Shown here: positions 1-64,000 of the stretch, piece by piece
Layout of the letters: the number at the start of each line of letters is the position of its first letter
Numbering within the stretch: the first letter of the stretch is position 1
From: Loxodes magnus
Taxonomy: Eukaryota > Ciliophora > Karyorelictea > Loxodida > Loxodidae
Length of the DNA: 64,000 nt
Assembly (NCBI GenBank): GCA_946699065.1
Contig: CAMPDV010000514.1
Location: 1-64,000 of the forward strand
Reading direction: 5' to 3'
Position numbers and translations under genes: made by a program
Notes under the pieces: generated by a model
What the model was told of the DNA's origin: nothing
Seen by the model: only the letters and a program-made list of their open reading frames with translations
The model's database searches: none

Positions 1-3000
1 TATTGGTCTTTAGTTTTCTGATGCATATAAGATTCATAAACATCACGTTATGTATTATTTATGCTATAAAGTATCTTTATTAAAGTAAGTTGGGCTATCT
101 TCAACCATAACATAGATCTAGAAGTTACTTTTAGGTTAGCTAAGTCAATTCCTTTTCTCATTTTAACCTTCCTTCATCTAATTACCATCTTAAGGAGGAT
201 GAACTGCTTATGATATTTAGGATATAGTTTTATTCATTTGCAGTCTAAGCATCTTTTTGAGCATTATATTGCAATAAAAGACTATAATGGATCAAATAGA
301 GATAATAGAAATGTAGCTGATAAAGAGACAAGATAGTCAAGAATAGTTTCTTCAGTGCTAAAAAACGTGAAAATGTATGAAATGAAATTTAAGAATAAAA
401 TACAGAAGTTAAAATAATGACCTACTAGATTTTCTTAAATTATATTAGGATCTTTATGCAAAATACTTCCTTATAGACATCCTAAACCTACTAAAACCGT
501 AAATCCAAAATCTTAGCCTAAACTTTTCTATTAAGTAGCAATTATAAGGTTTACCAGAAAGCATCATGAAGCAATAGCAAAATCTATATACAAAATGAAA
601 TTTTTTTTAGAGCTTAGAATTGAATCTTTAATCAAGGAACTGTCATGAAAAGATTAATTGTTCATTGGGATAATTTTGGCAGATTTAAAGAACTAAATAT
701 AAAGCTCTATCTAAATTTTCCTTTTTCTTTGACGTTACATGCAGAGTTATAAATATATAAATTGAAAAATATTAAACATAAAATTACTAATGATTAAGCA
801 GGAATTGGATGCTTATAACTTGATTAATTTCCATTATCCTCTCTTTTTCATTTAAGTCCAGTCCTAAGTTTGATTCTTCATAATTTTACATTTCTTTGTT
901 TCTCTCTTCTTAAATTTGATTCTCTTACCCTTGCTTTTCTTCATTTTATCCTCATTTTCTTATTCTTCTGCCTCTTATACAAGTGAAGTGAGTATAAAAA
1001 GTCCTGACTAACTACAATTTACACCTATAATAGTTAGCTAGTTGGATTTTTTCTATTGAGCATGAAGTTCCATTTTCTCATTTTTTTCGTTGATATCTCA
1101 CGATTGGCACACTAAATTTGAAGGTGTTTAAGTTTGGTTATAGCTTAGAACATATTCGACTTAGATTTTAAATTTCTTCAAATTATCCTTCTTATATAGA
1201 ATCTATCATTTCAGATATTTAGTAAACAGAAGATTTAAATGATGGATATAACTAAAATCATCCATTTCACATTAATTGCTTCTTCAAATAAAAAGATTAC
1301 AACAAAGCATCCTTTAATAACATTGAATAGCTTAGGAATTAGGCAGAGAAATTCCCATTACTATCATTATTTCTCCTTTAGAGTTTCAACGGTTGAGATC
1401 ATAAAAAAGAAAAGACTCTAGTCTCGTAACTCTTTTCTTTAGTAGGAATTTCTTTCTCCTTTCATAGAATAGAAGAATTATTTACAAGATTTATCAAATT
1501 TAGATTTTAGAAGTTTTATATGTAAAAGTATGATTATTTATATAGTTAAAGGTACTTCACCTAGTTATTAGACTAGGTTATACTTCTTGTTCAATGTTAA
1601 ATTTTATATATTAGAACTGTTTAATTATCTACGTAAGCAAAGACGTCTAATTTAAGGATATCTGGTACTTTGTTTGCTAGTTAAGACATTGGTAGATACT
1701 GTTTATATAACTCTGCAGGCTTTCAGATGCTACGTTTAGTTTTACTTCTTAGTAACTTGAAACTGCTATTGCCATCTATTCTTGCTTCTCTATTTTTTAG
1801 GATAGATATCATAAGAACTGTTTCATATCTAGAGGAGAAAAACTAAGAGTATTTAAATAACTTAAAGCTTTTAGTGCTAATTTCTTCGTCTAATTTAAAG
1901 GAAATTCATTATAGAATGATCCCATGCAAAAGAACTGGCATCTTAAGGAATAATCTTCATCTAAATCAATAGCATCATCACACTTTAGACTAAATAAGGT
2001 ATCTCATGCTTTTCCTTTTTGAGAGCTCACTATAAAATTTTCAACTTGAGGAGCTCTGTAAATATAGATTATTTTTGGTTAGTACACTTGATCACTCCTT
2101 ATACTTCAAAAATAAATGTATGGTAATTTCCTTACTCAAGTTCTTATGCCTTAATTTATATAAACAATTTAGTGACAAAGAAGGTAGCAGATTATCAAAA
2201 TCTACCAGAACTTTGGTATCAAGAAACTGTCTTTATATCTACACTTGAATTAGAAGCAACTCTATACATTATAAAAAATTAGATGGATTTATTTTGCTAT
2301 ATTCATTATTCTGTATCATTATAGCCACTGGAGATACCTTATTATTGGTTATATTTAATTACACTTTATCAGAGGTTTATCTTTGTTTGTTGAAATAGAC
2401 GCGTACATCAAGTTCTAAGAATGCTCATACTAGAAATTACTATCCTTATAACGTAATGGAAGATGTAAAGAAATTATACTTATCTTCTACTTCTTTTTTG
2501 ATTGCCTCATTATATGAAGTCTATTTTTAGTTTATAGCTTAACAATTTCATTCAAATCTTAATTCTTCACTAGGACTATCAATCGCTATTATAAACAATG
2601 TGCAGTTATCCTACAAATCATCACTCTATACTCAATACCAGATATATAAACCTTCATCGTCTTAGTTAAACTAAAGTATAAGAAGATTAAAATTTTCATT
2701 TTACCAGAAATTTAAAATAAGAAAATTACAAATTAGACCTTCATAATGCTATCTAAGTATCTTAATTTGAATCTTTAAGTCTAAAACTATTTTACTTAAT
2801 GTCTTTTTGATGAGTTAGAGATTCTATTAGTTAGTAATATTCTGTTTTTCTAAAGCTTTTAAGTAGATCCTTAATAGAAATACCAGTGTCATTAAAGTCT
2901 ACTAATTTTGCCTCTGAGATATATTTTTGTAATGTCTTTGAAGTTTGATATCATTTAAAATATGAGATCAGTTTAGATATGTTAATGTGGATCTGAAATT

Positions 3001-4205
3001 ATTGAAGAGTTAAAGTCGAGAGAATTAGAAAATTTGGTTAGAAGCATGGAAGTTAACGATAATAGCATTAAGGATAAAGACTAGCATGACAACATTTTCA
3101 TCAAGTGCTAGATAGTAGTAGGGTAAATAAAAAGCAAAAGCAATCTCTTCCTTCTCCTCCTGTAGTAGGAAGAAGTAAATCCTTCCAAAATATTTTTGGA
3201 AAGATTTCTACCTTCGGAAGCTTCAGCTAAATTATTGGCTTTAGAATAGATTATTCGATTTTTTTTCCTTCAGCAAAATTTATTCTTAATTAGGAAGGCT
3301 TCAATTCCATAACGCTTTGAGGTATAATACAAAGCTGAGGTAGCAAAAATAAAGCAAAAAGATCTGCTTCACGCTTGATAATAAGAATTGACAAACTAAT
3401 GAGGCAAGCTTCGAATTGCAAGAAGAAGAACGATGCTTTGTATGCTAATAGGTGAAGTTTCGACATTACCTTGCATGGTTGTTTCCAGATTGATGCATAA
3501 TGGCTTTTATTTTAAAGAAATAAATAAAAATATAAAATAGATTCTACACTTACTTCTGCTTAAATTATCTACTATTAATTATCTTAAGATATAAGATGTG
3601 CCATTTATTATTCCTAAAAGTCTTTCTTCTAGTTAGAATAATGAGCTAACTTTTTATATCAGCTTCTAAATAAATCAACCTCTCTCTTTAATCTATTAAC
3701 TTTAAATTATCTTATCTTTTCATTTGGTCTCTCATCTCTGAGGTATAGGTTTGGACATTATATATAAATGTTGTAAATAGAAAAAGAAATTAAAAAGGCT
3801 AGCTTAGTAGACTTAATAAAATAATTAAGTAGCAAAATAATCCTTTAGAAAGCTACTAATTATACTAAAAGTATATCCTTCCTATTATAAGTAAAAGCAT
3901 TATAAATAGATAACTATTATTAGTATACAAAAGCTATGATAGTAGCAATATTGATTGCATTAAAGTTCTAAATGATAGACTACATGAGTATAGATAGATA
4001 GTGTTAATATGATATGGATTAAAATGAATTAACTAATAGCTAAATGTTTAATTAAGTTAATATATGAATTCTTAATTTAGAAAAGCTTCTTAGCTTTAGA
4101 CTAGTATAGTAACTATCTAATTATTAATAACTTATTATTTTCTTAAGCTTTAGAATTAAACATAAATAGATTTAAACTATTTAATTCACTTTCATTATAA
4201 TCAAT
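1..4205. other. Region without a recognised gene
   Basis: No domain, RNA or repeat family was recognised here. Some stretches look protein-like when TAR is read as Gln and TGA as Trp: about 283-650 plus strand (for example KSIYKMKFFLELRIESL), about 860-990 minus strand (Lys/Glu-rich), and about 2140-3110 plus strand (hydrophobic segments, then an acidic end such as EELKSRELENLVRSME). Since all frames are open under this code, these remain weak suggestions. The segment 3150-3480 is somewhat richer in GC, with several GAAGCTTC-like words. 3500-4200 is simple AT-rich sequence that serves as the 5' flank of the RING gene. Confidence 0.3.
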
Positions 4206-6912
4206 ATGGCTGAATCTAACAGGTGCAGCTCATGCTTAGTTCATTTCGACTCTTAAATACGAATTCCAGTAACCCTTCCTTGTGGACATCAAGTATGCCA
4301 AATTTGTATTCTTGAAGAATACTTAAGAGAGGGTTCTTATCAGTGCCCAAAAAGAAACTGTAGAAAAGTTTCATTTAATGATCCAAAAAGTTTAATAAAC
4401 TAAAAGGGCTAATCAAGTGAAAGTAAATAAGAATATAAATAACTTCATCTTGAAGAAACTAAAATTGAACTATCTTATTAGCAGAAACCGAAACTAATAA
4501 AAGTCAAGATTTTAAGTGAAAATGAAGAAGAGATAAACTTAACAGTAGAGGAAGGAGAAACAATTGAATAACTGAAATAAAAAGTAGAAAGACTAGAAGG
4601 AATTGACGCTGATTTTTATGAACTTTATAGAGGATAAGAAAAATTAGATAGTTAGCATAAAATAAATAAAATGGAGAATAGAGATGAGGTTTAGCTAGAA
4701 TTAAAATTGAAGGCTTGTAATTAATATAAATTTAAGGAGGTGAGAAAATAAGATTTAGAAGGTAAAAAATAAAGATAGAAAGTAATTAATAAAAAATTAG
4801 TTTTCGAGATAATGAGAAAATAATATGGTAAATAATATAATAATAGAATGTAAATAATAATAAAAATTAGAAAGTATTAAATAATCAAAAATAGGAGAAA
4901 GTAAGAAAATTTAAAAAAGGCTAAAATGACTTCGAAAAAAGTTAGAAATAAATGTATAGGAGGTAAATTTTAAAAAAGCGTGTAATATATTTAACAAAGT
5001 GAGTAATACTTTAAAAACTAGAAAGTAATAAATAAAATTTAAGAATGTAATAAAATAAATAAGATTGTAAGAATACTAAGAAAGGGAGTAATAATTAAAT
5101 ATAGAATGTAAAAAATAAAAAAGATTGTAAAATAATTATGTTAAGATGGTAATTTAACAAATCCAGAAAGTAAATTATTTAATATATAGCAAGTAAAAAA
5201 AAACAAATAAAGGAGGTAAAAATTAAAATAAGATGGTATTTCTATTTAAAATAGAATGTAAGATATTTTAATTATTTATAGATTGTAAGATATTTTAAAT
5301 ATTTAAAGGGAGTAAGATATTTTAAATATTTATAGATGGTAAGATATTTTAAATATTTATAGCGGGTAAGATATTTTAAATATTTATAGCGGGTAAGATA
5401 TTTTAAATATTTATAGATTGTAAGATATTTTAAATATTTATAGATGGTAAATATTTTAAATATTTATAGAATGTAAGATATTTTAAATATTTATAGTGAG
5501 TAAGATATTTTAAATATTTATAGAATGTAAGATATTTTAAATATTTATAGATGGTAAGATATTTTAAATATTTATAGTGAGTAAGATATTTTAAATATTT
5601 ATAGATTGTAAGATATTTTAAATATTTATAGAATGTAAGATATTTTAAATATTTATAGATTGTAAGATATTTTAAATATTTATAGAATGTAAGATATTTT
5701 AAATATTTATAGATGGTAAGATATTTTAAATATTTATAGTGAGTAAGATATTTTAAATATTTATAGATTGTAAGATATTTTAAATATTTATAGAATGTAA
5801 GATATTTTAAATATTTATAGTGAGTAAGATATTTTAAATATTTATAGTGAGTAAGATATTTTAAATATTTATAGATGGTAAGATATTTTAAATATTTATA
5901 GTGAGTAAGATATTTTAAATATTTATAGATGGTAAGATATTTTAAATATTTATAGTGAGTAAGATATTTTAAATATTTATAGAATGTAAGATATTTTAAA
6001 TATTTATAGAATGTAAGATATTTTAAATATTTATAGTGAGTAAGATATTTTAAATATTTATAGTGAGTAAGATATTTTAAATATTTATAGAATGTAAGAT
6101 ATTTTAAATATTTATAGTGAGTAAGATATTTTAAATATTTATAGTGAGTAAGATATTTTAAATATTTATAGAATGTAAGATATTTTAAATATTTATAGTG
6201 AGTAAGATATTTTAAATATTTATAGATGGTAAGATATTTTAAATATTTATAGTGAGTAAGATATTTTAAATATTTATAGAATGTAAGATATTTTAAATAT
6301 TTATAGAATGTAAAATATTTTTTATAGACAGTTTGTATTTAAAAACTATTATAGCTAGTATTTTTTTATTATTATAAGAGGGTATTAAATTACCTCAGGC
6401 GGTAAGAATCTACTTCAGGTACCTTTTTAATTTTTGATTGTAAGAAATAATTATAAGATGGTTTTGATTTTATTGAAGCTAGTATTTGCTTATATGAGCT
6501 TGTATTATTTAACCTAAGTTAGTAATAAAATGATATAGAATGTAATATTATTAATATTTATAGGGGGTAATGATTTATTTGAAAAGAAAGTAATGCCTAA
6601 TATAATTGATTAAAGAATGTTATAGTAATGATTAATATTAGATTATTTATACTAGGTAGTTATTTTTCTATTTTAGGATGTAAATAATTTAATGATAAGT
6701 AAGTTTTTGATTATAGAGGGTAATTTTTGATATAAACAGAGATGGAAAAACATTTAACAGCTTTAAATATTTATCTTAAATTAATGCTTAATTATTAATT
6801 AATTTCTAATTTAGATACTTTAGTTATTTTAAAGTTACTAAACACATTAGCATTATATTTTAAGATCTTTGCTAACTTTCTTGCTTTTTTCACTTTATTG
6901 ATGAAAAATTGA
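4206..6912 (+). CDS. RING + ubiquitin-like protein gene with ~80 mini-introns and mostly 3-nt exons
   Basis: Exon 1 (4206-4716) encodes a C3HC4 RING finger at residues 7-53 (CSSC, then CGHQVCQIC, then CPKRNC). It also encodes a ubiquitin-like fold at about residues 99-168 (IKVKILSENEEEINL ... LELKL). This suggests a ubiquitin-ligase-type protein. From 4717 to 6739 the sequence alternates GTA...AG segments with exons of exactly 3 nt. Four interior exons are longer: 27 nt (4801-4827), 6 nt (4895-4900), 21 nt (4920-4940) and 21 nt (6419-6439), all multiples of 3. By my parse there are 80 introns and 75 triplet exons. Removing them in phase 1 gives a protein-like product (EEIFEIMRKQYEQRESQ, DFEKRALKKYWKYYE). 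The final exon (6740-6912) is in phase, starts MEKHLTALNIYLKLM and ends at TGA 6910-6912, for 328 codons including the stop. The domains are firm; the splicing is inferred from sequence only. Confidence 0.72.
4717..5257 (+). other. 5' arm of the micro-exon region: 23 diverged mini-introns
   Basis: Twenty-three consecutive GT...AG segments of 16-21 nt have unrelated interiors, so this is not a simple tandem repeat. They are separated by GAG, AAG, AAA, (27 nt), AAT, AAA, (6 nt), (21 nt), GAG, CGT, TGA, AAA, AAT, ATT, GGA, AAT, ATT, ATG, AAA, CAA, GAG, ATG and AAT. Many intron lengths (16, 17, 19, 20) are not multiples of 3. A continuous reading would therefore lose register with the pattern, while every exon length keeps phase. 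Almost all introns start GTA; two start GTG or GTT. This arm is the best evidence that the pattern is splicing rather than repeat expansion. Confidence 0.7.
5258..6309 (+). repeat. 27-nt tandem array, 39 units: invariant 24-nt segment + variable triplet
   Basis: Thirty-nine head-to-tail units start at 5258. Each is a 24-nt segment (GTAAGATATTTT ... ATTTATAG) plus 3 nt. The 24-nt part is virtually identical throughout, apart from small variants in the first two units and one unit (5447) that is 1 nt short. The triplet varies among only six words: ATT, GGA, ATG, CGG, AAT and TGA. Read straight through, the array is a 9-residue peptide repeat (QDILNIYR + 1). The 26-nt unit at 5447 would shift that reading for the remaining 31 units. 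As GT-AG introns it has no effect. The segment lies inside the micro-exon gene, and the same AG-NNN-GTA layout continues on both sides in unrelated sequence. Confidence 0.95.
6310..6739 (+). other. 3' arm of the micro-exon region: 18 diverged mini-introns
   Basis: After the homogeneous array the pattern continues with non-identical GT...AG segments of 14-26 nt, one reading as 37 nt at 6619-6655. The triplet exons are ACA, CTA, AGG, GCG, ATG, CTA, CTT, TTA, AAT, GGG, AAA, AAT, GTA, GAT, TAA and AGG, with one 21-nt exon at 6419-6439. The spliced phase-1 product includes TFLIFDYATFKWEKY. The parse is least certain at 6616-6660, where several GT and AG pairs compete. Confidence 0.6.
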
Positions 6913-8340
6913 TTCCTATTAAGGAGATGTTGGAATTAGTAATTAAGGTAATATTTTGATAATAGCTATAGTTTTTTAGCTGATGTATTAAATTTCTTGA
7001 TAGTAGTTGTTTGATTTTGAAATAATGTCTAGAAGTGTTAATTTGATATCCTTTCTATTAATTTTTAAAATAGATTTAGTAATTTTTAAAGATAATATGT
7101 AATGATCTAATATAGTCTCTACAAAATGTGTGTTTATGAATTATAAAATAGTTAGTTTAAATAATAGTAAATAAGCATGTAGTTAGTTAGTTTGATCTAG
7201 TTATGGCTGTGTAATAAAATGTTAAAGTGTTACTGAGATATTGCTGCTGGTATTTTAAAAATTTGGAATAGATAAGTATTTAATTTATAATCTATGTAAT
7301 AATATGATTAAAGCAGATGTAAGAATTTAGCTTATATAATGATTGTTATTATAAACTACTACTTGGATATGATTAATTTGAATTACTAATATTATAACAC
7401 ACAGTCTATACTTTATAACCCTATTTTATATTCTAATTTAATATATTAACTACTTATTTTTACCTATTTATTAATATCCTCTATCTATATCTTCTATTTT
7501 ATTTAATCTACTAATATTATTAGTAAGATTTCTCTAGTTTAATACTATTAAGATGTAGTGTACTCTTAAACTACTTTATTTACATATTTTATTATTAACT
7601 TCTAATTTATGTCTATAATCAGAGTTATTTATTTCTATTATCATTTCAAATCTTAAGTACACTCTAAAATTATATTATATACTAAATTATTACTAGACAT
7701 CAATCAAATCAGTTACCAACAAGTGTAATTGATAAGGAAAACTAGAAAATGGTATTTTGATTTTAAAAGTATAATATAGCATAATATAAAAGTAAACATT
7801 ATAAACAATATAAATAACTAATAATCTAGCTAACCCTTTATAAATATAATAACAAAACATATCCTTAATTCAATTCAAAACACTATCATTTCCTTAATAT
7901 ATCCTAACAACATTATCACTCAAAAACTATCTAATAGACTCAATTTTATATTACTATTCAATTCATCAAAATCTTATTTTTCAAACTCAACTAGTCAGTC
8001 ATAGATCAAAAACTTATTATCAACCTAAACATTATTTATATTATCCAATAAACCTCTTATCAAGCAAAAGACTAACTATTTTAACTATCAATTACGAAAA
8101 AGATATATATATAAAAAATAACAAAAATCAAACCCTAAAATTTTAAGTTCGGATTTAAACGAAAAAATTATAACATTTTTATAAATTGTTGTGAAGATAA
8201 AGTAAGAAAATAAGCAATTAAAAAAGTAAATCAACTAAAAATCGGAAATTCAAAAGGTAAACTTCTAGCAAAAGTAAATAGAAGATAGACTAAATAATTA
8301 AATTATATTAGCAATTAATAATCTAGAAAAATTAAAATAA
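6913..8340. other. Intergenic AT-rich DNA with a G-depleted block
   Basis: No gene was recognised. From about 7790 to 8085 the plus strand is rich in A, T and C but almost free of G, like the blocks at 25,780, 33,660 and inside the RING-kelch gene. The block sits just upstream of the unknown gene at 8341. Confidence 0.5.
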
Positions 8341-8830
8341 TGCAGATCCTATGGATATTGAGAAAAATCTAAAAATAAATAAATTATTTAGCAGATAAGA
8401 ATATTATGATGATGATTCTACAGGAAAAAAGAGTATCTAATAAGGATATGTTAACAGTTTAAAATTAAGTAAATACTATAAGTAAAAAAATTTGAAGAAA
8501 ACTTAGTTAAAATATTATACGCAAGATGATTAAATTTTTTTATGATAAAGCTATCAAGGAATGGAATTAATGAATCAATAATGGAAATGAGCAATAAAAT
8601 AATGAGGAAAATATTTAAAGGAGCTATAGAATATATAGAACTAGAAGAGGAAAAAAGAAATGATTTTCAAGATGAAAATTGAACCGAAGAAAAAAAGAAG
8701 AACAAGAAATCTTCGAGCGAATTCGCAAGGAAAAGCAGAACTTTTATAAGAGCGAGTACAAGTGAACTTAAAGAGGTTAACCTTAGAAGCGTAGTGCCAC
8801 TATTATTTATTTTTTGTTATTATTTTATTA
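8341..8830 (+). CDS. Unknown acidic/lysine-rich protein, probably with one frame change
   Basis: Protein-like reading begins MDIEKNLKINKLFSRQE (8351 onward). After a frame change near 8480 it continues VKKFEENLVKILYAR, GINESIMEMSNKIMRK and then ELEEEKRNDFQDENWTEE (TGA as Trp). The end SELKEVNLRSVVPLLF resembles the C-terminal end of the gene at 10.2-11.1 kb (GKEVEIPIRAPN). The start MDIEKN resembles MDVEKQ in the LINE ORF1 at 14.7 kb, so this may be a LINE ORF1 relative. The function is not recognised. Confidence 0.35.
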
Positions 8831-10155
8831 ACAAAAATATTTAAAATTAAAAAATATAGATAAATTTTCGTATACTTATAATATATAAAAAAAATATAAT
8901 TTTCTTAACCTCAAGTTATTTAAAAAATAATATTTAGTAATAAATAATAGTTGAATATTATTAAAATAAAAAAGTTTATATCAGAAATTATTTTATCAAA
9001 AATAATTATAAAAAAGCAAAAAAAGATATAGATAAACAGAAAAAAATATATCATGTTTTTAATTAAGAGCAAATTAAAAATACATAAAAAATTAAAAAAT
9101 AATTAAAAGGAAATACGAAAAGAAAAAAATTGCAACATTGATCCAAAAATAAAAAAATTATAAGCAAAAAATTTGAGGGTAAAATGTAAATACAGATAAT
9201 CTGAAATATAAAATTAAAATTTTGGTTATAAAAATCAAAAATTCCTTTAATTTATCAAAGAAATACTACACATTATAAAAAAAAATTAAAATATTAATTT
9301 ATGCAAAGCTTTTAAATTATTAAGATAAAAATCTTAATAAAAGTAAATTATAAAGAACTAAAATTAACATTTTTCAAAAGAATAAAATAAATTATAAAAA
9401 TACGGTTTGAAATAAAAAAATCTGAAAGTAAAGTAAAGAGCACGCCAAAAAACTTTAACTAATAAAAAGAAAATGAGATAAAAAGAGAATCAAAATAAAA
9501 TAGAAATATATGAAAAAAAAACAAAGAAAGATAAAATATGAAAAATTTGGAAATATTTTATTTTAATTTTGGTTTGAAAAATTTTTTCTTTAAAGTTTTT
9601 TTTACATTTAATTTTACTTACATTCTTTTTTCTATCTCATTTTTGTTGCATTTATTTTAGTTAATTTATTATTTATTATCAATTACAAATAACTTTTCTA
9701 TTATTTATTCTTTTTGAGATAACTTTAATTTATATTTAATTATCTGGATAGAAACAATTTTTTTTCTGAATATTTTAAAGATGTATAATTGATTAAAAAA
9801 ATATATTTCAGATATTTTATGTGAAAATTCAAAAATCTTTTTAAGTGATACATAATCAATAAAATTATTTCCTTTTTTAATATTTGAATCAAAAATTTCT
9901 AAAAGAAATCCTTTATTTAAAATATTTAAATATTTTGATTATTTAATTAATGTTTTTGATTAAAGTTTTATAGTTTGGAACAAAATTTTAATATTTTATA
10001 GAAAAAGATTTAGAATTATTGAAACGAATGATAAGATTTTTTATAAAAAGTACTAAGTTTTTAACTATTTAATAATTAAAAATTTTATCATAATTCTTTT
10101 TCTTATTTTAAGTAAAATACTCTAAACCCAAAAATAGTTAATTATAAAGATGCTA
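8831..10155. other. AT-rich spacer, no gene seen
   Basis: Sequence of about 80-85% A+T with long A and T runs. No recognised domain, RNA or repeat copy was seen. A-rich sequence (8.8-9.55 kb) switches to T-rich sequence (9.55-10.0 kb). Confidence 0.5.
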
Positions 10156-11090
10156 TAATATGTCAGGATTCAAATCAGGAATTTTCGCGGTTCCAAAAAG
10201 GTAGGAGTTAACGACATCCTAGAGAAGTTTGGACCAAAAAATGGGAACCAAAAAGGTCAACATTAAATCGAACCACCCATTTTTGAGGAAAATCCTAGGA
10301 AATATACTAAAAGGTATATGCACTCGGAAGTCTCCAATCCCATCACAGAATAGTAAATAAGACACGATTAGTCGATAAAAGTGGTGTTAGACCTCCAGAA
10401 GAGGTAAAAAACTGAAGAAAGATAAAAAGAGAAAATGGAAAAATTATAATTGTAGACAAAATATAATTGAGACTCATGATCTAAAAAAGAGGCCTTAATG
10501 CATTTTGCAATGTTTCACAAGACCGGGACAATTAATCATAACACTAATAATAGAAACAGAAAGAATTTATCAACAAAATAGAAAAAATCGAAGATAGCCA
10601 GCAAAAATTACAGCGTTAAATTGACCTAAAAGAATAAGGAAATGACTAAATAATAATTGAAAGAGAAAAGAACTCAAGGTTTAAACCTAAAAGAGAATCA
10701 AAAAGATACTATTATTATAACTCTTGAACGTATCTATGGAAAATATGCTAGAAATTTCAAAACTTTAAATAAGAATATTGAAACTACAAGAAGAAGTTGG
10801 AAATAAAAAGAAGATACAACAAAAACTAAAATTAAAAAGATAAAAAGAAAGAGAAAGAGAAAGAGAAAGATTACATTGCATCAAATTTGAAAAAATATAA
10901 AAGACTTAAGTTACCAATCATTATCTAGACGAAAGAATACCTCAGTGACAGTATGAATAACAAGATAAATATTTGTAGAGACATATAAACTTTTATATTT
11001 AGCCTCTAGAGCAGTCTAGAGGTTGGTGGGAAAGAGGTTGAAATACCTATAAGAGCGCCAAACATTTAATTTTGTATTTTTATATTAAAA
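10156..11090 (+). CDS. Unknown lysine/glutamine-rich basic protein
   Basis: One frame is clearly protein-like over about 240 codons. Examples are KKVGVNDILEKFGPKNG, PRKYTKRYMHSEVSNP and ALMHFAMFHKTGTIN, followed by a basic coiled-coil-like stretch ending in a Lys/Arg run encoded by a GAAAGA microsatellite (10,850-10,872). After the microsatellite the best reading moves to another frame (DYIASNLKKYKRLKL ... SLEVGGKEVEIPIRAPN), so the microsatellite may have changed length. The last residues resemble the end of the 8.3-kb gene. No known domain is visible. This could be a LINE ORF1-type nucleic-acid-binding protein; that is a guess. Confidence 0.4.
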
Positions 11091-11289
11091 TATATTTTAA
11101 ATATTAATTTTTTCTTATCTAATAAATTTATGACGTCTATTATTTTATTTTTAATTTATAAAAAAATAAGAAAAATCTCGAAAATTTTAAAAAAGTATGC
11201 TTAAAAATAAGATATTATTTTTGAACTTATCAGAAATAAATCTTATAAATTAAACATGCAAAAAGATAATAAAAATAATAATAATATTT

Positions 11290-13390
11290 TTAAAAAAATA
11301 TTATAGAGCGCGTAGCACTACAATAACGCACAGCTCTTTAATTAAAGTTCTTAAAAGTTTAAAAACGTATTATATTACATTCTTCCCTGTGCTAGCATTC
11401 CTTGGAAATTCTTGTCTCCTATAGAATCAATGTCGGAGTACTTCCCTAAAGAGACCTTATTCTTAGGCATCGTTCAACATATTGTTACTTGATGCCTCGG
11501 TCTTGAAATCCTTGACTCCTGCCAAGATTCTTTTTCAGGTTTTTACACGGGTACTTCCTGGTACCCAATGTCTTAATGAAGCACCCTCTATATATTCTAT
11601 CTTCTCATATGGTAATTTTCAATTTTATTATTATATAATTTACTTCCAATTCCTGATATCAACCAACAATTGTCAACACTTAATGACAAACTACCTACAG
11701 AATCCGTATAATCCTGTAAAGCTAAGATACATTCCCCAGTTGAGAGCTTTCATATCTTAATTGTTTCATCTTCAGAACCCGATATTAAATACTTATTGTC
11801 CGATGATAGAATTACCGATTCTACATATCCTTTGTGACCTTAAGAGTACGAATTAGCTAACCAGTTAAGAAAGAGCAGATCTTTATAGAAGAGTCACCAG
11901 ATGCTGATACAATATAGTCAGAGTCTAGGGAGATACCAACCGAGAAAACTAAAGATGATTGACCAGTCAAAGTTCTTAGGAGAGTACCATTGTAGAAATT
12001 CCAGATCTTTATGGAGTAGTCAAAGGATGCTGATTCAATATAGTTGGAGTCTAGGGAGATAACTACGAGTTAATGTCAGAAGTATGTCCAGTTAAAGTTC
12101 TTAGGAGAGTACGATTGTGGAAATTCCAGATTTTTTGGTTTCGTCACCAGATGCTGATACAACACAAAAAAAATTTGGGGAGATAGCTAGGGGGGTAATG
12201 TAGTTGGAATGACCAGTTATGATATAAGGCTACTCAGTAATGATGTTAGTAAGGTTAGTATTAGAAAGGCTACATTTAACAAATTTAGTATTTTGTAAAT
12301 TGCATTGCTAGAAGATAGTGTTGCCGAAATTGCAGTTAGTAAATATCGCATCTGATAGACCAGCTTGAATTCAATTTAAGTTTGCAAAATTCTATTGATT
12401 TATTTGAACTTTCATGTAAATGAGTATAGTTATAACATTGGATAATTCTTACGACAACTTTTACGATTATTTAGATAACTCTATTAACTAAAATAATATT
12501 TGCCCGATATTATAGTCTTTCGATGAGGATAATTATAATAATACTGAAGCTTTCTCTGATAAATTAGATTGATTCAATGGATTTTACCTCAATTATTAGA
12601 TATCGATATTTTATTGTAGTAATTGATTCAATATTTGCTGTAATTAGTAAAATGTTAGGTTATTAATAATTGCTGATATTATATTTATTAAATTTGGATA
12701 TTCTTGTAATTAAATAAAAGTTCTTTTTTCATTTAAATAATTTTACTTTTACCATTAAACAAATTATTCAGATTTAATTTAAATAATACTTAAAAAAAAT
12801 TTTCTTAAATTTGATTCTAACTAAGAGGATATTCTTGGCCTATGGCTCTATCTTAATAAGAACGATTTATAATTTATTATTATTACTAAGAGACTTAATA
12901 TTATTAGTTTAATTAATTTTAAGGGTGATCTTACACTTGTGCTATTTATAGATTCTATTATCTTTTACTATTGCATAAACCTCTTATCATACTATCCTAA
13001 TTGAAATAAGCTTATGTTAACTATTTTACTTTTTGCTAAGTCAATAACTGATTATAAGTTATCCCTAGTTATATCATTATATTGAAGAATATTCTTAAAT
13101 ATTTACTCTTAAGCTTTAAAATATTCAAATCTAACTCTTAACGGTTCTTTAACTCATTTATCTCTCTCAAGATCCCATTTAAATACTCTTATCTTTGCTG
13201 AATTAATTGCTGTCTCTTGAGTTGATTCTAAGGATTGATATTTTAGAGCTATTAGAAGTTCGTTTCTAATTATTCTATTCTGATAATTCCTAGCTATTTA
13301 TTTTCAATTTTTTATCTTATGAATTAATCATCAGGTATTCAATTTTTCTTTCGAGTTTATGATTTCAAGTGTATAGCAACTACTAAAATG
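11290..13390 (-). CDS. Pentapeptide-repeat + WD40 protein, frame-broken
   Basis: Read on the minus strand from about 13,390. An N-terminal region has no recognised domain (KWDLERDKWVKEPLRV, YFKAQEQIFKNILQYND, SVIDLAKSKIVNISLF). It is followed near 12,400-12,230 by pentapeptide repeats (AIFTNCNFGNTIFQQCNL, TKFVKCSLSNTNL). Then come WD40 blades (SGDSSIKI; YLISGSEDETIKIWKLSTG with TGA as the WD Trp). After the blades comes a C-terminal segment (YQEVPV, EKESWQES, KYSDIDSIGDKNFQGMLA) shared by four other fragments in the window, ending KELCVIVVL. Pentapeptide plus WD40 is a known scaffold or sensor layout in STAND-type proteins, but no NTPase motif was recognised. At least two or three frame changes are needed, so it is probably a pseudogene. 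Confidence 0.6.
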
Positions 13391-13461
13391 ACTAAGTCTG
13401 CTGTTTTAAAAAATAACATCCTTATAGATACTCATATGAAATAATTTTGCACTAAAAAGAT

Positions 13462-13528
13462 TCAAATGTCCAGTGGTTAGAATATTCTACTATAGCTTGA
13501 AAGTCCCGAGTTCAAGTCCTGATATTAT
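13462..13528 (+). pseudogene. Degenerate tRNA-like sequence
   Basis: An A-box-like AGTGGTTAGAATA and a B-box-like GAGTTCAAGTCC are correctly spaced for a tRNA. A possible anticodon stem TTCTA/TTGAA (one mismatch) encloses the loop CTATAGC. The acceptor stem cannot be paired and the T stem is weak, so this looks like a dead tRNA, perhaps of the Asp/Glu type. It lies 27 bp from the truncated tRNA-Lys on the other strand. Confidence 0.4.
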
Positions 13529-13555
13529 CTTTTTATTAACTAATAAAAATAAAAA

Positions 13556-13611
13556 CGCCCAACGTGGAGCTCGAACCCACCAAATTAAGAGTCTGACTGA
13601 GCTAGCCGGGC
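13556..13611 (-). tRNA. Truncated tRNA-Lys (anticodon CTT), 56 nt
   Basis: The reverse complement starts GCCCGGCTAGCTCAGTC and ends CACGTTGGGCG, the near-universal tRNA-Lys ends. The T arm GTGGG-TTCGAGC-TCCAC is intact and the anticodon loop is CTCTTAA (anticodon at 13,587-13,589). Compared with a normal 73-nt tRNA-Lys about 17 nt are missing, chiefly the D loop, the 3' half of the D stem and the variable region. A T run follows on the minus strand, as for Pol III termination. A 5-bp anticodon stem (TCAGA/TTTGG with G-U pairs) can still be drawn. It may be a pseudogene or an unusual D-armless tRNA; pseudogene is more likely. Confidence 0.65.
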
Positions 13612-14662
13612 TTATTTTTTATAACTCATCTTAAATAATTTTTATTTGTTTTATTCTCAATATTTTTAAATGTATATATAATGTACGTTTTAATATGATT
13701 TTAAAAATAATTTTTTATTGTTTTTTTATTTTTGCTAATGTTTCGTGTTTTTTGTATTTTTTTTACTTCTTTTGTTAGTTTTACTTATCTCTTTTATACT
13801 TTCATCTATTTTTTGTAAATCAATTTGTTTTCATTTCCTTTTTTTTTAAATATTTTTATTTATTTTTTTAATAAGGAATTTTGTTATATAGAATTTTATT
13901 CATTTTTGATATTTATTTATTACTATTTTTTATTAGTTTTTTTTTATCCTTTATTTTTTCTTATTTTCTTCTTTTTGGATTTTTGGATTTTTTAATTTTT
14001 CATGTACAATTATTTTACATTGTATACAATTTTTTTAAGAAACGTTAATTTTTTTTAGATTTCCTTTTTTATGTTTGACTTAGATTTAAATATTATTTCA
14101 AGTAGATTTGTTGGATTTTATAATCTTTAATTAAGGAATTTTCGAATTAATACGCATCAGCTAAAATTAAAAAATTGTTTAAGCTACTTTTTTATTAGTA
14201 ATTCAAAAAAAGTTTTATTTAATCTATCTTTTTGAATATAGGTCATATAAAAATTAAAATGAAATAAAAAATAAATAATAAATAATTCGTTTTCTTTATG
14301 TTATGGCACTTTTAGATTTCTATGGTTTTTTATATTTTTCTCAAGTCATACTTTTTTTTTCTTCCAAAAATTCTTTTTTCAAAACGGCCTTTATTTTAAA
14401 TTATTTTCTCTTATCTATCATAATTAAAACCTCTATCTTTTTTTCATTCTTTATATATAAAAGATAAATTAATTTTAAAGGTTTTATTAAGAAAAGGAAT
14501 GGATATGAGAACGAGACAGATTTTTTTCTAAAATTATAATAATTAAGTCTATAAAATAGGTTTGAAATTTTACTCTTATAAGTTTATATTTACTAACTTA
14601 ATTTTTTTTTAATTCATTTTTGTATGATTTTTAGAATTTTTATTCTCTTTATTATAGAAAAA
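13612..14662. other. T-rich spacer, no gene seen
   Basis: Long T runs, no recognised motif. It may include the 5' untranslated region of the LINE ORF1 that follows. Confidence 0.5.
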
Positions 14663-15358
14663 ATGAAAAACTTCTTGTAAAAAACCTCTTCTCAAAAGGA
14701 TTCATCTTACGAGCAATAAAATATATTTTAAGCACTCCAATTGCTGTAATAAGAAAATTTCAACATCCTAAGAACAGTTCAAGAACTAGAAAGAAAAATA
14801 GAGCACCTGATGTACAATTAATAAGAATAAATGAAAAATGAAAATAAATAGACAGGAAACAACAAAATAGAAGAGCTAGAGAAAAAATTCGACTAATTCG
14901 CAGAACTAACTGAAAGCATATTTTAGCAAAATATACAGGGGAATGATCTTATGGATGTGGAGAAACAGCCTGCAATAAAAGATATTCCCTATAGGAAAAT
15001 ACTGCGATGCTGATACTGCAAGAGACCAGGACACAAAGTTAGAAACTGCTTCTAATTCCAATAAAAACAGAAAGCAGAAAATTTAAAGCTATGAAGAACC
15101 ATAAGTAAACTATATTGCACTGCGGAAGGAAGAATTTATAGAAGAAAGATGTACGCAGGGCATGAAATTCTAGAAGACGTGATTATACCAGGACAAAGAA
15201 GAAATGAACAAATGCTTGGAATGAAGATTGATTGAAACAAGATTACGAAAATAAAAAATGGAGAACAAAGCACAGATAGATATGTGCTTCAAGAAGAAGA
15301 CTGGAAATGGAAATTTCAACAAAACTATTAAACTTTAAAAAGTGACGAACCTTATTGA
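14663..15358 (+). CDS. LINE ORF1-type protein with coiled coil and CCHC zinc knuckle
   Basis: A single uninterrupted reading from ATG 14,663 to TGA 15,356-15,358 gives 231 codons. It has a coiled coil (TVQELERKIEHLMYNQQEQ, IEELEKKFDQFAELTES), then MDVEKQPAIKDIPYRK and a CCHC knuckle RCWYCKRPGHKVRNC (C-x2-C-x4-H-x4-C, the W being TGA). A charged C-terminus follows (GHEILEDVIIPGQRR, EEDWKWKFQQNYQTL). LINE ORF1 proteins of this type bind the element RNA. A diverged copy at 34.3-34.9 kb is followed by an endonuclease ORF, which supports the LINE assignment. No ORF2 follows here, so the element is 3'-incomplete or this is a lone ORF1 copy. Confidence 0.7.
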
Positions 15359-16686
15359 TAGGTGGGATCACTATAATTAATTATTATTATTATAGGTGAT
15401 TTTTTTATTATCATGCTTTTAAACTTTCTTAGTTACTAAAGTATCTAAACTTCTATTAAGATTTAGTTTTTCAATTTTTTAATTTAGTAAATAGTTTCTT
15501 ATTATTTTTATCTTTTGTTAATTATTAAGTTTGTCAAACTTTTATATTGTAAAAGCTCTGCTTTTGGTAAATTTTTCTTTGTATTTAGCTCATATAAAGA
15601 ATTTCTAAAGGAAAGTTCTGTATAGGATTTAAATATTCTAATTTATATATTTTCGAAAAGTTTTTAATTTTACTATCTTTTTAGTGTAAATATTAGAGAC
15701 TTTGAGTATGAATTAAAAAATTGGCTTATCAAAGATATAAATGTAATAGTGTTAGTGATGAGGCTTTTTTGGTATCTATGTCCAAATTAAAGTACAACTA
15801 AGCTAAAAAAGATTAAAGCCATCTGTCCAGTTATTAAAATTGTTAATAAGAAATATAAGATATAAACCTTAAACTAGGGAAACATTTTTTAGATCATATA
15901 AAAACAAATTAAAGTTTTACATTTTTCTGACCTAAATCATTAGATAATAATTAGAAGTTTGAAATCAAATTAAGAATATAATTTGAAATTTTTAGTTAAA
16001 CATGAAGAGATTTCTGTAATTTATAACCAGTTTCAATGAAATAGAATTAATTCCAATTAAAGAAATAAAGAAATAAAAAAATAAAAAGAAGCAAAGAAAG
16101 GCAAATATATCGGAACAAGTTATAGATTAAACAACAATTTTTTGGCTTTACGTGTATTTAGATAGCCTTTATCTTAACATTCTTCACATTAAAAGCCTTA
16201 ATTATAAATATTCTTGCTAGTTTATTGACTCTTTTAATTTAAAATCTTAAAAGCAAAATGGTAGTATGATTATTAAAATAGTGATGAAAAGAAGCTAATG
16301 TAAGAAGTAGCTATAATAATAATTAATAAAGAGATTGTTCAAAGAACTATAAATAAAGTAAAATAATAACAAGTAAAATAATGCTAAATTAAACATAGTT
16401 AACTATATTGCTTATATCATTTAATACTTTGAAGATTATTAATAAATTTAATTTTAATTAAAAAGATTCTTATTTAATAAACAAATAAAATATTCTATTT
16501 TTAAAAGAAATATTTGGAATACTTAAAAAACTTATCTAAAATCCTATTTCTACCAGTACAAGCTGAGCAACAGCATAAAAAATAAAAAATAAATAAAAGC
16601 TAGTAAAATAGAACAACTTAGAACAATAATCATTAGGGAGATACAACAAAAATTAAAATTTTTATGTTAAAATAATCTATTTAAGC
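15359..16686. other. AT-rich spacer, no confident gene
   Basis: Nothing was recognised. A weak plus-strand coding suggestion exists around 15,750-16,080 and an AT-rich Lys/Gln/Asn-coding stretch around 16,300-16,640. Neither has a motif. Confidence 0.35.
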
Positions 16687-17115
16687 TGAATCACTAGTGA
16701 GGAATTAAGAACACTTGAAATCGAACTTGTTAAAAAGAAAATCTTATTTTCTAATGTCTATTTATAGATACTTAAAGTCACTGAAATAGTTCTGCTCGGA
16801 TTAGAATATTTGGACCTTATCATCTTTTTTCCATACTTATTTTTGATTTAAAGATAGTCAGAATCCATTTCTTTTCACGCACTGAATACTGTAAATGTCG
16901 TGCTTTTAAGAATATTCTTTTTAGGATTAAAAGGTAATTTCATTCTTGATTAATCAGAAGTAGATACGATAAAGACATCTCTTGATTTCTTCTTTCTATT
17001 TTAGCTATAGATCATTTTACACAGATAAAACCCTTCTAGTTTTTTTCCGAGCGAAAAAATCAAATGTGCTATAGAATAAGAATCTCCTATCAATTTAATT
17101 ATTTTAAATAGAAAG
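16687..17115 (+). CDS. Probable fragment of a membrane protein, unknown family
   Basis: The plus-strand reading SEELRTLEIELVKKKILF is followed by two hydrophobic stretches (TEIVLLGLEYLDLIIFFPYL and VNVVLLRIFFLGL) and a further one (LDFFFLFQLQIILH). The composition is that of a multi-span membrane protein. No start could be fixed, and no homologous family was recognised. Confidence 0.35.
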
Positions 17116-19064
17116 ATTCATCTTTCATCTCTTCTTTATTTTCTAAATATTTGCTAGTCTTTTTTGGTATAGATAAGTGTTTTTTAGTTGTGGCTGAATA
17201 TTTTCCATTTTATTTTTCTTTAAAATTTTAAGATTAACTAAAATTAAAAAAGTTATTAAGCTAGATTACATCTAAAGCATTTAAAGAGTTAAAGTTAAAG
17301 TTAAAGGATAATTAAAGTGATTTAGTTAAGCTACTATATTTAATATCAAAAATAATCTTAAATTAAAGAAAAACTTTAACTCTTTATAAATAATAACCTT
17401 CTCTAGTTTTAATATTCTAAGTTTCTTTTTGCTATTCTAAGCTTATAAGTCTAACTTAATTGTATTTTAATTATTAGTTATGTGAACTATAAATAATTAA
17501 GTTTTAACTTGTAGATTCTATTATTCAATCTTATATCCAAAATAAAGACGCTATTTAAATACTTGAGGTAAATAAATTTACCATAGTTTGCTATATTAGT
17601 GATTAGATCTATATTTCTTTTATTCATTTATTCTAGCTGTGTATCAAGCTAAGTAGTTTGCTTGTTTTATTTAAATCTTTTGCATTTTTCTAATATTTTA
17701 AGATAATTTTCAGCTAATGTAGTTCATTTAATTATTTAAGTGGAAATATTGCTTAATAATAAAAATAAATAGAAAGCTAATAAATATATAGTAATAGTAT
17801 CAAGATACCTATTGATTAAGATTAACTTAAGAAAGGAATAATTAATTTATTAGTTACTTTTAAAATACTAAGCTTCTTAATATTAGTTATCTAGCCTTAG
17901 TTAAATTACTTATATAAGCTTACTAATGCTATTATTATAATTTCCTTTATTTAGTTTATAATACTTTATTATTTTAGCTATAGACATTTCCTTATAATTA
18001 AAACCATTAATATCTATATATTAGTTAGTACTTCTTTATCTATTATTAATATAGTTTATATTTTAAATAATGCTAAGAATAATAATTTAAATATAGTTAA
18101 CTTAAAGACTTGTATTATGTCATTTATTTTTAATTCTCTATCTCTCTGCAAAATTCAAAGGCTAGTTTTATAATCTCCTAATTTAGCTTAAGATATCTTT
18201 AATAATTTTGTGAAATCATTGTTAAAAATTCCTAAGTTCCTTTCTATTAGTATATGATAACAAAATTTTATTAGAAGAAATAAAATTGGCTTTCTAGGTT
18301 GATTTTGATTTTTAGATGCTTTTATTTGAGTCTTATTTCCTAAATTTTTTCTTATTCTATCATTAAAGAACTTCCTCTAAATTCTATTTTTTCACTTCCC
18401 ATTAATTGAACTAAAGGCTGTAGCTCATTATATGGTCTAAAATTATCTTGCTTCGTTATTTTTGCCACTTTTTTAATTATTTAATGAGACATTTCTTTTG
18501 TTTTACGAAGATTTTTCTGAATTCTCAAATTCAGAATTCAAACTGATTTTAATATTTCCTATTTGTTTATTTTATATTTCTTAGATTTTACTTAGAAGGT
18601 ATTAAAACATTTATTGTTCCCAGTTAAGTCTTTTATTTCTTTAATTTAAATGAAATAGGAAGCTTTCTTTTATTTAATAAAGATTTATATTAAATTGAAG
18701 ATATTCAATTAATATATTTATTAATAGAAATACTTTTATCTAAGAAGTCTTCTACTTTTATTATTTTTCTTTTTCTTAAAATTATACTAATTCCCTTTAT
18801 CTAAAATTGAGTCTTATTATTATTATTTTAATCCATTCCTTATTTTTAAATAAGATGATATTATGATTTTGCTCTAATGCTTTATAGCAAAAAGATTGGG
18901 ATTTAAGTACTATTAAAAGATAACCAAGCAAACTAATGTTCTTATTCTAAATAATTCAATGAATGTTAAAGGTATTAGATAAATCAAGTTTATTTGAAGG
19001 CTTAAATCATTATTTCATATCTATAACGTGTTCCTAAGTTCTTCCTTTTTCCTCTTCTATTCTC
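17116..19064. other. AT-rich spacer, no gene seen
   Basis: Nothing recognised. A short direct repeat of AGTTAA words lies near 17,290-17,310. This is single-copy sequence to the left of composite-repeat copy 1. Confidence 0.45.
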
Positions 19065-19624
19065 TTTTAGTTATTTTTGCTTTTTGGAGTTCTTGATGTT
19101 CCAGCCAATTGAGAATTTACTTCGATACAACTTTCAGCTAATCTCTTTAATTAAATTCAATGCTTTTAAACATCTTATTTGGAATATTCTTTTCTGTTTA
19201 AAAATTTTTCTTTCAAATAAATCTATGTATTTTTAAGGATCGACATCTCAGCATGATACCATTTAAGAATTTTCAGTGGAACTTGAAATTTACACCTTTA
19301 AGTTTTATTTAAATTAGGTTATAATTATACATATTAGTGATATTAAAGTGTTCTCATCTTAGTCTTCATTTGTAACTTCTAATGTTTATATTATTCTATT
19401 AAGAATTAAATCTCTTCCTCAATCTTGTAAGTTAACTGTTCACTACTTACTTATGAATATTATCACAAAATAGAAGGTTTAGCTGATTCTATAACTAATC
19501 TATAATAAAATTTAGTCTCTACAGCTAATACAATCGCTTAGTAAGTTTTATTAAGTTGATAATGATTTACTTGCTTCAATAAATTAAGGATTAGCTTTTC
19601 TTCTTTTTTTTATAAATTTAATTT

Positions 19625-20430
19625 AAAAATTAATAAAATATAAGTGTCTTTTTATTAAAATAGAGCCAAGAAAAGAGTTAATTAATAACCTTTTATTACA
19701 GTGAAGTCTTAAATTATTAAAAATTAATAAAGTAATTTAAGCTTTTTAAGTGAACAGAAAATAGATAGTCCAAGGACTACAATTATAAACAAAAATTAGC
19801 CTGAATATTTACCTATACAGCTAAACATTCCTATAGAAATATCTCATTGGAGATTAGATGAGAAGTTAAATTTATAAAAGACGGAACTGTATAAAAAGTG
19901 TAATAATATGAAAAACAATCTATATTGCAAGATGCATAATTAATAAAAGAGTAAGTATTTATAAATTTAGAAAAAATTAGAAGCATAAAGCTAATTAGAA
20001 TCTTAATTAGTAAGATAATAAGACTAATTAGTTCATCAATTGAAGAAACTTTTAATAAAGAAAGTAAAATTTATAATAAATCAGAGGAATATTAATTATT
20101 AAGGAAATTTAAGAAAATAAGCTAATACCTATAGGTACTAAAAGATAATAACCTGCTTATATAAATTAGTCTTCATTGATCTTCAAATTAATATCCTAAG
20201 ATTTATTCTTAGATATTATATTTCTCAGCTGTTGGAATTTTTTAATGCAAAAATTATAAAGTCAAGAAATAGAAGAGCTATGAAAATGTACAAAATAATT
20301 GAGAAACACTTAAGAAATAAAAAAATATGCAATTAATTTTGCTAGAATAATTAAAGGCAAAAAAATAAATTAAAATTTAGGTTTGAAAAAACTCTAAAGG
20401 CTTAAATAAGCCAAAGCACGCACTCAAAAT
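19625..20430 (+). CDS. Gene A: unknown coiled-coil protein fragment
   Basis: The plus-strand reading has protein-like segments: SPRTTIINKNQPEYLPIQL, EISHWRLDEKLNLQKTELY, KKLEAQSQLESQLVRQQDQ (coiled coil) and LLEFFNAKIIKSRNRRAMK. The second copy (53,550-54,240) has several small indels (for example 4 nt near 53,717), so it cannot encode the same protein. No start or domain could be fixed. Confidence 0.4.
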
Positions 20431-21479
20431 TATAATAACATCTTTATAAATCTCAATTAGAGATCTATTTCTTGTTCTTTTAATTTTTGTTCGAATTTCT
20501 ATAGTGATATATCGAATGTAAGTTCTACTCATTAAACAAGTATTGCTTGAATTTATGGTTATTCAACTTTTTTTCTAGTTTTCTTTTCATAGTTATGTTT
20601 ACATTCAGCATTCATTATATTTATTTTTCTTTTAGCGCTGATATCTAGCAGAAAAATTATACAAAATAACTTTATCAATAGATTTAGGCCTTCTTTTAAT
20701 TTTATGGCATCTTAGTTTTTTTCTTAATATTTTCTTTTTATTATTGTTATTTCTCTCATTTTATCTTTTGTTTTATTTTATTTATCTTTACTAAAATTGT
20801 TTTATGCAATAGCTATTTTTTACAATTTTTCAGCTTTTGAAGGTAATTTTCATCAAAATTGCAATATAAAATTCCAGCTTTAACTTAAATATAACTTACT
20901 TAGTTATAAATTTTCTAGGTGTAATTTATTTTGGTTGATTTAATGAAGTTCTTATTTTATTAGATTATAGATTTTCATTAGCTTTTAATCATATTAGTCT
21001 TGTTATCCTTTTCTTGAATAATGTTTAACTAGCTTTAATTTTATTGTTAAACAGCAACACCTAGCATGATTAAAAATGAGATCCTTAATTATATAGTAAA
21101 ATAGCTTATTAATAGAATAAATTGTTAGTCTTAGTTAAAGAGATGTAAAGTGAATTAAAGCTAAAGGCTTAATATTAAGAGAGATAGTAAATTTAGTATA
21201 AATCAGTAATTTTTAAAGGTTTAATCCATAGCTATTATATAAGGTAGCTCGTTTTTAGTTGTTAGAGACTTAATTTTAGTTTTAAATAAATTGATTTAAA
21301 TAATTAGAAACTTAATTTTAGTTGATTGATTTTATAATGGTAATTAATGTGAGTATCTGAGTAATATAAATGAGATAATGCAATCTAATACAATTTAAAT
21401 AAAGATAAGTGGTTAAAATAAGATATAATTTTAGCTTATGCTTGGCTTTTAATTAAGCATAATATAATGAATTAATTAA
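20431..21479. other. Repeat interior, possible minus-strand coding
   Basis: On the minus strand a Lys-rich reading (TMKRKLEKKLN, YIRYITVEIRTKLKR) spans about 20,330-20,620 and is partly conserved at 54,257-54,493. The rest (20.7-21.48 kb) is AT-rich with nothing recognised. Confidence 0.3.
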
Positions 21480-21926
21480 AAAAACATTTTACTCTAAATT
21501 TTAGTTCTTAATTCATTTTCACTATCCGTTAATCTTTTTTTCACTTATCTTAGATTATATTCAACTTTCTCTAAAATTTCTCTTGCTCTCCCTTGCTTAG
21601 TTTCTATTTCCTTTTTTAGTTAATTCATTATATAATAATGTATGTTCATTATATCCCAAAAAAAATATTTGCCGATTACTTTTTAATATGATAAAATTCT
21701 TTCAATGTATCTTTTCTTCCTTTTTTTAATATTTCTTTAATGTAATCTTTTACTATAAAGCCTATTTATTACTTCAGTTTTTCTTATTGATTACGTATTC
21801 AGTAATCAAATTTGTAGCTGCCTCATATATGTGTATTAGTTCAAAGTTTGGTAGATCTATTAGTTCTAATCTGTTATTGAGGTAAATGTTGTACAATTAA
21901 AATTTACATCTTTCTCTTTCTTCCAT
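21480..21926 (-). CDS. Gene D: unknown charged protein
   Basis: From an ATG on the minus strand at 21,926: MEERERCKFQLYNIYLNNR, LELIDLPNFELIHIYEA, then a Lys-rich half (ITLKKYQKKEEKIHW, SNRQIFFLGYNEHTLLYNE). No domain was recognised. Copy 3 (start 55,805) has a 1-nt difference in a T run and so is shifted in its second half. Confidence 0.4.
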
Positions 21927-23287
21927 ATATTATTCTCATTTACTTATGATGGGATTTTCGTCTTATACTCCAGTATTGCAGAATTTACAAATTATGATGG
22001 GCTATGAAGCAAGACATAGAGAATTGTTGATTAGGAATAATAAGATATAGAATAATAGTATACTAATAAAATTTATCAAGAGTAAATAATAATCTGTTAG
22101 ATTAGTTTTAAATAGCTTATATTAGCTAATCTAATACTTATATTATCTCATACTTACTACAAAGAAACATATTGTGCTAAGTTTACTCTTTCTATTAATT
22201 CAGAAAATAATAATAGAAGATAGTAAAAATATGCTTCCTTTATTAAAAACTTAGAATTTTCTTAATAGCAAACAACTTATTTTAAGAAAGAGAATATTAA
22301 TAGTGGTAACTATGTTTTTTTGATAAGTATAGAATAATAAAATTAAGTTTTTATCTTTAAATAATCTAGAATAATTTAGGTATTATTAATTTGAAATGAT
22401 AATTCCAAAAATAACATAAATAATAAATATAATATTAGTTTGCTATAAAAAGAGAAAGTTATCTAAATCTATTTATTACATTTATATAACCTATTTTACT
22501 TAGAATCAGCATTAAAATAAATTATATTAGATTATTATTATAAGAGAGACCTTTATAAATAAAAAGTTTGAATGAAATAGTAGTAAGAAAGTGAGCAATT
22601 AAAAGGATCTATCTTTTAAATTCTAAAAATGCTTTATTTTAAATAATTATTTTTTTTAATATCTTTTTAAGCTAGTTAATAGGAAACTTATTTTATTTCA
22701 TTTTTTTAATTATTAAAAAGCTTAAATAAATAATTTTTTTGATTAAATGTTAGAGAAAAGCAATAATTAATAGCAATAGTTTTTAAAAGAATTGTAATAT
22801 TTTATTTATCATTTAAAAGGGTCTACAACGAAATAAGGTTTTCTTATTAAGAGTCTTTTATTTAAAGCACGAATAAGTTGTAATTAATGGATGGATATTA
22901 AAGTTATTATAATTCTTCATTATAAAACTTTTGATATAATTATTTATCCTTTCATTTAAAAGTAAAAAGATATATAATAATTAAAATTGTAAAAGCATGT
23001 ACTATTAGTTTAATATCTTGTCTTGTTTTAAGACAAAAATAGAAAAATCAATGTTTAAGAAATAAGATATTTATAAGTATGCTTAATAAATAATTTAATT
23101 GTTTAATTGTATTGAAATTAAGTAAGTAAAATTTATTGAGTTATTTTATTTAAATATTTATTAAAGTAAGTTATAAAAATTAAAATGGAGAAAAAAGAAA
23201 AAAAATTTACTAAAAGTATTTTTTTAAGAAAACTCTTAAGAGGGAGAAACCACATTTTAGGGAAAATATCTCTACTTCATTTTAAGT
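21927..23287. other. Repeat interior without a recognised gene
   Basis: AT-rich; the part from about 22,540 on is over 98% identical to 56,430 onward. No motif seen. Confidence 0.45.
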
Positions 23288-23820
23288 ATGAAATTCTGCC
23301 CAACTTATGTTATTAAAAACTTATAAAAAAGATTATTTATGACCAAAGTAAAGGTATTTCTTTAATATTTTATAGACTAAATCCTTACTGGTCACACTTA
23401 ACGTGTTTGATCGGTATCCATATCAAGTGACCTGAATTGAATTGTATCAGGTTCAGGAACTCCTGAATATTCGATAAAGATCTGGAATTTCCAGACAGGT
23501 GCTCTCCAAAGAACTTTAACGGGACATACTTCATAAGTTTACTAGGTAGTAATCTCCCCTGATTCTAGCTATATAGTATCAGGATCTGGAGATTCAACCA
23601 TAAAGATCTGAAATTCATAGACTGGTTCTCTCATAAGAACTATAACAGGACATACTGATATAGTTAGATCGATAGTAATCTCCTATGACTCTAGATATAT
23701 TATATCGGGATCTTACGATGAAACTATAAATATTTGGGATTTCTAGACTGGTCAGCTTGTTAAATAAAATTAATTTAAAGAGCTGCTTACCAACGAGAGT
23801 GCTACTCGTTCTATAATCCA
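23288..23820 (+). pseudogene. WD40-repeat gene fragment (three blades)
   Basis: From ATG 23,288: a short leader, then three WD40 blades: WIVSGSG ... SIKIWNFQTGALQRTLTGH; YIVSGSGDSTIKIWNSQTG (W from TGA); YIISGSYDETINIWDFQTG. WD40 proteins need about seven blades, so this is a fragment. The GTTTGA of copy 1 (Trp) is GTTTGG in copy 3. It ends FKELLTNESATRS over a hairpin (AACGAG-AGTGCTA-CTCGTT, 23,790-23,808). The tail that normally follows blades in this family is instead found on the opposite strand just downstream. Confidence 0.75.
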
Positions 23821-23999
23821 ATTTATTTATTTATTTATTATTTATAAGCTTTACTATGTTAACTACTTCTATTAAGAAGCTTCAAATTACTATTTACAAA
23901 TTTATAGTCTAATTTTAGTTTTTATTTAAATTGAGAAGAAATAAATATCTTTAAAATAAATAATTAATAGATAAGATTTGAAGCAGCACCTCAATTATG

Positions 24000-24286
24000 T
24001 TCAGCTCTTTAAAAAAGGTTTTAAAATAAAATAGATTATTTTCTAAAGTCTTCCATAGTGCTAGCATTCATTTGCGAATCTTATCTTCTATAGGGCCATT
24101 ATCTGAATGCTCCATAAGAGACCTTAGTATCTGGAATCTTTCTTCATTAATGCTACTTGATACCTCTTCAGTCTTGTCTTCTCTTGGCTCCTATCAAGAT
24201 TCTTGCTCTGTTCTTCGCCCATGGGGTACTTCCTGGTACCAGAGTTTAAATAAACTCAGTTGGCGGATTGTTCCTTCCTATTTAAA
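24000..24286 (-). pseudogene. WD40-family C-terminal tail fragment, opposite strand
   Basis: The minus-strand reading LWYQEVPHGRRTEQESWQEP, ERFQILRFLKEHSDNGPIE and KWMLALWKTSE matches the segment that follows the WD40 blades in the 11.3-12.4 kb gene (YQEVP, EKESWQE, SD...GDK, MLA). The tail ends KELxxIEV-like in another frame. It converges with the WD40 blades on the plus strand about 200 bp away, so the gene is split into two inverted pieces. Confidence 0.65.
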
Positions 24287-25249
24287 ATGAAATTAATAAT
24301 ACATATAGAAATTTTTGAATCTATTCTTAAAACTTTGTTTTTGGTAAAAGCATTTAAAAGTTACTAAGAAATAAAAATTCGTAAGGTTGAATATTTCATA
24401 TTTTAAGAGCTATTTAGTAATAAAGAAATAAGAGAAAAGCTATTAGCAGTATAAAAGGAATTTTAAATAAGAAAAGCAGCTTATATAATCAAAAGAAGGT
24501 ATTAAAAACTATTTAGAGCCATACTTAAGTATAACTAAAATCAATCTTTAAGTATTTATTTATGAGTTAAGGTTATTAATTATTAAGAGCCTATAATCTA
24601 TTAGCTTGTAATAATAGTATTAGAGTAAAAATAAAAAGGAGAAAATTATGTAATCTCAGTTCTAAAATTGAAGAGAAAGTATAAGATTAGCATTCAAGAT
24701 ATAATAGTCAAATTTGATTAGAGATGTAATTCTTTATTGCTATAAGGGTAATAACAGTACTGTGATATAATCTGAGATCTATTAAAGTTCGTTTGAAAAA
24801 TGAATGAAATAGATATACAATAAATATTGTTAGATTATAAGCCTTAAAGCTTAAATAATGATAAATTATTAGCTAGTTTGTTATTATTTATTGGTTCGTT
24901 GTTGCATCCTTATCGTTCATATCTGTAATCTGAGTCTGCATATAAATATTTAGCTCTACTATTTAATTTATAAAGGTAGTTAATAAGAATATGCAAAACA
25001 AATAGATTTGAAAACTATGATGACTTTTGCCTTGAAATAGATTTGATTTAGTTAGTTAGTTCCGAACTAGATATAAATAATTGGATTTAGTTTGATTTAA
25101 ATAATTTGTATTAAGTTGCTTATTTTAAAAATGAAGAGAATGATATAGCTGCATTAAATGAATTGCTTAATTAATTAGATATATAACTCCTTTTTGTTGT
25201 TAATGAAATTGATTAGTGTTATTTTATTGTTTTTATAGTGTAAAATTGA
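24287..25249 (+). CDS. Gene B: unknown 320-residue protein, intact in this copy
   Basis: One frame runs from ATG 24,287 to TGA 25,247-25,249. It begins MKLIIHIEIFESILKTLFLV. A basic IQ-like helix follows (IRKAAYIIKRRYQKLFRAIL), possibly a calmodulin-binding motif. Helical leucine-rich segments come next (LLASLLLFIGSLLHPYRSY, YKYLALLFNLQRQLIRICK) and an acidic C-terminal part (ENDIAALNELLNQLDIQL). Several internal TGA are read as Trp. No family was recognised. Copies 2 and 3 are 2 nt and 1 nt shorter in an A-rich run at codons 110-115, so only this copy is open throughout. The ATG abuts the start of the minus-strand WD40 tail fragment. Confidence 0.6.
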
Positions 25250-26077
25250 ATTGGTAACTAAAATATAGGGAATCTATAAGCATTATTAGTTATTAAAATA
25301 ATCATATTAATTAATTTTTTCTTTATATTTTTTATTTTAATTTTATAATTTTTATTCCATTTTTACCTATTTCTATGTAATTTTCTAGTGAAAAATAATG
25401 GTGATATTGAATGTATTTAGAAACAAATATTCTAAATTTGTCTAAATAATTTTAAGTTCTTAATTACCTTATAATACCTTAAATTATTTTACTTTTATCT
25501 TACTAAACTTTTATTACTGCATTTTTTATGTTTCCATCATATTTTTTAAGATTAGCAGACTATTAATCTGATCATTTTGTAATTTATTAAATAAATAGTC
25601 TTTCAAATTGATGAAATTATAATTTTAATATTTTCATCATTTTTGCTGATTGACAGTTTTTTAAATTTGCAAAATAGTAATTTAATAGCTATAAGTTTCC
25701 TATAGTACGTTTTTCTATTAAATTTAGTTAAATCTTTATTTATTAATTAATAATCAATATATTGCATTTAAGATTATACCTTTAATACTTTATAAATACC
25801 TTAAACAATACTATTTTAACATAACTATCTCAAATTCAAAACTACATTCAATTACCAAAATTACTCATCTCATATTCAAAAACTAACAATAGTACACACA
25901 AACCTACAAACACATAACCATCCAAAATTAACATACACAAATCTACACTCAATTCCTTAATTCATTACCTAAATTAAACATTTTTACACCAAACTTAAAC
26001 AACACCCAAATCCTTAGAGAAATCGCTAAAACATTTTAGCCCTTATCGACTAAATTTAGATCTGGAAAAATAAATAT
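25250..26077. other. Highly conserved spacer with G-free block (25,780-26,013)
   Basis: Between genes B and C. About 230 nt (25,780-26,013) contain essentially one G on the plus strand but many C. The whole spacer is almost unchanged at 39,857-40,684 and 59,125-59,952, more so than gene C that follows. Its function is unknown; it could be an untranslated or promoter region of gene C. Confidence 0.6.
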
Positions 26078-26656
26078 ATGCTCTTGCTGGGACCATGAAA
26101 AGTAAACAAAATTAAAAAGGATCTCATACAGTACGAGAACGATAATGAAATCCACATAGTGGACAGATAAGCGAAAACAGGAAATAAACAGATTTTCTAC
26201 AGATTTAATAACGAGAATTTTGTCTATACGAAAATTAAATTATCCATTTAGAAAATTAAGAAAAAAAATCTAAAGAATCGAATAGAAAAGCATAATAAGT
26301 TAGACTATTCCAAGTGATGCTATATTAATAGAAATTAAGCAGTTATCAATCAAAACTTAAACAAATTTGAACCATAAAAAGATTAAGAACGTAGAATTTG
26401 CAATACGATAAGACTCTATTTAGAAGACTGAAGGAAAGAAAAAAAAAACTGAAAGATAAGTAATGAAATATGATGATCTCCATTTATTCAATATCGTTCG
26501 GGAACATATATAAGAAGAAGTAAAGAAATTCTAATTTGTTCGATCAATCCTTAAAATTTGAAGCCTGGAGTAGATAGAGCAACAAAGGAGCAAATATTAA
26601 GGTAGGAACGAAGTGAGAAATATGATTATTATAAAGGATTTATTTTAAAATATTGA
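26078..26656 (+). CDS. Gene C: unknown basic protein, 192 codons
   Basis: ATG 26,078 to TGA 26,654-26,656 in one frame. Readings include MLLLGPWKVNKIKKDLIQ, NEIHIVDRQAKTGNKQIFY, FNNENFVYTKIKLSIQK and LKPGVDRATKEQILRQERSE. Conserved substitutions between copies (Y/H, N/D, V/M) and GGACCATGA versus GGACCATGG for 'GPW' show this frame has been coding. No domain was recognised. It diverges more between copies than its flanks. Confidence 0.5.
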
Positions 26657-27282
26657 TTTAAATTTCCTTTTCATTAAATACAGCCATTTTTATAAAAGCA
26701 AGGTTGAATATTTGCAAACTTATGATAATTAAATTTGCCAGTTGTAAAATAATAAAAATGAATATAAATTTGTATTTAAGCTTAATAATGTTAGAAAGTA
26801 TATGGATGTTTACTATATACATTAAAAGTATTAATAATAAGAAAATGTAGAATAAATTTATAATTGTAAAGCTATATTTTATTTAATAAATTATTGTATA
26901 TAAATATTTTTTTATTTAAATATAAAAAGCAATAATTTAAGTTGTTAATACTAATCAAATATTCAAATATTATCCTTAGTTTAATATCTTATTTTCAATA
27001 TACAATCAACCTGTCTCTAGTTTATTCAATCATAGCTTTTAATTTTAGTCTATCACTTTTATGCATATTATTATTTTATACATTTCTAGATCAAACAATC
27101 CAATTCCTAATTTTTACCTATCATTTTCTTATAACTCATTTATTCCCCAGCAGAACCAGCTGATACAAGTATATGAACTAAAGGTACTAGAGTAACTAAA
27201 ATAACTAAAGTATCTTACTAAAAGTAAGTAAAGCAAATAAGGAGAGTAAAAACCCTGTAGAGAGATAGATCAGATAACCATG
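26657..27282. other. Spacer between gene C and the LSU fragment
   Basis: AT-rich. Contains a 232-bp stretch (about 26,857-27,088) that is present in copies 1 and 3 but absent from copy 2 (junction near 41,457). The last 140 bp, up to the LSU fragment, are less AT-rich. Confidence 0.5.
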
Positions 27283-28200
27283 GAAAAGTCTTAGTAGATC
27301 ATAAGGCAAGCTTACTCTTATGTGTACTACCCCATGTCAATGTTTATTGGTCTACAAAGGATCTATGCTTTCTGCTTGTATGTGATTAATCATCCTTATT
27401 CTGTTAACAGAAATGAGGAGAGCTTGGAGATATAAAAAATATTGTTTTCATAAGTTGATAGAAAGCATCGCTCCCAGTTTAGATTCTGACTTAGAGACAT
27501 TCAGTCATAATCTATACAGATGGTAGCGTAACCAAAAGGCTGTTCAACCAATGGCGATACCAGAGATCTGGACCAATGGTTTCTCTCGTACTGAGTTGGA
27601 TTATTATGGGCGATGCAGTGATCAATACAGTAAAATTAAACTGGTTCACTACGGTCTAAACCCAGCTTACGTTCTCTTTTGACAGATGAACAATACGACA
27701 CTTGGTGAATTCAGCTTCACAATTATAGGAAGAACCGACATCAATGAATCAAAAGGCAACGGCGCTATGAACGCTTGGCTGCCACAAGTCAGTTATCCAT
27801 GTGGTAATTTTTCTGACACCTCTGGCTTAAAACTCGTAAAAGACAAAGGATTGATAGGCCATGATTTCCCAGTTCATCCTGACACTGAGAGGTTGAATGA
27901 AGCCAGCGTTTCTCCTTTTGGTCTGTGAGCGGTTTCTGTCCGCTTTGAGTTGGCTGTAAGACACCTGTGTTATTTTTTAACAGATGTGCCACCCCAGTCA
28001 AACTCCCTACCTGGCGGTTTCTCCCATCCAGTTACATTGCTAGAAAGTTTCTGTATCCGCTCTTGGTAGAAGCTTGAAGCCTGAGCGCTCATATCGATGG
28101 AGATCCCTAGCAGCTGTGCCTAGAGCACAACAGGATATCCCCGTTATTCTATAAAAAGAGAGCGTCGGGTCGTGCAATCGGAAAGAGCTTGCGGTCCAAA
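27283..28200 (-). pseudogene. Large-subunit (28S) rRNA 3'-domain fragment, antisense, copy 1
   Basis: The plus strand is the complement of the conserved LSU 3' third. It includes the peptidyl-transferase-side segments (complement reads CACTTGGTGAATTC, GCTATGAACGCTTGGC, CAGTTATCC), the helix near TTTTAACAGATGTGCC, the sarcin-ricin loop complement at 27,578-27,595 and the 3'-end motif near 27,288. Only about 0.9 kb of the LSU is present. The sarcin-ricin loop reads AGTACGAGAGAAAC instead of AGTACGAGAGGAAC, and invariant CCCTGTGG is CCATGTGG. It is therefore a relic rather than a working rRNA gene. Apparent ORFs over it are not proteins. Confidence 0.9.
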
Positions 28201-28401
28201 AACTCTTTTAGTTGAAATTAATTTAATAGTTCTGCACTTACGTGATAGGAAAAATCTCTTTTTATCTATCACTTTAATGATTTTAATGATAATCTTATTG
28301 AGATACTTCACATATCCCTTACCCCAAATACAATATAAAGTTAGAGACTGATAATAATCTTTACTTATACTAAATAGTTTTTAATATTCTCTGGTTATTT
28401 T

Positions 28402-29414
28402 ATGAAGGAAGGCTTTGCAATTATTAGGCTTTAGTGTAATGATGCTATGGTTTCTACATTTTAACTTTTATTAAAGCTTATAAATATCTTTCAAACATCT
28501 CTTACAATTGATTGGCATTCTAACTTGTTAGGCCTTTGAGCTCTTGATGAAACAGTTGTTGACATAATTAAGACTTAGCAGATTGAGATTTTATTTGAAT
28601 CTAGTAAAAATAAGTTTAATATTATTCACATAGATAACTACTATTTAAACTGAAGGAAATAAAAGTAGCTTAATTAACTATAATAGGCTATTTATTAGTT
28701 AAGATATAATTAATAGTTACTTTTAAAATTATACCATTAATGCAAGAAATTTCCCTCTAATTTGTTATTTACTTATACAAACTTAGTTTGCAAACATGTA
28801 CATAGAAACTGATAAAGAGAAGAGCAAGATTATTTAAAAATAGTACCATATGCTTAGAATTATAATAAATCCTTAAATGCTTTAACTATATCTTACAGAT
28901 TTTAGAAGCTAAGTATTTAATAACCTCAACATTACAAATATCCAATTAGACTAACCTATCAAATTTATTACCAAGTACTTTCTAACCTAGAATTCATGCT
29001 TCATTTTATAATGCATACTACATATATCAAGAGGATAAGTTAGAAGATATATTTAATTATTGTATTTTCTTAATTGAGATAGAGTTGTAAGAAAGATATT
29101 TGAGAGCTTTTATTAATTTAAAATTAAAAAAAAAACAGATAAGAGGAGACAAGGAATGGAAATAGTCTTAGAGCTCAGCTTTTAAATCCTAATCTCTATC
29201 TTTCTTTGATAGTAACATTCTATTTGAGATAATAAGAGATTTAATGCTTTTAAATAGCAAACTTTGCTCTCTACTTTCCTTAAAATTCTGCATATTCTTT
29301 TCGTTTATTAATATCCATGGTGCATATTTTCTCTACTTTAATTGTTTTTATATTCCTTTTCAATTGTTTTTTAAGTTTCCTTAATTAATTTCAGCTAAGA
29401 AAATATTTAATTGA
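28402..29414 (+). CDS. Gene J: unknown 330-residue protein with a 20-nt intron
   Basis: ATG 28,402; the reading continues to 28,613, skips a 20-nt GTTTAATATTATTCACATAG intron (28,614-28,633) and resumes in a second frame to TGA 29,412-29,414. Exon 1 reads TIDWHSNLLGLWALDETVV and IEILFESSKNK. Exon 2 reads LKEIKVAQLTIIGYLLVKI, ICLELQQILKCFNYILQIL, SFYNAYYIYQEDKLEDIF and IFLIEIELQERYLRAF. It is mostly helical and hydrophobic, with no family recognised. The intron is conserved in all three copies. Coding similarity may extend upstream of the ATG toward the LSU fragment. Copies 2 and 3 differ by 5 and 1 nt in an A run late in exon 2. The intron is inferred from the frame change. Confidence 0.5.
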
Positions 29415-31690
29415 CTTTTTCTATCTTTTCTTTGATGCATTCTAAATTTTCTCCTTGCTTCTTATCTCATTTTAATATAATTATCAATTTATTAGCATCC
29501 TTATCTAATTAGATATTTACTTATTTTACCTTCTATTGAAATTTTTTCTATTTTTATTATTTCTGCTGTATATTAGTATTTTATCATTTAATTTGTTGCA
29601 AAGCAACATATTGCTTTGGTCGCTTCTTGGATGTATTCTGATTATTTTTCATAGTATGCTTCGCTATCTAAAGTTTCAAATTCGCTAAAATCTATTTTCT
29701 TCAATCATTCTTTGAATCTCTCTTGAACATTTTATTTTTTTATTTTTTAAAGTTTATCCTTTTAATTATGGGCTTTTTCGATATTCTTACACAATTTTTA
29801 ACTTTATTTTATCTGGCTAATGATCTCTTATTTGTCTCTATTGTTTGAATTTTGTGCTGATAATGTTAGGCTTGATATATTAATCCATTAAGAAGCAATC
29901 TATTTTTAATTTTCCTTTTCCATATTTTGTGATGAAGGTTGGATCTTTATATTCTAAAAGATAATCTTTCATCAAGTTAAATAAGTATTAACCTGCATTA
30001 TTCTGTTCATTCGGTAAAAATTGGCGAATATGCGCTTTAAAATTCCCTAATATTAAAATTTATAATCCGTTGCTGTTATCATTTTTTATTATTGATTTTC
30101 ATAAAAGGGTATTAGTTAATCAGAGTCGGATGTTGTAATGCTATATACTTTTGTCAATGATAGTTGATCATCAAGTGTTAAACCTATTAATCTTCCTCTA
30201 AAATAATTCTGCTTGATTGAGATCCGCTATATCTAACACTTTGGTTTTGCGGGTGATTCCATCTTTTATATAAAATGCGACTTCTTTGCAATATTTTGTG
30301 CTCAATTTTATTATTACTCTAAATCCGTATATAAAAGGTATTTCATCAGTTTGATCTTAAATATTTCTTAAATCACCATAATTTCTATCTTATTTTTACA
30401 CATAAAATTGTTTAATTCTTGTTTTATTTTATTCATCTGACATTTGCTGTACCTATGTTTAATTCTGTCTATTTTATTATATTAATATTTCCTTGCATTT
30501 CCTATTTTTCATGATCCTCCTACCCTGCATTTTTAGCTTCCTTTTCTTTAATAGCATGAAAACCAAATTGTTCTAATATTTATTATTTTTCCTGTACTTA
30601 TGTCTTCGTTTTTTTACTTGATACTATCTTCCTTGCCATTATATTTTTTCTATCTTTTTTTTGAGACAGCGATGTGTTTATGCATATTTCCTTTCTGTCA
30701 CTGTTTTCTAGTTGTTTCAGTCCTTTTTCATATTTCCTATTTTACTTTCTGTTTTTTGTGACATTGATAGTTTCGCCTCAGTTTTATTTATTTAATTTTG
30801 TAGTTAAGTATCGAATAAAATCGATTGCTTTAAAAGTAACCTTAGTATTGCTTAAAATTTTTACTTTTGCTAAAAATTAAAAGTAGCATTTTATTTGAAG
30901 TTTATTCTCTTCAGTTTTCTTCCCTTTTTTTTCCTTCGCTATCTGTTTCTCTTTATAATAAGACATTTATTCCTGATTTCCGAATGCATCAACCTGATTT
31001 TTACTTCCTTAGCATTTTTAATTGCTTCCTTTATAGCTTTTTTTCTTAAGTATTAATTTGAGCTGAGCTCTTTTTGGTTACAACTCATTCATTTTCAAAT
31101 TGATGGTTAGCGATACAACGATACGTGTATGGGATTTCCAGACTGACTCAAGTAAGTGCTTTACCTTTCGTCTAACTTATCTGGTATATTTTCTGCGTCT
31201 TTGATCTCCTTCAATTCTAAATGGGTTTTCATTTTCCCATTGGCTCATGTTGTACCTTTTACGGTTCTGATCTCTATACATACTATTTTCTGTACTGCTC
31301 CAGATTGGTTTCCACCTTACTAAAAATTGAATACATGCTAAATGTTCAATGAATCAGGTAGTTCTTAATGTTGTAGAATTCCTCTATTTTTCTTTGCTCT
31401 GTTGGCATTACAAAATTTCTACATTTCCATGTTAATTGTTTGCGAATTGTGTGAGTGTTTCCTTATTTTTGAATCATATAATGATTGCTCCTGTCTGAAG
31501 GAATTTCATACTCTCAATATTTTTATCATGTTCTTGTTTCAGATATCTTAGAAATGCTTGAATTATTTCATTTTCTTGCATTTCTGCTGGAATGAGTCTT
31601 TGACTGTAGTAATTTTCTTCTAAAAATCTATTGTAATAAGTACTTCCTACCCTTTTAACAGTTTTTAGCTGCATATTCTCCTCTTCATTT
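29415..31690 (-). mobile_element. Minus-strand LINE fragment: ORF1-like and endonuclease regions
   Basis: On the minus strand from 31,690: TYYNRFLEENYYSQRLIPAE, IIQAFLRYLKQEHDKN and MSQWENENPFRIEGD (ORF1-like, unknown). Further on, an APE-type endonuclease starts LNIGTANVRWIK, then NFMCKNKIEIM. It continues ILGNFKAHIRQFLPNEQNN (equivalent of GDFNAH), TKYGKGKLKIDCFLM (equivalent of GKSKIDYI) and RDHQP (equivalent of SDHxP), and a post-endonuclease stretch (EFETLDSEAYYEKQSEYI). No reverse transcriptase domain is seen. Several frame changes; the catalytic D-N of GDFN is changed to GNFK, so it is dead. The same fragment continues in copy 3 at 63,420-64,000. Confidence 0.6.
31088..31150 (+). pseudogene. 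Single WD40 blade remnant
   Basis: The reading SDTTIRVWDFQTDSSK matches one WD40 blade end of the family in this window. It lies within the minus-strand LINE fragment on the opposite strand, with an inverted GAGCTGAGCTC just upstream (31,061-31,071). No further blades are recognisable. Confidence 0.5.
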
Positions 31691-32117
31691 TATGAAATTT
31701 ATTTCGTTCTTTTCTTCTTCCATTTTAATAATTTGCATAGAGCTGTGGTTGAATTGAGTTTCTAATCTACCTACTTTTTTTGAAAGGCTATTTAGTTTTA
31801 AGATTTCTGTCCCTTACTTTAGGGCATTCCTCCTAGTAGTTTAAATATTTTGTGACAAAGACGTTTTTCTTAAAAATATTATCAAAGATCTGATTAAGTT
31901 GTAAAGCTCTTTCATACCTTTATTAAATTTACCTAGCAATCTTGATCCAAGTCTGGCGGCATGTGGAATATAGTATTGCTACTTGATATAATAGTTTAAT
32001 ATTGTAGTATTTAAGTAAATAAAATAATAATGTAATAGTTGATATAATTGAGTGTATTTTTGATGGTAACTGTTATAAATTACCTTTATAGCTTTTGTAG
32101 TCTAAATAATAATAAAA
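31691..32117. other. AT-rich 5' flank of the RING-kelch gene
   Basis: Nothing recognised. Confidence 0.4.
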
Positions 32118-33512
32118 ATGTAAGCGTTACCAAAATGTTTAATCTGCTTAGAAGATTACAACTTAACTAATGCTCTTCCAACTGTCTTACCTTGTGGACA
32201 TATTTACTGTGGTTTGTGTTTGAATACTGAGTACTGATTATAAGGCATAATGTAATGTCCTATTTGTTAAAAAGGATTCCATTTTAGATTTGATGATTTA
32301 CCTTAAGAAAGTGATTTAATAAGAATGATATTTTAAAACTAATAATACATATAAAAGATTTAAGATGCTAGATAGAAATTAAAAGAGATAAGGAGGTAAA
32401 TTATGGAAAAATCTAAAACCATTACAACCAAATAATCAAACATTAGTAATACTCTCATAATACCACTAACTAATATCATCATCAATCATTAACCAACATT
32501 TATCTACCAAAAATAACACTCAAATATTATCTAATTCTACTAATCACTAAAACCAACTATACTCTAATATAACTCATAACCACCTACAATACTAAAGTCT
32601 AAATTAACTTACAATCTAATAAGATAAAAACTATAACACAATACTAAGTAACCAAATATTATTTAGACTAATTAACATAAACTAACCTAGCACTTTATAT
32701 AATCTAACTATATTCACTTTTTTAATTGATAAATTTAAAAATTAAGTTTATTTAATATTTAAACAGAGTAATTACGATAAGTCTAAGTTTAAATTATAAT
32801 TCCTGATTGCAATAAAAGTATAGAATATTAGAATAAGTTATATTTAATTGGAGGATATAACTTAAATTAAAAGAAAGGAATAAAAGAAACTTGATAATTT
32901 GATTATGAAGGTAATAGAATAAAACTTAGTGATCTAAATGAGGGAAGAGGTGGCTTTGGAATATCAACGGCTTAAAAATAACTTTATGTGGTTGGAGGAA
33001 TTACTAATAATAATCAAGCTTTATAATCAGTAGAAAAGTTAAAGATGGAAAACTAAAGTAAATGATAAAACTGCTCTTAATTCCCATTTTAAATAGCAGG
33101 TTAAACTTTAGTAGTAGATAAAGATGAATAAAATATTTATTCTTTTGGAGGTGTAAATTAGAAAGAATAGACTGTAAAAGATATATGAAAATATAACATC
33201 TAGAATGATAGATGAAGTAAGTAAAATTTGAGTCTTCCTGAAGCTGTTGCTAGGCCTATAGTTTCTTTAGAGCCTTTTGTCATATGTGGAGGTTTAAAAA
33301 ATGGATTTACGAAAGAATATTCAAGAAGAATATATAAAAGAAGCAAAGAATAATGATAATAAAGTTAAATTTTTAAAGATGTTGAAGCTTTAACGAAGAT
33401 GAAAATAAGAAATAACTATGGATATGTTTTTGCTATAGAATAGGGAAGAGCTTCAATAATGAGGATTGATTTAGAAAAATTGAGTTATAGAAGTATTAGA
33501 AGTCATAACTGA
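32118..33512 (+). CDS. RING finger + kelch-repeat protein
   Basis: ATG 32,118 to TGA 33,510-33,512, 464 codons in one frame. A C3HC4 RING is at residues 7-50 (CLIC, CGHIYCGLC, CPIC), suggesting a ubiquitin ligase. About 150 residues of Asn/Gln/Thr/Ile-rich linker follow, encoded by an almost G-free stretch (32,411-32,710). Kelch-type blades come next (KLYLIGGYN ... ETWQFDYEGN; QLYVVGGITN; IYSFGGVN ... KDIWKYNIQNDRWSK; FVICGG), with kelch Trp residues encoded by TGA. Kelch domains bind substrates, so RING plus kelch fits a substrate-specific E3. A small intron beginning at GTAAATTATGG (32,400) cannot be excluded, but none is required. Confidence 0.8.
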
Positions 33513-34272
33513 TAAACATAATAATAATATCTATATTATTAATAATATTTAAATATATCTTAATATATAAAGAAGTAGTTTAAAAATCTATAATTAGGTA
33601 AATTGTTACTACTTATTAAAATATTTGAAGTGTCTGAAATAAATAAAGAATCAAATTTTATCTAAATATATTTAAAAGACTATTATTCAAATATTATCAT
33701 TATTCAGATACAAGCATACAGCTTATAACATACTAAAACATATTCAACATAGTCAAAAAAACTATCTTTAAATACATCCTAATATTCAAATTATACAAAT
33801 ACTACTTAGATTATTCTATTATTTATCTAATCAAATCAAAACTATAATCAAATAATCATTAAGCTATACCTATATCTAAATACTAATTAGATCATCATTA
33901 CTATCATCAAGTCAAAATCTTAAATCCTTAAATACATTATTTTCTATAATCATTTAAATTAAAATATATATACTTAAAAATGTTCCTTGTATAATCAATA
34001 ATAAACCAAAGCCATTATAACACCTACTCTCGATAAAAACTCAGACATAATAACTTTTTGAGATTAATATGATAAGCCAGTTTGATTTAAACAACATCCA
34101 GATAAAGCTTTTAGGAGGGATTTTTAATGATGAAAAAAAGTAAGGAAAATGGGATGAATTAATAAAATTAGCAGAAAATAAAATTTTCTTAAATGAATAA
34201 TTTTTAAAGTAAATAAAGTAGAAAACTTCATCTAAAAAATAAGAATAATCTATCTCGATTTTATATAAAAAA
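33513..34272. other. Spacer with G-poor block
   Basis: 33,660-34,030 is again rich in A, T and C and poor in G on the plus strand, and lies just upstream of a LINE ORF1. No gene seen. Confidence 0.45.
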
Positions 34273-36850
34273 ATGAAAATTATTTGTAAAAGTCTCTTCT
34301 CAAAAGGATTCATCTTAGTCAAGTTACGACTAATAAAAATACTTTAAGAACTCCAAGTTATGCAATTAAAAAATTTTAAACTTTTAAGAACTGTACAAGA
34401 ACTCGTAAGAAAAATTGAACATCTTATGATTAATTCATAAGAAAAAAAATTGAAAATAAATAGCTAGGAAATATCAGGATAGAATAATTAAAAACAAAAT
34501 TTAACCAATTCGCAGAGTTAACTGAAAGCTTATTTCTGTAAAAGATGTCGATGAATTATACAATGGATGTAGAGCAACAGCCTACAAAAAATTATATTCC
34601 CTATTGGAAAATGGTGGGATGTTGGTGCTGCAAGTGACCAGAGCACAAAGTTAGAAGCTGCTTCCAATTCTAATGAAAAGAAGAAAATAGTAGAAAACTA
34701 ATGGGAAGTATTTTCAGGATATATTGCAATCAAGAAGTTAAACTCTACAGAAAAAAATACTTCAGCTAAACAAAGAAGCTCCAAACATATAGCATGTAAT
34801 TAACGAATTTAATAAGGAATCAATGGGAATCAACCTATCGGAAACTCTCAGAAAAAAGAAATTAAAAATCCTTAGAACTTATGATAAGCAAGATAAAAGC
34901 AAAAATGAAGTTTCTTTTTTTAGCATTAAACTTTTGATTTGTGATTAACCAAATAAAGGTAAATTAATTAATTAATTCATATAGGGAGACATTTCAAAAT
35001 TACAACTCAAACAAAGCAAAAATAAAATAATATGCCTCATTAATGGAATTCTTCATACACATATAGAGAGATTTTGGATAACTATAGATTAAGTACAAAT
35101 AATACCAACTGGACTTATTCTAACTGTTTTCTCTGATTAAGAATATCTTAAAAATTCTCTAACATAAACCATGGCAATATTAATCTTTTGATATTTTTAT
35201 CAAGAAGATAAATATTAATGAATGCTACAATAATAATAGCTACTTAATTCACTACTTTTAAGTATTTAAAAAAAATTTAGTTCCAACAGAAAAACAGTTA
35301 AAAGCCTTCGAAAATACAAAAAAACAGTTTTACAGTCAATAAAGGGAGCAACATAACTTTATGTAGAACTATTACGTCCTAGAATTATCAGAAATCACTT
35401 ATCCAGAAAATATTCCTACTTGACTAGATGAAAAAAAATTATGTGTAAAGTTAAGTCATTCGGCAATATGTGATGATGTTTAAACTGTCTAAAATTGGAC
35501 ACAGCACTAAATGTTGTAGAAGATAAAAAAAGGAATAAAATTAATAATCAATTGTGCTGAATTATCAAAAAAGCGTTAAAATATGTAACAAGAAATAGCA
35601 CATTAAAATAAAAGATACATAAATAAAAATAGAAAACCTAACGAAATGCTAAAGAAATTATAAAGACGAGTAGCAAGCAAAAATTTGAATCCTAAAGTAA
35701 AAATTTGCTTAACTAATTAATTAAATGATACACTAGATAGGCAATAATTGAAAGAATAATAAAAGATCTTCCAACTGAATGAATACTGAGATAAAATGAT
35801 TAAAGCTACCTAAGATCTATATAAAAGCCAAAGTTTAACACCATGAGAGAAAAATGAAATTACTAAAACTTGTTGAAAAAAATAAATTTCTATAAGTAAC
35901 TAGCTCACTTCCATAACTAATAGATGAAACCATTTTTAATAATAATCCAAAAAAATTTTCTCAGAAAAGATAGCATACATTAAACTTAAACATACATAAA
36001 CATTAGAGTAATTTGGTTTTGAAAAAGACTAAGCAAGTGATACTAATTTGATATTTGATACTAAATAGAAAGAATCAAATAATGAAGATAAGAAAATTTG
36101 AATATTTGAAATTAATAAAGTATAAGAACTGATAGTGTAAGAGGAATCAAGTTGAACAAAGAAGATTTAAGTAAATTTATGCTTGAAAAAAATATAGATA
36201 TTATGGCGACTCAAGAAATGTTTAATGATTCAATTAAAGATATGCCCTAAATAATCGGATATCGCATAGTTAAAAAGCCAGGAACTAGACTTAGTAAAAG
36301 AATAATTTTATATATTAAAGAACAATTCTTATACAAAGTTAAAGAGCATGAAGCAAATGGTCTAAAATAAAATGAAATACTCGAAGGCGGCAGAATAATT
36401 GTATGAATCTTGATGATAGATTTAAATTTATCAATGTATATGTGCCTACAACACTCAAGAAGGAAATATTAATCCCTTTCTATGAAAGCCAAAAATAATT
36501 CAAATACATAACAAATAGTTTAAGTTTATAAAATACTATAGTATGAGATTTAATACACATATACATAAATTCTACCAAATGAACTAAATCCAGCAGAATA
36601 ATAGCTATTAAAAATAATGAATTAATTCAAACTAGAATGGAATGATCCAACAAAAGACCCAACCTAGATTACTACAACAGGAAAAAAAAGTTTAAAATTG
36701 AATATTTTTTAACGCATTAATGAATTAGTTGAGCGTAATTAGCATAAGAATTTTTAAGGAAAGAATACTAGATGATTATTAATCTGGGTAATTAGTATTT
36801 AAATTGGTAGAAAAAAGCAGATATAGATAATAAAATATTATAAACTAAAA
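34273..36850 (+). mobile_element. Broken LINE: ORF1 with CCHC knuckle, then APE endonuclease start
   Basis: ORF1 (34,273 to about 34,890) resembles the 14.7-kb ORF1: RTVQELVRKIEHLM, NQFAELTESLF, MDVEQQPTKNYIPYWK and knuckle GCWCCKWPEHKVRSC. At least one frame change is needed. A long Lys/Gln-rich reading follows (35,290-35,830; TYPENIPTWLDEKKL, LKKLQRRVASKNLNP). Then the endonuclease N-terminus begins at about 36,148: SVRGIKLNKEDLSKF, NIDIMATQEMFND. A further remnant PNLDYYN...KFKIEYFL is near 36,655. No reverse transcriptase is present, so the element is 3'-truncated. Confidence 0.65.
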
Positions 36851-36964
36851 AAGCTTAAAATATTTTTATATTTATAAATTCTTTTATAAATACTTACATT
36901 AATTTACTTAATTTATCAATTTACTTCTTAAATTGTAAAAATTTATAAGTCTTAAATATATTTG

Positions 36965-37450
36965 CTTGCTCAGTTAGCAATCTTCCACTTTCTAACTGTC
37001 TTGTAGCTCCAGATTTTAATCACTTATTATCTCTACTCAAAGCCACAGTATTTACTCTATCTGTATGATCTTATAAAGTACATACACATTCACCCTATGA
37101 GAAATTTCGTTTCTTAATAAGTTTACCTTGATTTCCTGATTTTATGAACTTATTATCCTTAATTATTAACACTTCACATAACGATTTTTTGGTATTGCTC
37201 TTATACATTATCCTGTCTAGAAATTCTCTATCTTAAATGATTTATCACTAGATACAGTTACTATAAAATTATTATCATTTGATAGCACTATAGATTATAC
37301 ATAATCTGAATGGTCAATTAAAGTTCTCGTACGGTTTCCAGTCTGGAAATCCCTGATTTTTATCGTTTCATCGTCAGATGCTGAAATTGATAATTTCTGA
37401 TCTTTTGCCATTACTACCAAGTTAACTGCAAACAATAGTCCGGTAAAAGT
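36965..37450 (-). pseudogene. Degenerate WD40 gene fragment
   Basis: Minus-strand readings ISASDDETIKIRDFQTGNR, IVTVSSDKSFKIENFQTGQ and, after a frame change, RVNTVALSRDNKWLKSGA. At least three decayed blades; several blade Trp are lost. No tail segment is present. Confidence 0.55.
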
Positions 37451-38452
37451 TTAGTCTAAAATATTAAAGAATTACTTTTAGATTAGTCGTAGATAATTTT
37501 AATTTCAACTTTTAAAAAGCTCAAGTTTGGCAGTTTTCATATTTAAAAAGAAGAAAATATATTCTGCCTAGGGATATGCTTCTTTATCTTAAAATTTTTC
37601 TTAAAAAATAATTTTAACAAATTATGGTTCTTTATTTTTCAATTTTTATTTTATAAATTATTTTAATAATTTAATAATAAAATAATTCATCTTATGAAAA
37701 TAATTTTAATTACTTAAATAAAACACAATTGAATATTAAAATTATTTATTAGAATCTTGGATATAGGTACTTTAATATTAAAAAATAATTTAAAAAAGTT
37801 TATTTTTTCCTTTCAATTAGACTGATATAATTTAAAATATCTAAGCATAATAAAGTTTTACAATTTTTATTATTTTTATTTTTTGCTTTTAGTTTATTTA
37901 ATCAAAAGTTATATGCAAGAATTTATATTCTTATTATAGTAACTTTGCTTTGCTTTCATTGATTTTAGCTTATTTGAGTTTTAAATCTAGATTGTTTAAT
38001 AAAAAGGGTAGATTTCTTTTATAATTAGATTGAATAATAAGTAAAATATTAGATTCTAATGTATTGAAAATAGGTGGTATTAAGAATAGTTTTTCCTTTG
38101 CATTTAATAATAAATTAGTGATATAATATTTGATTATTTTAAGAAAATTAGTTAAAATGGTAACTATAGTAAGTAAAATGTATAGTTTAAAGTATTAAAT
38201 TGTTTATTTTAGAAATTATTATTTAATTATCCACTTTCTTATTACTAATTCATTTAAACTTTTTATTTAACTAATCTCTTCTTTTATATTTACAAAAGTA
38301 CTTTATTACTTATAATTCATATTTAACCTAAGCTAATTTCCTTATACTAATTTAATTAAAAAATAAAATAAATCAAATAAATAAGAGTATCACACAGTGA
38401 AATGCTTACATTATTTCTAATTCTAGTTTACAAATTTAAAACCTTTATTAAA
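37451..38452. other. AT-rich spacer, no gene seen
   Basis: Single-copy sequence to the left of repeat copy 2; nothing recognised. Confidence 0.45.
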
Positions 38453-38604
38453 TAAGCTTTACTATGTTAACTACTTCTATTAAGAAGCTTCAAATTACTA
38501 TTTACTAATTTATAGTCTAATTTTAGTTTTTATTTAAATTTAGAAGAAATAAATATCTTTAAAATAAATAATAAATAGATAAGATTTGAAGCAGCACCTC
38601 AATG

Positions 38605-38895
38605 TCGATCAGCTCTTTAATAAAGATTTTTAAAATAAAAAAAATTATTTTCTGAAGTCTTCCATAATGCTAGCATTCATTTGTAAATCTTGTCTTCTAT
38701 AGGGCCATTATCTGAATGCTCCTTAAGAAACCTTAGTATCTGGAATCTTTCGTCATTAACGCTACTTGATGCCTCTTCAGTCTTGTCTTCTCTTGGCTCC
38801 TATCAAGATTCTTGCTCTGTTCTTCGCCCATGGGGTACTTCCTGGTACCAGAGTTTAAATAAACTCAGTTGGCGGATTGTTCCTTCCTATTTAAA
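38605..38895 (-). pseudogene. WD40-family C-terminal tail fragment, copy 2
   Basis: Nearly identical to 24,000-24,286: EVPHGRRTEQESWQEP, SVNDERFQILRFLKEHSDN, KWMLALWKTSE. There are no WD40 blades nearby, since copy 2 lacks that part of the unit. Confidence 0.6.
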
Positions 38896-39856
38896 ATGAA
38901 ATTAATAATACATATAGAAATTTTTGAATCTATTCTTAAAACTTTGTTTTTGGTAAAAGCATTTAAAAGTTACTAAGAAATAAAAATTCGTAAGGTTGAA
39001 TATTTCGTATTTTAAGAGCTATTTAGTAATAAAGAAATAAGAGAAAAGCTATTAGCAGTTTAAAAGGAATTTTAAATAAGAAAAGCAGCTTATATAATCA
39101 AAAGAAGGTATTAAAAACTATTTAGAGCCATACTTAAGTATAACTAAAATCAATCTTTAAGTATTTATTTATGAGTTAAAGATATTAATTATTAAGAGCC
39201 TATAATCTATTAGCTTGTAATAATAGTATTAGAGTAAAAAAAAAGGAGAAGATTATGTAATCTCAGTTCTAAAATTGAAGAGAAAGTATAAGATTAGCAT
39301 TCAAGATATAATAGTCAAATTTGATTAGAGATGTAATTCTTTATTGCTATAAGGGTAATAACAGTGCTGTGATATAATCTGAGATTTATTAAAGTTCGTT
39401 TGAAAAATTAATGAAATAGATATACAATAAGTATTGTTAGATTATAAGCCTTAAAGCTTAAATAATGATAAACTATTAGCTAGTTTGTTATTATTTATTG
39501 GTTCGTTGTTGCATCCTTATCGTTCATATCTGTAATCTGAGTCTGCATATAAATATTTAGCTCTATTATTTAATTTATAAAGGTAGTTAATAAGAATATG
39601 CAAAACAAATAGATTTGAAAACTATGATGACTTTTGGCTTGAAATAGATTTGATTTAGTTAGTTAGTTCCGAACTAGATATAAATAATTGGATTTAGTTT
39701 GATTTAAATAATTTGTATTAAGTTGCTTATTTTAAAAATGAAGAGAATGATATAGCTGCATTAAATGAATTGCTTAATTAATTAGATATATAACTCCTTT
39801 TTGTTGTTAATGAAATTGATTAGTGTTATTTTATTGTTTTTATAGTGTAAAATTGA
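38896..39856 (+). pseudogene. Gene B, copy 2 (frameshifted)
   Basis: About 99% identical to 24,287-25,249 but 2 nt shorter in an A-rich run near 39,238. The N-terminal third and the rest are therefore in different frames. Either decay or a homopolymer sequencing error. Confidence 0.6.
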
Positions 39857-40684
39857 ATTGGTAACTAAAATATAGGGAATCTATAAGCATTATTAGTTAT
39901 TAAAATAATCATATTAATTAATTTTTTCTTTATATTTTTTATTTTAATTTTATAATTTTTATTCCATTTTTACCTATTTCTATGTAATTTTCTAGTGAAA
40001 AATAATGGTGATATTGAATGTATTTAGAAACAAATATTCTAAATTTGTCTAAATAATTTTAAGTTCTTAATTACCTTATAATACCTTAAATTATTTTACT
40101 TTTATCTTACTAAACTTTTATTACTGCATTTTTTATGTTTCCATCATATTTTTTAAGATTAGCAGACTATTAATCTGATCATTTTGTAATTTATTAAATA
40201 AATAGTCTTTCAAATTGATGAAATTATAATTTTAATATTTTCATCATTTTTGCTGATTGACAGTTTTTTAAATTTGCAAAATAGTAATTTAATAGCTATA
40301 AGTTTCCTATAGTACGTTTTTCTATTAAATTTAGTTAAATCTTTATTTATTAATTAATAATCAATATATTGCATTTAAGATTATACCTTTAATACTTTAT
40401 AAATACCTTAAACAATACTATTTTAACATAACTATCTCAAATTCAAAACTACATTCAATTACCAAAATTACTCATCTCATATTCAAAAACTAACAATAGT
40501 ACACACAAACCTACAAACACATAACCATCCAAAATTAACATACACAAATCTACACTCAATTCCTTAATTCATTACCTAAATTAAACATTTTTACACCAAA
40601 CTTAAACAACACCCAAATCCTTAGAGAAATCGCTAAAACATTTTAGTCCTTATCAACAAAATTTAGGATCTGAAAAATAAATAT

Positions 40685-41262
40685 ATGCTCTTGCTGGGAC
40701 CATGAAAAATAAACACAATAAAAAAGGATCTCATACAGCACGAGGACGATAATGAAATCCACATAATGGATAGATAAGCAAAAACAGGAGATAAACAGAT
40801 TTTCTACAAATTTAATAACGAGAATTTTGCCTATACTAAAATTAAATTATCCATTTAGAAAATTAAGAAAAAAAATCTAAAGAATCGAATAGAAAAGCAT
40901 AATAAGTTAGACTATTCCAAGCGATGCTATATTAATAGAAATTAAGCAGTCATCAATCAAAACCTAAACAAATTTGTACCATAAAAAGATTAAGAATGTA
41001 GAATTTGCAATACAATAGAACTCTATTGAGAAGACTGAAGGAAAGAGAAAAAAACTGAAAGATAAGTAATGAAATATGATGATCTCCATTTATTCAATAT
41101 CGTTCGGAACATATATAAGAAGAAGTAAAGAAATTCTAATTTGTTCAATCAATCCTTAAAATATGAAGACTGGAGTAGATGGAGCAACAAAGGAACAAAT
41201 ATTAAGGTAGGGACGAAGTGAGAAATATGATTATTATAAAGGATTTATTTAAAAAATATTGA
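40685..41262 (+). pseudogene. Gene C, copy 2
   Basis: Reads MLLLGPWKINTIKKDLIQ and EIHIMDRQAKTGDKQIFYK; 1 nt short of the copy-1 frame (CGTTCGG-AAC near 41,104). It has mostly conservative changes from copy 1. The G-free spacer lies upstream at about 40,384-40,620. Confidence 0.5.
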
Positions 41263-41664
41263 TTTAAATTTCCTTTTCATTAAATACAGCCATTTTTATA
41301 AAAGCAAGGTTAATATTTGCAAAATGATGATAATTAAATTTGCCAGTTGTAAAATAATAAAAATGAATATAAATTTGTATTTAAGCTTAATAATGTTAGC
41401 AAGTATATGGATGTTTACTATATATATTAAAAGTATTAATAATAAGAAAATGTAGAATAAAAAGATCAAGCAATCCAATTCCTAATTTTTACCTATCATT
41501 TTCTTATAACTCATTTATTCCCCAGCAGAACCAGCTGATACAAGTATATTAACTAAAGGTACTAGAGTAACTAAAATAACTAAAGTATCTTACTAAAAGT
41601 AAGTAAAGCAAATAAAGAGAGTAAAAGCCCTGTAGAGAGATAAAGAAGAGATAGATAGGGTAAT

Positions 41665-42143
41665 CATGGAAAAGTCTTAGCAAATCATAAGTCAAGCTTA
41701 CTCTCATACGTACAACCCCAGGCCAATACTTAGTGGTCTACAAAGGATCTATCCTATCTGCTTGCATGTGATTAGTCGTCCTTATTATGTTAACAGAAAT
41801 GAGGAGAGCTTGGGATATAAAAAATATTGTTTTCATAAGTAGATAAAAGGCATCGCTCCCAGATTAGATTCAGATTTAGAGATGTTCAGTCATAATCTAC
41901 GCAGATGGTAGCGTAACCAAACGGGCTGTTTAGCCAATGGCGATACCAGAGATCTGGAACAACGGTTCCTCTCGTATTGAGTTTTATTACTATGGCAATG
42001 CAGTAATTAATACAGTAAAATTAAACTGGTTCACTACGGACTAAACTCAGGTCACATTTCTTTTTGACGGATGAGCAATAGAACACTTGGTGAATTCAGC
42101 TTCACAATGATAGGAAGAACCGATATCGACGAATCAAAAGGCA

Positions 42144-42192
<49 letters not shown>

Positions 42193-42585
42193 TTTTTCTG
42201 ACACCTCTGGCTTAAAACTCGTAAAAGGCAAAGGATCGATAGGCCATGGTTTCCCAGTTCATTCTGAAACTGAGAGGTTGAATGAAGCCAGCTTTTCCCT
42301 TTTTGATTTGTGAGCGGTTTCTGTCCCATTGAGTTAGCCGTAGAATACCTATGTTATCTTTTAACAGATGTGCCGCTCCAGTCAAACTCCCTACCTAGCA
42401 GTTTCTCCCATCCAGTTACATTGCTAGAAAGTTTCTGTATCCGCATTTGGTAGGGGCTTGAAGCCTGGCTGCTCATAGCGATGGAGCTCCCTAGCAGCTA
42501 TGCCTGGAGCACAACAGGATATCCCCGTTATTCCATAAAAAGAAAGCGTCGGGTCGTGCAATCGGAAAAAGTTTGCGGTACAAAA
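41665..42585 (-). pseudogene. LSU rRNA 3'-domain fragment, antisense, copy 2
   Basis: Same extent as the copy at 27.3-28.2 kb. The sarcin-ricin loop complement (about 41,964-41,981) carries a different change (sense AATACGAGAGGAAC). It differs from copies 1 and 3 at scattered sites including normally invariant ones, so it is non-functional. Confidence 0.9.
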
Positions 42586-42784
42586 ACTCTTTTAGTTGAA
42601 ATTAATTTATAGTTCTGCACTTACGTAATAGGAATTATCCCTTTTTATCTATCACTTTAATGATTTTAATGATAATCTTATTGAGATACTTCACATATCC
42701 CTTATCCTAAATACAATATAAAGTTAGAGACTGATAATTATCTTTACTTATACTAAATAGTTTTTAATATTCTCTGGTTATTTT

Positions 42785-43800
42785 ATGAAGGAACGCTTTG
42801 CAATTATTAGGCTTTAGTGTAATGATGCTATGGTTTCTACATTTTAACTTTTATTAAAGCTTATAAATATCTTTCAAACATCTCTTACAATTGATTGGCA
42901 TTCTAACTTGTTAGGCCTTTGAGCTCTTGATGAAACAGTTGTTGACATAATTAAGACTTAGCAGATTGAGATTTTATTTGAATCTAGTAAAAATAAGTTT
43001 AATATTATTCACATAGATAACTACTATTTAAACTGAAGGAAATAAAAGTAGCTTAATTAACTATAATAGGCTATTTATTAGTTAAGATATAATTAATAGT
43101 TACTTTTAAAATTATACCATTAATGCAAGAAATTTCCCTCTAATTTGTTATTTACTTATACAAACTTAGTTTGCAAACATGTACATAGAAACTGATAAAG
43201 AGAAGAGCAAGATTATTTAAAAATAGTACCATATGCTTAGAATTATAATAAATCCTTAAATGCTTTAACTATATCTTACAGATTTTAGAAGCTAAGTATT
43301 TAATAACCTCAACATTACAAATATCCAATTAGACTAACCTATCAAATTTATTACCAAGTACTTTCTAACCTAGAATTAATGCTTCATTCTATAATGCATA
43401 CTACATATATCAAGAGGATAAGTTAGAAGAGATATTTAACTATTGTATTTTCTTATTTGAGATAGAGTAGTAAGAAAGATATTTGAGAGCTTTTAGTAAT
43501 TTAAAATAAAAAACAGATAAGAGGAGACAAGGAATGGAAATAGTCTTAGAGCTCGGCTTTTAAATCCTAATATCTACCTTTCTTTATTAGTAGCATTTTA
43601 TTTGAGATAATAAGAGATTTAATGCTTTTAAATAGCAGAAAACTTTGCTCTCTACTTTCCTTAAAATTCTGCATATTCTTTTCGTTTATTAATATCCATG
43701 GTGCATATTTTCTCTACTTTAATCGTTTTTATATTCCTTTTAAAGTTTTGCTTAAGTTTCCTTAATTAGTTTCATCTAAGAAAATATTTAATTAATTTTT
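42785..43800 (+). pseudogene. Gene J, copy 2
   Basis: Nearly identical to gene J of copy 1, with the same 20-nt intron (42,997-43,016). A 5-nt difference in an A run of exon 2 (near 43,510) breaks the frame. Confidence 0.45.
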
Positions 43801-43880
43801 CCTATCTTTTTTTAGATGCAATATAAATTTCTCCTTACTTCTTATCTCATTTAATATAATTATCAATTATAAAAAAAAAA

Positions 43881-45370
43881 ATGGAAAGAATTAAATCTTT
43901 TACGAAGAATTAAATACTTCTTTAGAATTTACCATAGAGTAAAGATTTACCGAGCAAAGGTCAAATAATTAAAATAGTGGAAAGACCAACACTTTAATTT
44001 GGAGTTTTAGATCCTAATACCAAATACTACTTAACTAAAATTAAGAAAAATATTATATAAATTTTGAAGAATATTTAGAATATAAATTTTAATTGTTTCT
44101 TACGAATACCAACGAAAATGTTGGCAAAATCTTAAAAGAGAATTGATGAACTATTAAGTGCTTCATAGGTAATTCAAAACAACAGAAAGTCAAAAAAAGC
44201 CAGCAGTTTGACTCTATAAAATTACCGCCAAATTGAATGGCGGTTAAAAGATATGAGTTAAAATGTAAAAGATAAAAATAAGGAAAAGATATTAAATTTT
44301 GAAGATTAAAGTTTTTCAAATTATGATTAATTCGGATTAGAAATTAAAAATTTGTAACGAGCTGAAAAATATGAATAAGAATATTAGCAGTAAATTTTCT
44401 ATTAACATAATAAAACATCTAAGTCAATAGAAACACAAACTGAATATTAATAAACATTTAATTAATCTACCTAAACATATGAGAAAAAAGTTTAGTATGA
44501 TCAATTATATAATAAGATTAATAAAGAAACACAAATTTAATAAGAATTATTGCAAACAAATACTTCAACTTAAACTTTACTTTAAGCTAATTAAATATTT
44601 ACTCAAATTGAAATGAAAAACTAGTAAATAAAGGATTTGAACTTAATATAAGAATAATTGTAATTATATATTTAAGATTTAAATTCATAGCAAATATATC
44701 AATAAATTGATCTTAATGAAGCTAGGAACAAAATCTCATTATAACAAGCTCATATCTAATCATTAGATAATGAATGCTATTAACTTAAAAATAAAATTTA
44801 AGAATTAGAACAAAATTAGGAAGAATAAAATTAATAGGCAAATTAATTAATTTCTGCATATTAAATGTAGGTATAATAACATAAAATTAATATTGAGAGC
44901 TTAATCTTATAGAAAGAAAATGATATTTAAAATACTATTTAATTCTATTCTCAATAAATAAGAAACTCTTTCAAATAATAAAAATAATATTCTGATAATC
45001 ACACCTAAACTTTTCAAGAAATGTAAATAAAATCATTATAAACTAACTAATATATATAAACTGATCAAAATAATAAGATAACTTTAGAAAATTATAGCTA
45101 AACTCTAGCAAATTAATAATTGAACAAATAAATCTAAACATAAAAAACGTTTATGAATAATCATGAAACAATGACTAATATTACTGAATAACATCTAAAT
45201 CATTTTTATTAGGAGTGTAAATAATCGAAATAAATCAATTTAGAATTATAGCAAGTTTATAATGATTTGAATACTAAATATATTTAATTAATTAAGGAGC
45301 ATGATCACTAATTTGAGCTAAAATTAAATGCATATGCTGAGATATCATAACTTTAAAAAAATTAAAAAAA
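43881..45370 (+). CDS. LINE ORF1 region: long Gln-rich coiled-coil protein
   Basis: From ATG 43,881: an N-terminal part (IKIVERPTLQFGVLDPNTKY, NFNCFLRIPTKMLAK, LTLQNYRQIEWRLKDMS). About 330 residues of coiled coil rich in Gln/Asn follow (ENYSQTLANQQLNKQIQT, LELQQVYNDLNTKYIQLI). Most Gln codons are TAA or TAG. No zinc knuckle, unlike the ORF1 at 14.7 kb, so these are two LINE lineages. The frame ends without an evident stop: near 45,350-45,380 an A-rich run marks a one-step change to the ORF2 frame. Confidence 0.6.
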
Positions 45371-45379
45371 AAATCTTAG

Positions 45380-48300
45380 GTTCAGCAATTTTAAAAAGCA
45401 TTAAAATGAGATGTAGCAACTCAAACCCTTAATTTTAATAATAATGACTTGAGAGAAAGTTAAAATTTAATATAAGACTTTTCTAATTTTATAACAACAA
45501 ATAATTAATCCTCTCATAAAGATTCTAATTCAGTTGATTTAATAATATTTGGTAAGAGAAACTGGAGAGATGCTCACTTAAATCAAGAAAAATTAAATCT
45601 AAAATAACGAAATCTATTATTTAATTTTGATATTGAGGAAATTATAAAGAGATATAACTTTAAAAACGAAAAATTTGTATAATTTTTAAGATAAAAAAAA
45701 TGATAAAATTAAAATCTCTTAACCACTATCGAAAACAGATTTATTACGTTATCTTGCGAACTTGATTATGCTACATGTGATGGAATTTCAGTTCCTATAA
45801 AAATAGACCAAAAACTATCTTAATAATATGATACGTTAACTTTATATACTATTATTTACTACAGAAACTCAATGTTATAAGCACCAAAATTACTTCACAT
45901 TTAAATAAGCAATAACTAAAAATTCCTTTGCATCTATGATCCAGGTCTTAAAGGTGGAGTAAAATAGAACTAATTAAAACTAGCACATTGTAACATGAAT
46001 TCGATCTAAACAAAATAATTAAGTATTGAATAATTTACTAAACGATAAGAAATTGATATATTTTCTATTAATGAAACTTGACAGCATCAATATTTTACTC
46101 CTATATCAATTTATGGGTATAGAACTTTCTTTAAAAATTGTGAAGACTCTTAAAGAGCAGGGGATGTTTGTTTTATTGTTAAATAAGAACTTGATTCGAA
46201 ATAAATAGAATTGGATTTTGGTTAATAAAATAATAGATTTCTACTTATAAAAGTAAATGATATGTATTTTGCTACATGTTATATGCCAACTGATGAAAAG
46301 TCTTTAATAATAAAAGATTAATCTTACTCAAACTTAGAATTAATACTTAGAGAAGTTGGAGATTAAGCACTCATACTAATGGGTGATTTTAACGCTCTTT
46401 TGCATGGATATGGTAGCAACAATTAAATAAACTCTTAGGACAATGCTTAGAGACTGCTAAAATTCATTGAAGATTATGATATGCAAGTATTAAACAATTA
46501 AAATTTGGATACTTTTAGAAGTAGAGTTAATAATAAAACATATTGCAATGATTATATTATTGCTAACTATCATATTAACATTAACTAGATAACTGAGTTC
46601 TAAGTTATTTAAACTAGTGCATTTGATACAGATCATTTTCCGATATTATTTAACTTAAATATCTCAAATATAAACAGGAATATACCGATACTTGCTCCCA
46701 GAGTTAATTTCAAGATTAATAAACTTTAAAATTTAGAAATAAAATCTTATTACAAAGCTGAATTCGATGGATGTTCAATTGTTTTTGATATGATTAATGA
46801 AAATAATATAGATGAGCAGTATAATTACATTAAGTATGTTTTAATAAATAATGCAGATAATGTTTTAGGATAAGTTTGATAAAATAACAATTTTAATAGA
46901 TTACCATCCAACTTAATTTAAAGTTTTAATGCCGCAAAATAAGCACAAAAAGATTACTAATAGGCTTTATAGTAAGAAGGAAGAGTAAATTAGATTGTAA
47001 TAAAATTAGCTTAAGAAAAAATTAAAAAATTCAATAGATATAAAAGAAATTACTGAAAATTCAAAATAAAATAAGCTAAAAATAATAGAGAAGAAATGAA
47101 CAAAACTCCACCTAAAATGTTTAAATAAGCAAGAAAAATCTTAAATCCAAAAAAGCGTAACAATATGTATTTAGATTAGGAAGGTTTCACTCAATTCATA
47201 AAAAATTGAGAAAATAATGTTTTTAATAAGCATAATAACATAAATTAGGAAGAATTAAAAGCATGCAATTAAAAAATCGACAATATTTTTAAAAATTGTG
47301 ATTTTGTTAAAAAGCATTAATAGTCTTATCTGCAAGGATTAGATCTCTTTAGTTTTAATGAAGTTTAAGTAATAATAAAAAAACTAGCTAATAATAAATC
47401 ATCAGGTGCTGATGGTATTAAAGCAGAATTAATTAAATATGCAAATAAAGAGTTTCATATTATCCTTTGAAAGTTTATGAATAATATATTAAGAGAATAA
47501 AGAATTCCTAATGAATTAAAGTAGATAAGAATTCTCCCTATATACAAAAAAGGCTCAAAAAGTGATTGAAAAAACTGGAGACCTATAGCTCTTATTAATA
47601 TAATACTAAAAATTTATGACAAACTATTAACTTAGAGACTTTATGAGTATGTTAATTAACGTAGAATTATACATCCTTCATAAAAAGGATTTCTTAAAAA
47701 AAATTAAACTATGCATCATGTATGGACTTTATAACAAATTATTGATTTGCATAAAAGATGAGGAAAGAAGAAACAATTTATTACTACTCTTATAGATGTA
47801 GAAAAGATGTTTGACACAATTGACAGGCGATTACTTTTTGATCATTTAAGAAGAATAAAGCTTCCTTTAGCATTGATTAATAGTTTTGAATCTTTTTATA
47901 AATAATTAGATGTTAGATTTATTTTAGATGGGACCTTATCTAGAAATTTACTTTATAATAACGGAGTATTATAAGGGAGTTCTCATGGACCAATACTTGC
48001 TATAATCTTTTATGATATTGTAATAAGATATATTGAAACTTATTAAAAAAAGCGTGGTTTTAAAATATGTGGTCGAATATTTATTACTAAGGCTCGGTCG
48101 GATGATTTAATCTTATTTTCAGATGAAACGAATATGAATGCATTGATTTAAGCAACTTGTAAAGTTTTTAGATGAGTAAAGTTAACTATTAATGTAGATA
48201 AGTGCGAGTACATCTGCTTCTTAAAGAAAAATTAAAGATAAAATGATTCTAACCTAAAAATTACTTTGAATAACATAGAGATTAAAAAATCTAAAAATAT

Positions 48301-49426
48301 AACATATTTAGGATACAAATTTAATGAGCATGAATACTATAAATCTCATTGCAATTAAATATATTTAAAATATAGATAATGTGTAAATGGCGCTATTTTG
48401 TAACTTTCTAAATATAAAAATATTACACCTTCAAACTATTTACAAATTTTTCGATCTTTTATTCTTCCAAAAGTAGAATATGGTTCAGAAGTAATCCCTT
48501 GATCTATCATCCAAGGAATTAAAAAGATTAAAAATAATATTTATGCGAGCTAAAGAAAAGTAGCAAGATAGGCCTTATAAAGTCCGAATGCGACCTTTAA
48601 TGAATCATGTTTTATAGATTTAAATTGGTTACCATTTGAATATTATATTACAACAAAATACATAAAATTTTATACCAAAATAAAAACAGAAACTTAATTA
48701 CAACCTGATTCGGATATTAGTTTTCTTTTTAATAGATCTAAGAGTGATAATTTGCAATACTTTAAAAATCTTTAGAAGTTGACCAAACACTATTAAATAG
48801 ATTTAGAAAATACTAATGAAACTTAATTACTTATCAAAGAGGTGAAAACTTAGTTACAAAAGAAATTTTATCAAGACTCAGTGAATCGGATGAGTAAAAT
48901 GTCTACAACAAGTTTCTATTTCGGAGAAATAAAAAACGATACTGAAAAATTTCCTTATTACACATACACAACAATTAACAAAAACAAAAAAAGAGAAATA
49001 ATTTCAATTTACAAGCTAAGAACTTTTAGTTACAATTTTCAGCATGATTTGAAGAAAAGACATTACGAAATAAAACATTCAGAATTTTGCAACTGTGGAT
49101 AATTAGATACAATCTAACATATTGAACAATGTGAATCTCTAAAAGATTTGATTTAAGAATTTTAAGATTTCAAAAACTATGATTTGCTCAAACTTGTGAC
49201 ATATAATTAAACTTATCTTAATCAAAATTTTCCAACCTTAAAAAAACTAATACATATTGATTTTAGAATAAAATAATTTCATAAAAAGCTACTTAGAAGA
49301 AGAAAACAAATTCTTGAGTAAAATAACGAAATTTTATAAGATACATTGAATTATGAAAGCTTTGAAAGTTCCAATGGTGATGAAGAAGAAGAAGAATATG
49401 AATCAGATATTGACCAAGAAAACTGA
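45380..49426 (+). CDS. LINE ORF2: APE endonuclease + reverse transcriptase
   Basis: One frame, about 1,350 codons. The endonuclease (from about 45,970) has HCNMNSI, IFSINETWQHQYF (catalytic Glu), LILMGDFNALLHGYG (Asp/Asn), TYCNDYIIAN and FDTDHFPILFN (Asp/His). The reverse transcriptase (about 47,350-48,250) has KSDWKNWRPIALINI, TLIDVEKMFDTIDRR (catalytic Asp), GVLQGSSHGPILAII and the catalytic pair in ARSDDLILFS (48,098-48,106). There R-S-D-D replaces the usual Y-A-D-D. The C-terminus has CNCGQLDTIQHIEQC (49,087-49,131), typical of the LINE C-x-C...H...C motif, and an acidic end. TGA is Trp at least five times (NETW, SDW, KRW, FRW, IPW). The final TGA is taken as the stop. Confidence 0.8.
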
Positions 49427-49956
49427 TCGGGAAATCTACTAAACTTTCTTATTATCTATATGAAAATATAGTAAAAACATATTAAGTAATTAATAATCTA
49501 TCTTTCTTATATCCTCCAAATTGAGATGTAATGAAAGAGAAAATTTTTAATTATTCAGTTTAATATGATAATAGTTAAGGATTAGATGCAGCAAAATAAT
49601 GTAGCCTATCTAAGATTTATCTCCCTTTAAGGAATTTTATATATTGACTTCATCAGATTCAACTCAATAATCTCGAAATGCAAAATTAAGATAGCTCTAA
49701 GTATGAAACTTGAATGATTTATGATCACAATAAAGCTCAGTCTTAAATGCTCAATTACAAATGTAGACATATAAGCTCTATAGATACTATCATCTAAATA
49801 ATCAGATTTATTATACATGTTTCATCAAAATTTGTGATAGCCAAGACTTTTAAAATTATAGAAATTACTTAAAGCATTGTTAGATTGTAAATATTTTTGC
49901 TTAAAAAGCTAATAAGTTCTGCTCATAATTTGCTATAAAAGCAATTATTTATAAAT
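49427..49956. other. Spacer between LINE and vWA gene
   Basis: Not related to the continuation of the composite repeat that the LINE interrupts. On the minus strand 49,818-49,627 reads YLDDSIYRAYMSTFVIEHL and similar, which could be coding, but no motif is present. Confidence 0.35.
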
Positions 49957-51606
49957 ATGACTTAGAAAGCTTCTTGCTTTTTATGTATTATGATCGATAC
50001 TACTGGATCTATGGGAGATTGGATTGCTTGCTTGAATAAAGTGATTCCGCAATTTATTCGTATTTCAGCTTTGACAGGTGCTTTTACTGAAATTTGTATA
50101 ATTTCCTATAAAGACTATGATAAACCAACTAAAATGATAGTTACTTCTACTGATTGATGTTAGCCTAATGATACTTCTTTAACTAAGTTTGCTAAGGAAA
50201 TGAAAGCTGATGGAAGTGGTGGAATCCAGAAGCGGTAAAAACAGCTTTATATTGATTAGTAAAGCATCTACCTGAAAAAACGAAATAAAAAATCAGACAA
50301 AATCTTCTTATTACATATGACTGAGGTGTCAGCTCATGAAACTTCTATTACCTTAGATAAAGAGGGATAATTGAATAAAAAAATCTGGCTACCTAATTTG
50401 ATTGAACAACAGTTACTAAGTCGATAATTAGAGTTAAATCTATCTCTTATAATTGTTTCTCATCTTTAGTCAACTTTAATTTGTATGCTTCATTAGCAGA
50501 ATCTACTGATGGATTTTATATTCAAGCTAACAAAAATTAATTGGAAACTGATATTATTTCTATTTTTAATGGATGGTGCTGAAGAATAAAAACTATATGA
50601 CAATAGAGTTCTTAAGCAAAAGTCAAAGAGCATAATTAAATATGAAGTGGATTTGATGAAGAATTATAATCTTATTACAAGACCAAGTTCTATTAAGCAA
50701 CCACTACTCGAAACACTCCTTTAAAGTTCCTTATATAGATTAAATTCAGATGAATCATATAAGACTATGGTATTTAAACTTTTATCTGATATCATTCAGG
50801 ATAATATTATGACTCTTACAGTTAATAAGATCTTTGGTCGAATATGAAGAAAAATTCGCGCGACGAGAAAAGATCCAAGAAGAGATGAGCTCATTAATTT
50901 AGTTAATTAAAGAAAAAAATTACTTAGCCAAGCTCAAATAAAGATATTTGACTCATGACTACAATAATCATACAACATGCTTGAAGAGGTTTAAAAGGAA
51001 CTTGAAAGTCTTGTGAAGGAAATTAATTTAAATGGATGTATTGAATTTATGAGAGACATTAATGATATTTCGTAGCCTTCTGATATGGTGTAACTTTTGA
51101 GATTATTAAGTTCTTCAGATCAAGCTTACATTAAGAATGTGTTTGCAAGATTAATTGTTAATACAGATAAAATATACGACCTTAAATTAGAATCAGCATT
51201 ACCATTAAAGATTTCTTCTCCCCGCATATTTTCACTGATACTTCACTTAGCAGCTCAAGGAACTAGACTTTCAGGTAGGAGATTTCAGGCCATTTTAGCA
51301 GTGCTAGCTCTTGGAACTGTGTTAGACGCTCAAGCAAGAGACTTTTTAACAAAATATAAAGGAAAATGGTTAAATTTGGAAATTAATGAGAAATCCTAAG
51401 CTGAAATTCCTAAAAAATTCTGATTGAGGTTTTTATATTTGTACAAGGATGTCGGAAAGGATTTCTTAACTAAAAGTGAGTTTGCTAAAATTTAAAGATT
51501 AACAGACTTATCACATTGCAATCGAATTAAAAAAGTGAACGTTAATATTTTATATGTTTCTACATAAAGGTCTTAATGGAATATATAGGACCAGATCATC
51601 ATATGA
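49957..51606 (+). CDS. von Willebrand factor A (vWA) domain protein, two compensating frame changes
   Basis: ATG 49,957. The vWA domain starts FLCIMIDTTGSMGDWIACLN with the MIDAS motif D-x-T-x-S, then FTEICIISYKDYDKP and FAKEMKADGSGG. It resembles the vWA domain of alpha-kinase-type vWA proteins, where GGGxxPEAV follows; here PEAVKTALYWLVKHL is found in the next frame (from about 50,222). The first frame returns near 50,570 (EEQKLYDNRVLKQKS). It then runs through YKTMVFKLLSDIIQDN, RDELINLVNQRKKLLSQA and FQAILAVLALGTVLDAQAR to TGA 51,604-51,606. Several TGA are Trp (TDWCQP, GRIWRKI). The first frame therefore has two single-step interruptions: decay or sequencing error. Confidence 0.6.
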
Positions 51607-52411
51607 TTTGTAAAACATGTAATAAATCAAGACCTCTTTCGTTAATATTACCTAAGAAACAGTGTTGTTATTGCTATCATAGTGGAGAACCAAAAGAAGT
51701 GGCAACACCTTAAGCTACTTATTTGGTAAGATGTACTGTCTGTAAATCATGATATTCCAGAGACAGACTTGCGATAGTTCTGAGTAAATCAAAATGTCAT
51801 GCCTGCTTAAATGGAATGAAAAATTAGGCAGCTAAATGCTAAAAGTGCAAAGATTTATTTGTTACGTATAATGGTCTTCCTGGAGGTGTATGCAAAGTAT
51901 GTGAACTTGATAAAGCTGGACTTGATATGCCTGAACTGAAAATCACTTATTCAGAGGAAAATAAAGCAATTAGATAAATTTTTGAAAATTGAGATCCTTC
52001 AATAGTTAATAAACTAGTCGATTTTACTTGAATTAAAGGAGTTAAAAATTTAATTGAAATGGACTTAAAGTTGACTGAAATAGAACCAATTGACCCTGAG
52101 TAAGTGAAAAAAATGAAAGTATTTTATAATAATAAGCAAATCTTAAATATGTCTGACATAGTTGATAAGATTATAAATGTTACTAAGTCTCATTATATTC
52201 AACCATTAAATTGCGATTTATGTTGTGAACCTAAATCAAAAGATAAACTTGGTAGAGCATGTAGAAGAACTGGATGTGATAGAGTTATTTAACTTTATAA
52301 AAAAATTTAATTTTACAGTCTTAGAAGAGAGCTTCATAACTTACTTCCATTTGATCCTACTCTCTCCTAAATTAAAAGAATTGCGTAGAACTTCATAACA
52401 TTTCAATGGTG
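51576..52411 (+). CDS. Cys-rich protein with four C-x2-C pairs (zinc-ribbon-like)
   Basis: ATG 51,576 (or 51,603, overlapping the vWA stop as ATGA). CxxC knuckles come in pairs: MICKTCNK ... CCYC; VRCTVCKSWYSRDRL ... CHAC; AKCQKCKDLF ... CKVC; LNCDLCCEPK ... CRRTGC. A middle part reads IFENWDPSIVNKLVDFTWI (both W from TGA). It probably binds zinc. The overlap with the vWA gene in another frame suggests this was the C-terminal half of one vWA-zinc protein. No clear stop; coding similarity fades at about 52,410, where a WD40 tail fragment begins on the other strand. Confidence 0.6.
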
Positions 52412-52692
52412 CATAACTCTTTAATAAAGATTTTTAAAGCTAAAAAAATTTTTACCGAAGTCTTCCAGAGGGCTAGCATTCTCTTATGAGTCTTGTCTTC
52501 TAAAGGACCGTGATTGGAATACTACCTTAATCTTAGTATCTGGCATCTTTCAACATTAACACCACTTGATGTCTTTTCAGTCTTGTCTTCTCTTAGCTTC
52601 TACCAAAATTCTTGTTCAGTTCTTCGCCAATGGGGTATTTTCTGATCCCAAAATTTTAGTCAATCTCAGTTGTGGGATTAATCCTCCTGATT
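52405..52692 (-). pseudogene. WD40-family C-terminal tail fragment, diverged copy
   Basis: The minus-strand reading EQEFWQKLREDKTEKTSS, VERCQILRLRQYSNHGPLE, RMLALWKTSVKIFLALKI and IKELCTIEML is continuous in one frame. It shows the tail in its least broken form, ending with the conserved IKEL-C-x-IE-x-L peptide. It is about 80% similar to the three copies in the repeat units. No WD40 blades are attached on this strand. Confidence 0.6.
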
Positions 52693-55600
52693 TAAAATAA
52701 ATAATGTATAATAAATGAATATAAGATAAAATATTTTAACAATAATGTATTTAAATTTAAATTTTTACAAAAATATGAAAATTCTATTTTTAATTTTTAA
52801 ATAAATAAAGAAAAAACATACTAATTTTTCTATAAGTTTAATTTTCTCAATTAATTTGCCAAAGTTTGTTTAAATCTTAAGTTTAAAAATTTTAGCATCT
52901 ATCGAATACATATTTTTATGTAAAAATAAAGACTTTTAGTTATTTTTGTTTTTTGAGTTCTTGATGTTCCAGACAATGGAGAATTGACTTCTATAAAATC
53001 CTTGAATTTAAATTACAAATTTCAGCTAGATTCTTTAATTAAATTCAATGATTTTAAACATCTTATTTGAAATATTCTTTTCTGCTTAAAAATTGTCTCT
53101 TTAAGTTAAGTCCTAGTATTTTTAAGAATTGATATCTCATCATGATACCATTTAAGAATTTTCAGTGAAGCTTGAAATTTACACCTTTAAGTTGTATTCA
53201 ATTAAGTTATAACTATACATATTAGTGTATTAAAGTGTTCTTATCTTAGTCTTCATTTGTTACTTCTAATATTTATATTATTCTATCAAGAACTAAATCT
53301 CTTCCTCAATCTTGCAAGTTAACTGTTCCCAACTTGTTTATGATTAATATCACAAAAATAGAAGGTTTTACTGATTCTATAAATCATTTATAATGACATT
53401 TAATCTCTAGAGCTAATACAATTGCTTAGTAACTTTTATTAAGTTGATAATGATTTACTTGCTTCAATAAATTAAGAATTAATTTTTTTCTTATTTTAAT
53501 TAATTTAATTTAAAAATTAATAAAATATAAGTGTCTATTTATTAAAATAGAGCCAATAAAAGAGTTCATTAATAGCCCTTCATTACAGTGAAGTCTTAAA
53601 TTATTAAAAATTAATAAAGTAATTTAAGCTTTTTAAGTAAACAGAACATAGATAGTCCAAGACTCCAATTATAAAAAAATTAGCCTGAATATTTACCTAT
53701 ACAGCTAAACATTCCTATATATCTCATTGGAGATTAGATGAGAAGTAAAATTTATAAAAGACGGAACTGTATAAAAAGTGTAATAATATGAAAGATAATC
53801 TATATTGCAAGATGCATAAATAATAAAAGAGTAAGTATTTGTAAATTTAGAAAAAATTAGAAGCATAAAGCTAATTAGAATCTTAATTAGTAAGATAATA
53901 AGACTAATTAGTTCATCAATTGAAGAAAGTTTTAATAAAGAAAGTAAAATTTATAATAAATCAGAGGAATATTAATTATTAAGGAAATTTAAGAAAATAA
54001 GCTAATTCCTATAGATACTAAAAGATAATAGCCTACTTATATAAATTAGTCTTCATTGATCTTCAAATTAATATCTTAAGATTTATTCTTAGATATTATA
54101 TTTCTCAGCTGTTGGAATTTTTTAATGCAAAAATTATAAAGTTAAGAAATAGAAGAGCTATGAAAATGTATAAATTTAATTAAGAAACACTAAGAAATAA
54201 AAAAATATGCAATTAATTTTGTTAGAATAAATAAAGGCAAAAAAATTAATTAAAATTTAGCTTTGAAAAAACTCTAAAGGCTTAAATAAGCCAAAGCACG
54301 CACTCAAAATTATCATAACATCTTTATAAATCGCAATTAGAGATCTAATTCTTGCTCTTTTAAGTTTTGTTCGAATTTCTACAGTGATATATCGAATATA
54401 AGTTCTACTCATTAGAAACAAGTATTGCTTGAATTTATGGCTATTCAACTTTTTTTCTAGTTTTCTTTTCATAGTTATGTTTATATTCAGCATGCATTAT
54501 ATTTCTTTTTCTTTTAGCGCTGATATCTAGCAGAAAAATTACACAAAATAACTTTATCTAAATATTTAGGCCTTCTTTTAATTTTATAGCATCTTAGTTT
54601 TTTTCTTAAATTTTTCTTTTTATTATTGTTGTTTCTCTCATTTTATCTTTTGTTTTATTTTATTTATCTTTCCTAAAATTGTTTTATGCAATAGCTATTC
54701 CATACAATTTTTCAGCTTTTGAAGTTAATTTTCATCAAAATTGCAACCTAAAATTCCAGCTGTAACTTAAATATAATTTACTTAGTTATAAATTTTCTAG
54801 GTGTAATTTATTTTGGTTTATTTAATGAAGTTCTTATTTTATTAGATTATAGATTTTCATTAGCTTTTTTCATATCATGCTGTTATCCTTTTCTTGAATA
54901 ATGTTTAACTAGCTTTAATTTTATTGTTAAACAGCAACACCTGGAATGATTAAAAATGAGATCCTTAATTATATAGTAAAATAGCTTATTAATAGTATAA
55001 ATTGTTAGTCTTAGTTAAGAGATGTAAAATAGTTAAAGCTAAAGGATTAATATTAAGAGAGATAGTAAATTTAGTATAAATAAGTAATTTTGAAAAGTTT
55101 AATCCATAACTATTATATAAGGTAGCCCGTTTTTAGTTGTTAGAGGCTTAATTTTAGTTTGAAATAGATTGATTAAAATAATTAGAAACTTAATTTTAGT
55201 TTATTGATTTTATAATGGTAATAGACATGAGTATCTGATTAGTAGAAATGAGATAATGCAATCTAATACAATTTAAATAAAGATAAGGGGTTAAAATAAG
55301 ATATAATTTTAGATTATGCTTGGCTTTTAATTAAGCATAATATAATGAATTAATTAAATAAAAATTTTACGCTAAATTTTAGTTCTTAATTCATTTTCAC
55401 TATCCGTTAATCTTTTTTTCACTTATCTTAGATTATATTCAACTTTTCTCTAAAATTCCTCTTGTTCTCCCTTGCTTAGTTTCTATTTTCTTTGTTTAGT
55501 TAATTCATTATATAATCATGTATGATCATTAGATCCCAAAAAAAATATTTGCCGATTACTTTTTAATTTGATAAAATTCTTTCAATGTATCTTTTCTTCC

Positions 55601-57157
55601 TTTTTTAATATTTCTTTAATGTAATATTTTAATATAAAGTCTATTTATTACTTCAGTTTTTCTTATTGATTACGTATTCAGTAATCAAATTTGTAACTGC
55701 CTCATATATGTGTATTAGTTCAAAGTTTGGTAGATTTATTAATTCTAACCTGTTATTGAGGTAAATGTTGTACAATTAAGATTTACATCTTTCTCTTTCT
55801 TCCATATATTATTCTCATGTACTTATGATGGGAGTTTCGTCTTATACTCCAGTATTGCTGAATTTACAAATTATGATGTGCTATAAAGCAAAACATGAAG
55901 TATTGCTGATTAGGAACTGAAAGATATAGAATAATAGTAGACTAATAAATGTATTAAGAGTAAATAATAATCTATTAGATTAGATTTAAATAGCTTATAT
56001 TAGCTAATCTAATACTTATATTATCTCATACTACAAAGAAATATATTATGTTAAGTTTACTCTTTCTATTAATTCAGAAAATAATAATATAATATAGTAA
56101 ATATATGCTTTCTTAAAAGCTTATAATTTTCTTAATATCAAACAACTTATTTTAAGAAAGAAAGTATTAATAGTGGTAACTATATTTTCTGGATAAGTAT
56201 AGAATAATAGATTTAAGTTTTTATCTTTAAATAATCTAGAATAATTTAGGTATTATTAATTTGAAATGATAATTACAAAAATATTATAAATAATAAATAT
56301 AATATTAGTTTGATATAAAAAGAGAAAGTTATCTAAATGTATTTATTACATTTAGATAACTTATTTTACTTAGAATCAACATTAAAATAAATTATATTAG
56401 TTTATTATTATAAGAGAGACCTTTATAAATAAAAAGTTTGAATGAAATAGTAGTAAGAAAGTGAGCAATTAAAAGGATCTATCTTTTAAATTCTAAAAAT
56501 GCTTTATTTTAAATAATTATTTTTTTTAATATCTTTTTAAGCTAGTTAATAGGAAACTTATTTTATTTCATTTTTTTAATTATTAAAAAGCTTAAATAAA
56601 TAATTTTTTTGATTAAATGTTAGAGAAAAGCAATAATTAATAGCAATAGTTTTTAAAAGAATTGTAATATTTTATTTATCATTTAAAAGGGTCTACAACG
56701 AAATAAGGTTTTCTTATTAAGAGTCTTTTATTTAAAGCACGAATAAGTAGTAATTAATGGATGGATATTAAAGTTATTATAATTCTTCATTATAAAACTT
56801 TTGATATAATAATTTATCCTTTCATTTAAAAGTAAAAAGATATATAATAATTAAAATTGTAAAAGCATGTACTATTAGTTTAATATCTTGTCTTGTTTTA
56901 AGACAAAAATAGAAAAATCAATGTTTAAGAAATAAGATATTTATAAGTATGCTTAATAAATAATTTAATTGTTTAATTGTATTGAAATTAAGTAAGTAAA
57001 ATTTATTGAGTTATTTTATTTAAATATTTATTAAAGTAAGTTATAAAAATTAAAATGGAGAAAAAAGAAAAAAAATGTACTAAAAGTATTTTTTTAAGAA
57101 AACTCTTAAGAGCGAGAAACCACATTTTAGGGAAAATAACTCTACTTCATTTTAAGT

Positions 57158-57700
57158 ATGAAATTCTGCCTAACTTATGCTACTAAAAGTTAACAAATAA
57201 GATCAGTTATGACCAAAGTAAAGGTATTTCTTTAATATTTTTTAGACAGAGCCCTCACTGGTCACATTTCTTCTGTTTGGTCGGTATCCATATCAAGTGA
57301 CCTGAATTGAATTGTATCAGGTTCATCATATCCTGAATATTCGACAAAGATCTGGAATTTCCAGACAGGTGCTCTCCAAAGAACTTTAACGGGACATACT
57401 TCATAAGTTTACTAGGTAGTAATCTCCCCTGATTCTAGCTATATAGTACCAGGATCTGGAGATTCAACCATAAAGATCTGAAATTCATAGACTGGTTCTC
57501 TCATAAGAACTATAACAGGACATACTGATATAGTTAGATCGATAGTAATTTCCTATTACTCTAGATATATTATATCGGGATCTTACGATGAAACTATAAA
57601 TATTTGGGATTTCTAGACTGGTCAGCTTGTTAAATAAAATAAAATAAATTTAAAGAGCTGCTTACCAACGAGAGTGCTACTCGTTCTATAATCCAATTTA
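57158..57700 (+). pseudogene. WD40 gene fragment, copy 3
   Basis: Three blades as at 23,288-23,820 (ALTGHISSVWSVSISSD; YIVPGSGDSTIKIWNSQTG; YIISGSYDETINIWDFQTG), with TGG where copy 1 has TGA in 'VWS'. The same hairpin and KELLTNESATRS end follow, then the opposite-strand tail fragment. Confidence 0.7.
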
Positions 57701-57867
57701 TTTATTATTTATTTATTTATAAGCTTTACTATGTTAACTACTTCTATTAAGAAGCTTCAAATTACTATTTCCAAATTTATAGTCTAATTTTAGTTTTTAT
57801 TTAAATTTAGAAGAAATAAATATCTTTAAAATAAATAATAAATAGATAAGATTTGAAGCAGCACCTC

Positions 57868-58160
57868 AATGTCGATCAGCTCTTTAATAAAGATTTTTAA
57901 AATAAAAAAAATTATTTTCTGAAGTCTTCCATAATGCTAGCATTCATTTGTAAATCTTGTCTTCTATAGGGCCATTATCTGAATGCTCCTTAAGAAACCT
58001 TAGTATCTGGAATCTTTCGTCATTAACGCTACTTGATGCCTCTTCAATCTTGTCATCTCTTGGCTTCTATCAAGATTCTTGCTCTGTTCTTCGCCTATGG
58101 GGTACTTCCTGGTACCAGAGTTTAAATAAACTCAGTTGACGGATTGTTCCTTCCTGATTA
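57868..58160 (-). pseudogene. WD40-family C-terminal tail fragment, copy 3
   Basis: Nearly identical to the copies at 24.0 and 38.6 kb; converges with the plus-strand WD40 blades as in copy 1. Confidence 0.6.
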
Positions 58161-58162
58161 AA

Positions 58163-59124
58163 ATGAAATTAATAATACATATAGAAATTTTTGAACCTAT
58201 TCTTAAAACTTTGTCTTTGGTAAAAACATGTAAAAGTTACTAAGAAATAAAAATTAGTAAGTTTGAATATTTCATATTTTAAGAGCTATTTAGTAATAAA
58301 GAAATAAAAGAAAAGCTATTAGCAGTATAAAAGGAATTTTAAATAAGAAAAGCAGCTTCTATAATAAAAAGAAGGTATTAAAAACTATTTAGAGCCATAC
58401 TTAAGTATAACTAAAATCAATCTTTAAGTATTTATTTATGAGTTAAAATTATTAATTATTAGGAGCCTATAATCTATTGGCTTGTAATAATAGTATTAGA
58501 GTAAAATAAAAAGGAGAAGATCATATAATCTCAGTTCTAAAATTGAAGAGAAAGTATAAGATTAGCATTCAAGATATAATAGACAAATTTGATTAGAGAT
58601 GTAATTCTTTATTGTTATAAGGGTAATAACAGTACTGTGATATAATCTGAGATTTATTAAAGTTCGTTTGAAAAATGAATGAAATAGATATACAATAAGT
58701 ATTGTTAGATTATAAGCCTTAAAGCTTAAATAATGATAAACTATTATCTAGTTTTTTATTATTTATTGGTTCGTTGTTGCATCCTTATCGTTCATATCTG
58801 TAATCTGAGTCTGCATATAAATATTTAGCTCTAGTATTTAATTTATAAAGGTAGTTAATAAGAATATGCAAAACAAATAGATTTGAAAACTATGATGACT
58901 TTTGCCTTGAAATAGATTTGATTTAGTTAGTTAGTTCCGAACTAGATATAAATAATTGGATTTAGTTTGATTTAAATAATTTGTATTAAGTTGCTTATTT
59001 TAAAAATGAAGAGAATGATATAGCTGCATTAAATGAATTGCTTAATTAATTAGATATATAACTCCTTTTTGTTGTTAATGAAATTGATTAGTGTTATTTT
59101 ATTGTTTTTATAGTGTAAAATTGA
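58163..59124 (+). pseudogene. Gene B, copy 3 (frameshifted)
   Basis: About 98% identical to 24,287-25,249 but 1 nt shorter in the A-rich run near 58,505, so not open throughout. The conserved spacer with the G-free block (about 59,651-59,890) follows. Confidence 0.6.
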
Positions 59125-59952
59125 ATTGGTAACTAAAATATAGGGAATCTATAAGCATTATTAGTTATTAAAATAATCATATTAATTAATTTTTTCTTTA
59201 TATTTTTTATTTTAATTTTATAATTTTTATTCCATTTTTACCTATTTCTATGTAATTTTCTAGTGAAAAATAATGGTGATATTGAATGTATTTAGAAACA
59301 AATATTCTAAATTTGTCTAAATAATTTTAAGTTCTTAATTACCTTATAATACCTTAAATTATTTTACTTTTATCTTACTAAACTTTTATTACTGCATTTT
59401 TTATGTTTGCATCATATTTTTTAAGATTAGCAGACTATTAATCTGATCATTTTGTAATTTATTAAATAAATAGTCTTTCAAATTGATGAAATTATAATTT
59501 TAATATTTTCATCATTTTTGCTGATTGACAGTTTTTTAAATTTGCAAAATAGTAATTTAATAGCTATAAGTTTCCTATAGTACGTTTTTCTATTAAATTT
59601 AGTTAAATCTTTATTTATTAATTAATAATCAATATATTGCATTTAAGATTATACCTTTAATACTTTATAAATACCTTAAACAATACTATTTTAACATAAC
59701 TATCTCAAATTCAAAACTACATTCAATTACCAAAATTACTCATCTCATATTCAAAAACTAACAATAGTACACACAAACCTACAAACACATAACCATCCAA
59801 AATTAACATACACAAATCTACACTCAATTCCTTAATTCATTACCTAAATTAAACATTTTTACACCAAACTTAAACAACACCCAAATCCTTAGAGAAATCG
59901 CTAAAACATTTTAGCCCTTATCGACTAAATTTAGATCTGGAAAAATAAATAT

Positions 59953-60552
59953 ATGCTCTTGCTGGGACCATGGAAAGTAAACACAATAAAAAAGGATCTC
60001 ATACAGCACGGGGACGATAATGAAGTCCACATAGTTGACAGATAAGCGATAACAGGAATATTTCTATAGATAGACAGATTTAATGATAATTGAAGAACAG
60101 TAAGCCGAGAATTTTGCCTATACGAAAATTAAATTATCCATTTAGAAAATTAAGAAAAAAAATCTAAAAAAATAGAATAGAAAAGCATAATAAGCTAGAC
60201 TATTCCAAGCGATGCTATATTAATAGAAATTGAACAGTCAACAATCAAAATCTAAACAAATTTGAACCATAAAAAGATTAAGAATGTATAATTTGCAATA
60301 AGATAGGACTCTATTGAGAAAAATGAAGGAAAGAGAAAAAAAACTGAAAGATAAGTATTGAAATATGATGATCTCCATTTATTCAATATCGTTCGGAAAC
60401 ATATATAAGAAGAAGTAAAGAAATTCTAATTTGTTCAATCAATCCTTAAAATATGAAGACTGGAGTAGATGGAGCAACAAAGGAACAAATATTAAACTAG
60501 GAACGAAGTGAAAAATATGATTATTATAAAGGATTTATTTTAAAAATATTGA
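59953..60552 (+). pseudogene. Gene C, copy 3
   Basis: Begins MLLLGPWKVNTIKKDLIQ (W as TGG, against TGA in copies 1 and 2). About 20 bp of extra or rearranged sequence near 60,057-60,110 breaks the frame. Confidence 0.5.
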
Positions 60553-61175
60553 TTTAAATTTCCTTTTCATTAAATACAGCCATTTTTATAAAAGCAAGGT
60601 TAATATTTGCAAAATGATGATAATTAAATTTGCCAGTTGTAAAATAATAAAAATGAATATAAATTTGTATTTAAGCTTAATAATGTTAGCAAGTATATGG
60701 ATGTTTACTATATACATTAAAAGTATTAATAATAAGAAAATGTAGAATAAATTTATAATTGTAAAGCTATATTTTATTTAATAAATTATTGTATATAAAT
60801 ATTTTTTTATTTAAATATAAAAAGCAATAATTTAAGTTGTTAATACTAATCAAATATTCAAATATTATCCTTAGTTTAATATCTTATTTTCAATATACAA
60901 TCCTACCTGTCTCTAGTTTATTCAATCATAGCTTTTAATTTTAGTCTATCACTTTTATGCATATTATTATTTTATACATTTCTAGATCAAACAATCCAAT
61001 TCCTAATTTTTACCTATCATTTTCTTATAACTCATTTATTCCCCAGCAGAACCAGCTATACAAGTATATGAACTAAAGGTGCTAGAGTAACTAAAATAAC
61101 TAAAGTATCTTACTAAAAGTAAGTAAAGCAAATAAGGAGAGTAAAAGCCCTGTAGAGAGATAGATCGGGTGACCA

Positions 61176-62095
61176 TGAAAAAGTCTTAGCAGATCATAAG
61201 GCAAGATTACTCTCATTCGTACAACCCCAGGTCAATGTTTATTGATCTACAAAGGATCTATGCTTTCCGCTCGAATGTGATTAGTCGTCCTTATTATGTT
61301 AGCAGAAATGAGGAGAGCCTGGGGTTATAAAAAATATTGCTTTCATAAGTAGATAGAAGATATCGCTCCCAGATTAGATTCTGACTTAGAAACGTTCAGT
61401 CATAATCTATGCAGATGGTAGCGTAACCAAAAGGCTGTTCAACCAATGGCGATACCAGTGATCTGGACCAACGGTTCCTCTAGTACTGAGTTGGATTACT
61501 ATGGCGATGCAGTGATCAATACAGTAAAATTAAACTGGTTCACTACGGTCTAAACCCAGCTCACATTTCTTTTTGACGGATGAGCAATAGAACACTTGGT
61601 GAATTCAGCTTCACAATGATAGGAAGAACCGATATCGATGAATCAAAAAGCAACGTCGCTATGAACGCTTGGCTGCCACAAGCCAGTTATCCCTGTGGTA
61701 ATTTTTCTGACACCTCTGGCTTAAAACTCATAAAATATAAAGGATCGATATGCCATGATTTCCCAGTTCATCCTGACAATGAGAGGTTGAATGAAGTCAA
61801 CTTTTCTCTTTTTGGTCTGTGAGCGGTTTCTGTCCGCTCTGAGCTGGCTGTAGGACACATGTGTTATCTTTTAACAGATGTGCCGCTCCAGTCAAACTCC
61901 TTACCTGGCGGTTTCTCCCATCCATTTACATGGCTAGAAAATTTCTGTATCCGCTCTTGGTAGAAGCTTGAAGCCTGGCTGCTCATAGCGATGGAGATCC
62001 CTAGCAGCTGTGCCTGGAGCACAACAGGATATCCCCGTTATTCAATAAAAGAGAGCGTCGGGTCGTGCAATCGGAAAAAGTTTGCGGTCCAAAAA
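61176..62095 (-). pseudogene. LSU rRNA 3'-domain fragment, antisense, copy 3
   Basis: Same extent as copies 1 and 2. The sarcin-ricin loop complement (about 61,473-61,490) has yet another change (sense AGTACTAGAGGAAC). The three copies thus decayed independently. Confidence 0.9.
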
Positions 62096-62294
62096 CTCTT
62101 TTAGTTGAAATTAATTTAATAGTTCTGCACTTACGTAATAGGAATTATCCCTTTTTATCTATCACTTTAATGATTTTAATGATAATCTTATTGAGATACT
62201 TCACATATCCCTTATCCTAAATACAATATAAAGTTAGAGACTGATAATTATCTTTACTTATACTAAATAGTTTTTAATATTCTCTGGTTATTTT

Positions 62295-63310
62295 ATGAAG
62301 GAACGCTTTGGAATTATTAGGCTTTAGTGTAATGATGCTATGGTTTCTATATTTTAACTTTTATTAAAGCTTATAAATATCTTTCAAACATCTCTTACAA
62401 TTGATTGGCATTCTAACTTGTTAGGCCTTTGAGCTCTTGATGAAACAGTTGTTGACATAATTAAGACTTAGCAGATTGAGATTTTATTTGAATCTAGTAA
62501 AAATAAGTTTAATATTATTCACATAGATAACTACTATTTAAACTGAAGGAAATAAAAGTAGCTTAATTAACTATAATAGGCTATTTATTAGTTAAGATAT
62601 AATTAATAGTTACTTTTAAAATTATACCATTAATGCAAGAAATTTCCCTCTAATTTGTTATTTACTTATACAAACTTAGTTTGCAAACATGTACATAGAA
62701 ACTGATAAAGAGAAGAGCAAGATTATTTAAAAATAGTACCATATGCTTAGAATTATAATAAATCCTTAAATGCTTTAACTATATCTTACAGATTTTAGAA
62801 GCTAAGTATTTAATAACCTCAACATTACAAATATCCAATTAGACTAACCTATCAAATTTATTACCAAGTACTTTATAACCTAGAATTCATGCTTAATTTT
62901 ATAATGCATACTACATATATCAAGAGGATAAGTTAGAAAAGATATTTAACTATTGTATTTTCTTATTTGAGATAGAGTAGTAAGAAAGATATTTGAGAGC
63001 TTTTAGTAATTTAAAATAAAAAAAAAACAGATAAGAGGAGACAAGGAATGGAAATAGTCTTAGAGCTCGGCTTTTAAATCCTAATATCTACCTTTCTTTA
63101 TTAGTAGCATTTTATTTGAGATAATAAGAGATTTAATGCTTTTACATAACAGATAAACTTTCCTCCCTACTTTCCTTAAAATTCTTCATATCCTTTTCGT
63201 TTATTAATATCCATGGTGCATATTTTCTCTACTTTAATCGACTTTATATTCCTTTTCAACTGTTGTTTAAGTTTCTTTAATTAATTTCATCTAGGAAAAT
63301 ATTTAATTGA
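62295..63310 (+). pseudogene. Gene J, copy 3
   Basis: Nearly identical to copy 1, with the same 20-nt intron (62,507-62,526) and a TGA at the same end point (63,308-63,310). A 1-nt difference in the A run of exon 2 shifts the frame. Confidence 0.45.
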
Positions 63311-63419
63311 TATTTTTTATCTTTTTTTCGATGCAATCTAAATTTTCTCATTGCTTTTTATCTCATTTTAATATAATTATCAATTTATTAGCATTCTTAT
63401 CTAATTAGATATTTACTTA

Positions 63420-64000
63420 TTTCACCTTCTATTAGAAGTCTTTTCTTAGTTTTATTATTTCTGCTGTATATAGTATTTTATCATTTAATTTGTTACAAAT
63501 CCACATATCGCTTTGGTCGCTTCTTGGATGTATTCTGATCATTTTTCATAGTATGCTTCGCTATCAAAATTTTCGAATTCGCTAATATCTATTTTCTTCA
63601 ATCATTCTTTGAATCTCTCTTGAACCTTTTATTGTTTTAATTTTTTCTAAGTTTATCCTTTTAATTTATGGGCTTTTTCGATATTCTTCGCAATTTTTAA
63701 CTTTATTTTACCTGGCTAATGATCTTCTATTAGTCTCTATTGATAAAATATTGTGCTGATAATGCTAGGCGTAATGTATTGATTCGTTAAGAAGCAATCT
63801 ATATTGAATTTTCCTTTTCCTTAAGTTGTGATGAAGGTTGAATCTTTATTTGGATCTTTACATTCTAAAAGATAATATTTCATCAAGTCAAATAAGTATT
63901 ATCCTGCATTATTCTGTTCATACGGTAAAAATTGGAGAATATACGCATTAAAATCCCCTAAAATTTAAAATTCTCTGCTGCTTGCTGCTATTATGTATTA
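63420..64000 (-). mobile_element. Minus-strand LINE endonuclease fragment, copy 3 (cut by window end)
   Basis: Counterpart of 29,500-30,060: the endonuclease middle part and post-endonuclease stretch are recognisable but diverged. The remainder lies outside the window. Confidence 0.5.

Follow-up and report, generated by a model that had tools for sequence, protein, structure and literature searches.

Some 80 exons in a chain, almost all a single codon long, as the probable structure of a RING protein gene of Loxodes magnus

Can a part of a protein be encoded by exons that comprise a single codon each? This question is raised by positions 4206 to 6912 on the forward strand of a 64,000-nucleotide stretch of Loxodes magnus DNA, which is named the window in the following. 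The region begins with an exon of 511 nt (exon 1, 4206..4716), which ends in phase 1. A parser favouring 3-nt exons divided the adjoining sequence (4717-6739) into 80 GT..AG segments of 14-37 nt; the internal exons between them have 3 nt (76 cases), 21 nt (two cases), and 27 nt (one case). If positions 4895-4900 are cut as a 6-nt exon, this parse agrees with the first-pass annotation, which had listed about 80 mini-introns and 75 three-nucleotide exons with exceptions of 6, 21, 21, and 27 nt. The 5' arm (4717..5254) contains 23 introns, which differ in their interiors and have 16-21 nt (the first parse gave 16-24 nt). In the central array (5255..6309), 39 near-identical introns GTAAGATATTTTAAATATTTATAG alternate with 3-nt exons, forming a tandem repeat of period 27. 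The 3' arm (6310..6739) has 18 introns of 14-37 nt, again with differing interiors, and 3-nt exons; it is followed by the last exon (6740..6912). According to the best reading, to which we assign a probability of roughly 0.8 on the basis of sequence comparisons, these would be real one-codon exons, i.e. a chain of about 80 exons combining tiny spliceosomal introns with an intron-codon repeat. No second chain of one-codon exons was seen in the window, and a Pfam search of its 20 other open frames gave one match only, which was under its cut-off.

Exon 1 contains a RING finger (aa 7-49) and a ubiquitin-like stretch (aa 98-164). Two RING models scored over the Pfam cut-off (PF13445, 26.2 vs 25.2; PF00097, 24.6 vs 21), and both ubiquitin models stayed under it (PF00240, 23.9 vs 25.4; PF14560, 19.5 vs 23.1). 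Of the previously proposed RING plus ubiquitin-like exon, the first half is thus confirmed and the second is a resemblance only. The PDB matches of exon 1 were ubiquitin chains and RING chains. The product would be a RING / ubiquitin-like protein, probably an E3 ubiquitin ligase. No relative elsewhere passed the threshold of E 0.001 with exon 1 (44 candidates) or that of E 0.1 with the joined product (305 candidates); Pfam added no further family over cut-off for the joined product, and the array pattern was not found in viral contigs.

In the assembly, the gene belongs to a family with at least 151 matches. An independent estimate was derived from the pattern AGNNNGTA-N9..17-AGNNNGTA, which occurs 22,537 times in the genome and 15,506 times in the reversed control; dividing the excess of 7,031 by 24 per copy, as calibrated in 21 copies, gives ~293 copies. 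A family of this size (~290 copies) can by itself account for the excess of AGNNNGTA patterns. Among the 100 places listed for this pattern (contigs C1-C2), nothing beyond two overlapping matches was found; further gene families with a one-codon-exon structure may exist beside the RING family. A value of 800-890 loci, computed from unit counts, was discarded because it is inflated by contigs consisting mostly of array. That the central kilobase repeats a unit of one intron and one codon in tandem, and that the family has considerably more than a hundred copies, had not been mentioned in the first-pass annotation.

In order to judge the three-nucleotide register, we used a parser which gives no bonus for 3 nt or for multiples of 3 and charges only a small penalty for each exon base. 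For the window, it proposed exons of exactly 3 nt at 72 of the 79 internal positions and multiples of 3 at 77 of 79, which bears out the claim that segments of 14-37 nt are separated by spacers of nearly always exactly 3 nt. For the copies L061, L062 (to the end of its stretch), and L064, the number of 3-nt spacers was 64/73, 71/79, and 64/67, respectively. Only 30 of 100 Markov shuffles of the window were parsable; these gave a mean of 4.2 (maximum 8) 3-nt exons among ~52, and with shuffles of another of these sequences the mean was 4.5. The motif AG-N3-GT occurs 20 and 17 times in the two arms, as compared with averages of 2.3 and 1.7 and at most 8 and 9 occurrences among 5000 Markov controls, and every other AG..GT spacing of 0-15 nt is found 0-4 times.

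The segments resemble the known introns of the organism. RNA-mapped introns of L. magnus have a mean length of 19.3 nt and a mode of 17 nt, 93% have at most 25 nt, those below 16 nt are negligible in number, and lengths divisible by 3 are relatively depleted (PMC11441545). The candidate introns of the window fit the reported sizes: 77 of 80 have 16-25 nt, the other three 14, 26, and 37 nt. Multiples of 3 make up 5 of 23 lengths in the 5' arm and, with 24 nt, 38 of 39 in the array. The lone 14-nt intron lies below the 16-nt mark. GC content is 24-29% in the microexons, 5-12% in the intron interiors, and 30% in exon 1. All 80 segments have GT..AG ends, which is no test by itself, as the parse requires them. 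Independent support comes from the constraint on AG across copies: in 1174 array units, the acceptor A and G were substituted once each (0.09%), and other intron sites showed values of 0.8-10%. (These counts, like the TGA counts below, are based on 21 arrays and a consensus with three free places; letterless spacers were not counted.) Acceptors are strongly constrained across copies; donors are no more constrained than interiors, both in the 3' arm and in the array (1.4% and 3.5%).

Indels within the introns of the copies are mostly not multiples of 3; indels in exon 1 are restricted to -3 and +6. Of 41 other copies, 39 retain the spliced frame (with insertions at an intron border assigned to the intron), in agreement with the proposal that exon phase is kept despite arm introns of non-multiple-of-3 length. 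L051, L061, L062, and L066, among them distant copies with diverged introns, have every one of the 23 introns of the 5' arm at its place. (L064 and L066 are two halves of one locus; for L041, L049, and L052, positions were set by coordinates.) Compared with L061 and L062, intron lengths of the window differ by a non-multiple of 3 at 10 and 11 of the 23 places and by a nonzero multiple of 3 at one place each, whereas exon lengths are identical but for one 3-nt difference. The exons of the 5' arm have 3 nt, save three. The 27-nt exon (4801..4827) is of equal length in L061, L062, and L066. The 6-nt exon GAGAAA (4895..4900), which may also be read as a 3-nt AAA, is the parser's own cut for L051 and L062; in the window copy, L061, and L066, the cut is possible and was set by hand. 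The 21-nt exon (4920..4940) has the same length in L062 and L066 and 24 nt in L061 (cut by hand). In the 3' arm, a 21-nt exon (6419..6439) is the sole longer one.

The peptide predicted by joining these exons is conserved. In all six pairs formed by the window copy, L061, L062, and L066, the excess of similarity was highest in phase 1 (z values 2.85, 3.74, 2.65, 2.89, 2.33, and 1.62); phase 0 reached at most 1.82 and phase 2 at most 2.25. Phase 1 is also the phase fixed by the RING exon, and the result is consistent with the earlier view that the phase-1 product is protein-like. Note that hand-cut exon lists were used, here and in the comparison of intron places, for the window, L061, and L066 (the 6-nt exon, and in L061 the 24-nt exon, to which the parser gave 12 nt), that the 21/24-nt exon was omitted for pairs with L061, and that joining the arms or skipping this exon creates artificial codons. 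Individual comparisons are less distinct, with p 0.059 for L061 versus L066, p 0.08 for the window versus L051, and p 0.54 and 0.63 for the 11-codon 3' comparisons with L064. The joined 3' arm peptide TFLIFDYATFKWEK is similar in L061 and L062/L065. One tryptophan codon of the window, TGG, is replaced by TGA in L061 and L062, which is synonymous in the Loxodes code, where UGA is ambiguous and can mean Trp (PMC11441545). Among close copies phase 1 is not singled out (17 synonymous and 71 nonsynonymous changes in phase 1; 26 and 67 in phase 0). TGA in phase 1 of the arrays occurs 6 times in 1127, little below the mean of 7.7 in order shuffles, and in L061 phase 1 is not the lowest phase for TGA. 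L063 could not be parsed into the conserved product and was excluded from the pair tests for this reason. For the window copy, the predicted spliced peptide DEYWNAADYELK spans many exons.

An intronless copy was searched for with the joined arm peptides, which is a weak test due to the shortness of the queries. None was found: the 5' arm peptide gave two chance matches at E 3.79, and the 3' arm peptide gave 15 matches at E 0.3-0.9, of which 14 begin at query residue 18-20 and thus represent essentially the last exon alone. The odd match, C2358, proved on reading to be an ordinary family member.

For the last exon, the first-pass annotation had proposed 56 codons joined in frame and ending in TGA. 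This is doubtful, because most of the 16 aligned copies (of 21 long sequences; five did not pass the length filter) differ in acceptor and frame. At the site of the acceptor, which is AAG in most copies, the window copy reads AAA, and shortly after it is one base shorter; an acceptor 2 nt downstream would restore the usual frame of the family. The annotated frame is thus probably not that of the family, and in the window copy it is uncertain.

Within the central array, each repeat unit combines a variable codon with an intron of 24 nt: 38 of 39 introns have 24 nt and one has 23 nt, TRF reports period 27 and 39.7 copies for 5251-6321, and in a wraparound alignment all 38 spacers have 3 nt. Across copies, arrays comprise 8-137 units. 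As 24 is a multiple of three and the unit lacks TGA in phase 1, a retained array intron leaves the frame open, so that a frame could persist even with the array unspliced. This is the basis of the strongest rival, according to which the arms are real one-codon exons and the array is an in-frame minisatellite, often retained or randomly spliced. The variability of the array donors, equal to that of the interiors, would suit this explanation, as would 4-nt spacers in some arrays adjoining exon-1 matches (C894, C919, C414, C381). Contigs C3735 and C4030 contain stretches made up of array alone, in which AGs are lost and spacers drift, and these too are in its favour. Against it speak the near-invariant AG of the 21 arrays, the genome-wide number of units with a 3-nt spacer (27,444, with 7 in the reversed control, versus 109 with 4-8 nt), and the register of L061, L062, and L064, which is kept with diverged introns, many of them of 23 nt. 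We consider this rival unlikely, though it deserves more credit than those below.

The region 4717-6739 might also be a single large intron, or a non-coding tail containing a minisatellite in decay, with AG-NNN-GT as a repeat relic; this agrees with the tandem repeat of the array. Arms with length-changing introns nevertheless retain their 3-nt exons and all 23 places, and the joined peptide is best in phase 1 in every pair; we rejected the single intron on this conservation of the arms. Moreover, an intron of 2 kb would be an outlier, since 93% of mapped L. magnus introns have at most 25 nt (PMC11441545). This makes the idea very improbable. Still less credible is translation of the unspliced region as a protein of 9-residue repeats. 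Long frames remain open because TAA and TAG are sense codons, and the frame 4068-6437 is indeed open for 789 codons (table 6), but 31 of 41 other copies are off the unspliced frame of the window (10 retain it), with about two thirds expected by chance. On these frame counts it was rejected; in our reading of the substitution table, the unit also has no clear 3-base period. The last candidates are IESs, stretches of germline DNA that are excised from the somatic genome and are common in the phylum of the ciliates, to which the host belongs. This reading has next to no probability and was rejected on assembly type, as the segments are present in an assembly of 705.73 Mb, which by its size is presumably macronuclear (L. 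magnus macronuclear 706 Mbp, micronuclear 848 Mbp) and would lack IESs, and the L. magnus study states that canonical IESs were not found (PMC11441545).

The reading as single-codon exons thus gains support from frame counts, acceptor constraint, intron places, and the phase-1 peptide. By exon length and phase-1 peptide conservation, the candidate exons would be compatible with microexons (<=30 nt), internal coding exons that are spliced in frame into the mRNA. The 3-nt microexon of mouse Ncam is isolated among ordinary exons and not part of a chain. Like the exons of the window, this microexon, named in PMC8042270, consists of a single codon. The MEG genes of Schistosoma mansoni also have many very short exons (3-81 bp), but their 10-20 short exons are separated by introns of 100 to almost 5000 bp (PMC10526429), as compared with ~80 exons and introns of 14-37 nt in the window. 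Introner-like elements and intron gain by tandem duplication resemble the array in that near-identical introns exist in many copies and a segment with splice sites is duplicated; in contrast, array copies lie in tandem at 3-nt spacing within a single gene family, and a codon is part of each unit. With the introns described for L. magnus, those of the window share the short GT..AG type, mostly of 16-25 nt, and the ambiguous UGA (PMC11441545). The main text of that study is without the terms microexon, 3-nt, and minisatellite, and the study is not known to describe one-codon chains or intron-codon repeats; its introns were mapped with Hisat2 (PMC11441545), which presumably could hardly place 3-nt exons.

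If the preferred reading holds, the C-terminal part of the RING protein would be encoded by ~80 exons, nearly all of one codon, and spliceosomal introns of about 16-24 nt would be removed by intron definition. The arms would be old one-codon exons forming a conserved peptide. In the array, which may have grown by unit duplication, gain or loss of units would add or remove single amino acids, the codon differing between copies while intron and register stay nearly fixed. A bolder version, which we hold only tentatively and at somewhat less than even odds, is a gene built codon by codon, with ~50-180 splicing events per mRNA on ~20-nt introns. Its array would be a generator of single-residue diversity: identical introns would recombine and thereby reshuffle the free codons with the frame untouched, so that the variable segment would differ among hundreds of RING proteins.

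If confirmed by RNA, the structure would mark an extreme of how finely genes can be split. It would imply that there is no practical minimum exon length when introns are recognised as units, that a spliceosome can handle chains of tens of one-codon exons or longer ones, and that nature offers a test of intron definition at its limit. The tandem repeat of intron plus codon would make intron number a polymorphic trait. Finally, gene finding would have a blind spot for such genes, as they would largely escape short-read aligners and could be classed as low-complexity repeats by repeat annotation.

Exon 1 (4206-4716) encodes 170 residues and contains a RING finger scoring over two Pfam cut-offs, together with a ubiquitin-like stretch that lies under the Pfam cut-offs. 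Downstream of it, 80 GT..AG segments follow in series up to position 6739, separated by spacers that are nearly all 3 nt long. A parser without gain for 3 nt or multiples of 3 assigned exactly 3 nt to 72 of the 79 internal exons, in agreement with the first-pass annotation, which had proposed about 80 mini-introns with mostly one-codon exons. Among 100 Markov-shuffled controls, 30 were parseable, with a mean of 4.2 3-nt exons. The chain consists of a 5' arm (4717-5254; 23 introns, their interiors unlike one another), a central array (5255-6309; 39 nearly identical introns, period 27) and a 3' arm (6310-6739; 18 introns, interiors again differing). In the window, the GC content is 24-29% for the predicted microexons, 5-12% for intron interiors and 30% for exon 1; no second chain of such exons was seen across these 64 kb.

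The exon 1 family has at least 151 matches (74-94% by the search measure) in the searched assembly of 705,730,643 bases, a lower bound given that 150 of 2,764 candidates were scored. For comparison, 51 sequences were used: the window, 30 exon-1-match loci, one of which is the window's own place, and 20 further loci; 42 of these, including the window, are distinct across exon 1 and the 5' arm. Relative to the window, exon 1 of the 41 other copies has no indels other than -3 and +6; the microexons show one +1, one -1 and larger deletions covering whole units, and the 5'-arm indels are mainly intronic and mostly of 1, 2, 4 or 5 nt. Summed over exons, the indels give a multiple of 3 in 39 of the 41 copies; summed over exons and introns together, they do so in 10 of 41 (chance: about 14). 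The rows behind these counts are not independent because many copies are near-identical. The spliced frame is kept in those 39 copies; the first-pass annotation had noted phase keeping in the window alone. The exceptions, copies L031 and L034, may be pseudogenes; copies L048, L052 and L055 have an intact spliced frame despite large deletions. In many long copies (e.g. L045, L046, L048, L050, L053, L055, L060), similarity to the window stops at about 7891-7914, as would be expected at the border of a mobile element or duplicated block.

Minority alleles in the 5' arm (42 sequences) amount to 0.152 each in the GT and AG columns, 0.456 in interiors and 0.676 in microexons; the values for the 3' arm (16 sequences) are 0.059 for AG, 0.265 for GT, 0.295 for interiors and 0.261 for microexons. 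In 21 arrays with about 1,175 units, the A and the G of the acceptor were each substituted once in 1,174, the two donor positions in 1.4% and 3.5%, and other intron sites in 0.8-10%. Acceptors are constrained in the 5' arm, the array and the 3' arm, donors clearly in the 5' arm only.

Distant copies are L061 (contig C77, 486.5 kb), L062 with its 3' part L065 (contig C4), L066 with its 3' part L064 (C77, 505-508.8 kb; a single locus in two stretches) and L063 (contig C52). The L063 parse yields no conserved product, and this copy looks decayed. The introns of the other three are unlike those of the window and unlike each other; the 3-nt register is still kept. All 23 intron places of the 5' arm are identical in the window, the close copy L051, L061, L062 and L066, with the exon cuts partly set by hand. 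Comparing the window with L061 and L062, intron lengths differ by a non-multiple of 3 in 10 and 11 of 23 cases and by a nonzero multiple in a single intron per pair; identity to the window is 0.82 (L061) and 0.75 (L062) in exons and 0.76 and 0.69 in intron interiors. Array matches on C77 recur at about 487.9, 507.8, 528.1 and 547.3 kb, i.e. at intervals of about 20 kb; L061 and L066/L064, the two C77 loci read, are remote members of the family whose introns have diverged.

Exon 1 ends in phase 1, and in this phase the joined 5' arm spells EEIFEIMRKQYEQ..RALKKYWKYYETRDE (window), NEVFETLRQQYEQ..RVLKKYWQYFETRDE (L061), KEIFKEMRLLYEK..RALKKFWRYFEIRDE (L062) and DEIFQNLRKKYEK..RVLKKYWQYIETREE (L066). 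Against a null that places the same substitutions at random, the similarity excess was highest in phase 1 for all six pairs of these four sequences, which share members (z = 2.85, 3.74, 2.65, 2.89, 2.33, 1.62; in the same order p = 0.0020, 0 of 3000, 0.0017, 0.0010, 0.0103, 0.0587); phases 0 and 2 reached z values of up to 1.82 and 2.25. This result favors the protein-like phase-1 product suggested previously. Window versus L051 was not significant (p = 0.08), and counts within close copies did not favor phase 1. The joined 3' arm reads TFLIFDYATFKWEK (window), IFLILDYALFKWEK (L061) and IFLRFDYIYFKWEK (L062/L065); window versus L061 alone gave p = 0.019, and the short 3'-arm comparisons with L064 were not significant (p = 0.54, 0.63).

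At the 3' end, the first-pass annotation probably does not match the family: its proposed last exon (6740-6912; ACAG acceptor, 56 codons, TGA) departs from the phase-1 frame of most of 16 aligned copies. In most of these, the last intron can end in AAG, and the following exon reads in phase 1 about (S/A)E(M/I)(D/E)ITF..FKYLSQ, as taken from the alignment. The window copy has AAA at this place and one base fewer shortly after; a candidate acceptor 2 nt further on would preserve the family frame.

Across the 21 arrays, the 24-nt intron is almost identical, the 3-nt exon occurs in 43 forms with a vocabulary specific to each array, and 1,148 of 1,153 spacers holding any letter are 3 nt long. Genome-wide, the array pattern was found 27,444 times with a 3-nt spacer (reversed control: 7) and 109 times with spacers of 4-8 nt (reversed control: 1). 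Among 100 longer-spacer places listed, some lie directly downstream of exon-1 matches (contigs C894, C919, C414, C381), and C3735 and C4030 are among the contigs bearing others. Three stretches read on these two contigs (L070-L072) consist of nothing but the intron-codon unit. On C3735 (51.6 kb) the unit is present in both orientations; 4-nt spacers occur there, homopolymers hold extra bases and AGs are lost, as though the sequence were misassembled or no longer coupled to a gene. TGA accounts for 6 of 1,127 array codons in phase 1, 121 of 1,148 in phase 0 and 83 of 1,127 in phase 2. The number expected in phase 1 is 7.7 from order shuffles and 14.4 from independent bases; the rarity of TGA there thus resides mostly in the codon vocabulary. 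In phases 0, 1 and 2, TGA occurs 2, 3 and 6 times in L061, 5, 1 and 5 times in L062, and 1, 1 and 3 times in L064. Since phase 1 stays open through a 24-nt intron that is retained, the array cannot break the frame, spliced or unspliced.

Elsewhere in the window, the minus strand carries the same 3' portion of a large-subunit rRNA gene (model positions 2391-3399) three times, at 27267-28150, 41653-42534 and 61162-62044. One short tandem repeat recurs alongside (25322, 39929, 59197), a copy of it lying about 2 kb from each rRNA segment; speculatively, this could be a mobile element that carries rDNA sequence. In tandem repeats of period 125-126 nt (11876-12219, 23474-23752, 57346-57622), no Pfam family was found in the three open frames tried.

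According to PMC11441545, the L. magnus macronuclear assembly comprises 706 Mbp, 231 Mbp of it low-complexity tandem repeats, and introns mapped by RNA-seq have a mean of 19.3 nt and a mode of 17 nt, 93% being at most 25 nt long and those below 16 nt negligible. The words microexon, 3-nt and minisatellite are absent from its main text. A 3-nt exon has long been known in mouse Ncam (PMC8042270), and in schistosome MEGs long introns separate 10-20 short exons (PMC10526429). A search of titles and abstract openings, which took in few subscription papers and few if any bioRxiv preprints, found no report of one-codon-exon chains or an intron-codon tandem repeat.

We propose that the arms represent old one-codon exons and that the array may grow or shrink through exchange or duplication of intron-codon units. 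Each intron would be spliced out by intron definition, and each array unit would add or remove one residue of the protein. The codon is far more variable than the intron: either splicing selection, together with homogenization, holds the intron and leaves the residue unconstrained, or selection favors differing residues. With respect to the genetic code, the window is compatible with TAA and TAG as Gln, and UGA means Trp or stop in L. magnus (PMC11441545). At one Trp codon the window has TGG where L061 and L062 have TGA, a change that is synonymous only if TGA encodes Trp. In 39 of 42 copies the exon after the first splice junction (4716-4739) begins with GA, so that the junction creates TGA (T|GA); if the gene is expressed, this TGA must mean Trp.
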